This document shows positions 1-64,000 of a stretch of 64,000 nucleotides of DNA, in pieces. The position numbers were made by a program, and so were the translations under genes. The DNA comes from Rhodanobacter sp. C03 (GTDB lineage: Bacteria > Pseudomonadota > Gammaproteobacteria > Xanthomonadales > Rhodanobacteraceae): positions 1 to 64,000 of the forward strand of contig NZ_MUNT01000010.1 of assembly GCF_002001175.1 (NCBI RefSeq), written 5' to 3'. The notes beneath the pieces were generated by a model that was given only the letters and a program-made list of their open reading frames with translations, was not told where the DNA came from and ran no database searches. How positions within the stretch are numbered: the first letter of the stretch is position 1; each line of letters starts with the position of its first letter.

Positions 1-54
1 CGCCTTGAAATCATGGGTGTAACGATAGGTGGTTCGCGGGCCTGGCTTGGGCAT
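1..54 (-). CDS. Transposase OrfA of an IS3-like element, first 18 codons only
   Basis: Only the first 18 residues are present (MPKPGPRTTYRYTHDFKA). The basic start followed by YRYTHDFKA resembles the beginning of IS3-family OrfA proteins, where an 'F/YSxEFKxxAV' stretch leads into the helix-turn-helix. An AGGAG ribosome-binding site sits just upstream. The assignment rests on this short stretch and the adjacent element end, so the family is probable but not certain. Confidence 0.5.
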   Translation of the reverse strand, partial: MPKPGPRTTYRYTHDFKA

Positions 55-90
55 CTTGTGGACTCCTGAAGTGGTAGTTCAGGGTGTCCA
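1..90 (-). mobile_element. Left-over end of an IS3-like insertion sequence (runs off the window)
   Basis: The sequence ends in TGTCCA at position 90. Read on the minus strand, this gives an element end starting TGGACACCCTGAACTACC, then a clear Shine-Dalgarno (AGGAG) and the start of a transposase frame. IS3-family elements typically have ends starting with TG and a short leader before orfA. The other end lies outside the window, so the full length, the opposite repeat and the target duplication cannot be checked. Confidence 0.6.
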
Positions 91-130
91 CTAAAGCGAA
101 GGAACTATCCCGTCCGCCTTGAACGAGTAG

Positions 131-496
131 TTATGCCTGTGGCTGCGCATATGCCTTACGTACGGCACTTAAAAGGAAGACGCCATACAGAACTAAAACG
201 GCTCCCATGGGAAAGATGAAATTTGTAACCCCGCCCTCCGTCACGAAGCCCCATGTGGCGAACAAGGAGCCTAGAACAATAAAGAATGCTGGGCCGAGGT
301 ATTTGTTGGAGCGGTTAACTGACTGGAGGCGTGCGGCTTTTGTAACCATGGCATGCGTGGATGTGACCTGTTCTTCACGGAGCTCGCGACAGGCCAGCCC
401 GTAACCAAGATCGGTGGCGCAAGCCGCGCAGAGGCCTTTGCAGCAATGTTTGCACATGCCGATAGCCGCGCTCTCGTGATGGTTAAAGAACTGCAT
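131..496 (-). CDS. Small zinc-ribbon/B-box-like protein with two membrane segments
   Basis: This 121-residue protein begins with a Cys/His-rich stretch: HH at 6-7, then Cys at 15, 18, 19, 23, 26 and 36. It resembles the B-box-like zinc fingers that open a family of small uncharacterised bacterial membrane proteins. Two hydrophobic segments follow, at about residues 69-87 and 92-111. The ATG is preceded by GGGGAGATTCG, a good ribosome-binding site. The DNA looks poorer in GC than the rest of the window and lies beside an IS end, so recent acquisition is possible. The function is unknown. Confidence 0.7.
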   Translation of the reverse strand: MQFFNHHESAAIGMCKHCCKGLCAACATDLGYGLACRELREEQVTSTHAMVTKAARLQSVNRSNKYLGPAFFIVLGSLFATWGFVTEGGVTNFIFPMGAVLVLYGVFLLSAVRKAYAQPQA

Positions 497-528
497 CGAA
501 TCTCCCCCTGAGGCATAACGCTTAGTAG

Positions 529-544
529 ACCCCAGATCTGGGGT
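529..544. repeat. Perfect 16-bp palindrome upstream of the zinc-ribbon gene
   Basis: ACCCCAGATCTGGGGT is a perfect palindrome about 33 bp upstream of the start of the minus-strand gene at 496. It could be an operator or a short hairpin. No regulator is encoded nearby, so the role is unknown. Confidence 0.4.
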
Positions 545-714
545 GTTGCGCTGAGTATGTCGCCCTCATTGCGACCTGGGCAAGCGCCGAATTCACTTGT
601 CTAGCAACGGTTTGTGCGCCTGCAGATGTGCCGGGCGGGCAGTGAAGCTCCAGTGTTATCCGGCACTTTAGAGGGTGTATGAGTTACGCCGTCAAAATCG
701 GGGTGTAACAGCTT

Positions 715-1314
715 TCAAAGCGTCACGATGCTGAGGCTCTCCACATAAACCAATTCGCACGCACCCGCACCAACATCGTCGCGCGTCGTCGAGGTTTTCC
801 AGAGCCAGCCACCGGGGCGGCTGGCGTCGACCAGGAAGCCTTCGATGTGCACGACTTCGCCCGGACGTACTTCCCTGAGGTCATGCAGCACGCCGGCGTC
901 GGCGGGGATCATGTGCATGTTGGCGCTGTGCGTTTCGATCTCGCGGCGTGGTATCGGGAACTGTTTCACGTGCCATTCGTAGAAGCGGTCGGACTGGCTG
1001 ATGTCGATGTTCGCCAGCACCGCGCTGTCGGACATGCGGCCCCAGCCGAGCGCGAGATCTTCGGGGATCAATTTGCCGTCGGCTCCCCAGGAATAGTCGG
1101 CGCGCGCCAGCACGCGGGCGGTAAGAGTGAAGCGGGCGCGGGTAGTGAGGGTCACGTCGTCGCGTTGCAGCTTCGCGCCATCCTCGATGTTGTCCTGCTC
1201 GGGCTCGTCTGGCGCCAGCACGCCGGGTGGTTGATGCAGTGGGCGGTGATGCCACCACGACACGCCGCCGCACAGCACCAGCAGCAGGGCGACGGCAACA
1301 AGGAGCTTGCGCAT
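715..1314 (-). CDS. Conserved hypothetical protein with N-terminal signal or anchor
   Basis: This 199-residue protein starts with a basic residue pair and a hydrophobic stretch (residues about 4-19), typical of a signal peptide or a single membrane anchor, so the rest is expected in the periplasm. I do not recognise a domain; the C-terminal part contains a Trp-rich PGGWLW stretch. The start codon lies two bases after the DUF3501 stop, so the two genes are almost certainly co-transcribed at the end of the rubrerythrin cluster. The function is unknown. Confidence 0.7.
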   Translation of the reverse strand: MRKLLVAVALLLVLCGGVSWWHHRPLHQPPGVLAPDEPEQDNIEDGAKLQRDDVTLTTRARFTLTARVLARADYSWGADGKLIPEDLALGWGRMSDSAVLANIDISQSDRFYEWHVKQFPIPRREIETHSANMHMIPADAGVLHDLREVRPGEVVHIEGFLVDASRPGGWLWKTSTTRDDVGAGACELVYVESLSIVTL

Positions 1315-1316
1315 GC

Positions 1317-1898
1317 TCAGTTGAAGTCGGCCGCCAGCATGCAGCGCTGTTCGGGCGTGAGGGTTGCTTCGATCGGCATCGCCGGCAGGGTCGAAGCAAG
1401 AGTGACCGGCGCGCCGGCGTTCCAGTCCGCGATCATCGCTGCATCGAGTTCGAAGCGCAGGAAATGCACGGCGGCAGTCTTCTCGTCGTTGCTGCGTTCC
1501 ATGTCCTCGTCGGCGATCGCGGTGACCGGTGCGTGTCCTTGCACGCTCAGCGTGATGGCGTGTTCGATATGGCGCAGGCGCACCAGCTCCAGCTTGCGCT
1601 GCTCGACGTCGGGATACTCGATCAGCAGGGTTGCCTTGAGATTGCCGCCGTCCGGGATCAGCGGGTTGTAGGCATCGAGTTCATCCTGGATGCCGATGCC
1701 CTCGAAGATGCGTTCGATGCGCAGCATCTCCTGTACCTGGTACTGCACGCTCAGCCGATCCTCGAAGATCAGCGTAAGGTGTTCGCCGATATGCACGCTG
1801 CGTTTTTTCTTGTGCACGATCACGCGGGTACGGAAATCGCCGCGTTGCTGCGCGTAGGCTTCGAGGGTGAGCAGGTCGGCGCGGGTCAGTTTTTGCAT
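1317..1898 (-). CDS. DUF3501 family protein
   Basis: This 193-residue protein has the hallmarks of DUF3501: an early LTRADLLTLEAY segment, the VIVHKKKRSVHIGEHLTLIFEDR stretch near residues 26-48, and acidic and aromatic residues through the middle. DUF3501 genes are typically found with a rubrerythrin and a CCG-domain Fe-S protein, and that set is present here. The biochemical role is not established. The association points to a redox or peroxide function with its two upstream neighbours. There is no signal peptide, so it is cytoplasmic. Confidence 0.85.
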   Translation of the reverse strand: MQKLTRADLLTLEAYAQQRGDFRTRVIVHKKKRSVHIGEHLTLIFEDRLSVQYQVQEMLRIERIFEGIGIQDELDAYNPLIPDGGNLKATLLIEYPDVEQRKLELVRLRHIEHAITLSVQGHAPVTAIADEDMERSNDEKTAAVHFLRFELDAAMIADWNAGAPVTLASTLPAMPIEATLTPEQRCMLAADFN

Positions 1899-1958
1899 GC
1901 TGCATCCTGGATAGTTTAGCGTGATGCTTGAGTGCGCGGTCGAGGCTTTATTTTTGCT

Positions 1959-2062
1959 GTCATTCCCGCGAAGGCGGAAATCGCTTTACAACAACGGAGC
2001 GGGTCATCCATGGTTGTTTATGGAGTAAAGGCAACTGCGATTCCCGCCTTCGCGGGAATGAC
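1959..2062. repeat. Palindromic intergenic repeat (GTCATTCCCGC type)
   Basis: Two inverted arms, beginning GTCATTCCCGCGAAGGCGG and ending CCGCCTTCGCGGGAATGAC, flank about 55 bp of spacer. Each arm has its own CCGCnnnGCGG stem, so either a paired REP-like unit or one large cruciform is possible. A diverged copy of the same design lies at 60011-60092. The repeat separates the Fe-S protein gene from DUF3501 without closing the operon. Confidence 0.75.
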
Positions 2063-2104
2063 GACTATAAAGAGTGACGGCTATGGCGTGGCGTCATGCG
2101 CTCC

Positions 2105-3448
2105 TCAAATGCCATAGGCCTTGCGCAGCAGGCTCAGCGGGTGTTCCGCTGGCGGCTTGTCGTCGAGGCCGTGGGCGATATGGCCGCCGGCCATCGGGCA
2201 GTCGCTGGTGAAGTGATCGGGGTGGGCTTGCTCGACGCGATTTTCCACCGGTTTCGCCAGCTTGCGCGAGAGCGCATAGGTCGCATGCTTCACACCGTAG
2301 GTACCGTCGTGGCCGGAGCAGCGCTCGATGGTGATGACTTCGGTGTCCGGCACCAGTTGCAGGATGTCGCGCGTCTTCGGGCCGATCTTCTGCACACGCT
2401 GGTGGCACGGTACCTGCCAGGCGACCTTGCCCAGCGACTGCTTGAAGTCGGTCTGCAGCAGGCCGGCCTTGTGGCGCTCGGCGAGGTATTCGAACGGATC
2501 GAAGAAGCGCTCGCGCACCAGCGCCACGTCGGCATCGTCCGGGAACATCAGCGGCAGCTCCTGCTTGAACATCAGCACGCAAGACGGGATCGCCGCGGTG
2601 AAATCCCAGCCCTCGCGCGCCATCTTCGCCAGCACCGGGATATTGCGTTCCTTGTATTTCTTCACCGTCTGCAGATCGCCCAGTTCCAGCTTGGGCATGC
2701 CGCAGCAGCTTTCCTGTTCGACCAGTCGCGTCGGGATAACGTTGTGCGTCAGCACTGCGGCCAGATCCTCGACTACCACTGGGTCGGAATGGTCGCAGTA
2801 GCAGGTGGCGAACAGCGCCAGCTTGCCGCGCGTGCGGCCGGCAGGAGTCGCCGTGCCGCTGCCGTCGAGATCGCGCAGGCGCTTGCGTGCGGTAGGTGTG
2901 TGGTACTCGGGCACCCGCGCCTCGGCATCGACGCCCATGGTTTTTTCCAGTAGCTTTCGCGCGCCCGGATTGCGGTTGGCAGCGTTTATCACCTGCACCA
3001 CCACCGGGATCGAAGCGAGTTTGCCGACGGCGCGGGTGTTGGACAGGATCATCGCCGACAGCGGTGCACCATGCTCATTAAAGTGCGTGGCCTTGGCGCG
3101 CAGCATCAGGTGCGGGAAGTCCACGTTCCACGGATGCGGCGGCGTGTACGGACATTTGGTCTGGTAGCACAGGTCGCACAGGTAGCACTGCTCGGTGACC
3201 TTGGGATAGTCGGCCTTGTCGACGCCGTCGATCTCCATCGTCTTCGATTCATCGATCAGGTCGAACAGGGTGGGGAAGGCGTGGCACAGGCTGACGCAGC
3301 GGCGGCAACCGTGGCAGATGTTGAACACTCGTTCGAGTTCCGCGTCGAGCGCCTGCTGATCCATGAATTCGGGATTGGTCCAGTCCAGCGGATGTCGGGT
3401 GGGTGCGTCCAGATTGCCTTCGCGTGTGCCGCTGATGGGCTCGGCCAT
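2105..3448 (-). CDS. Fe-S oxidoreductase with heterodisulfide-reductase-like (CCG) domains
   Basis: This 447-residue cytoplasmic protein is a ferredoxin-like module followed by two cysteine-rich CCG-type domains, as in GlpC and HdrD. The first cluster motif is Cys45-x2-Cys48-x2-Cys51-x3-Cys55; the second is Cys88-x2-Cys91-x2-Cys94-x4-Cys99-Pro, with one extra spacer residue. The CCG part shows ESCCGMP and a later ERCSGHDG, where the usual Cys pair is reduced. Such proteins pass electrons to a partner, here plausibly the rubrerythrin encoded upstream. The start at MAEPISG was chosen because the frame upstream of it runs through an intergenic repeat. Confidence 0.88.
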   Translation of the reverse strand: MAEPISGTREGNLDAPTRHPLDWTNPEFMDQQALDAELERVFNICHGCRRCVSLCHAFPTLFDLIDESKTMEIDGVDKADYPKVTEQCYLCDLCYQTKCPYTPPHPWNVDFPHLMLRAKATHFNEHGAPLSAMILSNTRAVGKLASIPVVVQVINAANRNPGARKLLEKTMGVDAEARVPEYHTPTARKRLRDLDGSGTATPAGRTRGKLALFATCYCDHSDPVVVEDLAAVLTHNVIPTRLVEQESCCGMPKLELGDLQTVKKYKERNIPVLAKMAREGWDFTAAIPSCVLMFKQELPLMFPDDADVALVRERFFDPFEYLAERHKAGLLQTDFKQSLGKVAWQVPCHQRVQKIGPKTRDILQLVPDTEVITIERCSGHDGTYGVKHATYALSRKLAKPVENRVEQAHPDHFTSDCPMAGGHIAHGLDDKPPAEHPLSLLRKAYGI

Positions 3449-3468
3449 GGTCGTGTCCTCGAAGCGTT

Positions 3469-3560
3469 GTAGGAGCGGCTTCAGCCGCGACCGCGGCGCA
3501 GCGTTGTCACGCAGCGCCGCGGTTATCCGGTACATCGGTCGCGGCTGAAGCCGCTCCTAC
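3469..3560. repeat. GTAG-type palindromic repeat (REP/SMAG-like)
   Basis: A GTAGGAGCGGCTTCAGCCGC arm and its exact reverse complement flank a second, inner inverted pair (GCGGCGCAGCG / CGCAGCGCCGC). Stem-loops opening with GTAG are the hallmark of REP elements in Lysobacterales, such as the SMAG elements of Stenotrophomonas maltophilia. It sits between rubrerythrin and the Fe-S protein gene and could attenuate or stabilise the message. No RAYT transposase is encoded in this window. Confidence 0.75.
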
Positions 3561-3581
3561 AAAATGCAGGTCAGCGATAAC

Positions 3582-4001
3582 TCAGCCCAGATCACCCAGC
3601 GCCTTGGTGAACCGGTTGGCGTGCGAACGTTCGGCCTTGGCCAGCGTCTCGAACCAGTCGGCGATTTCGTCGAAGCCTTCCTCGCGCGCAGCCTTGTGCA
3701 TGCCCGGGTACATGTCGGTGTACTCGTGGGTCTCGCCGGCGATGGCGCTCTTCAGATTCAGATGGGTTTCGCCGAACGGCAGGCCGGTGGCGGGATCACC
3801 GACGGCTTCCAGGTATTCCAGGTGGCCGTGCGCGTGGCCGGTCTCGCCTTCGGCGGTGGAGCGGAACACCGCGGAGACATCGTTGTAACCCTCCACGTCG
3901 GCCTTGGCGGCGAAGTAGAGGTAGCGGCGGTTGGCCATCGATTCGCCGGCAAAGGCGTCTTTCAGGTTCTGCTCGGTCTTGGAGCCTTTCAGGTTGCTCA
4001 T
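3582..4001 (-). CDS. Rubrerythrin family protein (diiron domain only)
   Basis: This 139-residue protein is a ferritin-like four-helix diiron protein. It begins SKTEQNLKDAFAGESMANRRY, the classic rubrerythrin start with the first Glu ligand, and has the later paired ligands in STAEGETGHAHGH and AKAERSHANRF. It lacks the C-terminal rubredoxin domain, so electrons must come from another protein; the Fe-S protein encoded next is the obvious candidate. Rubrerythrins reduce hydrogen peroxide in the cytoplasm. A well-formed OxyR box lies about 95 bp upstream, which predicts peroxide induction. Confidence 0.92.
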   Translation of the reverse strand: MSNLKGSKTEQNLKDAFAGESMANRRYLYFAAKADVEGYNDVSAVFRSTAEGETGHAHGHLEYLEAVGDPATGLPFGETHLNLKSAIAGETHEYTDMYPGMHKAAREEGFDEIADWFETLAKAERSHANRFTKALGDLG

Positions 4002-4066
4002 GACATCACCTCGTGGCGTGTGGCTGGGAGGGAAATACGAGTCGGCCTTGCGGTCTTGACCTGTCG

Positions 4067-4132
4067 AGCCTAGCGCCCGGCGGCCAGGGGATGAAATTGA
4101 TTGTCTCGATGGAACGGATAGCCGGCGGCTAT
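4067..4132 (-). promoter_or_regulatory. Predicted OxyR box and promoter for the rubrerythrin operon
   Basis: Read on the minus strand the site is ATAG-N7-CTAT-N7-ATCG-N7-CAAT, matching 14 of the 16 fixed positions of the extended OxyR pattern with exact spacing. It spans 4096-4132. The -35 candidate TTCATC (4090-4095) abuts it, followed by a 17-nt spacer and TAGGCT (4067-4072). This is the same arrangement as at ahpC, and the two sites share ACAATCAATTT. The distal half overlaps the oxyR stop codon. The hexamers themselves are weak, as expected of an activated promoter. Confidence 0.65.
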
Positions 4133-5100
4133 CGGCGTGCAGCGCGGCGTTTCGTTATGGGTGCGACTTCCGTGGCCAGTGGCGTGGCGGCGGTATGCGC
4201 GTCGAGCAGGTCGGCGGGCAGTTGTCGGAAGATCTGCGCCAGGCGTTTCAGGAAGCCATCCATCGCCGAACTCTTGCGCCAGATCATGGCGATGCGCCGG
4301 CTCGGCGGATGACCCTTGAACTCGATCAGGTGCAGGTTCTCCACCGGTGCCACCGGCGGCTTCACCGCGGTGACCGGCAGCAGGGTGATGCCGACATTCG
4401 CCGCCACCATCTGCCGCAGTGTTTCCAGGCTGGTGGCGCGGAAGCCGCTGTGCTCGCCGGCGCCGACCATGTGGCACACCTCGAGCGCCTGATCGCGCAG
4501 GCAGTGGCCGTCCTCCAGCAACAGCAGGTTCTGGTTGGACAGGTCGGCCAGCTTCAACTGGCCCTGCTTGTGTGCCAGCGGGTGTTCGGCCGAGACCGCC
4601 AGCAGGAACGGTTCCTCGAACAGGAACTCGCTGTGCAGGCTGTCCTCGTGCAGCGGCAGGGCGAGGATGCCGGCATCCAGCTTGCCCTCGCGCAACATGC
4701 GCAGCACCGATTCGGTCTTCTCCTCGACCAGCAACAGCTCTAGTCGTGGAAACGCCGTGCGTACCAGTGGCAGTACGTGCGGCAACAGGTACGGGCCCAG
4801 GGTCGGGAAGATGCCCAGCCGCACTGTGCCGGATTCCGGATCCAGCGTGCGCCGGGCCACGCCGCGGATCTGCTCGATCTCGTTGAGTACATCGCGCGCG
4901 CGCGCGGCGATGTCACGACCCACCTCGGTCAGCAGCACCTTGCGCGGCGTGCGTTCGACCAGCGGCACGCCAAGCTCGTCCTCGAGCTTCTTGATCTGGG
5001 TGGACAGGGTCGGCTGGCTGACGAAGCAGGCATCGGCGGCGTGGCCGAAGTGCCGATGCTCGGCCAGCGCCACCAGGTACTGGAGATCTCGCAGGTTCAT
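4129..5100 (-). CDS. oxyR: Hydrogen-peroxide-sensing LysR-type regulator OxyR
   Basis: This 323-residue LysR protein starts MNLRDLQYLVALAEHRHFG, the usual OxyR N-terminus, with the helix-turn-helix around residues 18-38. The peroxide-sensing cysteines are present as Cys200 and Cys209 in LEDGHCLRDQALEVC, matching Cys199 and Cys208 of E. coli OxyR, so disulfide activation should work. It is transcribed away from ahpC, and an OxyR box in the shared gap lies 20 bp from its start, which suggests autoregulation. The rubrerythrin operon follows downstream. An upstream frame extension was rejected because this ATG gives the family start. Confidence 0.96.
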   Translation of the reverse strand: MNLRDLQYLVALAEHRHFGHAADACFVSQPTLSTQIKKLEDELGVPLVERTPRKVLLTEVGRDIAARARDVLNEIEQIRGVARRTLDPESGTVRLGIFPTLGPYLLPHVLPLVRTAFPRLELLLVEEKTESVLRMLREGKLDAGILALPLHEDSLHSEFLFEEPFLLAVSAEHPLAHKQGQLKLADLSNQNLLLLEDGHCLRDQALEVCHMVGAGEHSGFRATSLETLRQMVAANVGITLLPVTAVKPPVAPVENLHLIEFKGHPPSRRIAMIWRKSSAMDGFLKRLAQIFRQLPADLLDAHTAATPLATEVAPITKRRAARR

Positions 5101-5119
5101 CGCACGCCTCATCCAGGCC

Positions 5120-5185
5120 ATAGGCTCAACCTATGATTGCGATGGTAACAATCAATTTGAACAATGCAAGTGCGGACGCTATCTT
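5120..5185 (+). promoter_or_regulatory. OxyR box and promoter in the oxyR/ahpC divergent region
   Basis: ATAG (5120-5123), CTAT (5131-5134), ATGG (5142-5145) and CAAT (5153-5156) are each separated by exactly 7 nt, matching 14 of 16 fixed positions of the OxyR tetramer site. TTGAAC (5157-5162) follows with no gap, then a 17-nt spacer and TATCTT (5180-5185), giving a sigma-70 promoter for ahpC. A site abutting the -35 element is the usual position for OxyR activation. Its other edge is 20 bp from the oxyR ATG, where it could repress oxyR. Confidence 0.8.
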
Positions 5186-5250
5186 GTTCGTCAAGGCACC
5201 TGCTGCAAGGCGTCTCTCAACCCCCTAATCCATTACCGAAGGCTAACTCC

Positions 5251-5790
5251 ATGCTGACCATTGGCGACAAGTTTCCCCAGTTCAACGTCCCGGCCACCGT
5301 CTCGATCGAGAGCCTGGACAAGGCGTTTCAGAACATCGACAACAACACCTACAAGGGCAAGTGGACCTGCGTGTTCTTCTACCCGAAGGACTTCACCTTC
5401 GTCTGCCCGACCGAGATCAAGGGCTTCAGCGACGTGAACCAGCAGTTCGCCGATCGTGACTGCCAGGTGCTCGCCGCCAGCACCGACAGCGAGTTCGTGC
5501 ATCTGGCCTGGCGCAAGGACCACAAGGACCTGCGCGACCTGAAGTTCCCGATGCTGGCCGACATCAAGAAAGAGCTCACCAATGCGCTGGGCATCCTGAC
5601 CGACGACGGCGTGGCGCAGCGCGCGACGTTCCTGGTCGATCCGGAAGGCATCATCCGCTTCGTCTACGTCACCGACGGCTCGGTCGGCCGCAACCCGGCC
5701 GAAGTGCTGCGCGTACTCGACGCGTTGCAGACCGACGAGCTGTGCCCGTGCAACTGGAGCCAGGGCGAAGAGACCCTCAAGGTCGCCTGA
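5251..5790 (+). CDS. ahpC: Alkyl hydroperoxide reductase AhpC (peroxiredoxin)
   Basis: This 179-residue 2-Cys peroxiredoxin reduces hydrogen peroxide, organic peroxides and probably peroxynitrite in the cytoplasm. The peroxidatic cysteine is Cys52 in FTFVCPTE, and the C-terminal DELCPCNW carries Cys165 and Cys167 for resolution. The DELCPCNW ending is common in AhpC proteins whose partner is AhpD. An in-frame upstream extension exists, but the ATG at 5251 follows a GAAGG ribosome-binding site and gives the standard MLTIGDKFP start. An OxyR-controlled promoter precedes it, a terminator follows, and no ahpF is nearby. Confidence 0.97.
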   Translation: MLTIGDKFPQFNVPATVSIESLDKAFQNIDNNTYKGKWTCVFFYPKDFTFVCPTEIKGFSDVNQQFADRDCQVLAASTDSEFVHLAWRKDHKDLRDLKFPMLADIKKELTNALGILTDDGVAQRATFLVDPEGIIRFVYVTDGSVGRNPAEVLRVLDALQTDELCPCNWSQGEETLKVA

Positions 5791-5864
5791 TTCCGGCGTT
5801 TCGCTTGCAACACCCCGCGCGTCAGGAGTCCCTCCCTCTCCCCGCTGACGCGCGGGTGACCCCA

Positions 5865-5899
5865 CCGGCGGCGAGGTTCGCTTCGCCGCCGGTTTTTTT
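5865..5899 (+). terminator. Rho-independent terminator after ahpC
   Basis: A 10-bp GC-rich stem (CCGGCGGCGA / TCGCCGCCGG) with a short loop is followed by seven T residues. It lies between ahpC and the ahpD-like gene, so read-through between the two is probably partial. Confidence 0.85.
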
Positions 5900-5926
5900 A
5901 TGCCCCGAATTTATTGAAGGTGTCCC

Positions 5927-6481
5927 ATGAGTCATACCGACATGAGTCTTGCCGATCTGAAAAGCCAGTTGCCCGACTACGCCAAGGACCTGCGTCTCAA
6001 CCTCGAGTCCGTATTGACCGAGGGTGGTGCGCCCGGCCTGACCCAGAAACAGATTGCGGTGATCGCGCTCGCTTCGGCGATTGCATCGCGCTACAAGCCG
6101 CTCACCGCGGCGATCAACGAAGAAGCCGCGCAGCACGCCAGCGCGGAGGAATTGAACGGTGCCCGCGTCGCCGCCGCGATCATGGGAATGAACAACATCT
6201 ACTACCGCTTCGTGCACCTGGTCGGCGACGCCGAGTACGGCACGTTGCGCGCCGGCCTGCGCATGAACGCGATGGCCAATCCGGGCGGCGACAAGATCGA
6301 CTTCGAGCTCGCCTCGCTGGCGGTGTCGGCGGTGAACGGCTGCGGCATGTGCCTGGAGTCGCATGAGAAGACCCTGCGCAAGCACGGTCTGTCGGCGCAG
6401 TCGATCCAGAGCGCGGCGCGTATCGCCGCGGTGATCCATGCGGTTGCGGTGGCGCTGGAGCAGGCTGATGTGGCTGGCTGA
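5927..6481 (+). CDS. ahpD: AhpD-like alkylhydroperoxidase (CMD family)
   Basis: This 184-residue protein belongs to the carboxymuconolactone decarboxylase fold and has the AhpD active-site string ELASLAVSAVNGCGMCLESH: a CxxC pair, a His four residues on, and an upstream Glu. AhpD reduces oxidised AhpC through its CxxC pair, taking electrons from a dihydrolipoamide-type donor, and so replaces AhpF. Its position directly after ahpC and the absence of ahpF fit that role. It has its own terminator, and a terminator separates it from ahpC, so a separate promoter or read-through is needed. Confidence 0.9.
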   Translation: MSHTDMSLADLKSQLPDYAKDLRLNLESVLTEGGAPGLTQKQIAVIALASAIASRYKPLTAAINEEAAQHASAEELNGARVAAAIMGMNNIYYRFVHLVGDAEYGTLRAGLRMNAMANPGGDKIDFELASLAVSAVNGCGMCLESHEKTLRKHGLSAQSIQSAARIAAVIHAVAVALEQADVAG

Positions 6482-6512
6482 GTCCGGTCACCGGTAAACC
6501 GGAAAAATCCGA

Positions 6513-6540
6513 ACCCCGGTCAGCGATGGCCGGGGTTTTT
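6513..6540 (+). terminator. Rho-independent terminator after the ahpD-like gene
   Basis: A 7-bp stem ACCCCGG / CCGGGGT, with a loop of about 10 nt, runs into a five-T tract just downstream of the stop codon at 6481. Confidence 0.85.
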
Positions 6541-6644
6541 CGCATTCGTGGCGGGGATCAAGCTGTCCATGCCTTTTGGCACTGGGTCGCAAGTCATGCC
6601 TCGGCCTAGCGTGGGCGTTTGTTTTCGTCCCAGGGAAATCCGTC

Positions 6645-9347
6645 ATGCGCCGTCTCGTTCGCCCACTTCTGCTTACCGCACTGGCCGCCTGCTGCGGCGC
6701 GGCGTTTGCCGCCACCGCCGATCAGGCGCCACAGGGCCGCCTGCCGCGCTGGGCCGTGCCGCAGTCGTACCAGCTGTCGTTCAAGGTCGACCCGGCGGAA
6801 GAGGATTTTTCCGGCACAACCACGATCAAGGTCAAGCTGACCCAGGCATCGGATCACTTGTGGCTGGACGGCAACGAGCTGAAGGTATCGAAGGTGGAAA
6901 TCACCGATGCTGCCGGCAAGGTGCACGTCGGCAAATACGTTGAAGCAGATCCGAAGGCCGGCGTGGTGCGGGTCGATTTCGGCAGCACGCTCAAGCCGCA
7001 GGAACTGACCCTGAGTTTCGACTACACGGCGCCGCTCAACGCGCAGTTGCAGGGCCTGTACAAAGTCAGCGCGAAAGGCCAGCCGTATGCGATGACGCAG
7101 ATGGAGCCGATCAGCGCGCGCTTCGCATTTCCGAGTTTCGACGAGCCGGGCTTCAAGACGCCGTTCGATATCAGCCTGACGATACCCAATGCCGACACCG
7201 CGGTGGCGAATACCCAGCAGGTGAAGGAAGTGCCAGCTGGCGACGGCTGGAAGACGCTGACGTTTGCACAGACGCTGCCGCTGCCGACCTATCTGGTGGC
7301 GTTTGGCGTGGGTCCGTGGGACATCGCCAAGGGCCCGGACATTTCGCCCGATGCGTATCGATCCACGCCGCTGCCGTTGCGCGGCATCGCCTCCGCCGGC
7401 GAGGCGCATCGCATGTCGCATGTGCTCAGTGAAACACCAAGCATCATCCATGCGCTGGAGAACTATTACGGCTTCGGCTATCCGTGGGACAAGCTCGACG
7501 TGCTCGCCGCGCCGGACTTCGCCGCCGGTGCGATGGAGAACGCCGGCCTGGTCACTTTCCGCGACTGGCTGCTGCTGCTCGACAAGGATTCGCCGGCGCG
7601 CAACGTGCAGGGCTCGTTCGACGTTACCGCGCATGAGCTGGCGCACCAGTGGACCGGCGACACGGTGACGCTGGAATGGTGGAACGACATCTGGCTCAAC
7701 GAGGCATTCGCCACCTGGATGCAGCAGAAGGTGACGATGCAGGTGCATCCGGAATACCGCGCCGACCTCGACCGCGTGCGCGGTGCGCAGGGCGCGATGA
7801 GCAGCGACAGCCTGGTCAGCGCGCGCCGGATTCGCCAGCCGATCACCGGCAATGGCGACATCGAGACCGCATTCGACGGCATCACCTACCAGAAGGGTGC
7901 CGGCGTGATCGCCATGTTCGAGAACTACGTGGGCGAAAAGACTTTCCAGAAGGGCATGCAGGCGTATATCCAGCAGCACAAGTTCGGCAATGCGGTAGCT
8001 GCTGATCTGGTTGGCGCGATCGCCACCGCTGCGGGCAAGGGCGACGCGTTCAAGCACGCGTTCAACAGCTTCCTCGACCAGTCCGGCGTGCCGTACGTGC
8101 AGACGCAGCTGGAACAGAAGGACGGCAAGACCGTGCTGCATCTGAGCCAGAGTCGTTATCTGCCGATCGGCAGCACCGGCGATACGAAGCGCATCTGGGG
8201 CGTGCCGGTGTGCGTGCGCTACGGCACCGCCGCCAACGGCAAAGATAAAGCACAGTCCAGCAAGGTCAGCTGCGACATGCTCGACAAGGCGACTGGTTCG
8301 ATGGTGCTGGCCGGCGCCAGCCAGCCGACCTGGGTGATGCCGAACGCGAATGCCGGTGGCTACTACCGCTTCAGTCTTGGCAAGCATGAACTGGCCGAGT
8401 TGACCGCGCACGTGGACAAGCTCAGCGACACCGAGCAGCTGGCTTATGCCGACGCGATCAACGCCAGCTTCCGTCACGGTGACCTGGATGCTGGTGATGT
8501 ACTGGCCGCGTTGAAACCGCTGACCAGCTCGAAGATCCGCGAGGTCGCCACCGCGCCGCTGGGTCAGCTCGGCTGGATCTACCAGTACGAAGCGATCACC
8601 GATGCCCAGCGCGGCCGTCTCGCTACGTGGGCGAAGGACGCCTATCTGCCGCGTCTCGAACAGCTGGGCTACCAGCGCAAGTCCGGCGAATCCGAAGGCG
8701 ACTCGTTGCTGCGCAGCTCGCTGGCCAGCAGCCTGGCGTTCGACTTCAAGCTGCCCGAAGTGCGTGCAGCCCTGCTCAAACAGGGTGAAGCAGCACTCAA
8801 ACCGAAAGCAGATGGCCGTCTGAATCTGGCCGCGGCGGATCCCGACCTGCTCGGTGACGCGCTCGGCGTGGCGGTGCAAGAGCAGGGCAAGCCTGCCGTC
8901 GATGCCTTGATCGCCGAATTGCCGAAAACCAGCGACGCGGCACTGCGCAACGGCATCCTCGGCGGCCTCGCCAGCGTGGAAGATCCGGCCCTGACCGAGC
9001 AGGTGCGCAACTTCGCGCTGGACAAGCACGTCAAGGTCGGCGAGATGGCCATGCTGCTGCGCGCCGCCCGCGACACCGAGGCCCAGCGTGATGCGATGTG
9101 GCAATGGTTCACCGGCCACTACACGCAGGTGCTGGCACGCACCGGCAGCTTCGCCGGTGGTGCGTTGCCACGGCTCTCGGCGGGTGGTGGTTGTTCGTCC
9201 GCGGAGGCCGACCGCCTGCAGGCGTTCTTCAAGCCGCGACTGAACGATGCGGCCGGCGTCGATCGCGGCCTGGCGCAGACCGGCGAATCGATCCAGCTGT
9301 GCAGTGCACTGAAGGCGAAGCAGGATCCGGCAGCGATTTTGCGCTGA
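6645..9347 (+). CDS. Secreted M1-family zinc aminopeptidase
   Basis: This 900-residue M1 metallopeptidase removes N-terminal residues from peptides. It opens with a signal peptide (basic start, hydrophobic core, cleavage near AFA-ATA around residue 23), so it should be periplasmic or exported. The substrate-recognition GAMEN motif is at residues 295-299. The zinc site HExxH-x18-E is at His330, His334 and Glu353. An ERAP1-like helical domain fills the C-terminal half. The ATG at 6645 was chosen over an upstream frame extension because it begins the signal peptide. It appears to be a single-gene unit. Confidence 0.93.
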   Translation: MRRLVRPLLLTALAACCGAAFAATADQAPQGRLPRWAVPQSYQLSFKVDPAEEDFSGTTTIKVKLTQASDHLWLDGNELKVSKVEITDAAGKVHVGKYVEADPKAGVVRVDFGSTLKPQELTLSFDYTAPLNAQLQGLYKVSAKGQPYAMTQMEPISARFAFPSFDEPGFKTPFDISLTIPNADTAVANTQQVKEVPAGDGWKTLTFAQTLPLPTYLVAFGVGPWDIAKGPDISPDAYRSTPLPLRGIASAGEAHRMSHVLSETPSIIHALENYYGFGYPWDKLDVLAAPDFAAGAMENAGLVTFRDWLLLLDKDSPARNVQGSFDVTAHELAHQWTGDTVTLEWWNDIWLNEAFATWMQQKVTMQVHPEYRADLDRVRGAQGAMSSDSLVSARRIRQPITGNGDIETAFDGITYQKGAGVIAMFENYVGEKTFQKGMQAYIQQHKFGNAVAADLVGAIATAAGKGDAFKHAFNSFLDQSGVPYVQTQLEQKDGKTVLHLSQSRYLPIGSTGDTKRIWGVPVCVRYGTAANGKDKAQSSKVSCDMLDKATGSMVLAGASQPTWVMPNANAGGYYRFSLGKHELAELTAHVDKLSDTEQLAYADAINASFRHGDLDAGDVLAALKPLTSSKIREVATAPLGQLGWIYQYEAITDAQRGRLATWAKDAYLPRLEQLGYQRKSGESEGDSLLRSSLASSLAFDFKLPEVRAALLKQGEAALKPKADGRLNLAAADPDLLGDALGVAVQEQGKPAVDALIAELPKTSDAALRNGILGGLASVEDPALTEQVRNFALDKHVKVGEMAMLLRAARDTEAQRDAMWQWFTGHYTQVLARTGSFAGGALPRLSAGGGCSSAEADRLQAFFKPRLNDAAGVDRGLAQTGESIQLCSALKAKQDPAAILR

Positions 9348-9368
9348 GGGCGGAGCAGGGCATGCATG

Positions 9369-9389
9369 CCGGCACATGGAACGTGCCGG
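9369..9389 (+). terminator. Possible hairpin after the M1 peptidase gene
   Basis: A 7-bp perfect stem CCGGCAC / GTGCCGG with a 7-nt loop lies 22 bp after the stop codon. There is no clear T tract, so it may be a weak terminator or a 3'-end stabiliser. Confidence 0.35.
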
Positions 9390-9432
9390 TTGCCCGACGG
9401 CCCAACAGAACGCACGCCTCGGCAACGCGCCG

Positions 9433-9915
9433 TCATGTCGCGGAGACGAATTCCGTCGGCACGTTGGTATCGATCCAGCGGGTGATGAACACTTCAAGCG
9501 CCACTCGCTGCGGCACCTCGACGGCAGCCTCTCGCACGAACGCAGCGGCAGCCTTGATGAACGATTGCTTCGACTGACTGGAAGCCTGCCGCGCGGCAGC
9601 CTGTTGCTGTCGCAGCTGGATGATATGGGGCGATGGCTGCCCCGGCCTGGCGAACTTCTGGTAACGCCGCAATTCATCGGCTACCACGTCGGTATCGAAT
9701 GACGCCTGCAGGACCGACTTGTAGGCCTTCAGCAGCTGGATCAGGTGAGCGATGGCTGGCGTCGGCTGGCCGGTTCCATCGGTTCCATCCGCGGCCAGAA
9801 GGATGCGCGCAAGTGCCGGCGGCATCGGCGTGGATGCGGTCAGGGGCGCGGATGCGCTGATGGACTCAAGCTGGCTCAGGAAGCCTGCTTGGGGGAAGGG
9901 CTTCGGCGTTGCCAT
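9433..9915 (-). CDS. Hypothetical protein, unrecognised
   Basis: A 160-residue frame with a low-complexity, Ala/Ser/Pro-rich N-terminus (about residues 10-50), a helical middle and a Gln/Ala-rich basic segment (RQQQAAARQASSQSKQS) near residues 103-120. It has no signal peptide, no membrane segment and no motif I recognise. It lies convergent to the M1 peptidase gene and downstream of the LysR gene. The coding assignment rests on an ATG start, its position in a gap and a plausible composition, so it could be a lineage-specific gene or a spurious frame. Confidence 0.5.
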   Translation of the reverse strand: MATPKPFPQAGFLSQLESISASAPLTASTPMPPALARILLAADGTDGTGQPTPAIAHLIQLLKAYKSVLQASFDTDVVADELRRYQKFARPGQPSPHIIQLRQQQAAARQASSQSKQSFIKAAAAFVREAAVEVPQRVALEVFITRWIDTNVPTEFVSAT

Positions 9916-10056
9916 GGGGAGCCTGATGTCGGGGAGCGATCACGATACGTCGTTCACTCCCGGGGCGCCATGCACGATATCGGGAATCTCCGCTTCGATT
10001 CCGACGGGCACTTCGTTCGATGTCTTGAGTGTTTGCAGAAGTGCAATGCCGCGGCC

Positions 10057-10947
10057 TCACGGATAGCGCAAGGCTTCCACCAGCAGCGAGAACGCCGGCG
10101 AGTGCTGGCGCCGGCTCGGGTAGTACAAGTGATAACCCGGAAACGGCGGACACCAGTCGCCCAGCAGGCGCTCCAGTTTGCCTGCCGCAATATCCGCCAG
10201 CACGATGTCTTCGGGCAGACAGGCCAGACCGAAACCGTCGAGGGCTGCCGTACGGATCTGCCGGCTGTTGTTGAAGGCCAGCCGACCCTCCACGCGGACG
10301 TTCAGGGCGTGACCGTCCTGCTCGAACTCCCACGCATAAAGGCCGCCGTGGGTAAGGAAGCGGATATTGATGCAGTCGTGTCCGGTGAGGTCGCGCGGGG
10401 TATGCACCGGCGGACGTGAGGCGAGGTAGTCGGGCGCACCGACGACGGCCATCCGCATCGGCGGCCCGATCGGCGTGGCGATCATGTCCTTGGCCACCTG
10501 CTCACCCAGCCGGATGCCGGCATCGAAACGTTCGGCGACAATGTCGGTCAAGCTGGAGTCGGTGATCACCTCGACGTGGATGTCCGGGTATTCCCGCAAC
10601 AGTTTCCGTAGCGCCGGCCACAGGATCGTGGTGGCGGCATGCTCGCCAGCGGTGATGCGCAGCGTGCCGCTGGGCTTGTCGCGCAGCTCGCTCAGGTTCG
10701 CCACCGCCGCATCGATGTCGCCGAAGTTGGGTGTCAGCTCCCGGAACAGCCGCTCGCCCGCCTCGGTCGGGGCGACATTGCGCGTGGTCCGCGTAAGCAG
10801 GCGCAGACCGAGCCGGGCTTCCAGTCCGCGGATGGTGTGGCTGAGCGCCGATTGGGACACGCCCAGCTGCGCGGCGGCGCGGGTGAAGCTGCGTTCGCGC
10901 GCCACCGTCAGAAAGGCCAGCAGGTCGTTGTAGTTCTCGCGGGGCAT
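10057..10947 (-). CDS. LysR-family transcriptional regulator
   Basis: This 296-residue LysR protein has an N-terminal winged helix-turn-helix (RSFTRAAAQLGVSQSALSHTIRGLEARLG, about residues 19-47) and a periplasmic-binding-like effector domain. It is transcribed divergently from the aldo/keto reductase gene across a gap of about 120 bp, the classic layout in which a LysR regulator controls the neighbouring operon. The likely target is the five-gene oxidoreductase run that follows. The effector cannot be read from the sequence; aldehydes or quinones would suit the enzymes present. Confidence 0.92.
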   Translation of the reverse strand: MPRENYNDLLAFLTVARERSFTRAAAQLGVSQSALSHTIRGLEARLGLRLLTRTTRNVAPTEAGERLFRELTPNFGDIDAAVANLSELRDKPSGTLRITAGEHAATTILWPALRKLLREYPDIHVEVITDSSLTDIVAERFDAGIRLGEQVAKDMIATPIGPPMRMAVVGAPDYLASRPPVHTPRDLTGHDCINIRFLTHGGLYAWEFEQDGHALNVRVEGRLAFNNSRQIRTAALDGFGLACLPEDIVLADIAAGKLERLLGDWCPPFPGYHLYYPSRRQHSPAFSLLVEALRYP

Positions 10948-10970
10948 GGGCGGACCCGGCTGATTGATGA

Positions 10971-13071
<2,101 letters not shown>

Positions 13072-13097
13072 ACGAACAGGATCCATGAGGCAGCACG

Positions 13098-13850
13098 ATG
13101 GCAATCACTGAAGCAGCGCAGAGCAATCACGATCAATTGTTCCCCGGCCACATCTCGACGCTGAAGGTCAGCGATCCGGAGCTGATCGAGATTTTCGACA
13201 ACTGGGCGTTCGACGAGATCATCAAGGCCAGCGACATGGATATCCGCCTGCGCCTGATGGTGCAACTGGCAGCGCTGATCGCCTGCCATGCGGTTGGGGA
13301 GTACCGCGCCATGCTGGACGGCGCGTTGAACGTCGGCGTGACGCCGGTGGAGGTGAAGGAGATCATCTATCAGGCCGTGCCCTATGCCGGCATGGGTAGG
13401 GTGTTCGATTTCATCCACGCCACCAATGAAGTCTTCCGCAACCGTGGCATCAACCTGCCGCTGGAAGGACAGTCGACCACGACGGCACAGACACGGCATG
13501 CCGAGGGGCTTGCGATACAGAAGCGCTTCTTCGGCGAACGCATCGACGCAATGGTTGCGCAATCGCCGAAGGATCAGCTGCACATCCAGCACTTCCTGTC
13601 CGCCAACTGCTTCGGCGACTACTACACCCGAAAAGGCCTGGACCTGAAAACCCGCGAGTTGCTGACCTTCGCAATGCTGGCGGCGCTGGGCGGCTGCGAA
13701 CCGCAACTGGCCGGTCACGTCGCCGGCAACCTGGCCGTCGATAACGACCGCCAGGTGCTCATCGACACGCTGACTCAACTGCTGCCGTTCATCGGCTATC
13801 CGCGCACGCTCAACGCCTTGCGGGTGGTCGACGAAGGCACGTCGGCGTAA
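13098..13850 (+). CDS. Carboxymuconolactone decarboxylase family protein, two CMD domains
   Basis: This 250-residue protein carries two CMD modules. The first (about residues 40-110) has LIACHAVGEYRAML, and the second (about 165-240) has FAMLAALGGCEPQLAGHV. Neither shows the CxxC pair of AhpD, so peroxidase activity like that of the ahpD-like gene in this window is not expected. Such double-domain proteins are often encoded beside cupins and oxidoreductases. The substrate is unknown. It follows the second aldo/keto reductase by 26 bp and precedes the cupin gene. Confidence 0.88.
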   Translation: MAITEAAQSNHDQLFPGHISTLKVSDPELIEIFDNWAFDEIIKASDMDIRLRLMVQLAALIACHAVGEYRAMLDGALNVGVTPVEVKEIIYQAVPYAGMGRVFDFIHATNEVFRNRGINLPLEGQSTTTAQTRHAEGLAIQKRFFGERIDAMVAQSPKDQLHIQHFLSANCFGDYYTRKGLDLKTRELLTFAMLAALGGCEPQLAGHVAGNLAVDNDRQVLIDTLTQLLPFIGYPRTLNALRVVDEGTSA

Positions 13851-13906
13851 GCGAACAGGTTTGTCACGTCCGGCCCCATACACTCATCTATCCGCAGGAC
13901 GTCCAC

Positions 13907-14314
13907 ATGGAAATCATCCGCAACGGCTCGCAGCCCTCCGTCACCGGGCCGGCCGAGTACTTCACCGGCAAGGTGCGCATCGATTCGCCGTTCAAGGGCA
14001 TCGGTGGCGCGAACGTGTCCGGCGGCATCGTCACCTTCGAACCCGGCGCGCGCAGTTCCTGGCATACCCATCCGCTGGGGCAGGTGCTGATCGTCACCGC
14101 CGGCAAGGGCTGGACCCAGTGCGAAGGCGGTCCGATCGTGGAGATCAACGCCGGCGACATCATCTGCTGCCCGTCGAACCACCGGCACTGGCACGGTGCC
14201 ACACCGACCACCGCGATGACCCACATCGCCGTCCAGGAAGCGAAGGACGGCAAGGTGGTCGAGTGGATGGAGAAGGTGACCGACGAGGAATATCTTGTGG
14301 GCCCGACCGCCTGA
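13907..14314 (+). CDS. Single-domain cupin protein
   Basis: This 135-residue small cupin has the first metal-binding motif in SSWHTHPLGQVLIVTAGKG (two His and a Gln in place of the usual Glu) and the second in GDIICCPSNHRHWHGATP. The fold and length match the cupins often encoded beside CMD proteins; some relatives act as manganese-dependent lyases such as hydroxynitrile lyases. The actual substrate is unknown. It lies in the oxidoreductase operon, 35 bp before the alcohol dehydrogenase gene. Confidence 0.88.
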   Translation: MEIIRNGSQPSVTGPAEYFTGKVRIDSPFKGIGGANVSGGIVTFEPGARSSWHTHPLGQVLIVTAGKGWTQCEGGPIVEINAGDIICCPSNHRHWHGATPTTAMTHIAVQEAKDGKVVEWMEKVTDEEYLVGPTA

Positions 14315-14349
14315 CCCCATTACTTTCAGTCCCCAGCAAGGAAAACCCC

Positions 14350-15402
14350 ATGACCACCAAAGCCTACGGCGCACACGCCGCCGACAAGCCGCTGCAATCC
14401 ATCGACATCGCGCGCCGCGCGCCCGGCCCGCAGGATGTGCAGATCGACATCGCCTATTGCGGCGTCTGCCATTCCGACCTGCATACCGTGCGCTCCGAGT
14501 GGGGCGGCACGCTTTATCCGTGTGTGCCGGGCCACGAGATCGTCGGCCACGTCAGCGCCGTGGGCAGCGCTGTGACCGGCTTCAAGGTCGGCGACACGGT
14601 GGGCGTGGGCTGCCTGGTCGGCAGCTGCCAGCATTGCGCCGCCTGCGACGAGGGGCTGGAGCAGTACTGCGAGAACGGTTTCGTCGGCACCTATAACGGC
14701 CCGACCGCGGACGCACCCGGGCACACGCTGGGCGGCTATTCGCAGCGCATCGTGGTGGATCGGAAATTCGTGCTGAAGATCCGTCACCCCGAAGCGCAGC
14801 TCGCCGCGGTCGCGCCACTGCTGTGCGCCGGCATCACCACCTACTCGCCGCTACGGCACTGGAAGGTCGGTCCCGGCAGCAAGGTCGGCGTCGTCGGCAT
14901 CGGCGGGCTGGGCCATATGGGCGTGAAGCTCGCGCACGCGATGGGCGCGCATGTGGTGGCGTTCACCACGTCGGACAACAAGCGCCAGGCGGCGCTGGAC
15001 CTCGGCGCAGACGAGGTGGTGGTTTCGCGCAACGCCGACGAGATGAAGGCGCACGCCAACAGTTTCGACTTCATCCTCAATACCGTGGCCGCGAGCCATT
15101 CGCTGGATGCCTTCACGAGCTTGCTCAAGCGCGACGGCACCATGGTGCTGGTCGGTGTGCCGGAGCACCCGCATCCGTCGCCGAACATCACCAACCTGAT
15201 CTTCAAGCGCCGCGCGATCGCCGGCTCGCTGATCGGCGGCATCGCCGAAACCCAGGAGATGCTGGATTTCTGCGCCGAGAAGGGCATCGTCTCCGACATC
15301 GAGATGATTCCCGTGCAGAAGATCGACGAGGCCTATGACCGCATGGTGAAGGGTGACGTGAAGTACCGCTTCGTCATCGACAATGCGACGCTGGCCAGAT
15401 GA
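14350..15402 (+). CDS. Zinc-dependent NAD(P) alcohol dehydrogenase (YahK-like)
   Basis: This 350-residue medium-chain dehydrogenase binds catalytic zinc through Cys and His in YCGVCHSDLH and GHE, and structural zinc through the cysteines of GSCQHCAACDEGLEQYC. The Rossmann motif is GIGGLGHMGVK, around residues 182-192. The sequence resembles YahK/cinnamyl-type aldehyde reductases that prefer NADPH. The ATG at 14350 was chosen because the frame extends upstream through the cupin gene in another reading frame. It is the last gene of the LysR-linked run, which may detoxify aldehydes, but that role is inferred. Confidence 0.93.
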   Translation: MTTKAYGAHAADKPLQSIDIARRAPGPQDVQIDIAYCGVCHSDLHTVRSEWGGTLYPCVPGHEIVGHVSAVGSAVTGFKVGDTVGVGCLVGSCQHCAACDEGLEQYCENGFVGTYNGPTADAPGHTLGGYSQRIVVDRKFVLKIRHPEAQLAAVAPLLCAGITTYSPLRHWKVGPGSKVGVVGIGGLGHMGVKLAHAMGAHVVAFTTSDNKRQAALDLGADEVVVSRNADEMKAHANSFDFILNTVAASHSLDAFTSLLKRDGTMVLVGVPEHPHPSPNITNLIFKRRAIAGSLIGGIAETQEMLDFCAEKGIVSDIEMIPVQKIDEAYDRMVKGDVKYRFVIDNATLAR

Positions 15403-15474
15403 GGGATCTTTGGGCTTGCCCTGCGAGTCCGTGAGTCTCGGTCGGGTTTTTCGACAGGACTTCTATTCTGACGA

Positions 15475-15502
15475 GGGTGATTGGCATCCCTGCCAATCAC
15501 CC
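15475..15502. terminator. Perfect inverted repeat between convergent adh and valS
   Basis: GGGTGATTGGCA and TGCCAATCACCC pair perfectly over 12 bp around a TCCC loop. The pair lies in the 221-bp gap between two convergent genes. A bidirectional transcription end is the simplest reading, but neither side has a T tract, so a protein-binding site is also possible. Confidence 0.5.
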
Positions 15503-15623
15503 TGCAGGCCTGTCGCCCACCACTCACCGCCGCAAGGAGTTCCCGCTAGAGCGGCGCACATTCTGTGCGCACTATTCAGAAAAGCGGCAAGCAAGGGCCC
15601 GAGCGAAAAGCGCGGCTACCAGC

Positions 15624-18452
15624 TCACCCCAGCTTTTGCGCCTGCTCGCGCAGCGCGGTCAGCGTGGTGTTCCAGTCGGTGATGCGCTGGCGTTCCTGGG
15701 TGACCACTTCGGCGGGGGCATTGGCGACGAAGTTGGCGTTGCCCAGTTTGCCTTCGCACTTCTTGATCTCGACTTCGATGCGGTTGATTTCCTTGGCCAG
15801 ACGTGTCTTTTCGGCGCCGAGGTCGATCAGTCCGGCGAGCGGGATCATCACGCGCAGCGTGCCGACCACGGCAGCAGCGGCGGCCGGTTCGTCGGCGCCA
15901 CTTTCGATCCACTGCGGCGTTTCGGTGCGGCCAAGGAAGGCGATTTGCGCAGCGAATTTCGCCGCGCGGGCGCGATCACTGGCGTCGCCATCGGCGAGCA
16001 ACAGCGGGATCGCCTTTGCGGGTGAGATGTTCATTTCCGAGCGGATCCGGCGGATGCCGCTCAGCACGTTCTTGAACCATTCGATCTCGGCGGTGGCGGC
16101 ATCATCCGCAACGATCTCATCGGCGCGTGGCCATGGCCGCTGCATCAGGCTGTTTTCGGTGAGGGCGAGTTTCGGCGCGACCGACTGCCAGATTTCCTCG
16201 GTGATGAACGGGATGATCGGGTGCAGCGCGCCCAGCACACTTTCCAGCACCACCAGCAGGGTGTGGCGAGTCGATGCGGCAGCTACTGCGTCATCGCCAT
16301 TCAATGCCGGCTTGGAAAGCTCGAGGAACCAGTCGCACAACTCGTTCCAGGTGAACTCGTAGAGCGCCTGTGCGAGGTGATCGAAGCGGTAGCTGATGAA
16401 ATGCTGTTCGACTTCGCCGAGAGTCTGCTTCAAGCGTGTGAGAATCCAGCGCTCCGCTTCGGTCACTGGCGCGCCGGCTGGTGCCGCGATCTCGCCTTCG
16501 GGCAGATTCATCAACACAAACCGCGCCGCATTCCACAACTTGTTGCAGAACGCCTTGTAGCCTTCGGCGCGCTTGATGTCGAAGTTGATCGTGCGGCTGT
16601 AGCTGGCCAGCGCGGCGAAGGTGAAGCGCAGCGCGTCGGTGCCGATTGCCGGGATGCCGTCGGGGTAATCCTTGCGGACACGCTTCTCGACCTTCTCGCG
16701 TACCTGCGGTATCAGCAATGACTTGGTGGACTTCGCCACCAGCGGCTCCAGCTCGATGCCGTCGATCAGGTCCAGCGGGTCCAGCGTGTTGCCCTTGGAC
16801 TTGGACATCTTCTGGCCTTCCGCATCGCGCACGATCGCGTTGATGTAGACCTCGCGGAATGGCACTTGGCCGGTGAAGTACTTGGTCGCCATCACCATGC
16901 GCGCGACCCAGAAGAAGATGATGTCGAAGCCGGTGACCAGTACGGCGCTGGGCAGGAAGATCTTGTCCTGCTCCCAGTTCGCGACGATCTCGCCGCGCTC
17001 GTTCTTCACCGGCCCGTTCGCCGGCCAGCCCATTGTGGAGAACGGCCACAGTGCCGAGCTGAACCAGGTGTCGAGCACGTCGTCGTCCTGGCGCAGCGTG
17101 CCGACTGGCGCCGTGGTGGCAGACTTGCGTGCGTCCGCCTCGTCCTCGCCCACGAAGATGTTGCCGGCTTCGTCGTACCACGCCGGGATGCGATGTCCCC
17201 ACCACAGCTGGCGGCTGATACACCAGTCCTGGATGTTGTCCAGCCACTGCGTGTACGTGGTCGCCCAGTTCTCCGGCACGAACTTGATCTCGCCCGAACG
17301 CACGGCATCCAGCGCCGGCTGGGTGATCGCCTTGCGGCCGCCCGGACGTCCATCGGCGAGCGTGTCGGAGGTGAGATCGACGAACCACTGGTCGGTCAGC
17401 ATCGGCTCGATCACGGCGTCCGAGCGATCGCTCACCGGCACCTGCAGCTTGTGTGGCTTGGTCTCGACCAGCAGGCCGGTGTTTTCGAGATCGGCCAGTA
17501 CGCGCTTGCGCGCGTCGTAGCGGTCGAGGCCACGATATTTTTCCGGCGCGTTCTCGTTGACCTTGGCGGCCAGCGTGAAGATGGTGATCGGCGCCAGCTT
17601 ATGGCGCTGGCCGATCGCGTAGTCGTTGAAGTCATGCGCCGGAGTGATCTTCACGCAACCGGTGCCGAAGTCCTTGTCGACATAGTCGTCCGCAATCACC
17701 GGAATCTCGCGATCGGTCAGTGGCAGCTTCAGTGTCTTGCCGACCAGATGGGCATAGCGCTCGTCTTCCGGATGCACGGCCACGGCGACGTCGCCCAGCA
17801 TGGTCTCCGGCCGAGTGGTGGCCACGACCACGCTCTCGTTGCTGTCCACGACCGGGTAGCGGATCGACCACATGTGGCCGTCGCGCTCGACATTGTTCAC
17901 TTCGAGATCGGACACCGCCGTGCCCAGCACCGGGTCCCAGTTCACCAGCCGGTTGCCGCGGTAGATCAGCCCAGCGCGATACCAGTCGATGAACACCTTG
18001 CGCACCGCGGCCGACAGCCCCTCGTCCATGGTGAAACGCTCGCGCGACCAGTCCGCGGCGGCGCCGATGCGGCGCATCTGGTTGGTGATGGTGGAGCCGG
18101 ACTCCTCCTTCCACTTCCACACGCGCTCGACGAAGGCGTCGCGACCCAGGTCATGCCGTGTCTTGTCTTCGACCGCCAGCTGGTTCTCCACGATCTTCTG
18201 GGTGGCGATCCCCGCATGGTCGGTGCCCACCTGCCACAGCGTGTTCATGCCGCGCATGCGCTGGTAGCGCACCAGCATGTCCATCACCGTCTGCTGGAAC
18301 GCATGCCCCATATGCAGCGTGCCGGTGACATTCGGCGGCGGCAGCAGGATGCAATACGGATCGCCCTTGCCCGACGGCTGGAACGCGCCGCTGGTTTCCC
18401 AGCGCTCGTACCACTTCGACTCGATCTGGGCGGGTTCGAAACTCTTTTCCAT
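15624..18452 (-). CDS. valS: Valyl-tRNA synthetase
   Basis: This 942-residue class I synthetase charges tRNA-Val. The HIGH-type motif is in [15 protein letters not shown] near residue 40, and the KMSKS motif is [18 protein letters not shown]. The large inserted editing domain lies between them. The C-terminal 65 residues form the tRNA-binding coiled coil ([20 protein letters not shown]). The start at [18 protein letters not shown] is the family start; nine extra in-frame residues upstream were rejected. It converges on the alcohol dehydrogenase gene. Confidence 0.98.
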
Positions 18453-18544
18453 CGGGATTGGGCTCGGTGGCGCGCGCAAGGCGCGCGCTTTGTCATGGGG
18501 ATAAGCAAGCCATTGTACGGGGAGGTGGCTGTGCTGCCAAAAAT

Positions 18545-18605
18545 GGGCGATGGCAGCCTAGGCCAGTTTTGTCCCTATCCCTTTGGGAAAGGGTCGGGGT
18601 GGGGG
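18545..18605. repeat. Possible degenerate intergenic palindrome
   Basis: The gap between DUF3147 and valS contains CCCTTTGGGAAAGGG within CCCTATCC...GGGTCGGGGTGGGGG, resembling the CCCTCTCCC/GGGAGAGGG intergenic repeats common in Lysobacterales. Only one degenerate copy is visible, so the assignment is tentative. Confidence 0.3.
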
Positions 18606-18611
18606 AGCGGG

Positions 18612-18962
18612 TTACAGCAATTCGATCCCAAACCGCCGCACCAGCAGTGCAAACAGCCAGAAGCACACCACCGTGATCACCACGCAGGCCAGCAGCGTCG
18701 GCCAGAAGCCGAGGCGTGGCAGCAACAAGGGAAAGGCCAGGAACATCGGTAGCGTCGGCACCACGTACCAGAACGTGTACCAGGCATGGTTGGCGATTTT
18801 CGATTGCGGCTGGCGCTCGACGTACAGCCAGATCAGCACCAGCACGGTAACCAGCGGCAGCGCGGCAAGCAGGCCGCCGAGGCGGTCGCTGCGTTTGGCG
18901 ACTTCGGAGACGAGCACGACGATGGCGGCGGTGATCAGGTACTTGGTGACGAGCCAGCCCAT
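18612..18962 (-). CDS. DUF3147 family small inner-membrane protein
   Basis: This 116-residue protein is almost entirely hydrophobic, with about four membrane helices. It starts MGWLVTKYLITAAIVVLVSEVAKRSDRLGGLLAALPL, the pattern of DUF3147 proteins. The function is unknown. It lies 23 bp downstream of hemE on the same strand and probably shares its transcript. Confidence 0.85.
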   Translation of the reverse strand: MGWLVTKYLITAAIVVLVSEVAKRSDRLGGLLAALPLVTVLVLIWLYVERQPQSKIANHAWYTFWYVVPTLPMFLAFPLLLPRLGFWPTLLACVVITVVCFWLFALLVRRFGIELL

Positions 18963-18985
18963 CGGTCGATTCCTTGAAGCATTGC

Positions 18986-20056
18986 TCAGTTGCCGCGAAG
19001 GATGCGCCCATAGGCGTGCACTTCGTCCACCAGCACTTTGACATGCTCCGGATCGACTTCCGGCGTGATGCCGTGGCCTAGGTTGAACACGTGTCCGGGG
19101 TGGTTGCCGTAGTTGTCGAGTACGGTGCGGGCTTCGCGGCGGATCACGTCGGGGCTGGCGCGCAGGATCGCGGGGTCGAGGTTGCCTTGCAGGGCGACCT
19201 TGCCGGCGACGGCGCGACGGGCGTCGGCCAGATCCATGGTCCAGTCGACGCCGAGCGCGGCGCAGCCGGTGTCGGCCATTTCGGCGAGGTGCTGGCCGGC
19301 GCCCTTGGAGAACAGGATCACGGGTAGTTCGCGGGCATGCGGGTCAGCCTTCAGGGCGGCGACGATCTGCGTCATGTAGCGCAGCGAGAATTCGCGGAAC
19401 GGCGCGGGGCCGAGCAGTCCACCCCAGGTGTCGAAGATCATCAGCGCCTGCGCGCCGGCGGCGGCCTGGGCGATCAGGTAATGCGTGACGGCTTGGGCCA
19501 GCGTGTCGAGCAGTTGGTGGGCGAGCTTCGGTTCGTTCCAGCACATCGCCTTGAGCGTGGCGAAATCCTTTGAGCCCTGGCCTTCGACCATGTAGCAGGC
19601 CAGCGTCCACGGGCTGCCGGAGAAGCCGATCAGCGGTACGCGGCCGTGCAGCTCCCGGCGGATCAGCCGCACTGCGTCCATCACGTAGCGCAGTTCACCG
19701 TCCATGTCGGGTACGGCGAGCTTGGCGATATCGGCAGCGGTACGTACCGGATGCGCGAACTGCGGACCTTCGCCCTGCGCGAACGTGAGGCCCAGGCCCA
19801 TCGCATCGGGAATGGTGAGGATGTCGGAGAACAGGATCGCCGCGTCGAGTTCGAAGCGTTCCAGCGGCTGCAGGGTGACTTCGCAGGCAAATTCGGGGTT
19901 CTGCGCCAGGCCCATGAAGCTGCCGGCGCGGCTGCGAGTGGCGCGGTATTCCGGCAGGTAGCGGCCGGCCTGGCGCATGACCCAGATCGGCGTGGTGTCG
20001 GTGGGTTCCCGGCGCAGGGCGCGCAGGAAGCGGCCGTTCTTCAGCACATCATTCAT
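18986..20056 (-). CDS. hemE: Uroporphyrinogen decarboxylase
   Basis: This 356-residue enzyme converts uroporphyrinogen III to coproporphyrinogen III in haem synthesis. The UroD signature [19 protein letters not shown] lies near residues 22-40, including the active-site Arg residues; the second signature [17 protein letters not shown] follows. The ATG at 20056 ([14 protein letters not shown]) was chosen over a TTG nine bases upstream. It lies downstream of a small WGR gene whose stop codon falls 6 bp before this ATG, so translation is probably coupled. Confidence 0.97.
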
Positions 20057-20061
20057 TTCGA

Positions 20062-20322
20062 TCAACGTCCGTACGGGCCTTCGAGGCCTTGGGCAAACAT
20101 CAAGCGGAAGCCGCGCTTGAGCTGGGCATCGCGGGCTTTCTCAAAGGCGCTCACGGCTTCGTCGCGCTCGAGATACTGTTCGCGCTTCATCGTGGCGCGG
20201 CCGCCCTGGGTGCCGGACTCGCGGTACAGCGTCCAGCCGCCGAGCAGATCCTGCTCCAGCGTGATCTGGACGTAGCGGGGTGCGTCGGCGCTGCCGGGCA
20301 CGGTTTGCAGATAGAGGCGCAT
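20062..20322 (-). CDS. Small WGR-domain protein
   Basis: This 86-residue protein is essentially one WGR-like domain: [40 protein letters not shown], with the Trp-Thr/Gly-Arg-like core around residue 29, followed by a Lys/Arg-rich helix. WGR domains occur in PARPs and in short stand-alone bacterial proteins and probably bind nucleic acid. The start at MRLYLQ was preferred over an upstream ATG that adds 14 residues. It overlaps the hemE leader, so the two genes are likely co-expressed. The role is unknown. Confidence 0.75.
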
Positions 20323-20415
20323 GGATTCCGGATGGACTGTGCGGCATGCCGCAAACATGAGCATTCTAGAAGGCTGGCGGCCGGGTAGCGAGCGCGCCGG
20401 TGACGCAGGGGTCGC

Positions 20416-21509
<1,094 letters not shown>

Positions 21510-21513
<4 letters not shown>

Positions 21514-22067
21514 GCGGTCTGCTGTGATGATGCGTGGGATGGACGCTGCCAATGATGATCGATCAGTGCGATGCAGCGCTCGCTGGCGGCGGCGACGCTG
21601 CCGTGTTCGCCGGGCACGGTGAGGTCGGCCAGTTCGCGGTAGATCGGTTCGCGGATCTGCGCCATCGCCTGCAGGCGTTCATGTCGGTTCGGTACGGCCA
21701 GCAGCGGGCGGCGATGGTCGCGCTCCAGCCGTTCCAGCTGCTGCTCGATCGTGGTTTGCAGCCACACCACGTAACCGCGCTCTCGCAGATGAGCGCGATT
21801 GTGTTCGGCCAATACCACGCCGGCACCGGTGGCCAGCAACACCCCGGGGCGCTGACTGCACTCGTCCAGCAGCGCGCTTTCGCGCTGGCGAAAGCCTGCC
21901 TCGCCCTCGATCTCGAACACCGTGCTCACGTCGACGCCGCAATGCTGCTCGATCTCCTGGTCGAGATCGACGAACGGCAGTCCATAATGCGCGGCAAGCC
22001 GGCGTCCGATCGACGTCTTGCCGGCGCCGGTCGGACCGATGATGAAAAGGTTGCACGACGGATTCAT
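21510..22067 (-). CDS. aroK: Shikimate kinase
   Basis: This 185-residue kinase phosphorylates shikimate with ATP. The P-loop [15 protein letters not shown] lies near residues 11-25, the shikimate-binding DLDQEIE follows, and the GEAGFRQRE stretch carries conserved Arg residues. The ATG at 22067 was chosen over a TTG two codons upstream. It forms a two-gene unit with aroB through a 4-nt overlap. The pilMNOPQ genes that often precede aroK in gammaproteobacteria are not here; the upstream gene is a divergent SDR gene. Confidence 0.96.
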
Positions 22068-22102
22068 GGGCAAATGCTAACAGGGCAGGTGCAAGGACAG
22101 TG

Positions 22103-22936
22103 ATGAGCGAACGGGTGCTGCTGGCTGGCTGTGGCGACCTTGGCCTGCGCGTGGCGCAGCGACTGCGGGCGCGTGGCGATGAAGTGTGGGCGTTGCGGCG
22201 TCAGCCGCCGGCGTCGGACGACAGCGGCATGCATTGGTTGCGTGGCGACCTGACCCGGCCCGAAACCCTGCGCGAACTGCCCGCCGGCATCACCCAGGTG
22301 GTCTATCTGCCGACGCCGGACCAGCGCGATGCAGAGGCCTATCGCCGCACGTTCGTGGACGGCTTGCGACACCTGCTCGACGCGGTCGATCAGGCGTCAC
22401 TGCGGTGCGTGCTGCTGGTTTCCTCCAGCGCTGTATATGGCGAACACGCTGGAGACTGGGTCGATGAAGACACGCCGCCGGCGCCGCCGGGATTCAATGG
22501 CAGCGTGTTGCTGGAGGCGGAGCAGTGGCTCGCCGCGCAGCCGGTGGCTTCGATAAAGTTGCGCTTGGCCGGCCTGTACGGGCCGGGGCGAATGCAGTTG
22601 ATCGAACGCCTGCGCACCGGTCAGGTCAGCGTGCCGCGCACCCAGCCGCATTGGGCCAACCGCATCCATGTCGACGATGCCGCCGCGGCGATCGCGCATC
22701 TGCTGTCGCTGGTGGATCCCCTGCCGCTGTATCTTGGGGTGGATGACACGCCGTTGCCGCTCGATGTGTTGTACGACCACCTGTCTGCCCTGATCGGCGC
22801 GCCGCCGGCGGGTGACGGCCCGGCGCCGGCTGGGATCGGCAGTAAGCGGCTCAGCAATGCGCGTTTGAGTACCAGCGGTTTCGTGCCGCACTGGCCGGAC
22901 TCGCGCAACGGGTATGCTGCCTTGCTTGATGCCTGA
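22103..22936 (+). CDS. NAD-dependent epimerase/dehydratase (SDR-like) protein
   Basis: This 277-residue protein has a Rossmann dinucleotide motif at its N-terminus (LLAGCGDLGLRVAQ, residues 6-19) and an extended SDR-like body with SSSAVYGEHAGDWVDE. It lacks a clear YxxxK active site, because the expected position reads SVLLEAEQW. That suggests an atypical SDR related to YeeZ-type proteins, binding NAD(P) but possibly not acting as a dehydrogenase. It starts divergently from aroK with a 35-bp gap and is followed by ybjQ. Confidence 0.82.
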   Translation: MSERVLLAGCGDLGLRVAQRLRARGDEVWALRRQPPASDDSGMHWLRGDLTRPETLRELPAGITQVVYLPTPDQRDAEAYRRTFVDGLRHLLDAVDQASLRCVLLVSSSAVYGEHAGDWVDEDTPPAPPGFNGSVLLEAEQWLAAQPVASIKLRLAGLYGPGRMQLIERLRTGQVSVPRTQPHWANRIHVDDAAAAIAHLLSLVDPLPLYLGVDDTPLPLDVLYDHLSALIGAPPAGDGPAPAGIGSKRLSNARLSTSGFVPHWPDSRNGYAALLDA

Positions 22937-22962
22937 CTATTCCTCACCCACGGAGAACCCGC

Positions 22963-23307
22963 ATGGCCAATCCCATCCCCCATCATCAGGTCAGTACCGG
23001 CAACGAGATTATCGGTTGCCGCATCGTGCGTTCGTTCGGCATCGTGCGTGGCCTCACCGTGCGCTCGCGTAGCGTCGTTGGCAATCTCGGTGCCGCGTTG
23101 CAGACCCTGGTTGGCGGCAACATCACGATCTACACCGAACTGTGCGAGAAGGCGCGTGAGGAGGCGTTCGAGCTGATGCTTCAGCATGCCGCGGCGATGG
23201 GCGCGAACGCGGTGGTGGCAATGCGCTACGACGCTAACGATGTCGCTGAAGGCGTCACCGAGGTGCTGGCATATGGCACCGCGGTGCAGGTGGAGCCGGC
23301 GGCGTAA
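22963..23307 (+). CDS. YbjQ/UPF0145 family protein
   Basis: This 114-residue protein matches the YbjQ (heavy-metal-binding-like, DUF74) family: STGNEIIGCRIVRSFGIVRGLTVRSRS near the N-terminus and the helix REEAFELMLQHAAAMGANAVVAMRYD. Family members form pentameric rings of unknown function. A GGAG ribosome-binding site precedes the ATG, 26 bp after the SDR gene stop, so the two are probably co-transcribed. Confidence 0.9.
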   Translation: MANPIPHHQVSTGNEIIGCRIVRSFGIVRGLTVRSRSVVGNLGAALQTLVGGNITIYTELCEKAREEAFELMLQHAAAMGANAVVAMRYDANDVAEGVTEVLAYGTAVQVEPAA

Positions 23308-23349
23308 TACCTGATCGTCCGGTGTGCTTGGGGGCTGAGTCTGACCTTG

Positions 23350-24201
23350 CTAGCCGTGGCTGAGTCCGGTTACATGCCGTTCCTCGTCGTATTCCACGCA
23401 ACTGTCGGCGAGTGCCGGCAGCGTGGCAAGTGCGTGCCGGCTCAGTCGTTCGAAGTGCGCGAGGAACCGTTGCATCGCAGCGGCATCCATCGCCAGCGGC
23501 GCGTGACGCGCGAGCAGATCCTGTTCCTGCTCGCCGCGCCAGTCGCGCACGATTTCCCAGCTTGGCGCCTGCAGCACGATCAGCGCGTCGAACTTGCGCC
23601 ATAGCGGCTGGTAACCGCGCAACTGCTTGTTGACCCAATGCCGCCAGCTGCCGTCGGCATCTTCCGTGCGCTCCAGCTCGTTGACCGGGATGTCGAGTGT
23701 GGCTTGCAGTTGCGGGCGCACGCCCAAGGCCCAGCCTTCCACGATCACCAGCTTCGGCGGTCGCGTGACACGCGGCCAGCGCGACGGCGGAATGCGCGTG
23801 TCGCGGCCCTTGTCAAAGCGCGGATGCGGCACCGGCAGTTTGTCCGAGGCGTGCGGCAACGCAGCCAGCACCGACAGCAATAGCTCGATCTCATGCGTAC
23901 CCGGCACGCCGCGTGAGCGCAGCAAGGGGTGTACCTGGTGCGCCAGCGCTTCACGGTCGCTGCGGGAGTAATAGAAATCGTCCAGCGACAGCACTTCGGT
24001 GGCCCAGCCGCGTGCCTCGGCCTGGGCTTTCATCACCCGCGCCAGCGTGCTCTTGCCGCTGCCCTGCAGGCCGGACAGGCCCAGGATGTATGGTCGCCGT
24101 GAACGGGCAATGCGCCCGGCGTACTGGTCGAGCAGGTGGCCGGCAAGGGCCTCGTTCTGCTGGCTGGCAAGCGACATCATCAGCACCGCACCAGGTGACA
24201 T
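23350..24201 (-). CDS. P-loop kinase, D-glycerate 3-kinase-like
   Basis: This 283-residue cytoplasmic P-loop kinase has Walker A in GLSGLQGSGKSTLA (about residues 42-55), the lid and substrate segment LSLDDFYYSRSDREALA, and VIVEGWALGVRPQ. These features match the plant glycerate kinase/YggC/Tda10 group, which resembles uridine and pantothenate kinases. Phosphorylation of glycerate is the likely but unproven reaction. The start is uncertain: ATGs at 24180 and 24177 would shorten it by seven or eight residues. It converges on ybjQ. Confidence 0.82.
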   Translation of the reverse strand: MSPGAVLMMSLASQQNEALAGHLLDQYAGRIARSRRPYILGLSGLQGSGKSTLARVMKAQAEARGWATEVLSLDDFYYSRSDREALAHQVHPLLRSRGVPGTHEIELLLSVLAALPHASDKLPVPHPRFDKGRDTRIPPSRWPRVTRPPKLVIVEGWALGVRPQLQATLDIPVNELERTEDADGSWRHWVNKQLRGYQPLWRKFDALIVLQAPSWEIVRDWRGEQEQDLLARHAPLAMDAAAMQRFLAHFERLSRHALATLPALADSCVEYDEERHVTGLSHG

Positions 24202-24419
24202 GCGGGTAGCCTGATGACTGCCGGGTCGTGCCGACGGGACATTTCGTCGGCGCGGTTGTCCTGGTCAGCGCAAGAACATGCCATGGCAGGGAATCGAGCC
24301 ATCAATGAATTCGTCAAGGCGATGCAGGATGAGTGGGGCATTGCACTATTATCGGTCATGTTCATTCGCGCCATGATGGCGCGTGTCGGCCACGATGCAA
24401 AAGGAAAGTTTCAGACACC

Positions 24420-25003
24420 ATGCTCACACACGAGATCCTGGATACCTTTCAGCGGCTGCTGGACGAGGCCACGGCCAGCGGTGATCGCGAACCGACCGCG
24501 ATGAACCTGGCCACGGCCGACGGTTCCGGCCGCGTCGCCTCGCGCATCGTGCTGCTGAAGGGGGTCGACGAGCGCGGTTTCCGCTTCTACACCAACTACC
24601 AGAGCGACAAGAGCAGCCAGATGGAGGCACACCCGCAAGTCGCGCTGTGCTTCCACTGGAAGCAGCTGCGCGAGGGTGTGCAGGTGCGCGTGGAAGGTGC
24701 CGCGCGCCGGTTGCAGGAAGAGGAGTCGGATGCCTACTTTGCCAGCCGCTCGCGCGGCAGTCAGATCGGCGCCTGGGCCTCGTTGCAGTCGCAGACGCTG
24801 CCCGATCGCGAGACGTTCGAGCAACGGCTGGCACGCTACGAGCATGAGTTCGAGGCGCGCGATGTGACCCGCCCGCCGCACTGGGGCGGCTACGTGGTGG
24901 AGCCGGATACGCTGGAGTTCTGGTATGGCGCCGAATTCCGCTGGCACGAACGGGTGCGGTGGAGCCGCCACGGCCAGACCTGGACCAGCCGGCTGCTGTA
25001 CCC

Positions 25004-25007
<4 letters not shown>
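24420..25007 (+). CDS. pdxH: Pyridoxamine/pyridoxine 5'-phosphate oxidase
   Basis: This 195-residue FMN enzyme makes pyridoxal 5'-phosphate, the last step of vitamin B6 synthesis and salvage. Motifs include FMN-binding SRIVLLKGVDERGFRFYTNYQS, the HWKQLREGVQVRVEG segment, and the C-terminal FRWHERVRWSR followed by RLLYP. It is shorter than E. coli PdxH at the N-terminus only. The ATG at 24420 follows AAAGGAAAG, a strong ribosome-binding site. Its stop overlaps the next ATG by 4 nt. The 218-bp gap upstream contains a possible -10 (TATTAT at 24347) but no convincing -35. Confidence 0.96.
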
Positions 25008-25444
<437 letters not shown>

Positions 25445-25463
25445 GCGCGTGACCGATCAGGTC

Positions 25464-26267
25464 ATGCCAGACCATTATCCGCAGCGCATCGTCTGCCTCA
25501 CCGAGGAGCCGACCGAGGTGCTGTACGCGCTCGGCGAGCAGGATCGCATCGTCGGTATCTCCGGCTTCACTGTGCGGCCACCACGGGCGCGCAAGGAGAA
25601 GCCGAAGGTCTCGGCCTTCATCAGCGCGAAGATCGGCGAGATCCTGAAGCTCGAACCGGATCTGGCGATCGGGTTCTCCGATATCCAGGCCGACATCGCG
25701 CGCGAGCTGATCAAGGCTGGCATCGAGGTGTGGATCAGCAACCATCGCAGCGTGGACGGCATTCTTGCCTATATCCGCCGGCTTGGCGCGATGGTCGGTG
25801 CACACGAAAAAGCCGAGGTCTATGCGCAGCGTGCCGAGCAGCACATCGCCAGGATTCGTGCCGCGGTCGCGCAACTGCCGCGTCGGCCGAAGGTGTATTT
25901 CGAGGAGTGGGACGAGCCGATCATCACCGGCATACGCTGGGTCGCCGAGATCATCGGCATCGCCGGCGGTGACGACTGCTTTCCCGAACTCGCCCGCGAG
26001 CCGCTGGCGAAGCAGCGCATCCTGCCGAACGGCGACGAAGTGGTGCGGCGTGCGCCGGACATCATTCTCGGCTCGTGGTGCGGCAAGCGTTTCCGGCCGG
26101 AGAAAGTCGCGGCACGGCCGGGTTGGGAAACCATTCCGGCGGTGCGCAACGGCGACCTTTACGAAATCAAGTCACCGATCATCCTGCAGCCGGGACCGGC
26201 GGCGTTGTTCGATGGACTCGACGAGATCCATCGGATCATCGCCGAGTGGGCGGCCCGGCAGGGATGA
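25464..26267 (+). CDS. BtuF-like cobalamin/iron-type substrate-binding protein without signal peptide
   Basis: This 267-residue protein matches the helical-backbone periplasmic-binding fold of BtuF and FhuD: RIVCLTEEPTEVLYALGEQDRIVGISGF at the start and FISAKIGEILKLEPDLAIGFSD in the middle. Unlike BtuF it has no signal peptide, and no permease or ATPase is encoded nearby, so a cytoplasmic corrinoid-binding role is possible. A GTG at 25449 would add five residues. It lies 20 bp after yjbQ and is probably the third gene of the pdxH operon. Confidence 0.82.
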   Translation: MPDHYPQRIVCLTEEPTEVLYALGEQDRIVGISGFTVRPPRARKEKPKVSAFISAKIGEILKLEPDLAIGFSDIQADIARELIKAGIEVWISNHRSVDGILAYIRRLGAMVGAHEKAEVYAQRAEQHIARIRAAVAQLPRRPKVYFEEWDEPIITGIRWVAEIIGIAGGDDCFPELAREPLAKQRILPNGDEVVRRAPDIILGSWCGKRFRPEKVAARPGWETIPAVRNGDLYEIKSPIILQPGPAALFDGLDEIHRIIAEWAARQG

Positions 26268-26290
26268 TCCGCGCCCCTGCGGCGCGGATC
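26266..26290. terminator. Bidirectional hairpin between btuF-like and M13 peptidase genes
   Basis: A perfect 10-bp stem GATCCGCGCC / GGCGCGGATC with a 5-nt loop overlaps the last bases of the plus-strand stop codon. It serves two convergent genes. The T tract is absent, so it may work by hairpin alone or with Rho. Confidence 0.6.
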
Positions 26291-26303
26291 GGTACAGACG
26301 TAA

Positions 26304-28403
26304 TTACCAGATCCTCACGCGATCGGCTTCGGCACGCCACATCGGCTGGCCGGGCTTGACGCCGAATGCCTCGTAGAATTCGGGCACATTCGACAGCGGC
26401 CCATTCACGCGCCACTTCGCCGGGGCATGCACGTCACTGAGCAGGCCGCGGCGCAGCAAGGCGTCCTGCTCCTCGAAGATCCACGACAGCGCATAACCGA
26501 GGAAGAAGCGTTGCAGCGGCGTGTAGCCGGCGATCTTCTCGCCTTTCTTGTATTGCTCGGTTTTCTTGAACGCGTCGAGCCCGATCAACACACCGCCAAA
26601 GTCGGCCATGTTCTCGCCCAGACTGGCGCGTCCGTTGATGTGCAGGCCGGGCAGCGGCTCGTACGCGTCGAACTGCTTGACCAGCACGTCGGCGCGCTGG
26701 CCGAATTTCTGTGCATCTTCCTTCGTCCACCAGTCGGCGAGATTGCCTTTCGCGTCGAACTGGCGACCTTCGTCGTCGAAGCCATGGGTGATCTCGTGGC
26801 CGATCGTCGAGGCTGCGGCATAGCCGTAGACGACGGCATCATCGACTTTGGCGTCCTTGAAGCCGGGAATCGAGAACTGCGCGGCCGGCAATACGATCTC
26901 GTTGTTCGACGGGTTGTAATAGGCGTTGTAGGTCTGCGGCGTCATGTCCCATTCGGTGCGATCGACCGGCTTGCCGAACTTCGACAGCTGGTCGTTGAAC
27001 GCCCATCGCCGTGCGTTCATTTCGTTCTGCGCGTACGAATCGCGGCCGATCTGCAATGCGGAGTAGTCCTTCCACTTGTCCGGATAGCCGACCTTCTTGG
27101 TCACGGCCGCGAGCTTTTCGTGCGCCTTGGCCTTGGTCGCGGCGCTCATCCAGTCGAGATGGTCGATGCGTTCGCCGTAGGCGGTGCGGATCGCCTCGAC
27201 CAGGTTGTTGTAGCGCTGCTTGGTCTGCTCGGGGAAATATTCCTTGACGAAGATGCGGCCAAGGATCATGCCGATCGCGTGGTTCTCCGCATCGAGAGTG
27301 CGCTTCCAGCGCGGCCGCTGCTCCTTCTGGCCCGACAGCACGCGGCCGTAGAAATCGAAATGCTCGTCGTCGATGGCCTTGCCGAGCGTCGGTGCATAGC
27401 TGTCGAGCAGATGCACGCGCAGGTAATCGCGCAGCACCGGCACCGGCGTCTGCGCGAGCAGTTTCTGCAGGCCGCCGAAGAACTCCGGCTGACCGACGAT
27501 CACGTACGGTGCCGCGAGCTTCCATGCCTGCAACCGCTCGTTCCATGCGATGCCCGGCGTGAACTTCCGGGTCAGTTCGGACGGCGCCATCTTGTTGTAG
27601 TTCTTCTGCGGGTCGCGCAGGTCGGCGAGTGGCCGCGAGACCTTGGCCAGTGCGGTTTCGAAAGCCATGACCTTGGTCGCGCTGGCATCTGCCGCCGGGC
27701 CGTCCGCGCCGAGCAGCTTGAACATCCTGCGCAGATGATCGACGTAGGCGCTGCGCGCCTTGGTCACGCCGGCCTCGCTGTTGAAGTAGTAGTCGCGATC
27801 GGGCAGGCCAAGGCCGCCTTGCTCGACGTAGACCGCCATCACGTCACTCTGCTTCTCGTCCTGCTGCACGCCGAAACCGAAGAACGCATCGACGCCGAGT
27901 GGCTGCAGCGCGAAGGCCGCATCGAGCACGCCGGGCAAGTCGGTGGCGGCATCGATGCGTGTCAACTCGGGCTTGAGCGGAGCGATACCCTGGCGCTCGG
28001 CCAGTTCGCTGTCCATCGCCGTGTTCCAGAAATCGCCAATCTTCTGCTCGTCGCTTCCGCTCGTGGCGTCCTTCTTTGCGGCGGCGTCTTCGCTGATCTT
28101 GCGCAGGTTGGCGTAGAGGTCCTCCTGCACCAGCTTGCCGATCCCCCAATAGGCTTCCGAGGCAGGAATCGGGTGGCTCTTGAGCCACGCACCGTTGGCG
28201 TAGCTGAAGAAATCGTCGCCGGGATTCACCGACATATCGATGTTGGCTGCGACCACGTCGGGTTTCGGTACCGGAGCCGCCGCCGTGGCAGGAGCTGCCG
28301 GCGCCGGTGCTTGCGGAGCCGGTGCGCGATTGCAGCCCGCGACACCGGCGACGATGGCCACGGCAAGCAGGCACAGGTGGATGCGGTGCGATCTCGCTTT
28401 CAT
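26304..28403 (-). CDS. M13-family (neprilysin-like) zinc metallopeptidase lipoprotein
   Basis: This 699-residue secreted endopeptidase starts with a signal peptide ending in a lipobox (VAGVAGC, Cys near residue 24), followed by an Ala/Pro linker, so it is probably membrane-anchored in the periplasm. The zinc site is HEITH at residues 536-540, with the third ligand in GENMADFGG. The substrate-binding NAYYNPSNNEIVLPAAQ lies upstream. The C-terminus VRIW corresponds to the CxxW end of the family, with Cys replaced. M13 enzymes cut short peptides. Upstream in-frame residues were excluded because the ATG at 28403 begins the signal peptide. Confidence 0.94.
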   Translation of the reverse strand: MKARSHRIHLCLLAVAIVAGVAGCNRAPAPQAPAPAAPATAAAPVPKPDVVAANIDMSVNPGDDFFSYANGAWLKSHPIPASEAYWGIGKLVQEDLYANLRKISEDAAAKKDATSGSDEQKIGDFWNTAMDSELAERQGIAPLKPELTRIDAATDLPGVLDAAFALQPLGVDAFFGFGVQQDEKQSDVMAVYVEQGGLGLPDRDYYFNSEAGVTKARSAYVDHLRRMFKLLGADGPAADASATKVMAFETALAKVSRPLADLRDPQKNYNKMAPSELTRKFTPGIAWNERLQAWKLAAPYVIVGQPEFFGGLQKLLAQTPVPVLRDYLRVHLLDSYAPTLGKAIDDEHFDFYGRVLSGQKEQRPRWKRTLDAENHAIGMILGRIFVKEYFPEQTKQRYNNLVEAIRTAYGERIDHLDWMSAATKAKAHEKLAAVTKKVGYPDKWKDYSALQIGRDSYAQNEMNARRWAFNDQLSKFGKPVDRTEWDMTPQTYNAYYNPSNNEIVLPAAQFSIPGFKDAKVDDAVVYGYAAASTIGHEITHGFDDEGRQFDAKGNLADWWTKEDAQKFGQRADVLVKQFDAYEPLPGLHINGRASLGENMADFGGVLIGLDAFKKTEQYKKGEKIAGYTPLQRFFLGYALSWIFEEQDALLRRGLLSDVHAPAKWRVNGPLSNVPEFYEAFGVKPGQPMWRAEADRVRIW

Positions 28404-28484
28404 GCAGGACGTTCCATCAGGATGACGACGCATGCTAGCGGGGCAGCGGACTGCCCAGCAATGCTTACGCAGGGAGTGGCCCCG

Positions 28485-29060
28485 CTAGCCGCCCATGGCC
28501 AGCGTGCCGCCCAGATCCATCAAAGGTGCGGCGATCAGCAGGCGTGCGAGCAACAACACGATCATCACCGCCATCGGCGCGAAGTCGATATTGCCGGCAA
28601 TCAGCTTGCCCCGCAGCGGGCGCAGCAGCGGTTCGACGATGGTGCCGGCCAGGCGCAGCAGCGGTTGCCGCCGATCCACCGCGAACATGCTCAGCAGCGA
28701 CCAGCCGAACAGCAGCACGATGTAGAACAGCAGGGCGAAGTCGAGCAACTCGGCCAGTGCGAGCAGCAGCAAGCCGATGGGATGGGGCATCACGCCGAGC
28801 AGGGCAAACAGCAGCAGGCGTTTCAGCAGCATCGCCAGCCACGCCAGCAGCAGGGCGGCCAGGTTGATCCGGCGCCAGTTCGGCAACACGCGCCGGATGG
28901 GTGCCAGCACCGGGTTGGTATAGCGATAGACGAACTGGCTCAGCGGATTGTTGAAATCCGCGCGGCAGGCTTCCGCAGCCACGCGCAGCAGCAACAATGT
29001 GATGGCGGCCTCGAAGGCCAACTCGACCAGCATGGACAGCGCGTTCAGCAGATAACTCAT
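28485..29060 (-). CDS. YggT family inner-membrane protein
   Basis: This 191-residue protein contains two YGGT modules: the first around FNNPLSQFVYRYTNPVLAPIRRVLP, the second around QPLLRLAGTIVEPLLRPLRGKLI. Each is framed by hydrophobic helices. YggT proteins are linked to cell shape, osmotic balance and plastid or cell division, but the mechanism is unknown. Its ATG overlaps the proC stop as ATGA; the proC-yggT order is conserved in many proteobacteria. Confidence 0.93.
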   Translation of the reverse strand: MSYLLNALSMLVELAFEAAITLLLLRVAAEACRADFNNPLSQFVYRYTNPVLAPIRRVLPNWRRINLAALLLAWLAMLLKRLLLFALLGVMPHPIGLLLLALAELLDFALLFYIVLLFGWSLLSMFAVDRRQPLLRLAGTIVEPLLRPLRGKLIAGNIDFAPMAVMIVLLLARLLIAAPLMDLGGTLAMGG

Positions 29061-29881
29061 GACAGCCGGTCCAGCTCGGCGGCCATTTCCACGCCGCGCC
29101 GGGTGGCGGCGGCGACGGCGCGGGCGGTGATGCGCGGCAGGCCATCGGCGCTGAAACTCTCCAGCGCAGCCTGGGTGGTGCCGTTCGGCGAGGTGACGCG
29201 CTGGCGCAGGATGGCGGGATCCTCGCCACCCTCGACCAGCATGCGGCCGGCGCCGAGGCAGGTCTGCGCGGCGAGCGCACGCGCGGTATCGCGCGGCAGG
29301 CCTTGCGCCACGGCAGCGGCTTCCAGTGCCTCGACCAGGGCGAAGAAATACGCCGGGCCGGAGCCGGACAGCGCGGTGACGGTGTCCATCTGTGCCTCGT
29401 CGTCGATCCAGCGGGTGATGCCGGCGGTGTCGAGGATATGTTGTGCCTGCGCCTTCTGCGATGGGCTGACTCGGCTGTTCGCGCACAGGCCGGTGGCGCC
29501 GGCACCGATCAACGCCGGCGTGTTCGGCATGCAGCGCACAATCGGCAGGCCGGCGCCGAACCAGCGCTCCAGTTGATCCAGCCGCACGCCAGCGGCGATC
29601 GAGATCAGCAGCGGCCGATTGCGTTGCAGGGTGTCGCGCAGCTCGGCGTGGATCGCCGGCATGATCTGCGGCTTGACCGCCAACAGGATGACTTCGGCAT
29701 CGGCCGCGGCGAGCCGGTTCTCGGCATAGCAGGCGACGCCGAATTCGCGACCGAGCGCTTGCCGGGCTTCGGCCAGCGGCTCGGCCACGCTGATGGTGGC
29801 CGGCGCTACGCCGGTTTTCAGCAGGCCGCCGATCAGGCTGCGCGCCATGTTGCCGCCGCCGATGAAGGCAAGTCGTGTCAT
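29057..29881 (-). CDS. proC: Pyrroline-5-carboxylate reductase
   Basis: This 274-residue NAD(P)H enzyme performs the last step of proline synthesis. It has the Rossmann motif FIGGGNMARSLIGGL at the N-terminus, the VKPQ segment, and the P5CR signature ALSGSGPAYFFALVEAL with the dimerisation helices after it. The ATG at 29881 was chosen because the open frame continues far upstream without coding character. The yggS gene usually found between pilT and proC is missing; a 363-bp gap is there instead. Confidence 0.96.
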   Translation of the reverse strand: MTRLAFIGGGNMARSLIGGLLKTGVAPATISVAEPLAEARQALGREFGVACYAENRLAAADAEVILLAVKPQIMPAIHAELRDTLQRNRPLLISIAAGVRLDQLERWFGAGLPIVRCMPNTPALIGAGATGLCANSRVSPSQKAQAQHILDTAGITRWIDDEAQMDTVTALSGSGPAYFFALVEALEAAAVAQGLPRDTARALAAQTCLGAGRMLVEGGEDPAILRQRVTSPNGTTQAALESFSADGLPRITARAVAAATRRGVEMAAELDRLS

Positions 29882-30244
29882 GCAGGGTTCCTCATTCGTC
29901 CAGACCGCGTACCTTACCGGAGCCGGTGCAGTTGCGAGGTGGTTTTGCGGGTATGGGTGGTCGTGCAAACGATCGATTGCTGCCGCCGACGACGATGGGG
30001 TGACGGTTTTCCGGGCAGCGCTGCAAACCGGGTCGACAGTTTGTACATCGGCGACGGGAAAGACTGGCCGCACAGCCGGTTGCGCGAGTAGTATCGACGC
30101 GGCTGCAAGGGGAATCGGTTTCGTTCGGATGGCTTGGTGGCGACTGCGCCACGCGCTGCGGCGCAGCATGCCCGCGAACCTCACCGCCTCCTGTTGCGGC
30201 ATCCAATTCATGCCATCCAGGCGATCGGTTGAGGGGAACGACAG
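29882..30244. other. 363-bp intergenic gap between divergent proC and pilT
   Basis: No coding frame with a family match or a good ribosome-binding site was found here, although long open frames exist because of the GC content. The gap must hold the promoters for pilT and proC. No sigma-70 pair with both hexamers and correct spacing stood out. In related genomes a yggS homologue often occupies this place; nothing resembling it is left. Confidence 0.6.
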
Positions 30245-31282
30245 ATGGACATTGCCGAACTGCTTGCTTTCTCGGTGAAGAACAAGGCCTCGGACTTGCA
30301 CTTGTCCGCCGGGCTGCCACCGATGATTCGCGTTGACGGCGACGTGCGCCGCATCAACATTCCCGCGCTTGAGCACAAGCAGGTGCACTCGCTGATCTAC
30401 GACATCATGTCGGACAAGCAGCGGCGCGATTACGAAGAGTTCTACGAGACCGACTTCTCGTTCGAAATCCCCGGCCTGGCGCGTTTCCGCGTCAACGCGT
30501 TCAACCAGAACCGCGGTGCCGGTGCGGTGTTCCGTACCATTCCGTCCGAAGTGCTGACGCTGGAGGATCTGGGCTGCCCGCGCATCTTCAAGGAGCTGAT
30601 CGAGCAGCCGCAGGGCCTGATCCTGGTGACCGGCCCGACCGGTTCGGGCAAGTCGACCACGCTGGCGGCGATGGTCGACCACGTCAACAAGAACGAATAC
30701 GGCCACATGCTCACGATCGAGGATCCGATCGAGTTCGTGCACACCTCGCAGAAGTGCCTGGTCAACCAGCGCGAGGTCCATCGCGATACGCATGGTTTCA
30801 ACGAGGCGCTGCGTTCGGCATTGCGCGAGGATCCGGATTACATCCTGGTCGGCGAGTTGCGCGATCTGGAAACCATCCGCCTGGCGCTGACCGCGGCGGA
30901 AACCGGCCACCTGGTCTTTGCCACGGTGCATACCAGCTCGGCGGCGAAGACGATCGACCGCATCATCGACGTGTTCCCCGCCGGTGAGAAGCCGATGGTG
31001 CGCTCGATGCTGTCCGAATCGTTGCGCGCGGTGATCTCGCAGTCGCTGCTGAAGAAGGTCGGCGGTGGCCGTATCGCGGCGCATGAGATCATGGTCGGCA
31101 TCCCGGCGATCCGCAACCTGATCCGCGAGGACAAGGTGGCGCAGATGTATTCGTCGATCCAGACCGGTCAGCAGTTCGGCATGCAGACGCTGGACCAGTG
31201 TCTGCAGGATCTGGTCAAGCGCGGTCTGGTGACGCGTCAGCAGGCTTCCAGTTACGCCAAGAACAAAGACAGCTTCAAGTAA
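30245..31282 (+). CDS. pilT: Type IV pilus retraction ATPase PilT
   Basis: This 345-residue hexameric ATPase drives pilus retraction and twitching motility from the cytoplasmic side of the pilus machine. It has an N-terminal PAS-like domain, Walker A GPTGSGKST near residue 130, the Asp and His boxes (MLTIEDPIEFVH, TVHTSSAAKTIDR) and the PilT-specific C-terminal AIRNLIRE motif. The ribosome-binding site is GAGGGGAA. It lies 99 bp before pilU. Its activity is controlled by the Pil-Chp system encoded in this window. Confidence 0.98.
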   Translation: MDIAELLAFSVKNKASDLHLSAGLPPMIRVDGDVRRINIPALEHKQVHSLIYDIMSDKQRRDYEEFYETDFSFEIPGLARFRVNAFNQNRGAGAVFRTIPSEVLTLEDLGCPRIFKELIEQPQGLILVTGPTGSGKSTTLAAMVDHVNKNEYGHMLTIEDPIEFVHTSQKCLVNQREVHRDTHGFNEALRSALREDPDYILVGELRDLETIRLALTAAETGHLVFATVHTSSAAKTIDRIIDVFPAGEKPMVRSMLSESLRAVISQSLLKKVGGGRIAAHEIMVGIPAIRNLIREDKVAQMYSSIQTGQQFGMQTLDQCLQDLVKRGLVTRQQASSYAKNKDSFK

Positions 31283-31381
31283 AACCCGGAAGCGCGAAGC
31301 GGGACACGATCGGCAACTGCCAGTCCTGCGCCTGCTCTACGCTTCCAGTACCCCGTTCCCTGTCTCCGGAGGAGGCCCGCC

Positions 31382-32554
31382 ATGAGCGATTTTGATTTCA
31401 CCTCGTTCCTCAAATTGATGGTGCACAAGAAGGCCTCGGACCTGTTCATCACGGCCGGCGTGGCACCCTCGATGAAGGTGCAGGGCCGCATCGTGCCGAT
31501 CACCCAGAGTCCGCTCAGCGTGCAGCAGTCGCGCGACATGGTGCTCAACGTGATGACGCCGGGGCAGCGCGAAGAGTTCGAGAAGACCCACGAATGCCAG
31601 TTCGCGATCTCGGCGCAGGGCGTTGGCCGCTTCCGTGTGTCGTGCTTCTACCAGCGCAACTGCGTCGGCATGGTGCTGCGCCGGATCGATTCGAAGATTC
31701 CGACCACCGAGGAACTGAACCTGCCGCCGGTGATCAAGCAGCTGGCGATGACCAAGCGCGGCATCATCATTTTCGTCGGTGCCACCGGCTCGGGTAAATC
31801 GACTTCGCTGGCGGCGATGGTGGGCTATCGCAACCTGAATTCGACCGGTCACATCATCACGATCGAGGATCCGATCGAGTACGTGCACAAGCACGAGGGC
31901 TGCATCATCACCCAGCGCGAAGTCGGCATCGATACCGACAGCTGGGAAAATGCGCTGAAGAACACGCTGCGCCAGGCGCCGGACGTGATCATGATCGGCG
32001 AGGTGCGCACACGCGAGGGCATGGACCACGCGATCGCCTTCGCCGAAACCGGTCACCTGGTGCTGTGCACGCTGCACGCGAACAACGCCAACCAGGCGAT
32101 GGATCGCATCCTGCATTTCTTCCCGGAAGATCGGCGCGAGCAGCTGCTGATGGATTTGTCGTTGAACCTGAAAGGCATCGTGGCGCAGATGCTGATCCCC
32201 ACGCCCGACGGCAAGGCGCGCCGGGTCGCGGTGGAAGTGCTGCTGGGTACGCCGCTGGCGCAGGATTACATCCGCCAGGGCGAGATCCACAAGCTCAAGG
32301 AATTGATGAAGGAGTCCACCTTGCTCGGCATGAAGACGTTCGATCAGAGTCTGGTCGAGCTGTATCACGCCGGCGAGATCTCCTACGAGGACGCGCTGCG
32401 TCACGCCGACAGCTCCAACGAGGTGCGTCTGCGCATCAAGCTGGCACAGGGCGGCGATGCGCATACGCTGTCGCAGGGACTGGATGGGGTGGAGCTGGAG
32501 GAAGACCGCGATGCGCAGAACTTCGGCGGCGGCAACCATCTGCTGAATCGCTGA
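31382..32554 (+). CDS. pilU: PilT-dependent retraction ATPase PilU
   Basis: This 390-residue paralogue of PilT assists retraction under load. It has Walker A GATGSGKSTSLAAMVGYR, Walker B and Asp box (ITIEDPIEYVHKH), His box LCTLHANNANQAMDRI, and a longer C-terminal tail than PilT, typical of PilU. The AIRNLIRE motif is absent. A strong GGAGGAGG ribosome-binding site precedes the ATG. A palindromic terminator follows the stop codon. Confidence 0.97.
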   Translation: MSDFDFTSFLKLMVHKKASDLFITAGVAPSMKVQGRIVPITQSPLSVQQSRDMVLNVMTPGQREEFEKTHECQFAISAQGVGRFRVSCFYQRNCVGMVLRRIDSKIPTTEELNLPPVIKQLAMTKRGIIIFVGATGSGKSTSLAAMVGYRNLNSTGHIITIEDPIEYVHKHEGCIITQREVGIDTDSWENALKNTLRQAPDVIMIGEVRTREGMDHAIAFAETGHLVLCTLHANNANQAMDRILHFFPEDRREQLLMDLSLNLKGIVAQMLIPTPDGKARRVAVEVLLGTPLAQDYIRQGEIHKLKELMKESTLLGMKTFDQSLVELYHAGEISYEDALRHADSSNEVRLRIKLAQGGDAHTLSQGLDGVELEEDRDAQNFGGGNHLLNR

Positions 32555-32573
32555 GCGTCATCGCAACAATGGA

Positions 32574-32607
32574 AATGAAGAAGGAGCCCGCGGGCTCCTT
32601 CTTCATT
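32574..32607. terminator. Perfect palindromic terminator after pilU
   Basis: A 34-bp perfect palindrome (17-bp arms, AATGAAGAAGGAGCCCG and its complement, no spacer) lies between the convergent pilU and BON genes. The A/T-rich ends make it usable in both directions. Confidence 0.85.
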
Positions 32608-32627
32608 TCTGCAGATCCGTCGCGGAC

Positions 32628-32999
32628 TTACTGTGCTGGCGTGGCGCTGACGGCCAGGCCGCTGGCATCGACGCCCTTGACGCCCTTGACCTGCTTGGCC
32701 ACGCGCTCGGCATGCATCTTTTCCTTGGCGCTGGCGACATTGCCGGTCAGGGTGACCATGCCATCGCTGGTCGAGACCGAAATATCCGTGGCCTGGATGC
32801 CCTTGGTGGTGCCGAATTCGGATTTCACCTTGGTGGTGATCCAGGCATCGGCGGCCTTGTCCGGTACGGTCTGGTTGTCGGACGACTTCTGCATCGAGCC
32901 GGCGTCCTGCGCAGCAACCTGGGCAAACGGTGCCGCCGCAAAGGCGACCATCAAGCCGGTGGCGAACAAGCTGTTGCGGATCATCGAATGGGTACGCAT
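32628..32999 (-). CDS. Periplasmic BON-domain protein
   Basis: This 123-residue protein has a signal peptide (hydrophobic core about residues 8-30, cleavage near VAAQ-DAG) and one BON domain: DAWITTKVKSEFGTTKGIQATDISVSTSDGMVTLTGNVASAKEKMHAER. BON domains, as in OsmY, bind phospholipid surfaces and are often made under envelope or osmotic stress. AGGAGA lies seven bases before the ATG. It appears to be a single gene, convergent with pilU. Confidence 0.9.
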   Translation of the reverse strand: MRTHSMIRNSLFATGLMVAFAAAPFAQVAAQDAGSMQKSSDNQTVPDKAADAWITTKVKSEFGTTKGIQATDISVSTSDGMVTLTGNVASAKEKMHAERVAKQVKGVKGVDASGLAVSATPAQ

Positions 33000-33207
33000 G
33001 GCAATCTCCTGACAGGGGTGGGGTTGGTCGGCGACGGTGGTCGTGGCTGCCGACTTCCGTGATCCATCGCAACAGCCATCCCGTGAATATCGCGTGGCGG
33101 TGGCAGGGTTTGATTCAGCAGACGATTACGGATGCGAAAGGCGTGTCATGAAGATGTTGGCTGGATGTTCGGCCAGGCTGTGGTCAGGTACGAAGTGATC
33201 ACGCATG

Positions 33208-33240
33208 AAACCCCCGGGGCGCCGTAGCACCCCGGTTTTC
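33208..33240 (-). terminator. Terminator-like hairpin after the 595-residue lipoprotein gene
   Basis: A CCGGGG / CCCCGG stem with a 10-nt loop lies about 25 bp past the minus-strand stop. It is followed on that strand by GGGGGTTT and has TTTT on the other side. Confidence 0.6.
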
Positions 33241-33261
33241 GGTGACTGCCGCCGTAGCGGA

Positions 33262-35049
33262 TTACTTCAGGGTGGTCTGGGTGCTGAACACCATGCCGTC
33301 ATGGTCGACGTGCATTTCGGCATCGATGCTGTCGACCCGTTCGGCCTGAGCCTTCATCGCGGCGAATTGCGCCTTCGATCGCGCGGCGTTGGCGGCCGCC
33401 TGCGTGGCGTCATCCGCGCTGTCGCTGTCGATCGACGGCTCGTCGCTCTTGCTGAGTGCGGCGGTGGCGGCAGACAGGCTGTCGACCTTCTGCTCCATCA
33501 GCTGCAGCCAGTTCAGGTACATCGCGCCACTCAGGTGCATGCGGGTCATGCCGCCGGCATCGCCGGTGGGATCCTTGAGCGTGTCGCCGAGCTTGGCGTC
33601 CTCGCCGGCACCGATGCCCAGCGCGAGCGCCTTGTCGCCGAGAGCGATCCAGGCCGGCTGACCCAGGATGCTGGTCATGTCCTTCGGCAGCGGCAGCGGT
33701 CCGCCACCGCTGACGGGTTTCAACTGCGCCAGCGCGGGCACCATCATCTGGCCCATCGCGAGCAGGCCGGCGGGATTGTTGCTGCCGAGCACGATGCGGC
33801 CACTGAAGCTCGGCAGGCTGGCGTTCTGACCGGGCACCAGGGTGTCCAGCGCGATGCGCAGGCCGAGCATGTCGCCGAACGGCGGGATCGCCGCCTTCTG
33901 CATGGCTGGGCCGAGTTTGGCAAAACTGTCGTTGAGATCGTTCAATGCCGGACAGGTGAATGGCTTGGCGGTCACCGCATCGGCCTGGGCCGACCAGAAT
34001 GTGCGCAGCTGCGCGACCGGCAGCGCGAGCGTCAGATCAAACGGCGCGGTGCCGGCACGGCCCAGTCCGGGCAGTTCCACCTTGAGGCCGGCGAAGGCCT
34101 TGCTGATGTCATCGGCCAGCGCCACGTCGAACCGTGCGTCCTGGTGCTTCGCGTCGAGCCGGATATAGCCGAAGCTCAATGACGGCACGCGGGCGGCGAT
34201 ACGGGCAGCGTCGGTCGCACAGCTCGGTGAGGTCTGCAGCTGGTTGGCGACGGGTTCACCGGTCTTGGCGGATTCGGCTTCGGCATGCGCCTTGAGGATT
34301 GCGCCGAGCAACGGGTCCTTGCCGCCGAGTGCCAGCGGCAAGGCACGGGTCAGATCCAGATCGCCGACGACCCATTGCTGATAGCCCTTGGCCTTGGCCA
34401 GCGTGGTCAGACGGCCATCGTCCAACAGATTCTTCTGTGGCCGATCCAAGCCAAGCGCCTGGCGCAACATGGCAGGCGCTGCATCGGCCGGCAGCAGTGC
34501 AGCCACGGCCTGTTTGCCAACCGTGGCCAGGATCACCTCGGTGCCCGACGCGGTGAAGACATACTTGCGGTAGCTCTGCGTGCCCAGATTGACGACATCG
34601 AGCTTCTTGCCATAGGCAGTTTCCAGCCGGCCGACGAAGCCCTCGAACGCCTTCGGGTCGCTCAGTTCGAAACGCATGACCGGCGCCAGGCCAAGGCCGT
34701 AGAGCGCCGAGTAGCCTTTGAGGTTGAAGCCGGCGCCGTCGGCGAAGCTCTCGACCGTCTTGCCGTTGAACTCCGCACTCAACGCGCGCAGCAGGCGCGC
34801 GCCGTCGGGATCCTTCAGCGCCATGCGATCGGCGGCGGCATTGATCTGGGCCAGCTGCGAGGGCAGCTGCGCGTCGGCCTGGGCAAGCAGGGCCTTGCGG
34901 GTGTCGTCATCCAGTACCTGCAGATTGGCCACCACGTACGGCGTGTCCGCCGGTACGAAGGCCAGTGGTGCATCCTTGTCCTTGTGCCCACAGGCAACCA
35001 GCATGACGCCGGCAAAGCCCAGCGCGATGAATCGCATCGTCGATCGCAT
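33262..35049 (-). CDS. Large lipoprotein of unknown function
   Basis: This 595-residue protein has a lipoprotein signal peptide with lipobox LVAC (Cys20), so it is anchored in the periplasm or outer membrane. The next motif is FVPADTPYVVANLQVL, the opening of an uncharacterised family of proteobacterial lipoproteins. I recognise no catalytic domain. The body is mostly alternating helix and strand, and the last 80 residues are Ala/Asp/Ser-rich and helical before a final DAEMHVDHDGMVFSTQTTLK. It stands alone between the BON gene and pyrB. The function is unknown. Confidence 0.8.
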   Translation of the reverse strand: MRSTMRFIALGFAGVMLVACGHKDKDAPLAFVPADTPYVVANLQVLDDDTRKALLAQADAQLPSQLAQINAAADRMALKDPDGARLLRALSAEFNGKTVESFADGAGFNLKGYSALYGLGLAPVMRFELSDPKAFEGFVGRLETAYGKKLDVVNLGTQSYRKYVFTASGTEVILATVGKQAVAALLPADAAPAMLRQALGLDRPQKNLLDDGRLTTLAKAKGYQQWVVGDLDLTRALPLALGGKDPLLGAILKAHAEAESAKTGEPVANQLQTSPSCATDAARIAARVPSLSFGYIRLDAKHQDARFDVALADDISKAFAGLKVELPGLGRAGTAPFDLTLALPVAQLRTFWSAQADAVTAKPFTCPALNDLNDSFAKLGPAMQKAAIPPFGDMLGLRIALDTLVPGQNASLPSFSGRIVLGSNNPAGLLAMGQMMVPALAQLKPVSGGGPLPLPKDMTSILGQPAWIALGDKALALGIGAGEDAKLGDTLKDPTGDAGGMTRMHLSGAMYLNWLQLMEQKVDSLSAATAALSKSDEPSIDSDSADDATQAAANAARSKAQFAAMKAQAERVDSIDAEMHVDHDGMVFSTQTTLK

Positions 35050-35163
35050 GTAGATCCCCGGAGGTGATGGATGTTGCGCGGATATTATGCCCGCTTTGGC
35101 GCATTGCCGCAGTGCGTCAATTGTCGCCCGGCGCTGCGGGATCCGGGGATCGCACTTGGGGTA

Positions 35164-36090
35164 TCAACGGGCCAGCACTTCGTTCAGCACGGCCATGCGC
35201 ACGAACACGCCGTTGCCGACCTGTTCGAGGATGCGTGACTGCGCACCGTCGGCTACATCCGGGGCGATCTCGATGCCGCGGTTGATCGGCCCCGGGTGCA
35301 TCACCAGGCAGCCCTTCGCGGCACGTGCCAGGCGGCGCTGGTCCAGCCCGTAACGGGTGAAGTAGGCCGCTTCGTCCGGCAGGTCGATCGAGGCCATGCG
35401 CTCCTTCTGCAGGCGCAGCGTGATCACCGCATCGGCACCTTCGATCGCCGCATCGAAGTCGTCGTAGTGCCGGCAATGCGGGAATTCCTCTGCTGTCGGC
35501 ATCAAGGCGGCCGGGCCGCACAGGCGGATCTGCTTCACGCCGAGGGTGGTGAATGCATGGACGTCCGAACGCGCCACGCGCGAATGCTTGATGTCGCCGC
35601 AGATCACCACCGTGAGATTCTCGAAATCCGGCCGGTGCTGGCGGATCGTCAGCGCATCGAGCAGGCCCTGGGTCGGATGTGCACGGTTGCCGTCGCCGGC
35701 ATTGATCACCGACACGCCGCTCATCGCGTGGCGGACCAGCTCGTCCGGCGTGCCCGAGTGCTTGTGGCGCACGATGATCGCGTCCAGATGCATCGCTTCG
35801 AGCGTGTGCAGCGTGTCGAACAACTCCTCGCCCTTGCTGGTGGATGACAGGCCAAGGTCGAAGTTGACCACGTCCGCGCCGAGTCGCCGGGCCGCCAGCT
35901 CGAACGAGGTGCGGGTGCGCGTGGATGGCTCGAAGAACAGGTTCAACACGGTGCGTCCGGCCAGTACATCGAGCTTGCGGGTGCCATGTGCGCAGGCATC
36001 GCGCAACGCCTCGGCGCGGTCGAGCAGGCGCTCGATCGTTTCGCGCGGAAGATGTTCCAGGGTGGTCAGGTGGCGCAGGCGAGGGCTCAT
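35164..36090 (-). CDS. pyrB: Aspartate carbamoyltransferase catalytic chain
   Basis: This 308-residue enzyme joins carbamoyl phosphate to aspartate in pyrimidine synthesis. The carbamoyl-phosphate site is FFEPSTRTRTSFE near residues 53-65, and the aspartate site follows (HPTQGLLDALTIRQH, with VMHPGPINRG near the end). No pyrI regulatory chain or pyrR lies next to it. It is 32 bp downstream of ruvX in a run with yqgE, tonB and gshB, an order conserved in gammaproteobacteria. Confidence 0.97.
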   Translation of the reverse strand: MSPRLRHLTTLEHLPRETIERLLDRAEALRDACAHGTRKLDVLAGRTVLNLFFEPSTRTRTSFELAARRLGADVVNFDLGLSSTSKGEELFDTLHTLEAMHLDAIIVRHKHSGTPDELVRHAMSGVSVINAGDGNRAHPTQGLLDALTIRQHRPDFENLTVVICGDIKHSRVARSDVHAFTTLGVKQIRLCGPAALMPTAEEFPHCRHYDDFDAAIEGADAVITLRLQKERMASIDLPDEAAYFTRYGLDQRRLARAAKGCLVMHPGPINRGIEIAPDVADGAQSRILEQVGNGVFVRMAVLNEVLAR

Positions 36091-36122
36091 GGCGGCAGGT
36101 CTGAGGATGGCGAAGGGAAGGG

Positions 36123-36572
36123 TCAGTGATCGGCGGTATCAGCGGGCAGCGAATCGGCCCCACCCAGCCAGCGTTCCACGATGATCGCGGCGGCCTCGGC
36201 GTCGATCGTCACCGCGTCGCGGCGGCGCTTGAGGCCGGCGGCGCGGGCGGCGGCAAACCGCTGGGCGGCTTCCTGCGAACTGTGGCGTTCATCGACCAGC
36301 ACGACCGGCAGGCCGTAACGCTGCTGCAACTGTGCGGCAAAGCGGCGGGCGTGGCGACTGGCGGCCTGTTCGCCGCCATCGAGCGCCAGCGGCAGGCCGA
36401 CGATCAAGGTGTCCGGCAGCCATTCCTTGCGCAGACCATCGAGCTGCTGCCAGTCCGGCTCACCATCCTTTACCGCCACGGTGGTCAACCCGCGCGCGCT
36501 GGCAGTGAATGCATTGCCGATGGCCACGCCGGTCAGGCGGCTGCCGACATCGAAGCCGAGCACACAACTCAT
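36123..36572 (-). CDS. ruvX: Holliday-junction resolvase-like YqgF/RuvX
   Basis: This 149-residue RNase H-fold nuclease starts VLGFDVGSRLTGVAIGN, with the first acidic active-site residue, and later has VVLVDERHSSQEA and DAEAAAIIVERWL with the others. YqgF is linked to 16S rRNA 5'-end maturation and can act on branched DNA. Its ATG overlaps the yqgE stop as ATGA. The yqgE-ruvX pair is widely conserved. Confidence 0.95.
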   Translation of the reverse strand: MSCVLGFDVGSRLTGVAIGNAFTASARGLTTVAVKDGEPDWQQLDGLRKEWLPDTLIVGLPLALDGGEQAASRHARRFAAQLQQRYGLPVVLVDERHSSQEAAQRFAAARAAGLKRRRDAVTIDAEAAAIIVERWLGGADSLPADTADH

Positions 36573-37138
36573 GCGTGGCCCGCATAGCCGGACAACTGGC
36601 GCGGGTCGATCCCGACCAGTCCGGCAGCGGCGCTCCAGCGATCCTCCAGTGGGGTGTCGAACACTACGCGACCGCAGGCCTCGGCGGTGAGCCACGCGTT
36701 CGCCATCAGTTCCTGTTCCAGCTGACCAGCATCCCAGCCGGCGTAGCCGAGCACCATGATGGCCTGGCGCGGGCCTTCGCCGGCGGCCATCGCGACCAGG
36801 ATGTCGCGCGAGGTGGTGACCGACCAGTCGGGATTGATGCTGTAGCTGGACTCCCAGTCGCCGGGTTCGCTGTGCAGCACGAAGCCGCGCTCCTGCTGCA
36901 CCGGGCCGCCGATCAGCACCGCGGCGTCGGCCAGTTCGCTGTCCATGCATTCGAGCCGCATCTGCGCCAGCACGTCACCGAACCGGTATTCGGACAGCTG
37001 GTTTACCAGCAGGCCGACCGCACCACCTTCGTCGTGTTGGCATAACAGGGCCACGCCACGGGAGAACGGTGGATCGGCCAGGCCCGGCATGGCAATCAGG
37101 AAGTGACCGGTGAGGGTGGTCGATGCAGTCGTGCTCAT
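36569..37138 (-). CDS. yqgE: YqgE/AlgH family protein
   Basis: This 189-residue protein shows the UPF0301 pattern: HFLIAMPGLADPPFSRGVALLCQHDEGGAVGLLVNQ at the N-terminus, then VLIGGPVQQERGFVLH and VLGYAGWDAGQLEQEL. The fold is known, but the biochemical role is not; in Pseudomonas AlgH affects alginate and other regulation. It lies between tonB and ruvX and overlaps ruvX by 4 nt. Confidence 0.95.
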   Translation of the reverse strand: MSTTASTTLTGHFLIAMPGLADPPFSRGVALLCQHDEGGAVGLLVNQLSEYRFGDVLAQMRLECMDSELADAAVLIGGPVQQERGFVLHSEPGDWESSYSINPDWSVTTSRDILVAMAAGEGPRQAIMVLGYAGWDAGQLEQELMANAWLTAEACGRVVFDTPLEDRWSAAAGLVGIDPRQLSGYAGHA

Positions 37139-37194
37139 GCGGCCATTGTAAGCCGAGCGGCCCCAAGTCGCGCGAAACGCAGGTGAGGACGGGA

Positions 37195-38061
37195 CTATTT
37201 GTTGCGCAGCACATCGCCGGGCAGGAATTGCCAGGTGCGGGTGATGTACAGCTCGTCGACATGGGTATCTGTCGGCAACGGGGGGAACGGCGCGGCCAGC
37301 CGTACGATGCGTTCGGCGGCCGCATCCAGCAGTGGCTGGCCGGAGCTCTTGATGATCGTGATGTTCTTGATGCCGCCGTCGCGGTTGAGTCCGACGGTGA
37401 GCAGCAGATCGCCATACAACTTGCGCTCGCGTGCTTCGGCGGGATAGTTGAGGTTGCCGATCCGCTGCACCCGGTCCGACCAGCCGCGCATGTAGCTGGC
37501 GTAGACGTATTCCTTGGTGTTCGCCGAGATGAATTTCTTCTTCGGCCGCTTGGCCAGCGCCTCGGTCTGCTGGCGCAACTCGGCCGCGAGCTGGGCGATC
37601 GCCTGCTGGCGCTTCAGCTCGGCCGCGGTCGGGGTCGGCTCCTCGGGGTCGACCTGGGTCTGCGCGGTATCGCTGGAAACAGTGAGGTCGGTAGCGCCCG
37701 TGGTGGTGACCATCCGCGTCGGTGTGGCCTCGCGCGGCTGTGGCGTAGCGGCCTCGACCGGTTGCGCGGCGGTGCCAGGGTCCGGCTTGGGCAGCGCGCC
37801 GGAGAACATCTGCGACGGCCGCGCGGCGCGGTCACTCTGGCCGCCGCCGCTGTTGTTGGCCTGGGCCAGGAAATCCGCCTTGTCCGGTGCCTGCTGGTTC
37901 GCCACGTTGACCAGGGTCACGTCCAGCGTCGGCAGGCTGGGGCTGGGTTTCACGAAGTGGAATGTGATGCCGAGCAACAGCACGCCATGCAGCAGCAAAG
38001 AGAACAGCAAGGTGGCGCCGATCGGGTCCGGCGCACTGGAAACGGTTGCAGGGGTACTCAC
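37195..38061 (-). CDS. tonB: TonB-like energy transducer
   Basis: This 288-residue protein has a short cytoplasmic start, one membrane helix (about residues 15-37), a Pro/Ala/Thr-rich periplasmic linker and a C-terminal TonB domain (YPAEARERKLYGDLLLTVGLNRDGGIKNITIIKSSGQPLLDAAAERIVR). It passes proton-motive force to outer-membrane receptors. The linker lacks the long EPKP runs of E. coli TonB. The start is a GTG overlapping the gshB stop. No exbB or exbD lies nearby. Its place between gshB and yqgE matches tonB3 of Pseudomonas, which is tied to twitching motility. Confidence 0.9.
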   Translation of the reverse strand: MSTPATVSSAPDPIGATLLFSLLLHGVLLLGITFHFVKPSPSLPTLDVTLVNVANQQAPDKADFLAQANNSGGGQSDRAARPSQMFSGALPKPDPGTAAQPVEAATPQPREATPTRMVTTTGATDLTVSSDTAQTQVDPEEPTPTAAELKRQQAIAQLAAELRQQTEALAKRPKKKFISANTKEYVYASYMRGWSDRVQRIGNLNYPAEARERKLYGDLLLTVGLNRDGGIKNITIIKSSGQPLLDAAAERIVRLAAPFPPLPTDTHVDELYITRTWQFLPGDVLRNK

Positions 38062-39035
38062 GTAGTGCGGTTTCCGGAGACGTGCTGTTCGATGACGTCG
38101 AACAACTGGCCGGCAATGTTAATCCCGAACTGGGCATCGAGTTCACGCACGCAGGTCGGGGATGTGACGTTGATCTCGGTCAGGTAGTCACCGATCACGT
38201 CCAGTCCGACAAAGCGCAGGCCGCGCCGGCGCAGCTCGGGTGCCACCTGGGCTACGATCCAGCGGTCGCGATCGGACAAAGGCACGCCTTCACCCCGGCC
38301 GCCGGCGGCGAGATTGCCGCGGAACTCATTGCCTTGCGGGATGCGTGCCAGCGCGTACGGTACCGGTTCGCCATCGATGACCAGGATGCGCTTGTCGCCG
38401 GCGGTGATCTCCGGAATGTACTTCTGCGCGATCGCCAGTTGCCGGCCTGCGCCGTGGGCATCGCCGCCGAGCAGGGTTTCCAGCATCGAATTGAGGTTGC
38501 TGTCGGCCGCCTTGACCCGGAAGATGCCGCGGCCGCCCATGCCGTCCAGCGGCTTCAGCACCACCTCGCCGTGCTCGCCGGCGAAGCGGCGCAGTTCGCC
38601 GGCGTCGCGGGAGACCAGCGTGGGTGCGATGCACTGCGGAAAAGCTAACGCGAACAGTTTCTCGTTGCAGTCGCGCAAGGCCTGCGGATCGTTGATTACG
38701 GCCACACCACCGCGCTGAGCGGCTTCCAGCACCATCGTGTCGTAGATGAACTGCGCATCGACCGGCGGATCCTTGCGCATCAGCACCACATCGAGTTCGC
38801 GCAGGTCGCGCCACTGCGCCTGCCCCAGGGTGAACCAGCGCTGCGGATCCTCGCGCACGTCGAGCGCGGCAATGCGTGCCCACGGCGCGCCGTCGCGCAA
38901 CGCCAGGTCGCCCTGCTCGAAATAATGCAGTGCATGTCCGCGTCGCCGGGCTTCCAGCAACATAGCGAAGCTGGTGTCCTTGGCTATCTTGATCGCGCCG
39001 ATGGGGTCCATCAGCACGCCGACCGAAAGGGCCAT
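38058..39035 (-). CDS. gshB: Glutathione synthetase
   Basis: This 325-residue ATP-grasp ligase joins gamma-glutamylcysteine to glycine. It starts SVGVLMDPIGAIKIAKDTSFAMLLEA, the family N-terminus, with GEVVLKPLDGMGGRGIFRV for ATP and the AAGGRGEGVPLSDRD loop near the end, followed by EINVTSPTCVRELDAQFG. It is the first gene of the tonB-yqgE-ruvX-pyrB run and divergent from the pilG operon. Confidence 0.97.
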   Translation of the reverse strand: MALSVGVLMDPIGAIKIAKDTSFAMLLEARRRGHALHYFEQGDLALRDGAPWARIAALDVREDPQRWFTLGQAQWRDLRELDVVLMRKDPPVDAQFIYDTMVLEAAQRGGVAVINDPQALRDCNEKLFALAFPQCIAPTLVSRDAGELRRFAGEHGEVVLKPLDGMGGRGIFRVKAADSNLNSMLETLLGGDAHGAGRQLAIAQKYIPEITAGDKRILVIDGEPVPYALARIPQGNEFRGNLAAGGRGEGVPLSDRDRWIVAQVAPELRRRGLRFVGLDVIGDYLTEINVTSPTCVRELDAQFGINIAGQLFDVIEQHVSGNRTT

Positions 39036-39397
39036 CGTGGTTCTCCGTTGGTGGCCCGGATGCGGCTGCGCGTGCGGGCGGCGAGGATCGTCAGGGGACT
39101 ATCTTAAGTGGGATGGCTGACACGGAGTTCGCCGAGTGACGAGTCCGTCATGGTTTCGAAGCTGTCGCAGGTGGCCAGATGGTGCCACTATGGGTCACCT
39201 TTGTGCGCCATCTCGAAGTATTGCTTGACAGTTTTGACGGGCAGGCGGTAAACAGCAAAGTTACGGGATGCACCGCCGCAGAGCGGTTACAGGGTTGTCA
39301 GCTTCGAAATTTTTTACATGCACGCCTGGCGGCATGGCTGTTGCATGTCTTGGTGTCTAACCTGAGCCCGGGGCGGGCCGCAGGGGGAGTAGTGAAT
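39036..39397. other. 362-bp gap between divergent gshB and pilG
   Basis: No gene is supported here; the open frame upstream of pilG has no family match. The gap holds the promoters of both operons. One exact -35 hexamer, TTGACA at 39225-39230, faces pilG but lacks a good -10. The region is noticeably more AT-rich than the flanking genes. The pilG leader would be long (about 150 nt) if that promoter is used. Confidence 0.5.
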
Positions 39398-39802
39398 TTG
39401 AACGTGAGTGCAAATGACTTGGCGGGTCTCAAGGTCATGGTGATCGATGACTCGAAGACCATCCGCCGTACAGCGGAAACCCTGCTGAAAAAGGAAGGGT
39501 GCGAAGTATTGACCGCGGTGGATGGGTTCGAGGCGCTGGCCAAGATCTCCGACCAGAAGCCCGCGATCATCTTCGTCGACATCATGATGCCGCGGCTGGA
39601 TGGTTATCAGACCTGCGCGCTGATCAAGAACAATCCGCTTTTCCGTGCCACGCCGGTGATCATGCTGAGCTCGAAGGATGGCCTGTTCGACAAGGCCCGC
39701 GGGCGCATCGTGGGGGCCGAACAGTATCTGACCAAGCCGTTCACGCGGGACGAGCTGCTTGGTGCCATTCATCGCCACGTCAGCACGGTGCCCAATCGCT
39801 GA
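39398..39802 (+). CDS. pilG: Twitching motility response regulator PilG
   Basis: This 134-residue single-domain CheY-like regulator is the output of the Pil-Chp system, acting on pilus extension. It starts MNVSANDLAGLKVMVIDDSKTIRRTAETLL; the phosphoacceptor is Asp61 in FVDIMMPRLDGY, and the switch Thr/Lys lie in MLSSKDG and LTKPF. The start is taken as TTG at 39398 because GGGGGAG sits eight bases upstream and the N-terminus then matches PilG homologues. A GTG at 39404 is the alternative. It is the first gene of the operon. Confidence 0.94.
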   Translation: MNVSANDLAGLKVMVIDDSKTIRRTAETLLKKEGCEVLTAVDGFEALAKISDQKPAIIFVDIMMPRLDGYQTCALIKNNPLFRATPVIMLSSKDGLFDKARGRIVGAEQYLTKPFTRDELLGAIHRHVSTVPNR

Positions 39803-39824
39803 CTGCAGATTCTGAGGGGGACCT

Positions 39825-40193
39825 GTGGCAACTATTCTCATCATCGACGACTCGCCGACCGACGTGCGCGTGTTCACCACGCTGCTTGAGCGTGCCGGTC
39901 ATCAGGTCGCCGCTGTCGGTACGGCCGAGGAAGGGATCGAGCGCGCGCGCGCCGAACTGCCTGACCTGATCATCATGGACGTGATCATGCCCGGCATGAA
40001 TGGTTTCCAGGCGACCCGCACGCTGACCCGCGACCCGATCACGGCGGCGGTGCCGATCGTGATGATCACCACCAAGTCGATGGAAACCGACCGGGTGTGG
40101 GGGTTGCGCCAGGGCGCCCGCGCGTTCATCACCAAACCGGTGAACGAGAAGGAATTGCTGACCTGTATCCATGATCTGTCGAGCGCGACATGA
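39825..40193 (+). CDS. pilH: Twitching motility response regulator PilH
   Basis: This 122-residue CheY-like regulator has acidic residues at 8-9 (IIDDSPTD), phosphoacceptor Asp52 in IIMDVIMPGMNGF, and ITTKS and ITKPV for the switch. PilH acts opposite PilG, favouring retraction or draining phosphate. It starts with GTG behind a GAGGGGG ribosome-binding site and overlaps pilI as ATGA. Confidence 0.96.
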   Translation: MATILIIDDSPTDVRVFTTLLERAGHQVAAVGTAEEGIERARAELPDLIIMDVIMPGMNGFQATRTLTRDPITAAVPIVMITTKSMETDRVWGLRQGARAFITKPVNEKELLTCIHDLSSAT

Positions 40194-40729
40194 ACCAGTC
40201 CGTCAATCGCACCCCGTTCGAAATCCTGGCTCGCTACGAGCGGCTGTCGCTGGCGCATGCTTCCGATACGCAGGACAAACTGGAGGCGCCCGGACTGTGG
40301 CGCGGCATCGGCTTCCGTGTTGGCTCGCGGGTGCTGGTCAGTGGCATCGACGAGATCAACGAATTGCTGGCCGTGCCCACGCTCACGCCGGTGCCGGGCA
40401 CTCAGCCATGGCTGCTCGGGGTGGCCAATGTGCGCGGCAACCTGGTGCCGGTCGTCGACTTCGGTCGCTTCCTGTTTGGCGAACGCACGCAGCATTCCGA
40501 TCGCACCCGCCTGCTGGTGGTGCGCCAGGGCAGCGGCAGCGTGGCACTGCTGGTCGATGAAGTGTTCGGTCAGCGTACGGTGGACGAGCAACAGCGACGC
40601 GAGGCCGAGCGCGAGGAAGATCCGCGGCTGACCCGCTTCGTCGAAAGCCGGGTAGGTGAGCAGCAACTGGCGATTTTCAGCATGAATCGGTTGGTGCGTG
40701 CACCGGATTTCCGGCAGGCAGCGGCCTGA
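40190..40729 (+). CDS. pilI: CheW-like adaptor PilI
   Basis: This 179-residue CheW-domain protein couples the receptor PilJ to the kinase ChpA. The CheW core is seen in GIGFRVGSRVLVSGIDEINELLAVPTLTPVPGTQPWLLGVANVRGNLVPVVDFG, with VALLVDEVFGQRTV following. It overlaps pilH by 4 nt and is followed by a 142-bp gap before pilJ, which may hold an extra promoter or a processing site. Confidence 0.95.
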   Translation: MNQSVNRTPFEILARYERLSLAHASDTQDKLEAPGLWRGIGFRVGSRVLVSGIDEINELLAVPTLTPVPGTQPWLLGVANVRGNLVPVVDFGRFLFGERTQHSDRTRLLVVRQGSGSVALLVDEVFGQRTVDEQQRREAEREEDPRLTRFVESRVGEQQLAIFSMNRLVRAPDFRQAAA

Positions 40730-40871
40730 GCGGGACACGGTTTCAGTTATTTTAGGGCCGGTGCCGATCGTGGCCGGAAGCTTGGAACGACAACAATTCC
40801 CTGGCCAGCTGCCGCGCTTTGATGCGGAGCCGGCAACGTTATTGGTAATTAGCTAGACGGATGAGGTGAAC

Positions 40872-42902
40872 ATGAGCACTACAGGGGGCGTCAGCAGGGA
40901 ACGGGGTTACACCGCACTCATTGTCCTGCTGCTGATTGCGATTGGTCTGGCGGCGTTTGACTTCTGGCGGTTGAACATCAAGAACGATGAGGATCGCCAA
41001 GCCATCGCGCTGACCACGCAGATCCAGGTGCTGTCACAGCAGACGGCCAAGTTCGCGCTGGAATCGGCAAGCGGCAACACGGACTCCTTCAAGGAGCTCG
41101 AGAGCACCCGCAACTCCATCGATTCGGCGGTGCAGCGACTGGACAAGGGCGATGCGACGGGTGGCATGCAGGCGTACGCCGATAACAACGCCACACCGGC
41201 CGGGCGCGCCGTGAGCGCGCTCGACGCCTCCTGGAAGCAGCTCGACGCCGATATCGGCAAGATCCTTTCCAACAAGGCGGTGGTGCTCGATTCCGGGGAG
41301 CGCGCCGACACGTTGTCGCAGCAGATGCCCTTGCTCAACTCGAGCATGGATCAGGTGGTCAACATCCTGCAGCAGCGCAACGGCAGCCCCGAACAGATGC
41401 TGGGCACGTCCCGTCAGATGCTGTCGGCTGACCGCATCATCCGCCGCGTGCAGGAAGTGCTGCAGGGTGGTGACAACGCGCAGTCGGCAGCCGATGGCCT
41501 GTCACGCGATGCGCAGCTGTACGGCAACGTGCTGAAGGGATTGATCGGGGGCAACGCCGACAGCGGCGTGAAGCCGATCGGCGACGCCAACGCGCGCAAA
41601 ATCCTCACCGACATGGATGCCAGCTGGGAAAAGCTGGCCGACCCGGTGGCCAAGCTGGTCGCCGCCGCCGGCAACATTGCCGACGTGAAGCACGCAGGCA
41701 ATCAGGCCTCGCTGGATTCGCAGACGGTGCTGTTGCGCGCGAACGACCTGTCCGAGCAGATCGGCAAGTTGCCGTTGCGCCGGCTGTTCCCGAACGTGTG
41801 GTGGGGTCTGCTCGGTGCGATCGCCGCGGTGGCGTTCGCGCTGTTGCTGGTGATCACGCTGGTGCGCGACCAGCGCAAGCGTTTCGCCAGCAGTACCGAA
41901 CTGAACCAGCGCAACCAGGAGGCGATCATGCGTCTGCTGGACGAGATGGGCTCGCTCGCCGAAGGTGACCTCACGGTCAAGACCACGGTGTCGGAGGACA
42001 TCACCGGCGCGATCGCCGACTCGGTGAACTACGCCATCGACGAGCTGCGCTCACTGGTCACCACCATCAACGAGACCTCCGAGCAGGTGTCGTCGTCGGC
42101 GCAGGAAACCCAGACCACCGCGCGCCATCTGGCTGACGCGGCCGAGCAGCAGGCGCAGCAGATCAGCTCGGCGACCTCGGCGATCAACCAGATCGTGAGC
42201 TCGATGGATACGGTATCGAAGGACTCCGCCGAATCGGCCGATGTGGCCGAGCGCTCGGTGAAGATCGCCTCGCACGGCGCCGAGGTGGTGCGCGAGACGA
42301 TCTCCGGGATGGACTCGATCCGCGACCAGATCCAGGAGACCTCCAAGCGCATCAAGCGGCTGGGCGAATCCTCGCAGGAGATCGGCTCGATCGTGGAACT
42401 GATCAACGACATTGCCGAGCAGACCAACATCCTCGCATTGAACGCGGCGATCCAGGCGGCTTCGGCCGGCGAGGCGGGTCGCGGTTTCGCGGTGGTGGCG
42501 GACGAAGTGCAGCGACTGGCCGAACGCTCGACCAGTGCGACCAAGCGTATCGAGACGCTGGTGCAGACGATTCAGTCCGATACCAACGAGGCGGTGAACT
42601 CGATGGAACAGACCACCGCCGAGGTGGTGGCCGGTGCACGCAAGGCGGAAGATGCCGGCAGCGCACTGGGTGACATCGAGCGCGTGTCGCACGATCTGTC
42701 CGCGCTGATTCAGAACATCTCCAGCGCGGCACGTCAGCAATCCGCGGCGGCGACCGACATCTCGCATTCAATGAACGCGATTCAGGAAATTACTTCGCAG
42801 ACCTCGCAGGGCGCGAGCCAGACCGCCGACTCGATCGGCACCCTGGCGCAGCTGGCGAGTGATCTGCGGCGCTCGGTAGCGCATTTCAAGCTGCCGGGTT
42901 GA
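40872..42902 (+). CDS. pilJ: Twitching motility methyl-accepting receptor PilJ
   Basis: This 676-residue membrane receptor feeds signals, including pilin contact, to ChpA. It has a first membrane helix (about residues 14-34), a periplasmic domain of about 270 residues with PilJ-type helical repeats, a second membrane helix near 312-334, HAMP-like segments and a cytoplasmic signalling domain whose tip is [38 protein letters not shown]. The ATG at 40872 was chosen over a GTG two codons earlier. Methylation by a PilK-like enzyme is not visible here, because no cheR/pilK gene is in the window. Confidence 0.96.
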
Positions 42903-42976
42903 CATCGGAATTCAAGACGGGGGGCAGTCTCGTTGGTTGCGTGATGCTTGCGTTGTGCAACCGCTGAGAGAGGCGC

Positions 42977-45900
42977 ATGAGACTTCAAGACCACATCGAT
43001 TTCACCACGCTGCAGTGGGTCAAGCCGGAGCTCGACGATACCTTGTCGATCGCCCGCGAGGCACTGGAGTCCTACGTCGACAATCCGGGCAAGCGCGAGT
43101 TCATGCGCACCTGTGCGGATCACCTGCATCAGGTGCTAGGCACCTTGCGCATGGTCGAGCTATACGGCGCGGCGATGGTGGCCGCGGAGATGGAGACGCT
43201 CTCCATCGCGCTGCTTGAGGAGCATGTCGCTCATCGCGAGGAAGCTTATGCCGCGTTGATGCGCGGCCTGATGCAGCTGCCGGACTACCTCGAACGGTTG
43301 TCCAGTGGCCATCGTGACGTACCGGTAGTGTTGCTGCCGTTGTTGAATGACCTGCGTGCCAGTCGCGAGCAGCCGCCGCTGACCGACTCGGCGATGTTCC
43401 ACCCCAATCTCGACGCGTTCCTGCCGGAGCAGGCGCCCGCGGCGATGAGCGAGGCATATGCCGAAGCGCATCGTGGCGAGTTGGTGGACTTGCGTCTGCG
43501 CTTCCAGCAGCAGTTGCTGAGCTGGTTCCGCGGACAGAATGCGGCACAGCAGCTGATCGGCATGCGCAAGACCCTGCTGGCGATTACCGCGCGCTGCCAT
43601 CACGTACATGGCCGGCGCTTGTGGTGGATTACCGCCGGAGTACTCGAGGGACTGGAACAGGGTGCACTCAGGAGTCATGCAGCCGAAGTGCGCCAGCTGA
43701 TCGGCAAGGTCGACCGCAATATCCGCCTGCTGATCGAACAGGGTGAAAACAGCCTGCGTGGCGGCGAAGCGGACGAAGTAGCAAGCCAGTTGCTCTACAT
43801 CGTGGCCCAGGCCAAGCAGCGCAGTCCGCATATGGAACTGCTGCGCACGACTTATGCGCTGGACGGCCTGTTGCCTGCCGCCGGCGAACTGGAACACGCC
43901 CGTGGCTCGATGGCCGGGCACAACCGCGCGCTGCTTGATTCCGTATCGCGCGCCTTGAAGGACGACCTGCTGCGAGTCAAGGAAGCACTGGATCTGTTCC
44001 TGCGTCAGCAGGATGGTGATCCGGCACAGTTGGCCGCGCAGGGTGAGGTGCTCGAACGTGTGGGCGATACGCTGGGCATGCTGGCGCTGGCCGTGCCGCG
44101 CCGGGTGGTCAACGAACAACGGCGAGTGCTCGACGAGATCGCCAATCGCCTGCGCATGGCCGACGAAGATACCCTGCTCGACGTGGCCGGGGCCTTGCTG
44201 TATGTCGAGGCCTCACTGGACGATCACATCGAGAGTCTGGGCTCCGAAGGTGAACCGGTTTCCAGTGGAGCCGGACACGGTCTGCCGCGCAGCGAGGCGC
44301 TGGGCGTCGTCACGACCCTGATGCAGGAAGCGATCAGCAATACCAACAAGGTAAAGGATGCGATCGTTGCCTTTGTCGAATCCGGCTGGCAGCACGACCG
44401 TCTGGCCGGGACGCCGACCCTGATGAACGAGGTTGCCGGCGCCATGCGCATGCTGTCGGCGACGCGTTCGGCCGAGTTGGCGGATGGCGTGGGCCGTTTC
44501 GTCGGCTACGAATTGCTGGATGACCACCGCGTGCCCAGCGGGGCACAGATGGATCACCTGGCCGATGCGCTGGCGGCGCTGGAGTACTACCTTGAAGCCG
44601 CGCGTGAACATCGCGGTGGTCTGGAACATATTCTCGACGTGGCCGAGCATAGCCTGGGGCTGCTCGGTTACTGGCCGGTGCCGGCGATGCGCGAGTCGTC
44701 TGCGGCAACGGTTGCCGCGTCCGATGTGGAGGCGCCAGCGGAAGCGCGTGCCGGTCACGGCATCGAGCACGAGGAACATCCCGAACTTTCCGAGTCCGTC
44801 AGCCTGCTGCCCGGCGACGACTTGGGTCATTTGTTCATTGGCACCAGCGAACCGCATGCCGCTCCCGTCCACAATCTGGACGGACTGCGTCTGGCACAGA
44901 CCGAAGCGACCACGCCGGCCATGCTGGAGGGGAGTTCGTCCGAGCTTCCGGATGGTGACTGGGTCGAGATCGAGGAAGAGGTCTTCGAACAACAGCCGGT
45001 CCGCGATGCACTGGCGGCCAACACCACCTTCAACACGAACGCGGAAGGTATCGATGACGATATCCGCGAGATCTTCCTGGAGGAAATGCAGGAAGAGATC
45101 GAGAACCTGCGCAGCGCCGAGGGTGTCTGGCTGGCTGACCCCGCGCAGATCTCGTCACTGATTGGTATCCGTCGCTCGTTCCACACGCTCAAGGGCTCCG
45201 GCCGACTGGTCGGTGCCGGTGTACTCGGCGAGTTCGCGTGGAAAGTGGAGGACATGCTCAACCGGGTACTGGACAACAGCATCCAGCCGGACGAGAACGT
45301 GCAGGCGGTGGTGCGGCACGCGATCGATTCGCTGCCTCAGTTGCTGGTCGCACTCAAGGGCGAGGGCGCGCCGACGGCACCGCTCAGCGCCATCATGCAG
45401 GCCGCCGAGCAGCTGGCGGCCGGTCAACCGGCACGCATGGAGGATTACGCGTCGGCTGCGACCGAAACAGTTCGACGTGTGGTGCGCCGGCGCGTGCCGC
45501 GGCTCGACGTGGCGGCGCAGTCCGTCCCGGAAGCGAGCGTGACCGATGCGCACAGCTTCGCCGCCGCGCATGAAGCGGTCGAGCAGATGCCGGTCATGGC
45601 CGGCCCGGTGATGCCGCCGGTTGATCCGGTACTGCTGGAGATCCTGCGCAGCGAGGTTGCGCAGTACCTGCAGACCATTCGCGCGGCGATCCAGCGCAGC
45701 CGTAACGCGTTGCCGATCGGCGAAGAACTGTTGCGCGCCGTGCATACGCTGCATGGTGCCATCGCGATGGTCGACATTCCGCTGCTGACCCAGCTGCTGT
45801 CGCCACTGGAAGGGCTGCTCAAGCGTCTGCGTGCCGCCAGCCTGCCGCTGTCTGCCGATGGCGTGCACCTGCTCGGCCAGTCGGTCGATGTGGTCGATCA

Positions 45901-48900
45901 GGTGATGAGCCAGTTCGATGTCGCTGAGCCGCAACTGCCCAATGTGGATGAATTGACCTCGCAGCTCATTGCCATGCGCGACCACTATCCCGAGTCGCAG
46001 GTGGCACATGTGGTGTTCGAGCCGCATCCCGACGAGGTGGAGCCGGCAGCAGAAGCCGCCGCGCCGGCACCTGCCGGGATCGACGAAACGGCGATGGGCG
46101 CTTCGCTGGATGCCAGCATGGATCGGCTTACGGCTGAACAGCCACAGCAGACGGGCACCGAGGCGCCGTCGAATGCCGCCCCGCTGCCGGAGATCCATCC
46201 GGACGACGCACACCATGCCGAACTCGCCGCCGAACTGGTCGCCGCACTGGGCGCGTTCGAGCCCGAGGCTGCCGTGGCCGAACGGGCTGCTGCCGAGAAG
46301 CTGGCCGTGGAGCAAGCGGCTGCCGAGAAAGCGGCCGCGGAGCAAGTTGCGGCCGAGCATGCCGCCGCGGAACAAGCTGCAGCCGAAAAGCTTGCGGCCG
46401 AGCACGCCGCCGCCGAAAAGCTGGCTGCGGAACAAGCTGCAGCTGAGAAGCTTGCGGCGGAGCAGGCAGCCACCGAGAAGTTGGCCGTGGAGCAAGCTGC
46501 TGCCGAGAAAGCGGCTGCGGAGCAAGTTGCGGCCGAGCATGCCGCCGCTGAGAAGCTGGCTGCGGAACAAGCGGCAGCGGAGCACGCTGCGCAAGAACAG
46601 GCAGCACACGAGCACGCTGCGGCCGAGAAACTGGCCGCCGAGCATGCGGCTGCCAACGACGGGTCCGTGGCGACTGAGGCTGAGCCGGCGCAAGAGCCGA
46701 CTTACGCCCTGGCGGGATCGGGCCTGATCGATGCCGACCTGCTCGAAGTATTCATCGACGAGGCGCGCGAAATCCTCGATCACGCCGATGGCGTGCTGGC
46801 GCAGTGGCATGCCGAGCCAACCGAGCTGGCCCATGTGGCGGAATTGCAGCGCGACCTGCATACGCTCAAGGGCGGCGCGCGGATTGCCGGGTTGTCGTCG
46901 GTGGGCGATCTTGCCCATGCGATCGAGACCGTACTCGAGAAGCCGGTTCGCGATGCGCAAAAGACCGGGCCACTGATCGCGGCGCTGGAGGCGAGCTTCG
47001 ACCAGTTGCATGCGCTGACCCAGCAGATCTCCCAGGGTCAGACGCCGGCGTACCCGCAGACCACGATCGATCATCTGTTGGGCCTGGCCGGCGAGCACAC
47101 CCTGGCCGACGACGAACTGCCGGCAACGGCCGTCATGCCGACGCCGGAGTCGAAGCCGGTGCGGACAACACCGCTGCCGGTGCTGCCGAGCACGCTGGAC
47201 GGCCTGGAGCTGCCAGAGTTGCTGCCGGAAGAGGAGCAGGAGGTACGCTCCCCGCAGGAACAGATCCGTGTTCGCGCCGACTTGCTCGACAACCTGGTCA
47301 ACCATGCGGGCGAGGTGGCGATCTATCGGTCACGCCTCGAACAGCAGGTGGCCGGCTATCGCTTCAACCTGGTCGAGCTGGAGCAGACCGTCGCACGCTT
47401 GCGCAGCCAGTTGCGCATGCTTGAGATCGAGACCGAGGCGCAGATCATCGCGCGCTTCCAGCGCGAGCATCGCGAAGCGGGCCTGGCGGCATTCGATCCG
47501 CTCGAGCTCGATCGTTACTCGCAGCTGCAGCAGTACTCGCGTGCACTGGCCGAGTCGGTCTCCGATCTGGTGTCGATCCAGAGCATGCTGGACGAGCTGA
47601 CCCGACAGGCCGAGACCCTGCTGATCCAGCAGTCGCGCGTCAGTACCGAACTGCAGGATGGCTTGCTGCGCACGCGCATGCTGCCGTTCGACACGATGGT
47701 GCCGAATCTGCGGCGCACCCTGCGACAGGCCGCGCAGGAGCAGGGCAAGAGTGCTCAGCTCTACGTGGATGGTGCGCATGGCGAAATGGATCGCAACCTG
47801 CTCGATCGCATCAAGGCACCGTTCGAGCACATGCTGCGCAATGCGATCGCGCATGGCATCGAAACCCCGGCCGAACGCCGCAAGGCAGGCAAGCCGGCCG
47901 AAGGTTCGGTGCATATCCAGGTCGCACGCGAGGCCACCGAGGTGGTGATCCGGGTCAGCGATGACGGTCGTGGACTGGATCGTGCGGCGATCCGCAAGCG
48001 CGGCATCGAGCGTGGCCTGCTGCGTGCCGATACCAAGCCGACCGACAACCAGCTGCTCTCGCTGATCACGCTGCCGGGCTTCTCCACCGCCAGCAAGGTG
48101 ACCCAGCTGGCCGGTCGTGGCGTCGGCATGGACGTGGTAGCCAACGAGATCAAGCAGCTCGGCGGTTCACTGTCGATCGAGTCGGATGAGGGCAAAGGCA
48201 GCACCTTCGTGCTGCGCCTGCCGTTCACGCTCGCGGTGACCCAGGCCATCCTGGTGCGCATCGGCGAGGCGACGTTTGCGATACCGATGACGTCGGTGCA
48301 GGGTGTGGCGCGGGTCAATCCGGACGATCTGACGATCCTGCTGGCCGAAGACGAACCCTCATTCCAGTATGGTCTGGAATCGTATGGCATCCATGATCTG
48401 GCTGAATTGCTGGGTCTGCCGCCTGGCCTTCCGGCCGAGGGTGAGCAGCAACCGTTGCTGCTGACCCGTGCAGGTGATCTGCGTGCGGCGATCCGCATCG
48501 ACGCGGTGCTCGGTTCACGCGAGATCGTGGTCAAGTCGGTCGGTCCGCAGATCAGCTCGGTGCCGGGTCTGCTCGGCGCAACGATCATGGGCGACGGTTC
48601 GGTGCTGGTCATTCTGGATCTGGCACCGCTGGTCCGTCACGGCATCACCCGTCGCATACAGCGCCTGTCCGATGGCCTCAGTGCGGTACAGGCACCAGTC
48701 ATCGAGGAAGTGCGGGTACGTCCGCTGGTGATGGTGGTGGACGATTCGATCACCATGCGCAAGGTCACCAGCCGTGTGCTGGAACGTCACGAGTACGAAG
48801 TCAGCACGGCCAAGGACGGCGTCGATGCGGTGGAGAAACTGCACGAGCGCGTGCCGGATCTGATGCTGCTCGACATCGAGATGCCGCGCATGGACGGCTA

Positions 48901-49108
48901 CGAGCTGGCGACCCACATGAAGGCCGATCCACGCCTGCGCAACGTGCCGATCATCATGATCACCTCGCGCAGCGGCGACAAACATCGCCAGCGTGCGTTC
49001 GACATCGGCGTGGATCGCTACCTCGGCAAGCCGTACCAGGAGGCCGAGCTGCTGATGCAGATCGGCGAGGTGCTTGAGCAGCGTGCGGCGGAGCCGGTTC
49101 ATGACTGA
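42977..49108 (+). CDS. chpA: Chemosensory hybrid histidine kinase/response regulator ChpA (PilL)
   Basis: This 2043-residue CheA-type kinase controls twitching motility. The first 600 residues are FimL-like with no classic HPt motif. HPt histidines are His736 (SFHTLKGSG), His923 (VHTLHGA) and His1295 (LHTLKGGAR). Residues about 1104-1228 form an Ala/Glu-rich helical linker made of a duplicated 60-residue unit. The CheA core follows: dimerisation helices near 1425, the ATPase N box near 1615 and G boxes near 1660-1710, a CheW-like domain, and a C-terminal receiver with phosphoacceptor Asp1966. It overlaps the next gene by 8 nt. Confidence 0.96.
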   Translation: MRLQDHIDFTTLQWVKPELDDTLSIAREALESYVDNPGKREFMRTCADHLHQVLGTLRMVELYGAAMVAAEMETLSIALLEEHVAHREEAYAALMRGLMQLPDYLERLSSGHRDVPVVLLPLLNDLRASREQPPLTDSAMFHPNLDAFLPEQAPAAMSEAYAEAHRGELVDLRLRFQQQLLSWFRGQNAAQQLIGMRKTLLAITARCHHVHGRRLWWITAGVLEGLEQGALRSHAAEVRQLIGKVDRNIRLLIEQGENSLRGGEADEVASQLLYIVAQAKQRSPHMELLRTTYALDGLLPAAGELEHARGSMAGHNRALLDSVSRALKDDLLRVKEALDLFLRQQDGDPAQLAAQGEVLERVGDTLGMLALAVPRRVVNEQRRVLDEIANRLRMADEDTLLDVAGALLYVEASLDDHIESLGSEGEPVSSGAGHGLPRSEALGVVTTLMQEAISNTNKVKDAIVAFVESGWQHDRLAGTPTLMNEVAGAMRMLSATRSAELADGVGRFVGYELLDDHRVPSGAQMDHLADALAALEYYLEAAREHRGGLEHILDVAEHSLGLLGYWPVPAMRESSAATVAASDVEAPAEARAGHGIEHEEHPELSESVSLLPGDDLGHLFIGTSEPHAAPVHNLDGLRLAQTEATTPAMLEGSSSELPDGDWVEIEEEVFEQQPVRDALAANTTFNTNAEGIDDDIREIFLEEMQEEIENLRSAEGVWLADPAQISSLIGIRRSFHTLKGSGRLVGAGVLGEFAWKVEDMLNRVLDNSIQPDENVQAVVRHAIDSLPQLLVALKGEGAPTAPLSAIMQAAEQLAAGQPARMEDYASAATETVRRVVRRRVPRLDVAAQSVPEASVTDAHSFAAAHEAVEQMPVMAGPVMPPVDPVLLEILRSEVAQYLQTIRAAIQRSRNALPIGEELLRAVHTLHGAIAMVDIPLLTQLLSPLEGLLKRLRAASLPLSADGVHLLGQSVDVVDQVMSQFDVAEPQLPNVDELTSQLIAMRDHYPESQVAHVVFEPHPDEVEPAAEAAAPAPAGIDETAMGASLDASMDRLTAEQPQQTGTEAPSNAAPLPEIHPDDAHHAELAAELVAALGAFEPEAAVAERAAAEKLAVEQAAAEKAAAEQVAAEHAAAEQAAAEKLAAEHAAAEKLAAEQAAAEKLAAEQAATEKLAVEQAAAEKAAAEQVAAEHAAAEKLAAEQAAAEHAAQEQAAHEHAAAEKLAAEHAAANDGSVATEAEPAQEPTYALAGSGLIDADLLEVFIDEAREILDHADGVLAQWHAEPTELAHVAELQRDLHTLKGGARIAGLSSVGDLAHAIETVLEKPVRDAQKTGPLIAALEASFDQLHALTQQISQGQTPAYPQTTIDHLLGLAGEHTLADDELPATAVMPTPESKPVRTTPLPVLPSTLDGLELPELLPEEEQEVRSPQEQIRVRADLLDNLVNHAGEVAIYRSRLEQQVAGYRFNLVELEQTVARLRSQLRMLEIETEAQIIARFQREHREAGLAAFDPLELDRYSQLQQYSRALAESVSDLVSIQSMLDELTRQAETLLIQQSRVSTELQDGLLRTRMLPFDTMVPNLRRTLRQAAQEQGKSAQLYVDGAHGEMDRNLLDRIKAPFEHMLRNAIAHGIETPAERRKAGKPAEGSVHIQVAREATEVVIRVSDDGRGLDRAAIRKRGIERGLLRADTKPTDNQLLSLITLPGFSTASKVTQLAGRGVGMDVVANEIKQLGGSLSIESDEGKGSTFVLRLPFTLAVTQAILVRIGEATFAIPMTSVQGVARVNPDDLTILLAEDEPSFQYGLESYGIHDLAELLGLPPGLPAEGEQQPLLLTRAGDLRAAIRIDAVLGSREIVVKSVGPQISSVPGLLGATIMGDGSVLVILDLAPLVRHGITRRIQRLSDGLSAVQAPVIEEVRVRPLVMVVDDSITMRKVTSRVLERHEYEVSTAKDGVDAVEKLHERVPDLMLLDIEMPRMDGYELATHMKADPRLRNVPIIMITSRSGDKHRQRAFDIGVDRYLGKPYQEAELLMQIGEVLEQRAAEPVHD
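46286..46645 (+). repeat. 180-bp tandem duplication inside chpA (Ala/Glu-rich linker)
   Basis: Two 180-bp units encode related 60-residue blocks. Landmarks such as GCCGTGGAGCAAGC recur exactly 180 bp apart (46304 and 46484). Each block is itself built of five-residue units of the type xAAE[KQH]. The second block is more diverged near its end. The repeat is in frame and keeps the linker helical and highly charged. Confidence 0.8.
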
Positions 49109-50873
49109 TACGACGCCGGCGGTCGCCCTGCTGTTCGACGACACGGTACTAGGCGGTCAGTTGCGCGAGGCGCTGCATGAGCGTGGCGCGCGGATTGTCC
49201 ATGAGGGTGGCGTTGCCAGCCTCAATCGGGAGTTGTTGCACCAGGTGGGCGCCGATGTGCTGGTGGTCAATCTGGACGACAGTGCCGACGACGCGCTCGA
49301 TCATCTGTACGAGCTGATCGATGGCGACCGACCGCGGGTGGTCTTCAATGATGCACAGGCCAGTCGCAACTTGAATGGCTGGGACCGTGCCCGCTGGGCG
49401 CGGCATCTGGCGGTCAAGGTGCTGGCGGCAGGCGATCTCGATCCGCCGCGCCCGGAAGATGCCCGCGGCATCGAAACACCGGCGCCGGTCGGGCAGCCTG
49501 AATCTGCCCACATTGCGGCTGTCACACTCGAAACCCCGGCTGAAGCCGCAGCGGCATTTGCCGAGACAGCACCGGTGCCGGCGGAATCCGGAATTGAAGA
49601 GCATGCGCCGGCCACTGAGCCAACGCCGGAAGCCGAGTCGGAGTCGATGCTGCTGGAGTCGGACTTGCTGCCGCATGACGACCTCGATGGTCAGTACGAG
49701 AAGAGCGCCAGCGCCGAATCGGAAAATCTGGCAGCGGAACTGGAGGCGTTGCTGGCTTCCGATGAATTGCACATCGACGCCGATGACGCATCCGGGCCTG
49801 GCCTGCGCTTCACCAGTGACGAGGAGTTGCCGCCGTTGCATGATGGCGATTTCGGCGTGCTGCCGACTCCAACCGAGGCAGGAGCGGGTCATCACGCGGC
49901 ATCGTTTACTGCTGCAGCCACCCTGCCGCAGGCTGCGGCCTTTCAGCTCGATCATCTGCAGCTGGCATCGCAGGACGATCCGTCGATCGTGACCCTTCCG
50001 GCATCTGCGAACGAGTCTGCTCCTGTCGCTTCCATGGCTGCACCGGTCAGTGCGCCCGACAGTTGGGCGCTGCTGGATGACGATGTGCTACTTGCCGAGC
50101 CGACCAGGACCGATGCCGCTGCGTTTGGCGTCGAAAAATTGAGTGCCGCCGATTTCCTCGCGCCGGATGTCGGACCGGTTGCACCCGGGGTCGAGGCAGT
50201 GATGAATCTGGAGCTGATGTCGATCGAAGAGGCGATCGCTCCGACACCTTATTTGCATGACCATGATGGGCATGACCACGTGATGATGCTCGACGAACTG
50301 GGCGGTGCCCTGAGCCGGCTCGTCCTGTTGGGGGCCGCCCCCAGTGGCGCGGATTCCGTCTGCAGCTTCCTTGCGGCATTGCCGGCAAGTTCGCGATTGA
50401 CCTTTCTGCATACCCAGCACCTGGGCGAACAGGAATCGGATGCTGTGTTGGCGCAGCGGCTGGCGGCAGTTTGCCCGCTACCGGTACGACTGGCGGAGCA
50501 GGGCAGTCGCGCCACGTCCGGTGAGGTGCTGCTGGTGCCGGCAGGAAAGCAGGTGATACTGCGTCGTGACGGCAAGATCGAACTGCAGGCGATCGCTTCG
50601 GATCAGGTACAGGGCCCGTCGATCGACACCAGCTTCACCATGGCGGCGAATGCGTTCGGCCGCGATGCAGTGGCGATCGTGTTCGCGGGGCGGGCCAACG
50701 ATGCCGTCGCGGGCTCGCAGGCGATCCATGATCGCGGCGGCCAGGTCTGGGTAGAGTCGTCGTCCGGCGAGCATTTCGCCGATATGGTCAGCGGTATCTT
50801 CGCCGAACGACTGGTCAGTTTTTCCGGTACGCCGCATGAGTTGGCGGCGCACCTGATCGAGGTGTTTCCATGA
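49101..50873 (+). CDS. CheB-like methylesterase-domain protein (ChpB equivalent), catalytic Ser missing
   Basis: This 590-residue protein has a receiver-like N-terminus lacking a clear phospho-Asp, a long acidic Ala/Glu/Pro-rich middle (about residues 120-380), and a C-terminal CheB domain. In that domain the Asp of the triad (Asp534 in RANDAVAG) and the His (His440 in TQHLG) align with CheB, but the GASTGG nucleophile motif reads GAAPSG, with Ala413 where the Ser should be. CheB removes receptor methyl groups; here the reaction is doubtful. It overlaps chpA by 8 nt and chpC by 4 nt. Confidence 0.85.
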   Translation: MTDTTPAVALLFDDTVLGGQLREALHERGARIVHEGGVASLNRELLHQVGADVLVVNLDDSADDALDHLYELIDGDRPRVVFNDAQASRNLNGWDRARWARHLAVKVLAAGDLDPPRPEDARGIETPAPVGQPESAHIAAVTLETPAEAAAAFAETAPVPAESGIEEHAPATEPTPEAESESMLLESDLLPHDDLDGQYEKSASAESENLAAELEALLASDELHIDADDASGPGLRFTSDEELPPLHDGDFGVLPTPTEAGAGHHAASFTAAATLPQAAAFQLDHLQLASQDDPSIVTLPASANESAPVASMAAPVSAPDSWALLDDDVLLAEPTRTDAAAFGVEKLSAADFLAPDVGPVAPGVEAVMNLELMSIEEAIAPTPYLHDHDGHDHVMMLDELGGALSRLVLLGAAPSGADSVCSFLAALPASSRLTFLHTQHLGEQESDAVLAQRLAAVCPLPVRLAEQGSRATSGEVLLVPAGKQVILRRDGKIELQAIASDQVQGPSIDTSFTMAANAFGRDAVAIVFAGRANDAVAGSQAIHDRGGQVWVESSSGEHFADMVSGIFAERLVSFSGTPHELAAHLIEVFP

Positions 50874-51388
50874 GTGATCCGCTGCCGCGTGAAATCCGTT
50901 GCGTGCTGGTGCCAGTCGGCAACCAGCGCCTGTTGTTGCCCAATGCCACGATCGCCGAAGTGATCACCCAGAGCAAACCCGAACCGGTCGCCGGTGCACC
51001 TGAATGGTTGCTCGGGCGTATTGCCTGGCGCGGCTGGCGGGTGCCGCTGGTGTCGTTCACCCAACTGGCCGGTACCGAAGAAGGTGACGCCGAGTTGAGT
51101 GTGCGTGTGGCCGTGCTGAAGGCGCTTGGCGGCAACCAAAAACTGCCGTTCATCGCCGTGCTGACGCAGGGTTTTCCACGCCTGACCACGTTGAACGCAG
51201 AGTTGATCATCCCCACCCACGACGGCAGCCAGCTGCCGGCAGGTGTGCGCGCGCAGGTATTGGTGCGCGATGACGTCGCGATGATCCCCGATCTGGAATG
51301 GATCGAGACCGAACTGCTCGACCTGCTCGACAAGGCGGATGCGCCGGAGCCGGTGGAATCCGGCGAGTCGTCCGACAGCGAAGGCTGA
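50870..51388 (+). CDS. chpC: CheW-like protein ChpC
   Basis: This 172-residue protein is one CheW domain with an acidic C-terminal tail: IRCVLVPVGNQRLLLPNATIAEVITQSKPEPVAGAPEWLLGRIAWRGWRVPLVSF. In Pseudomonas ChpC links further inputs to ChpA. The ATGA overlap with the CheB-like gene fixes the start. It is the last gene of the pil-chp operon and ends at a hairpin shared with convergent rsmE. Confidence 0.9.
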   Translation: MSDPLPREIRCVLVPVGNQRLLLPNATIAEVITQSKPEPVAGAPEWLLGRIAWRGWRVPLVSFTQLAGTEEGDAELSVRVAVLKALGGNQKLPFIAVLTQGFPRLTTLNAELIIPTHDGSQLPAGVRAQVLVRDDVAMIPDLEWIETELLDLLDKADAPEPVESGESSDSEG

Positions 51389-51401
51389 AAGCAGATCGGG
51401 G

Positions 51402-51427
51402 ACGGCGACAGGCCTAGCTGTCGCCGT
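51402..51427. terminator. Hairpin at the chpC/rsmE convergent junction
   Basis: A perfect 10-bp stem ACGGCGACAG / CTGTCGCCGT with a 6-nt loop spans the rsmE stop codon. It has no T tract. It could end both transcripts, which have only 25 bp between them. Confidence 0.6.
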
Positions 51428-52148
51428 GCAAGGCCTGCAACGCCGCGAGTGCGGCCAACCCGGCGGTCTCCGTGCGCAGAATGCGCGGGCCCAATCGCAG
51501 CCCGTCGAAACCGGCGGCAGTCAATGCGTTGATGTCGCGTTCACCCAGACCGCCTTCCGGACCCACCACCAGCAAGCCACCCGCTGCGGTGAAGCGCAGT
51601 TCGCGGGATGATCGGGTGGCCTCTGGTAGCAGCGCCAGGCGCAACGCATCCTCTCCGGTCAGGCCAGCCAGCCACAGCGGCAGCGGCAGCGCCGGGGTGA
51701 TCTCGGGCAGGCGCGCGCGACCGCTCTGCTCGCAGGCACTGGAAGCCACCGCGCGCCAATGTGCCAACCGCTTTTCCGCGCGTGCGGCATCCAGTTTCAC
51801 TTCCGAGCGCTCAGTCAGCAGCGGCACGATGCGCACTACGCCAAGCTCGGTCGCCTTCTGCACGATCAGGTCCATCTTCTCGCCACGTGCAACGCCCTGC
51901 GCCAAGGTCAGCGGCAGTGGCGATTCGTTGGCGAGCACCTGTCGGTCATCCACCCGCACCACGACTTCGCGCTTGCCGACACTCCGGATGGTGGCCGGGT
52001 AGTCGCTGCCATCGCCGTTGAACAGCGTGAGCGGGTCGCCGACTGTCAGACGCAGAACGCGGGCTACATGTTCCCCGGCCTGTGTCGGCAGGGGCCATTC
52101 GGTGCCGATGGCCAGCGGCAGGTCGACATGGATACGGATGGTGCGCAT
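51414..52148 (-). CDS. rsmE: 16S rRNA (uracil-1498-N3)-methyltransferase RsmE
   Basis: This 244-residue SPOUT methyltransferase modifies U1498 in the small ribosomal subunit. It has the N-terminal PUA-like part (IRIHVDLPLAIGTEWPLPTQAGEHVARVLRL), the QKATELGVVRIVPLLTERSEV segment and the SAM-binding knot LLVVGPEGGLGERDINALTAAGFDGLRLGPRILRTETAG. The start at 52148 gives the family N-terminus; an in-frame extension upstream is unlikely. It converges on chpC. Confidence 0.95.
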   Translation of the reverse strand: MRTIRIHVDLPLAIGTEWPLPTQAGEHVARVLRLTVGDPLTLFNGDGSDYPATIRSVGKREVVVRVDDRQVLANESPLPLTLAQGVARGEKMDLIVQKATELGVVRIVPLLTERSEVKLDAARAEKRLAHWRAVASSACEQSGRARLPEITPALPLPLWLAGLTGEDALRLALLPEATRSSRELRFTAAGGLLVVGPEGGLGERDINALTAAGFDGLRLGPRILRTETAGLAALAALQALHGDS

Positions 52149-52316
52149 GAAGCTGTCGCTGGGCGAAAAGGGCAGCATAACCGAGCGCGCGCCGGCTGGC
52201 CTGCGCGGTGCCAAGCTGAATTCCAGCGAGATGAACGACGGCGATGCATTTGTCTACAGCGACGCAAGCGCGCAGCATGGATGCCCCACCCAAGGTTGCA
52301 ACCGAGGTTTTCCGCC

Positions 52317-52640
52317 ATGTCCAAGCTATCCATCATTACGTTCGCCCTGATGACCGGCCTTGGCATCAGCGCGACGGCATTCGCCCAGAGTGCTCCGCCA
52401 GCGGGTACTGCCCAGGTCAGCCAGTTAGGGCAGCAATCGGTACCGGCAGTGCACCAGGTCATCAAGCCTGGCGACCGTAATTGCATACGTGATACCGGCA
52501 GCCTGATCCGGGCCAGGAAGGGCGAATGCCTGCCGGTGACCGGCCGCAGTTATAGCCGCGACGAATTGCAGCGCACAGGCTCTCCCAATACCGGCCGTGC
52601 CTTGCAGATGCTCGACCCGAGCATTGGCAGCGGGCATTGA
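52317..52640 (+). CDS. Small secreted protein of unknown function
   Basis: This 107-residue protein has a clean signal peptide (MSKLSIITFALMTGLGISATAFA, cleavage before QSA), so it is periplasmic or exported. The mature part is short and polar, with two cysteines in RNCIRDTGSLIRARKGECLPVTGRSYSRDELQRTG that could form one disulfide. No domain is recognised. It stands alone between divergent rsmE and convergent bioA. Confidence 0.75.
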   Translation: MSKLSIITFALMTGLGISATAFAQSAPPAGTAQVSQLGQQSVPAVHQVIKPGDRNCIRDTGSLIRARKGECLPVTGRSYSRDELQRTGSPNTGRALQMLDPSIGSGH

Positions 52641-52668
52641 CGTGGGCGGCGCCTGACGCGTTGACGGC

Positions 52669-54045
52669 CTATGGTAGAGACGTGCTTCCCACGGCTTGCT
52701 CGATGCCGGCGATGGCGGTATCCACCAGTTGGTCGAGCTCCTGCTCGGTGACCACATACGGTGGCATGAAATACACCACGTTGCCGAGCGGGCGCAGCAG
52801 CGCGCCATGCTGCAGACCGTGCAGGTACACCTGCAGCCCGCGTCGCTCCACTGCTGGAAACGGGCGTCGGCTGACCTTGTCGGCGACCAGTTCGATCGCC
52901 GCGATCATGCCGGTCTGACGCACGTCGGCGACATGCGGATGGTCGCGCAGCGGTTCGAGGCGTGTGGCCAGGTGCTTGGCGAGCTGGCGATTGCGTTCGA
53001 GTACCGGCTCATCGCGGAAGATCGCCAGCGTCTCCAGCGCCACCCGGCAGGCCAGCGGGTTGCCGGTATAGCTATGCGAATGCAGGAAGGCCTTGCCGGC
53101 GTTGTATTCCGCGTAGAACGCTTCGTAGATTCCGGTGGTGGTGAGTACCGCCGACAATGGCAGGAAGCCACCGGTGAGTCCCTTCGACAGGCACATGAAA
53201 TCCGGCGTTACGTTGGCCTGCTCACAGGCGAACAGCGTGCCCGTGCGGCCGAAGCCCACCGCAATTTCATCCGCGATGAAATGCACCGCGAACTCGTCGC
53301 ACAGCGCTCGCAGGCCGGTGAGGTAACTAGGGTGATACATGCGCATGCCGCCGGCGCATTGCACCAGCGGCTCGACGATCACCGCGCAGGTTTCATGCGC
53401 GTGTCGTTCGAGCAGCACGCGCATCTCGCCCAGGCGACGCGTGGCGATCTGTTCCGGTGACTCGCCTGGCTCGCCCTCGTACGCATCCGGCGATGGCGCC
53501 AGGAACGGCGTCAGCAGCAGCGGTGCATAGGTCTTGCGATACAGCGCCACGTCGCTGACCGACAGCGCGCCCAGCGTCTCGCCGTGATAGCTGCCAGTCA
53601 GCGCGATGAAGCGGGTCTTCTCGCCGTGGCCCTGATTGAGCCAATAGTGGAAGCTCATCTTCAACGCGACTTCGATAGCGGCCGAGCCATTGTCGGCGTA
53701 GAACACGCGATCCAGCCCGGGCGGCGTGATGCGTACCAGTTCTTCGGCCAGTTCGATCGCCGGCTGGTGGGTGAATCCGGCAAAGATCACGTGTTCCAGG
53801 GTGCGCGCCTGTTCGGCCAGCGCGGCGGCGATGCGTGGATTGGCATGGCCGAACAGGTTGGTCCACCATGAGCTGATGCCATCCAGATAGCGGCGACCGT
53901 CGGCGTCGATCAGCCACGCGCCGTCGCCGCGCACGATCGGCACCATCGGCACGCTTTCGTGATCGTGCATCTGGGTGCAGGGATGCCACAGGTGTTTCAG
54001 ATCGCGCGTGGCGAGCGCGACATTGCTGCTTGCAGGGATGATCAT
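52669..54045 (-). CDS. bioA: Adenosylmethionine-8-amino-7-oxononanoate aminotransferase
   Basis: This 458-residue PLP enzyme makes DAPA in biotin synthesis using S-adenosylmethionine as the amino donor. It has HLWHPCTQMHDHE near the N-terminus, the class III signatures FYADNGSAAIEVALKMSFHYW and FIADEIAVGFGRTGTLFACEQ, and the PLP lysine in LSKGLTGGFLPLSAVLTT. The ATG at 54045 was chosen over 15 extra in-frame residues. It is divergent from gspN with 43 bp between starts. No other bio gene is near. Confidence 0.96.
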   Translation of the reverse strand: MIIPASSNVALATRDLKHLWHPCTQMHDHESVPMVPIVRGDGAWLIDADGRRYLDGISSWWTNLFGHANPRIAAALAEQARTLEHVIFAGFTHQPAIELAEELVRITPPGLDRVFYADNGSAAIEVALKMSFHYWLNQGHGEKTRFIALTGSYHGETLGALSVSDVALYRKTYAPLLLTPFLAPSPDAYEGEPGESPEQIATRRLGEMRVLLERHAHETCAVIVEPLVQCAGGMRMYHPSYLTGLRALCDEFAVHFIADEIAVGFGRTGTLFACEQANVTPDFMCLSKGLTGGFLPLSAVLTTTGIYEAFYAEYNAGKAFLHSHSYTGNPLACRVALETLAIFRDEPVLERNRQLAKHLATRLEPLRDHPHVADVRQTGMIAAIELVADKVSRRPFPAVERRGLQVYLHGLQHGALLRPLGNVVYFMPPYVVTEQELDQLVDTAIAGIEQAVGSTSLP

Positions 54046-54088
54046 CCGGCTATCATCGGTGCTCCACGATGGGCACTCAAGCCTGCGC

Positions 54089-54919
54089 ATGGATCATCCC
54101 GGGAATCGACGTTTGAAGTATTTGCGAAAATGCCTGATCGGTTTCGGCATCTTGGCGTTGGTCGTGGCGTTGCTGCTGTGGTTTCTGCCGGCACGCCTGG
54201 CACTGCCGTGGATCGGGCCGCAACTACACGGGTTGCGCCTGCAGCAGCTGCAAGGCTCGCTGTGGGACGGTCATGCCGGCCAGGTGCTGACGGCCGATGG
54301 CCACGTCATGGGGCGACTGCAATGGACGCTGTCGCGGCGCGCCCTGTTCGGACAGGCGCAGGCACAGCTGGAGTTTCATGGGCCGCCGCTCGATTTTTCC
54401 GGTGGCATGCAACGCTTGCCGGATCACAAGCTTGAATGGCACGACGTGAGCCTGCGTGCCGAACTCGGGACATTGATGCCACGCACGAGTCTGCCGTTGG
54501 GTCAGCCGCGTGGCGAACTGCAACTGAACATCGAACATGCGCTGCTGCAAGGTGGCTGGCCGCTGCAATTGCAGGCGCAGGCGCAGTGGCGACATGCCGT
54601 CATGCACACACGTGATGGCGATGTGGCTTTGGGCGATCTGCACGGACAGGCGCAAGCGCAGGCCGGGGTGATTCAGGCGCAATGGCATGATGACGGACAG
54701 GGCCCGCTGCAGGTCGACGGCCAGCTGCAACTGAGTCCGCTCGGCTGGCGACTGGACGCAACGCTGCGCGCCAGACAGACTGATCCGGCATTACGCCATT
54801 GGCTGGCCGGGCTGGGACAGCCGGGTGCCGACGGAGATGTGCATATCCAACGCAGCGGCGGACTGGCGGCGACCCTGCCGGGCGCTGCCGCCACCAACCA
54901 GAGCACCAAACCACCATGA
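54089..54919 (+). CDS. gspN: Type II secretion system protein N (GspN)
   Basis: This 276-residue protein has a single N-terminal membrane helix (about residues 15-35) and a periplasmic part with the GspN pattern: LPARLALPWIGPQLHGLRLQQLQGSLWDGHAGQVLTADGHVMGRLQWTLSRRALF. GspN is a minor component of the type II secretion apparatus. No other gsp gene is present here. Its stop overlaps the next ATG by 4 nt, so it is co-transcribed with the inositol-monophosphatase-family gene. Confidence 0.85.
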   Translation: MDHPGNRRLKYLRKCLIGFGILALVVALLLWFLPARLALPWIGPQLHGLRLQQLQGSLWDGHAGQVLTADGHVMGRLQWTLSRRALFGQAQAQLEFHGPPLDFSGGMQRLPDHKLEWHDVSLRAELGTLMPRTSLPLGQPRGELQLNIEHALLQGGWPLQLQAQAQWRHAVMHTRDGDVALGDLHGQAQAQAGVIQAQWHDDGQGPLQVDGQLQLSPLGWRLDATLRARQTDPALRHWLAGLGQPGADGDVHIQRSGGLAATLPGAAATNQSTKPP

Positions 54920-55725
54920 ATTCCGAGATGGTCGCGTCGGCACTGACCGCCGCGCGCGAAGCGGCGGCTGCGGCCGCCGAAATAATTCGTCACTACTGGC
55001 ATCGAGGCGTCGAGGTGGAACTGAAGCCGGATGCGACGCCGGTGACGATTGCCGATCGCGAGGCGGAGCGTGCGATTCGACAAATCCTGCAGGCGGCGTT
55101 GCCGCAGGCGGCGATCTATGGCGAGGAGTTCGGTTATGACGGCGGCGGGCTCGAAGGCGAGCGCGGTGGCCTGCTATGGCTGGTCGATCCGCTCGATGGC
55201 ACCAAGAGTTTCGTGCGGCGCACGCCGTTTTTCTCCACCCAGATTGCGTTGATGGATGGCAACGAGCTGGTGCTCGGCGTGTCCAGCGCACCGATCTACG
55301 GTGAGACCATGTGGGCCAGCGCCGGCGGCGGTGCATGGCTCGATGGCGAGCGCGTGCGAGTAGCGGATACCAGCACGATCAGCGAGGCATCGATTTCCAC
55401 CGGCAACGTCAAGACGCTGACCGCCGATGCTCGCTGGGATGCGCTCGGCGCCTTGATCCGCGACAGCAACCGCATCCGCGGCTACGGCGATTTCTGCCAT
55501 TACCACCTGCTGGCGCGTGGCTCGCTGGATCTGGTGATCGAGTCGGACGTGAACATTCTCGATATCGCCGCGCTGGCGGTGATCGTGCGCGAGGCCGGCG
55601 GAGTGTTCACCGATCTGGCTGGCGCAGCATTGACGCTGGATACGCGCAGCGTGCTGGCCGGCACGCCGGCGATCCACCGGCAGGCGTTGCAGCGACTGCG
55701 CCTGGATGCCGGCACGGCGCCATGA
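54916..55725 (+). CDS. Inositol monophosphatase family phosphatase (HisN-like)
   Basis: This 269-residue Mg2+-dependent phosphatase has the family motifs GEEFG, WLVDPLDGTKSFVRRTPFFSTQIAL (metal-binding DPLDGT near residue 94) and the later ESDVNILDIAALAVIVREAGG. The DGTKSFVRRTPFF variant and the GYGDFCHYHLLARGSLDLVIE segment resemble bacterial histidinol-phosphate phosphatases of the HisN type, so histidinol phosphate is a possible substrate. No his operon is nearby. It is a distant paralogue of the cysQ gene 600 bp downstream. Confidence 0.87.
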   Translation: MNSEMVASALTAAREAAAAAAEIIRHYWHRGVEVELKPDATPVTIADREAERAIRQILQAALPQAAIYGEEFGYDGGGLEGERGGLLWLVDPLDGTKSFVRRTPFFSTQIALMDGNELVLGVSSAPIYGETMWASAGGGAWLDGERVRVADTSTISEASISTGNVKTLTADARWDALGALIRDSNRIRGYGDFCHYHLLARGSLDLVIESDVNILDIAALAVIVREAGGVFTDLAGAALTLDTRSVLAGTPAIHRQALQRLRLDAGTAP

Positions 55726-55764
55726 CCGCCTGCGTCGCGGCGGTCATGGCGCTAGAATGACCAG

Positions 55765-56322
55765 ATGCGCAAGCCACCCATCATCCACGCTACGCGGGAC
55801 GTCACCGACAGCCATTTCCTGCACGTCGAGCAGCTCGATCTGGAGTTTTCCAACGGCGAACGTCGCACCTATGAGCGACTGAAAAGCGGCAGCCTGGGTG
55901 CGGTGATCATTGTGCCGATGCTTGACGACGAAACAGTGTTGCTGGTGCGCGAATATGGCGCCGGTGTCGGTCGTTACGAACTCGGCCTGCCGAAGGGCCG
56001 GCTGGATCAGGACGAGACTGCCGAGCAGGGCGCCGAGCGCGAGCTGAAGGAAGAGATCGGCTACGGTGCGCGTCGGCTGAAGATTCTGCACGACCTGTCG
56101 CTGTTGCCGTCGTACATGACCCATGTGGCGCATGTGGTGCTGGCGCAGGATCTGTATCCCGAACGTCTGATAGGTGATGAACCCGAGGAACTCGACGTGG
56201 TGCCATGGAAGATGTCCGAACTGCATACCTTGCTCGGTCGCGATGACGTGACCGAAGGCCGCTCGATCGCTGCGTTGTTCATGGCTCGCGAGTACCTCGC
56301 CGGGCGCTTTCAGCGCGCATGA
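55765..56322 (+). CDS. nudE: ADP compounds hydrolase NudE (Nudix)
   Basis: This 185-residue Nudix hydrolase cleaves ADP-linked compounds such as ADP-ribose and NADH. The Nudix box is complete in GRLDQDETAEQGAERELKEEIGY, near residues 79-101. The N-terminal VEQLDLEFSNGERRTYERL is typical of NudE. It starts 39 bp after the phosphatase gene and overlaps cysQ by ATGA. A nudE-cysQ pair is common in gammaproteobacteria. Confidence 0.93.
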   Translation: MRKPPIIHATRDVTDSHFLHVEQLDLEFSNGERRTYERLKSGSLGAVIIVPMLDDETVLLVREYGAGVGRYELGLPKGRLDQDETAEQGAERELKEEIGYGARRLKILHDLSLLPSYMTHVAHVVLAQDLYPERLIGDEPEELDVVPWKMSELHTLLGRDDVTEGRSIAALFMAREYLAGRFQRA

Positions 56323-57134
56323 GTACGCCCCCCGCTTTTGCCCGGCAGATTGGTGAGATCGCCCGCGCTGCCGGCGCGGCGATCCTGGCGATCTACCACA
56401 GCGACTTCGCGGTGCAGACCAAGGCGGACGCTTCGCCATTGACCGCCGCGGATCTGGCGGCGCAGCAGGTCATCATGGCTGCCTTGGCCAAGCTTGAGCC
56501 GACGCTGCCGGTGTTGTCGGAGGAGGCCAAGGCACTGGCCTGGTCCGAGCGCCAACACTGGTCGCGCTACTGGCTGGTCGATCCGCTCGATGGCACCCGC
56601 GAATTCGTGAAGCGCAACGGTGAATTCACCGTCAATATCGCGCTGATCGACGATCACCAGTCCGTGCTGGGCGTCGTGCTGGCGCCAGTCACTGGCGAGT
56701 TGTATGTGGCGTCGCGCGGCGATGGCGCATGGTTGCAGACGCAGGCCGATGGTGACTGGCAACGTATCGAAACGCGGCCGCTGGCACAGCCGCCGGTACT
56801 GGCCGGCAGTCGTTCGCATGGCAGCCTGCAGGACTCCATGTTGCAGGCTCTGCTCGGTACAGACCATCAACTGGTGCCGCTCGGTTCCTCGCTGAAGTTC
56901 TGCCTGATCGCGCGCGGTGCTGCGGACGTCTATCTGCGCTTGGGTCCCACCAGCGAATGGGATACTGCCGCTGCGCAATGCGTGCTGCAGGAAGCCGGTG
57001 GCGCAGTGATGGATTTGCAGGGGCGCGCATTCCGCTACAACCGCGGCGAGTCACTGCTCAATCCCGAGTTCATCGCCGTCGGCGATCCCGCGGTCGACTG
57101 GGCGGCGCGGTTGCGTGCGGCTGGTTGTGAATGA
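56319..57134 (+). CDS. cysQ: 3'(2'),5'-bisphosphate nucleotidase CysQ
   Basis: This 271-residue enzyme removes the 3'-phosphate of PAP, a by-product of sulfate assimilation. It has the metal-binding LSEEAK and WLVDPLDGTREFVKRNGEFTVNIALI motifs, with the CysQ-typical DGTREFVKRNGEFTVNIAL, and the C-terminal SEWDTAAAQCVLQEAGG. It overlaps nudE by 4 nt and ends just before mazG, so a five-gene run from gspN to mazG is likely. Confidence 0.95.
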   Translation: MSTPPAFARQIGEIARAAGAAILAIYHSDFAVQTKADASPLTAADLAAQQVIMAALAKLEPTLPVLSEEAKALAWSERQHWSRYWLVDPLDGTREFVKRNGEFTVNIALIDDHQSVLGVVLAPVTGELYVASRGDGAWLQTQADGDWQRIETRPLAQPPVLAGSRSHGSLQDSMLQALLGTDHQLVPLGSSLKFCLIARGAADVYLRLGPTSEWDTAAAQCVLQEAGGAVMDLQGRAFRYNRGESLLNPEFIAVGDPAVDWAARLRAAGCE

Positions 57135-57138
57135 TCCG

Positions 57139-57951
57139 GTGAGCGACGATCGCCGCTACAGCCTCGATGACCTGCTCGCGATCATGGCGCGTCTGCGTGA
57201 TCCCGAGCGTGGTTGTCCGTGGGACCTGCAGCAGGATTTCGCTTCGATAGCGCCGTACACCATCGAGGAGGCCTACGAGGTTGCCGATGCAATCGATCGT
57301 GGCGATTTCGATGACTTGCGCGACGAGCTTGGCGACCTGCTGCTGCAGGTGGTGTTCCATGCGCAGATGGCGAAGGAGGCCGGGCTGTTCGATTTTGCCG
57401 ATGTCGCCGATGCGATCAGCGGCAAGATGCGCCGCCGCCATCCGCATGTGTTCGGTGACGTGCGTTATGCGGATGTCGAAGCGCAGAAGCAGGCATGGGA
57501 AGACATCAAGACGGCCGAACGCGCCAGCAAGGGCGCGCTGGCCGATGCCAGTGCACTGGCCGGCATTTCATCGGGACTGCCGGAATGGAAGCGCGCATTG
57601 AAACTGCAGCAGCGCGCGGCCGGCACAGGTTTCGACTGGACCGATCCGCAGCCGGTACTGGCCAAGCTGGCCGAGGAAGTGGACGAGGTGCGCGTCGAGT
57701 TCGCGGACGGCGCCGATCCGGCACGGCTGGAAGACGAGATTGGCGACGTGCTGTTCGTGATGGTGAATCTGGCACGCCATGCCAAGGTCGATTTCTCGCG
57801 CGCGCTGCGGCATGCCAATGCGAAGTTCGAGCGACGTTTCCGCCAGATGGAGCAGCTGGCGGCTGCCGAAGGCAGTGTGTTCGACGAGCGTACGCTCGTC
57901 GAACAGGAGCAACTGTGGCAACGCGCCAAGGCGATCGAGCGCGAGTCCTGA
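57139..57951 (+). CDS. mazG: Nucleoside triphosphate pyrophosphohydrolase MazG
   Basis: This 270-residue protein has two tandem MazG domains, each with the EExxE...ExxD Mg2+ site: TIEEAYEVADAIDRGDFDDLRDELGDLLLQVVFHAQ in the first half and KLAEEVDEVRVEFADGADPARLEDEIGDVLFVMVNLARH in the second. It hydrolyses (d)NTPs to monophosphates and can lower ppGpp. The start is uncertain: GTG at 57139 gives MSDDRRYSLDDLLAIMARLRD, but GTGs at 57115 and 57127, overlapping cysQ, are also in frame. No clear ribosome-binding site decides among them. Confidence 0.92.
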   Translation: MSDDRRYSLDDLLAIMARLRDPERGCPWDLQQDFASIAPYTIEEAYEVADAIDRGDFDDLRDELGDLLLQVVFHAQMAKEAGLFDFADVADAISGKMRRRHPHVFGDVRYADVEAQKQAWEDIKTAERASKGALADASALAGISSGLPEWKRALKLQQRAAGTGFDWTDPQPVLAKLAEEVDEVRVEFADGADPARLEDEIGDVLFVMVNLARHAKVDFSRALRHANAKFERRFRQMEQLAAAEGSVFDERTLVEQEQLWQRAKAIERES

Positions 57952-58033
57952 AACTCCGCGACCCCGCGCCATGGTTGCAACCCTTTGGTCGCCAGCGGCA
58001 TCTGATGCCGTAGACCATCCGAGGAGAGTCACC

Positions 58034-58807
58034 ATGCGCCGTCTTCTTTCCGCAGCCCTGTTGCTGGCCCCGTTCGCAGCATTCGCCGCCACCTCGTGCA
58101 AGTACGAGGCGCCGCGCCATTTGCAGCTCGACCTGGCCGGGGTTCGCGCCGTGCAGATTGAGGTACACAACCAGAATCTGCACCTGACCGGCAGCGACAG
58201 CACCAAGGGTCTCACGCTCAATGGCCGTGCCTGCGCTTCGGACCAGGCGGCACTGGATGGCCTGCAGGTCACCCAGCGGCGCGAGGGCGATCAGTTGCTG
58301 CTCGACATCGGTGGCGATAACCATGTCAGCTTCAACCTGTTCGGCAACTCCTACGCAAGCCTCGATGTCACCGTGCAACTGCCAGCCAGCCTGCCGGTGA
58401 CCGTCAGCGTGGGCTCCGGCGACGCCGACGTCAGTGGTCTGCAACAGCTGCAGAGCAACGTCGGCTCGGGCGATCTGCATGTGCGCAAGGTGTCCGGCAA
58501 GTTCGCCACCAGCGTGGGCTCCGGCGATGTCGATGTCACCGATGTCGGCAGCTTGGAACTGGGGTCGGTTGGCTCGGGTGACTTCAAGGCGGCGGGCATC
58601 ACCGGCGACGCCAAGGTCGGCAGCATCGGCTCGGGCGACGTGGTATTGCGCACGGTCGGCGGCAGCGTGCGCGCGGATACGCTCGGTTCCGGTGATCTCA
58701 CCGTAAGCGATGTGGCTGGCGATTTCAGCCTCGGCGCCAAGGGCAGCGGCGACGTCAGTCATAGCGGCATCAAGGGCAAGGTCAGCGTGCCGAAAGACGA
58801 CGATTGA
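58034..58807 (+). CDS. Exported DUF4097-like beta-repeat protein with seven GSGD motifs
   Basis: This 257-residue protein has a signal peptide (MRRLLSAALLLAPFAAFAA, cleavage near residue 19) and a mature part that folds as a beta-helix-like repeat. The tetrapeptide GSGD occurs seven times at intervals of about 15-20 residues, from VSVGSGDADV to KGSGDVSH. This resembles DUF4097/auto-transporter-adhesin-head-like domains, which are common and of unknown function. Two early cysteines (in SCKYE and RACAS) may form a disulfide. A GAGGAGAG ribosome-binding site precedes the ATG. Confidence 0.85.
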   Translation: MRRLLSAALLLAPFAAFAATSCKYEAPRHLQLDLAGVRAVQIEVHNQNLHLTGSDSTKGLTLNGRACASDQAALDGLQVTQRREGDQLLLDIGGDNHVSFNLFGNSYASLDVTVQLPASLPVTVSVGSGDADVSGLQQLQSNVGSGDLHVRKVSGKFATSVGSGDVDVTDVGSLELGSVGSGDFKAAGITGDAKVGSIGSGDVVLRTVGGSVRADTLGSGDLTVSDVAGDFSLGAKGSGDVSHSGIKGKVSVPKDDD

Positions 58808-58818
58808 TCGCGGTCTCC

Positions 58819-58845
58819 GTAGGAGCGCACCCTGTGCGCTCCTAC
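58819..58845. terminator. GTAG-type hairpin between convergent genes
   Basis: An 11-bp perfect stem GTAGGAGCGCA / TGCGCTCCTAC around CCCTG sits in the 34-bp gap between the DUF4097-like gene and the anion transporter gene. The sequence matches the GTAG repeat family seen at 3469-3560, so a REP unit seems to serve as a bidirectional transcription end. Confidence 0.7.
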
Positions 58846-59981
58846 GACGTGGTCCAGCGCCAGACCAGATAGACCAGCGGCGCGCACACAAGCAGGAACG
58901 GGATCGACACCAGCTGGAGCAGGCGCAGGCCATGCTGCTGCCTGGCCAGGCGCAGCGCGATCAGGTTCGCCAGCGAGCCGATCGCCACGCCGAAGCCACC
59001 CACGTTCACTGCAACCGCCAATGCAATCGCATCGTGTGTGCGGTCGAGCAGCAGCACCGTCGCCGGCACATTGCTGATCAATTGCGAGGCGAAGATGCCG
59101 CTGACGTATAGAGTCAGTGGCTCGCTGAAGTCGAGTCGGTCCAGCGCATCGCGCACCAGCGACAGCTCGGCGAAATGGCCCAGTCCTAGAAAGATCGCCG
59201 CGAACGTCAGCAGCAGCAGCCAGTCGACCCGCGCCAGGCTCGAACGCGCCAGCAGCGCGAACAGCACCAGCAGCAGTACGGCACCCAGCGGCGCCTGGTG
59301 GTATTCCATCAGCAGCACCATGCCGACCAAGGCGACTGTCGACCATGCGCCGAGCCGGTTCGACGTCACCTGACCATCGATCTTGTCCGGAGTCAGTTCG
59401 ATCCGGTCGCGCGGCAGCCACAGCCATGTGAATGCCGCCAACAGCACGAACATCACGGCCGCCGCCGGCAGCATGGCTGCAGCGAAATGCAGGAATGGCA
59501 TCAACGAGTGCTGCCACAGCAGCAGGTTCTGCGGATTGCCGATCGGGCTGAGCGTGGAACCGGCGTTTACCGCGAGCGCCTCCAACACCACCATGCGCAG
59601 CACCGGCAGGTTCGACATACCGCCGATCGCCAGCGTCAGTGGCACGATCAGGAACAGGCTCACGTCGTTGGTCAATACCATCGACAGCAGTGCCGTCGCG
59701 CTGACCAAGAGCAAGCCAAGACTGCGCAGCGAATGCGCCCGTGCCACCACGGCCACGGCTGCATGCTGCACCAGCCCGCTGTCGCGAATGCCCTGGATCG
59801 CGATCAGCAGGCCCATCAGGCCGGCCAGCGTCGGCAACTGCAGCCAGTGCTGATACTTCGCCGACGGCTGAGGGTCGAGCAGGGTCAGCACGATCGTCAG
59901 CGCGGCGAACAGCAGCAACAGCCATTCGGCCTGCAGTTTCGCGCGCCAGTCAGTGCGCGGGTGTTCGAGCTCGTTCAACAC
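58842..59981 (-). CDS. SLC13/ArsB-type anion transporter
   Basis: This 379-residue inner-membrane protein has about ten hydrophobic helices. Its repeated hairpins resemble the ion transporter superfamily: SMVLTNDVSLFLIVPLTLAIGG with the TNDV signature, NAGSTLSPIGNPQNLLLW, and the mirror-image LISNVPATVLLLDRTHD in the second half. Such proteins move di- or tricarboxylates, sulfate, arsenite or sodium; the substrate cannot be read here. It starts with GTG at 59981 (an adjacent TTG is the alternative) and converges on the DUF4097-like gene. Confidence 0.88.
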   Translation of the reverse strand: MLNELEHPRTDWRAKLQAEWLLLLFAALTIVLTLLDPQPSAKYQHWLQLPTLAGLMGLLIAIQGIRDSGLVQHAAVAVVARAHSLRSLGLLLVSATALLSMVLTNDVSLFLIVPLTLAIGGMSNLPVLRMVVLEALAVNAGSTLSPIGNPQNLLLWQHSLMPFLHFAAAMLPAAAVMFVLLAAFTWLWLPRDRIELTPDKIDGQVTSNRLGAWSTVALVGMVLLMEYHQAPLGAVLLLVLFALLARSSLARVDWLLLLTFAAIFLGLGHFAELSLVRDALDRLDFSEPLTLYVSGIFASQLISNVPATVLLLDRTHDAIALAVAVNVGGFGVAIGSLANLIALRLARQQHGLRLLQLVSIPFLLVCAPLVYLVWRWTTS

Positions 59982-60010
59982 GGCGAGCCGCGAACAACTG
60001 GCTTTTGCTC

Positions 60011-60092
60011 GTCATTCCTGCGGAGGCAGGAGTCCAGTTGCTTTGTGCGAATGAAGCCAAGGGCGCTGGGTTCCTGCTTTCGCAGGAATGAC
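60011..60092. repeat. Palindromic intergenic repeat (GTCATTCCTGC type)
   Basis: Arms GTCATTCCTGC and GCAGGAATGAC, each with its own short hairpin (CCTGCGGAGGCAGG and CCTGCTTTCGCAGG), enclose about 50 bp. It is a diverged relative of the repeat at 1959-2062. It lies between the transporter and glutathione transferase genes. Confidence 0.7.
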
Positions 60093-60135
60093 GGTGGTTT
60101 TGGAGGCTCTGTGCGTTTTGTCGTTACGCCGTAGC

Positions 60136-60765
60136 TCACCACTCGCTCAATCCTTCGATCTGGTACAGCTTCTGCCAGCTCGGCCGTGCGCGCACCAGGT
60201 CGGCCAGCCGCTTCAGTGCGGGCCATTCGGTGGCCGGACGCGGCATGTTGCGCGACCAGCGCATCAGCATGGTCAGCAGCAGGTCGGCGCCGGAGAATTC
60301 GGTGCCGAGCAGATACGGCCCATGTGCGGCGAGTTGTGCATCCAGCAGCACCCACACGCCTTCGATCTTGCGTTGCAGGGCGGCGCGCACTTCCGGCGTG
60401 TGCTCTGCCGCACCCAGTTCCGGTGGGTAGAACCAGAAACGATACGTCGACATCAGCGTATTGCTGAGATAGACGATCCACTGCTGCCATGCCTCGCGCT
60501 CGGGCGTGCCGGGCGCTGGCGCCAGCTTGGCTTCCGGGTGACGTTCGGCCAGCACCATCAGCAGCGCCGCCGATTCCGACAACGGCCGGTCGTCAATCAC
60601 CAGCGTCGGCACCACGCCACGCGGATTGAGTTTCAGATAGGCCGGATCGCGCTGCGCCTTGGTATCAAAATCGACCAGCCGCAACTCATGCGGCGCACCG
60701 ATCTCCAGCAGCGCCAGGTGCACCACCATGCTGGCGGTGCCGGGGGAGTAGTAGAGCGTATACAT
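60136..60765 (-). CDS. Glutathione S-transferase family protein
   Basis: This 209-residue protein has the N-terminal thioredoxin-like domain (MYTLYYSPGTASMVVHLALLEIGAPHELRLVDFD), with the cis-Pro in GVVPTLVIDD and the glutathione-binding SESAALLMVLAERH, and an all-helical C-terminal domain. The SPGTAS start, with Tyr and Ser near residues 6-7, fits beta- or theta-like bacterial transferases that conjugate or reduce electrophiles with glutathione. The substrate is unknown. gshB in this window supplies the cofactor. It stands alone in its gap. Confidence 0.92.
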   Translation of the reverse strand: MYTLYYSPGTASMVVHLALLEIGAPHELRLVDFDTKAQRDPAYLKLNPRGVVPTLVIDDRPLSESAALLMVLAERHPEAKLAPAPGTPEREAWQQWIVYLSNTLMSTYRFWFYPPELGAAEHTPEVRAALQRKIEGVWVLLDAQLAAHGPYLLGTEFSGADLLLTMLMRWSRNMPRPATEWPALKRLADLVRARPSWQKLYQIEGLSEW

Positions 60766-60810
60766 GCGATCTCCTCAGCAGTGTTCGGCACACGCGATCT
60801 TGGCGGCGGC

Positions 60811-63294
60811 TCACCCTTCGCGCAACAAGCGCATCGGCGATGTCCGCGTCACCTTCCGTGTCCCGGCCAGCCCAAGCAGCATCACCACGAAGGCGGCGCC
60901 GAGCGCGGCGAACGCGAGTGGCCACAACGGAGGCACGAAGCCGTCGATATGGAACACGGCGTGGCCCAGCCACAGCCCGGCGCCGGCGGCACCGAAGGCG
61001 GCGGTGAGCCCGGCGACAAGGCCGAGCAGGGCGAATTCGCAGGCGGCGGCGACGCGCAGTTGATTGCGACGTGCACCGAGTGTGCGTAGCAGCGCGGCCT
61101 CGTGCCGGCGTTCGGCGGCACTGGCGGCGAGCGCGGCGGCCAGCACCAGCGCGCCGGCTAGCAGGCTGAAGCCAAGGATCCAGCGCACCGCATTGCCGAC
61201 GCGGTCGACGATCTCGCGCACGCGGTCGAGCAGCGAGTCGACATCGACCAGACTGAGGTTGGAATAATCGCGCGACAGCTGCGCCAGTTGCGTGGCATGG
61301 CCGCGCGGCAGATGGAAACTGGCCAGCCAGGTATGCGGCAAGTCACTGGCGTGGGCCGGGTCGAGCAGCAGGAAGAAGTTGACCCGGAACGAACTCCAGT
61401 CGACCTTGCGGATACTGCCGACCTTCGCCTCGATGTTGCCTTCGCCAACGTTGAAGCTCAGCGTGTCGCCCACTTTCAGCGCAAACATGTCGCGCCACAT
61501 GGTGTCGATCGACACTTCGGCCTGGGTCGGATGCGCCCCCTGCCACTGACCGGCGATCACCTGGTTCGATGGTGGCAGGACATCGGCCCATGACAGGCGC
61601 AACTGCCGGTCGGTCCAATCCTTCGCGCGTTCGTCGGTGAAGTGCAGCTGGTCGATCGGTGAGCCGTTGATCGCGGTGAGCTTGCCCACCGCCAGCGGCA
61701 GCATGTTGAGCTGATCGCCACCGATGCCGGCCAGCGCGTGCTCGAAACCGGCGCGCTGATCGTCCTGCAGATTCAGCGCGAACCAGTTCGGCGTATCCGC
61801 TGGCAGTTCCTGCCGCCAGCCCTGCAGCAAGGCCGGTGCGACGATCGCCAGCAACAGCAGCGCGCACAGGCCGAGGCTGAGTGCAGTGGCCTGGATCAAG
61901 CTCAGCGTACGCCGTCGTGCCAGTGCGGCGAGGCCGAGTCGCAGCGCCGGATGCGCGCCGGGAGCTACGCGGCGCGCCAGCCATAACAGCAGGGCAGCCA
62001 GCAGCGCTGCGATCACCGCCACGCCGAGCAGGCTGGCGGCGAGGATGCCGGCCAGCTGCAGCGAGCTGCTCTGGCTCCAGATCAGGCCCAAGGCGACCAG
62101 CACCGGGATCAGGTACAGCGCATCGAAACGCCGCACCCGCCGCTGCACGCTCTGGCGGAACACCGCCACCGGGGGTACCTCGGCCAGCCGTACCAGCGGC
62201 GGCAAAGCGAAACCGACCAGCACCGCGATGCCCATCGCGGCGGCGGCGACCGATGGTGCCAGCGGCAGCACGGTCGGCACGCTGCCGAACAACGAGCTGG
62301 CGAACAACCACGCCAGTTGTGCCAGCCCCAGCGCCAGCAACAGACCGAGCGCGGTTGCGGGCAGGGCGAGCGCACCGAGCGTGCCGAGCAGCAGCCCCAG
62401 CACGCGCCGGCGTGATGTACCCAGGGCGCGCAGCAGTGCGACTTCCGAGGTCTTGCGCCGCGCGTAGCGTTGCGCGGACAGCGCAATGGCGATGCCAGCC
62501 AGCAACGCCGACAGCAGCGCGGTCAGGCGCAGGAACGCGCCGGCCCGATCGAATGCCGAGCGCATGCGTTCCTGGGTCTGTTCCGGCGTAATCAATTCGG
62601 CACCTTGCGGCAACGTGGTCGACTGCGCCCAGTCGCGCCAGCCCTGCACCGCCGACGGTTCGCCGGCCAGCAGCAGGCGATGGCGCGCGCGGCTGCCGAC
62701 ACCTAGCAGACCGGCCTTTTCGGCATCGGCCAGATTCATCAGCGCGCGTGGCGCCAGTGCGAACAACTCGCCGCCGTCCGGCTGACGCAGCAACTCAGCG
62801 GCAATGGTCAGATCGCGGCCGCCCAGCTGCAGTGGTTCGCCCACTTTCAGATGCAGCGCGACCAGCGCGCGATGATCGAGATAGACCTGGCCCACCGCCG
62901 GTGCATGGCCGTTGTAGGCGTGTCCATTCGCGTCGCCCAGCTCCAGCGTGCCGCGCAGCGGATAGTGCGCATCGGTGGCCTGCACGTCGAGCAACTGGGT
63001 TTGCTGATGCGCGAACGCCACGCTGGGGAAGCTGGCGGTGCGCGTGATCTGCAGGCCGCGCTGGCGGGCCTCGGCGGCGAAGCTTTCCGGCACAGTCTGC
63101 GGCGACGCCACGCCGATGTCGCCGCCGATCAGTTCGGCGGCGCTGGCCAGCATGCCGCGTTCGATCCGCGTCGCCAGCGTGGCAACCACGCCCAGCGCGA
63201 CCACCGCCAGCACCAGCGACGCGGCCAGCGTGCGCAGTTCCGGCAGATGCCATTCGCGGCGCAGGCTGCGCAGGGCGAGCAGCAACATTTTCAT
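60811..63294 (-). CDS. YbbP-type ABC transporter permease
   Basis: This 827-residue inner-membrane protein has the FtsX/MacB-like layout: N-terminal helix (LAASLVLAVVALGVVATLA), a large periplasmic domain, three helices, then a second periplasmic domain and a final set of helices. The segments RKTSEVALLRALGTSRRRVLGLL and RRHEAALLRTLGARRNQLRVAAACE are the cytoplasmic coupling helices. It pairs with the ATPase encoded just upstream, whose stop overlaps its ATG. YbbA/YbbP export or membrane-release roles are only partly known. Confidence 0.92.
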   Translation of the reverse strand: MKMLLLALRSLRREWHLPELRTLAASLVLAVVALGVVATLATRIERGMLASAAELIGGDIGVASPQTVPESFAAEARQRGLQITRTASFPSVAFAHQQTQLLDVQATDAHYPLRGTLELGDANGHAYNGHAPAVGQVYLDHRALVALHLKVGEPLQLGGRDLTIAAELLRQPDGGELFALAPRALMNLADAEKAGLLGVGSRARHRLLLAGEPSAVQGWRDWAQSTTLPQGAELITPEQTQERMRSAFDRAGAFLRLTALLSALLAGIAIALSAQRYARRKTSEVALLRALGTSRRRVLGLLLGTLGALALPATALGLLLALGLAQLAWLFASSLFGSVPTVLPLAPSVAAAAMGIAVLVGFALPPLVRLAEVPPVAVFRQSVQRRVRRFDALYLIPVLVALGLIWSQSSSLQLAGILAASLLGVAVIAALLAALLLWLARRVAPGAHPALRLGLAALARRRTLSLIQATALSLGLCALLLLAIVAPALLQGWRQELPADTPNWFALNLQDDQRAGFEHALAGIGGDQLNMLPLAVGKLTAINGSPIDQLHFTDERAKDWTDRQLRLSWADVLPPSNQVIAGQWQGAHPTQAEVSIDTMWRDMFALKVGDTLSFNVGEGNIEAKVGSIRKVDWSSFRVNFFLLLDPAHASDLPHTWLASFHLPRGHATQLAQLSRDYSNLSLVDVDSLLDRVREIVDRVGNAVRWILGFSLLAGALVLAAALAASAAERRHEAALLRTLGARRNQLRVAAACEFALLGLVAGLTAAFGAAGAGLWLGHAVFHIDGFVPPLWPLAFAALGAAFVVMLLGLAGTRKVTRTSPMRLLREG

Positions 63295-63992
63295 GCGCGT
63301 GCGCCCACGCTTGGCGACACCACGCAGCCTTCCTCCAGTTCGATTCGGCGATCGCAACGCGCGGCCAGGGTGGCGTCATGCGTCACCAGCACCAGGGTGG
63401 TGTGGTGGTCACGGTTCAGCGCGAACAGCAGGTCGCAGATGTGGTGGCCGGTGCGCTGGTCGAGGTTGCCGGTGGGCTCGTCGGCAAACAGCACGCGCGG
63501 GCCGTGCACGAAGGCGCGGGCGATCGCCACGCGCTGCTGCTCGCCGCCGGACAGCTGGGCCGGATAGTGCCGGCGCCGTGGAGTCAGCCCGACCGCTTCG
63601 AGTGCTTCGCGGGCGCGTTGGCGCGCTGCGCTGCTGCCTTCCAGCTCCAGCGGCAGCATCACGTTTTCCTCGGCGGTGAGTGCGGGCAGCAGATGGAACG
63701 ACTGGAACACGAATCCGACCAGTCGCCGGCGCAGGTCGGCGCGCGCTTCCTCGTCCAACTGCTCCAGCGCGTGGCCATCCAGGCCGATGCGACCGGTATC
63801 CGGCGTATCCAGCCCGGCCAGCAGGCCGAGCAGGGTGGTCTTGCCGGAGCCGGAGGCGCCGACGATGGCGAAGCTCTCGCCCGGCTGGATCTGCAGGCTG
63901 ACCTTGCTGAGGATTTCCAGTTTCCCCTCGGGGCCGCTGACCGACTTGCTAACATCGCAGGCCTCAAGAAGTGGACGGGAAGAATCACTCAT
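63291..63992 (-). CDS. ybbA: YbbA-type ABC transporter ATP-binding protein
   Basis: This 233-residue ATPase has Walker A GASGSGKTT (residues 45-53), the signature LSGGEQQRVAIARAF, Walker B RVLFADEPTGNLD and the switch His in VLVTHD. It belongs to the MacB/LolD/YbbA group, which works with an FtsX-like permease to move or release envelope components. Its stop overlaps the permease ATG by 4 nt. In E. coli ybbA is divergent from tesA, and a start codon in that direction lies at the window edge. Confidence 0.94.
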   Translation of the reverse strand: MSDSSRPLLEACDVSKSVSGPEGKLEILSKVSLQIQPGESFAIVGASGSGKTTLLGLLAGLDTPDTGRIGLDGHALEQLDEEARADLRRRLVGFVFQSFHLLPALTAEENVMLPLELEGSSAARQRAREALEAVGLTPRRRHYPAQLSGGEQQRVAIARAFVHGPRVLFADEPTGNLDQRTGHHICDLLFALNRDHHTTLVLVTHDATLAARCDRRIELEEGCVVSPSVGARA

Positions 63993-64000
63993 GCGTCGAT
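63991..64000 (+). CDS. Possible start of a divergent gene (tesA position), cut by the window end
   Basis: ATGCGTCGAT at the last ten bases gives M-R-R, preceded by GGGAAGAA about nine bases upstream. The ATG overlaps the opposite ATG of the YbbA gene. A divergent arylesterase/thioesterase gene (tesA) beside ybbA is common in gammaproteobacteria, and a basic start would suit its signal peptide. Only three codons are visible. Confidence 0.35.

Follow-up and report, generated by a model that had tools for sequence, protein, structure and literature searches.

Genes of the rubrerythrin locus

The window, i.e. the whole 64,000-nucleotide (64-kb) stretch of DNA that was analysed, carries three neighbouring genes on its minus strand: rbr, RFO and DUF3501. 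The first, at 3582–4001 with its ATG at 4001, encodes a 139 amino acid rubrerythrin of the aerobic type that has neither a rubredoxin domain nor a cysteine residue. RFO (2105–3448) encodes an Fe-S protein that contains a CCG domain; its start was taken at the ATG at 3448, and a longer open reading frame extends to 3535. The DUF3501 protein is encoded at 1317–1898. Past DUF3501, two further predicted proteins are found on the same strand (131–496 and 715–1314), neither of which has a Pfam match. A gene for a LysR-type regulator, oxyR (4129–5121), is also on the minus strand, and ahpC (5251–5790) and ahpD (5927–6481) are on the plus strand. The rubrerythrin, Fe-S/CCG-domain protein, DUF3501, AhpC/Prx and AhpD assignments are by Pfam/NCBIfam.

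The best NCBIfam match of the LysR-type regulator is OxyR, with a score of 325.5 bits that is just below the cut-off of 329. The protein contains GHCLRDQALEVC, which has the spacing of the OxyR redox cysteines (C199/C208 in E. coli). The genome encodes an OxyR with both redox cysteines. The solved structures nearest to the rbr product are rubrerythrins such as 4di0, followed by sulerythrin, which is described as having no rubredoxin domain (PMC5114695). The three genes represent the known aerobic-type rubrerythrin cluster, in which a rubrerythrin devoid of the rubredoxin domain adjoins RFO and DUF3501 (PMC5114695).

The box in the probable rubrerythrin promoter

An OxyR-type box is located at 4096–4132 on the minus strand, with the sequence ATAG-N7-CTAT-N7-ATCG-N7-CAAT, i.e. 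four tetrads at a spacing of seven nucleotides. It is abutted by a −35-like hexamer, TTCATC (4090–4095, 3/6 relative to TTGACA), and 17 nucleotides past this is a −10-like TAGGCT (4067–4072, 3/6 relative to TATAAT). The rbr start codon lies downstream of the box and both hexamers on that strand. This arrangement was described by a first-pass annotation and is present at 4132–4067 exactly as read there. Compared with ATAG-N7-CTAT-N7-ATAG-N7-CTAT, the box matches at 14 of 16 positions; the distal half is perfect (8/8) and the proximal half has 6/8. The oxyR stop codon (4131–4129) is inside the first ATAG, so the box begins within oxyR.

A second OxyR-type box precedes ahpC at 5120–5156 on the plus strand and is followed by TTGAAC-N17-TATCTT. 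The likeness of the two boxes, also pointed out earlier, holds: both score 14/16 and both contain ACAATCAATTT. They are the only sites in the window with a score of at least 12/16. An order-3 Markov simulation trained on the window gave a single site of at least 14/16 in 196 million positions, which corresponds to a chance of about 5e-7 per gap of 127 bp, the distance between oxyR and rbr. The earlier view that agreement of this kind is unlikely to be fortuitous in such a gap is thus borne out.

A promoter scan of the locus called no promoter at TTCATC-N17-TAGGCT. Poor sigma-70 hexamers and a null scan are expected of an activator-dependent promoter, and they are not counted here as support for one.

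Related boxes elsewhere in the genome

The 3.86-Mb genome was searched with two consensus patterns, the OxyR consensus and a second one built on the form of the rbr box. With at most two mismatches to the OxyR consensus, only the rbr and ahpC boxes are found. With at most three, there are three distinct places, namely rbr and ahpC (two mismatches each) and one site with three mismatches; since the consensus read backwards yields two sites per strand at this level, the three-mismatch class is not significant by count. The second pattern returns the same three sites and one more, four in all, with control values of one forward and none in reverse. The number of weaker sites on its own proves little.

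All four sites precede peroxide or iron defence genes. The two weaker boxes are on L129 (2370–2406, minus strand), 59 bp before a gene for a Dps-type ferritin and followed by TTCCAG-N17-TACTGT, and on L153 (2008–2044, plus strand), 58 bp before a catalase gene and followed by TTCCCT-N17-TAGCCT. The product of the Dps-type gene has a ferritin domain and scores 76.8 bits with the Dps model, below the cut-off of 114. As at rbr, a hexamer directly follows each of these boxes, with TA-N3-T 17 nucleotides further on.

Conservation of the promoter box

rbr is present in 45 of 117 genomes of the family (Rhodanobacteraceae), and all 45 were examined. Relatives with the same gene order but no box had been named as a finding that would speak against OxyR control; the box is kept in 44 of the 45, with scores of 14 in 20 genomes, 13 in 22 and 12 in two. 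The exception (G096) has a box score of 8, a rubrerythrin that is 76% identical, and no RFO in the stretch that was fetched. These 44 promoters share descent. Shuffled upstream regions reached a score of 12 in four of 1800 trials and never a higher one. Eight versions of the pattern with altered tetrad spacings scored mostly 7–11, with one 14 and two 12s.

The geometry is also conserved. The distance from box to ATG is 76–106 bp in the 44 genomes, bar one at 260 bp, and TA-N3-T is present downstream of the box in 43 of 44 (with a spacer of 17 nucleotides in 39 and 18 in four). A logo of the 44 family promoters anchored on the box, with G096 left out, has conserved tetrads and a conserved TTCA after the last of them; most spacer positions are variable. 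The commonest proximal half is AT[C/A]G-N7-C[A/G]AT. Thus, the contrast between a perfect distal and a weakened proximal half noted in the first-pass annotation stands as a description (8/8 and 6/8), but the proximal half is not a product of decay; it corresponds to this prevailing family form. An additional ACAAT before the last tetrad (box columns 28–32), outside the OxyR consensus, is seen in the family promoters as well as in the ahpC box.

Seventy-two family genomes have no rbr, and in 20 of these a region of 660 bp, spanning the end of oxyR and the sequence behind it, was tested. No box of at least 12 is present behind oxyR in any of the 20 (the highest score is 11), and 15 of the 20 have one upstream of oxyR. 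Among rbr-bearing genomes, a box of at least 12 upstream of oxyR is found in 18 of the 35 that could be checked. With 18/35 against 44/45, the rbr box is more constant than the one upstream of oxyR, presumably the autoregulatory/ahpC box. The box goes with rbr and not with oxyR.

In the Burkholderiaceae loci the box takes a shorter form. All 12 rbr loci of this family in the wider survey described below (L015, L017, L018, L021, L025, L032, L042, L050, L058, L073, L078 and L080) display CTAT-N7-AT[T/A]G-N7-C[A/T]AT, then TGGG, and then TAGATT at a spacer of 16–18 nucleotides; the distal ATAG is missing. Three genes of Burkholderia pseudomallei, bpss1837–1839, correspond to the rbr-RFO-DUF3501 genes, with bpss1837 presumably being the DUF3501 gene. 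Their expression has been reported to increase by log2 3.31–3.37 under H2O2 and to be lower by 1.68–1.84 in a sigma E mutant; a dependence on OxyR is not stated in the parts of the paper drawn on here (PMC4175613). The rise under peroxide favours the OxyR reading of the rbr promoter, and the sigma E effect counts against it.

Extent of the transcription unit

It had been predicted that rubrerythrin, the Fe-S protein and DUF3501 form one OxyR-activated operon. The promoter sequence gives good support for the control of rbr by the box. Control of the whole set of three genes is likely as well, though with less certainty. The gap between rbr and RFO is 133 bp and contains a REP-like inverted repeat (3469–3490 and 3539–3560) with a predicted folding energy of −87 kcal/mol, compared with −49 (standard deviation 4) in 60 shuffles; the gap and the hairpin disfavour tight co-transcription of rbr and RFO. 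A second REP-like inverted repeat, at about 1960–2060 between RFO and DUF3501, has a single predicted value of −80 kcal/mol, determined without a shuffle set. A terminator scan of 1800–5400 found one candidate, at 5363–5346, and none within the rbr-RFO-DUF3501 cluster or between oxyR and rbr. In the family, the rbr-RFO gap has a median of 118 bp and a range of 23–677 bp (44 genomes, with two start codons that could not be placed).

Probable OxyR activation and its alternatives

The region 4132–4067 on the minus strand is very probably an OxyR-activated promoter of rubrerythrin, as judged from its sequence. The box would offer four half-elements to a tetramer of OxyR, and it lies directly against the −35 element of what would be a weak promoter of the sigma-70 type. 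Peroxide would oxidize OxyR and give rise to a disulfide between the two cysteines of the GHC-N8-C motif. The oxidized tetramer could then contact all four elements and recruit RNA polymerase, and rbr would be turned on. RFO and DUF3501 may be switched on at least partly by readthrough from rbr. Co-activation with ahpC would be expected, and elsewhere in the genome with the Dps-type ferritin and the catalase. Binding, activation by peroxide and co-transcription of the three genes are suggested here by inference, as is the enzyme chemistry, in which the rubrerythrin would reduce peroxide at a diiron site with RFO as the likely electron donor.

Perhaps the box is genuine, but rbr is transcribed mainly as the tail of oxyR and the promoter at 4132–4067 adds little. 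oxyR is co-oriented with rbr and ends 127 bp ahead of it, no terminator-like site separates the two, and the gap folds no more stably than shuffled sequences. Against this, 17 of the 44 box-bearing family genomes have either an oxyR whose end is over 400 bp distant or a locus in which no oxyR was found, yet the box and the promoter geometry are kept in them. Transcription chiefly from oxyR thus appears quite improbable.

Slightly less probable still is that OxyR binds the box for repression or that a different LysR-type regulator binds there. Sites of LysR-type regulators share a general layout, and binding at this box is so far a prediction. However, the tetrads match those of OxyR, the site is just upstream of the −35 hexamer instead of covering the start, and boxes of this form recur at the ahpC, Dps-type ferritin and catalase genes. 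The overlap of the first ATAG with the oxyR stop codon might suggest sequence coincidence or a coding constraint, but the simulation, the shuffles, the altered spacings and the rarity of such sites in the window speak against chance, the 17 genomes that keep the box without an adjacent oxyR speak against constraint, and both were rejected as having a negligible probability.

If the rubrerythrin promoter is activated by OxyR as proposed, the OxyR regulon that a bacterial family is likely to have gains a three-gene peroxide defence that is uncharacterized and includes DUF3501. This would also provide a simple route to the induction and study of RFO and DUF3501.

A palindrome and Irr-type proteins in other Proteobacteria

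A wider survey drew on 592 confirmed relatives, of which the best 80 were kept. These overlap the 45 family loci (for example, G067 appears to be L001, and G018 to be L002), and the two sets were not summed. An OxyR-type box of at least 12 is present upstream of rbr in 25 of the best 80 loci; chance may account for some of the 12s among AT-rich loci. A palindrome, TTAGA-N-T-N-A-N-TCTAA, is found at 11–12 of 12 positions in 29 of the 80. Among these best 80 of 592, no locus has both a box of at least 12 and a palindrome of 11–12. The form TTAGAcTnAgTCTAA was observed upstream of rbr in L062, L055, L030, L074, L033, L024 and others.

Eight genomes were searched for TTAGACTNAGTCTAA with at most one mismatch. 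Each genome has one or two copies, and in all eight a copy is situated just before rbr; where there is a second copy, it shares that promoter (one genome) or is away from rbr (two genomes). The sequence read backwards has matches in two of the eight. The rbr palindrome, TTAGA-N5-TCTAA, resembles the Irr box, TTTAGAA-N3-TTCTAAA. A short Fur-family protein is encoded by five of the eight genomes. Two of these five proteins were tested, and their best NCBIfam matches are IrrA and Irr at 118–129 bits, below the cut-offs of 150 and 170.

An Irr-type profile was built from the five proteins and compared with the genomes of all 80 survey loci (46 and 34; the best 80 of 592). It matches 21 of 29 genomes with a palindrome of 11–12, the five source proteins being among these 21 matches, and eight of ten with a palindrome score of 10. 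Matches are found in two of seven genomes with neither motif, two of the 25 whose OxyR box scores at least 12, and none of nine others (L027 and eight Burkholderiaceae, the latter with partial boxes). The values from Fisher tests are 1.4e-6 (25 versus 29 genomes) and 1e-9 (34 versus 39); they ignore kinship, and many of the genomes are metagenome assemblies. The association of the palindrome with an Irr-type protein is a correlation. Two other approaches to a Fur-type regulator were discarded: no Fur-type gene was recognized by eye beside the palindrome among open reading frames of 100–229 amino acids upstream of rbr in 13 loci, and a regular-expression search for Fur motifs in the 80 survey loci turned up nothing beyond apparent frame noise and pieces of RFO.

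The window does not belong to the palindrome group. No palindrome is evident on reading the region upstream of its rbr, the same-genus loci L001 and L002 have palindrome scores of 7/12, and a search of its genome with the Irr profile returned nothing at 1e-15. Its family of 117 genomes has one weak match (64.9 bits, in G056).

We lean towards a broader reading in which the aerobic-type rubrerythrin operon of beta- and gammaproteobacteria is wired either to OxyR or to an Irr-type member of the Fur family that acts at TTAGA-N5-TCTAA, an operator with nearly a single target, and never to both, and in which the lineage of the window made or kept the OxyR wiring. The apparent either-or of box and palindrome at one operon presents a clean and testable exchange of regulators.

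Comparison with known systems

To our knowledge, rubrerythrin is not a target of OxyR in E. coli. OxyR boxes are already known, and the rbr box is a further example. Like the E. coli-type boxes with ATAG-N7-CTAT repeats (PMC5002191), it has four tetrads at N7 spacing beside a −35 element. It differs from them in its proximal half, AT[C/A]G-N7-C[A/G]AT, and in the extra conserved ACAAT.

The aerobic-type cluster of Cardenas 2016 has the same three kinds of genes and a rubrerythrin without the rubredoxin domain. In the main text of that paper, a search for the terms 'OxyR', 'promoter', 'regulator' and 'binding site' found none (PMC5114695). The OxyR control proposed here is an addition to the description of the cluster. 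A literature search on OxyR and rubrerythrin found no report of an OxyR site at the operon, at the level of titles and the beginnings of abstracts and with few subscription journals covered. In Sideroxydans, oxyR is beside the same genes, and this gene neighbourhood ties OxyR to the cluster; the part of the source consulted gives neither a binding site nor a promoter (PMC7852563).

The probable Irr-like wiring of this operon in other genomes is less expected than the OxyR box. Irr controls the rubrerythrin-like genes mbfA of Rhodobacter and blr7895 of Bradyrhizobium, where Irr boxes are reported; the sections consulted print no consensus for them (PMC3413700). In both cases a rubrerythrin-like gene is under a regulator of the Fur family, and they are comparable to the palindrome loci that have no OxyR box. 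They differ in that they are from Alphaproteobacteria and involve another rubrerythrin-like gene, whereas in the genome of the window no Irr-type protein was found and the rubrerythrin promoter carries the OxyR-type box.
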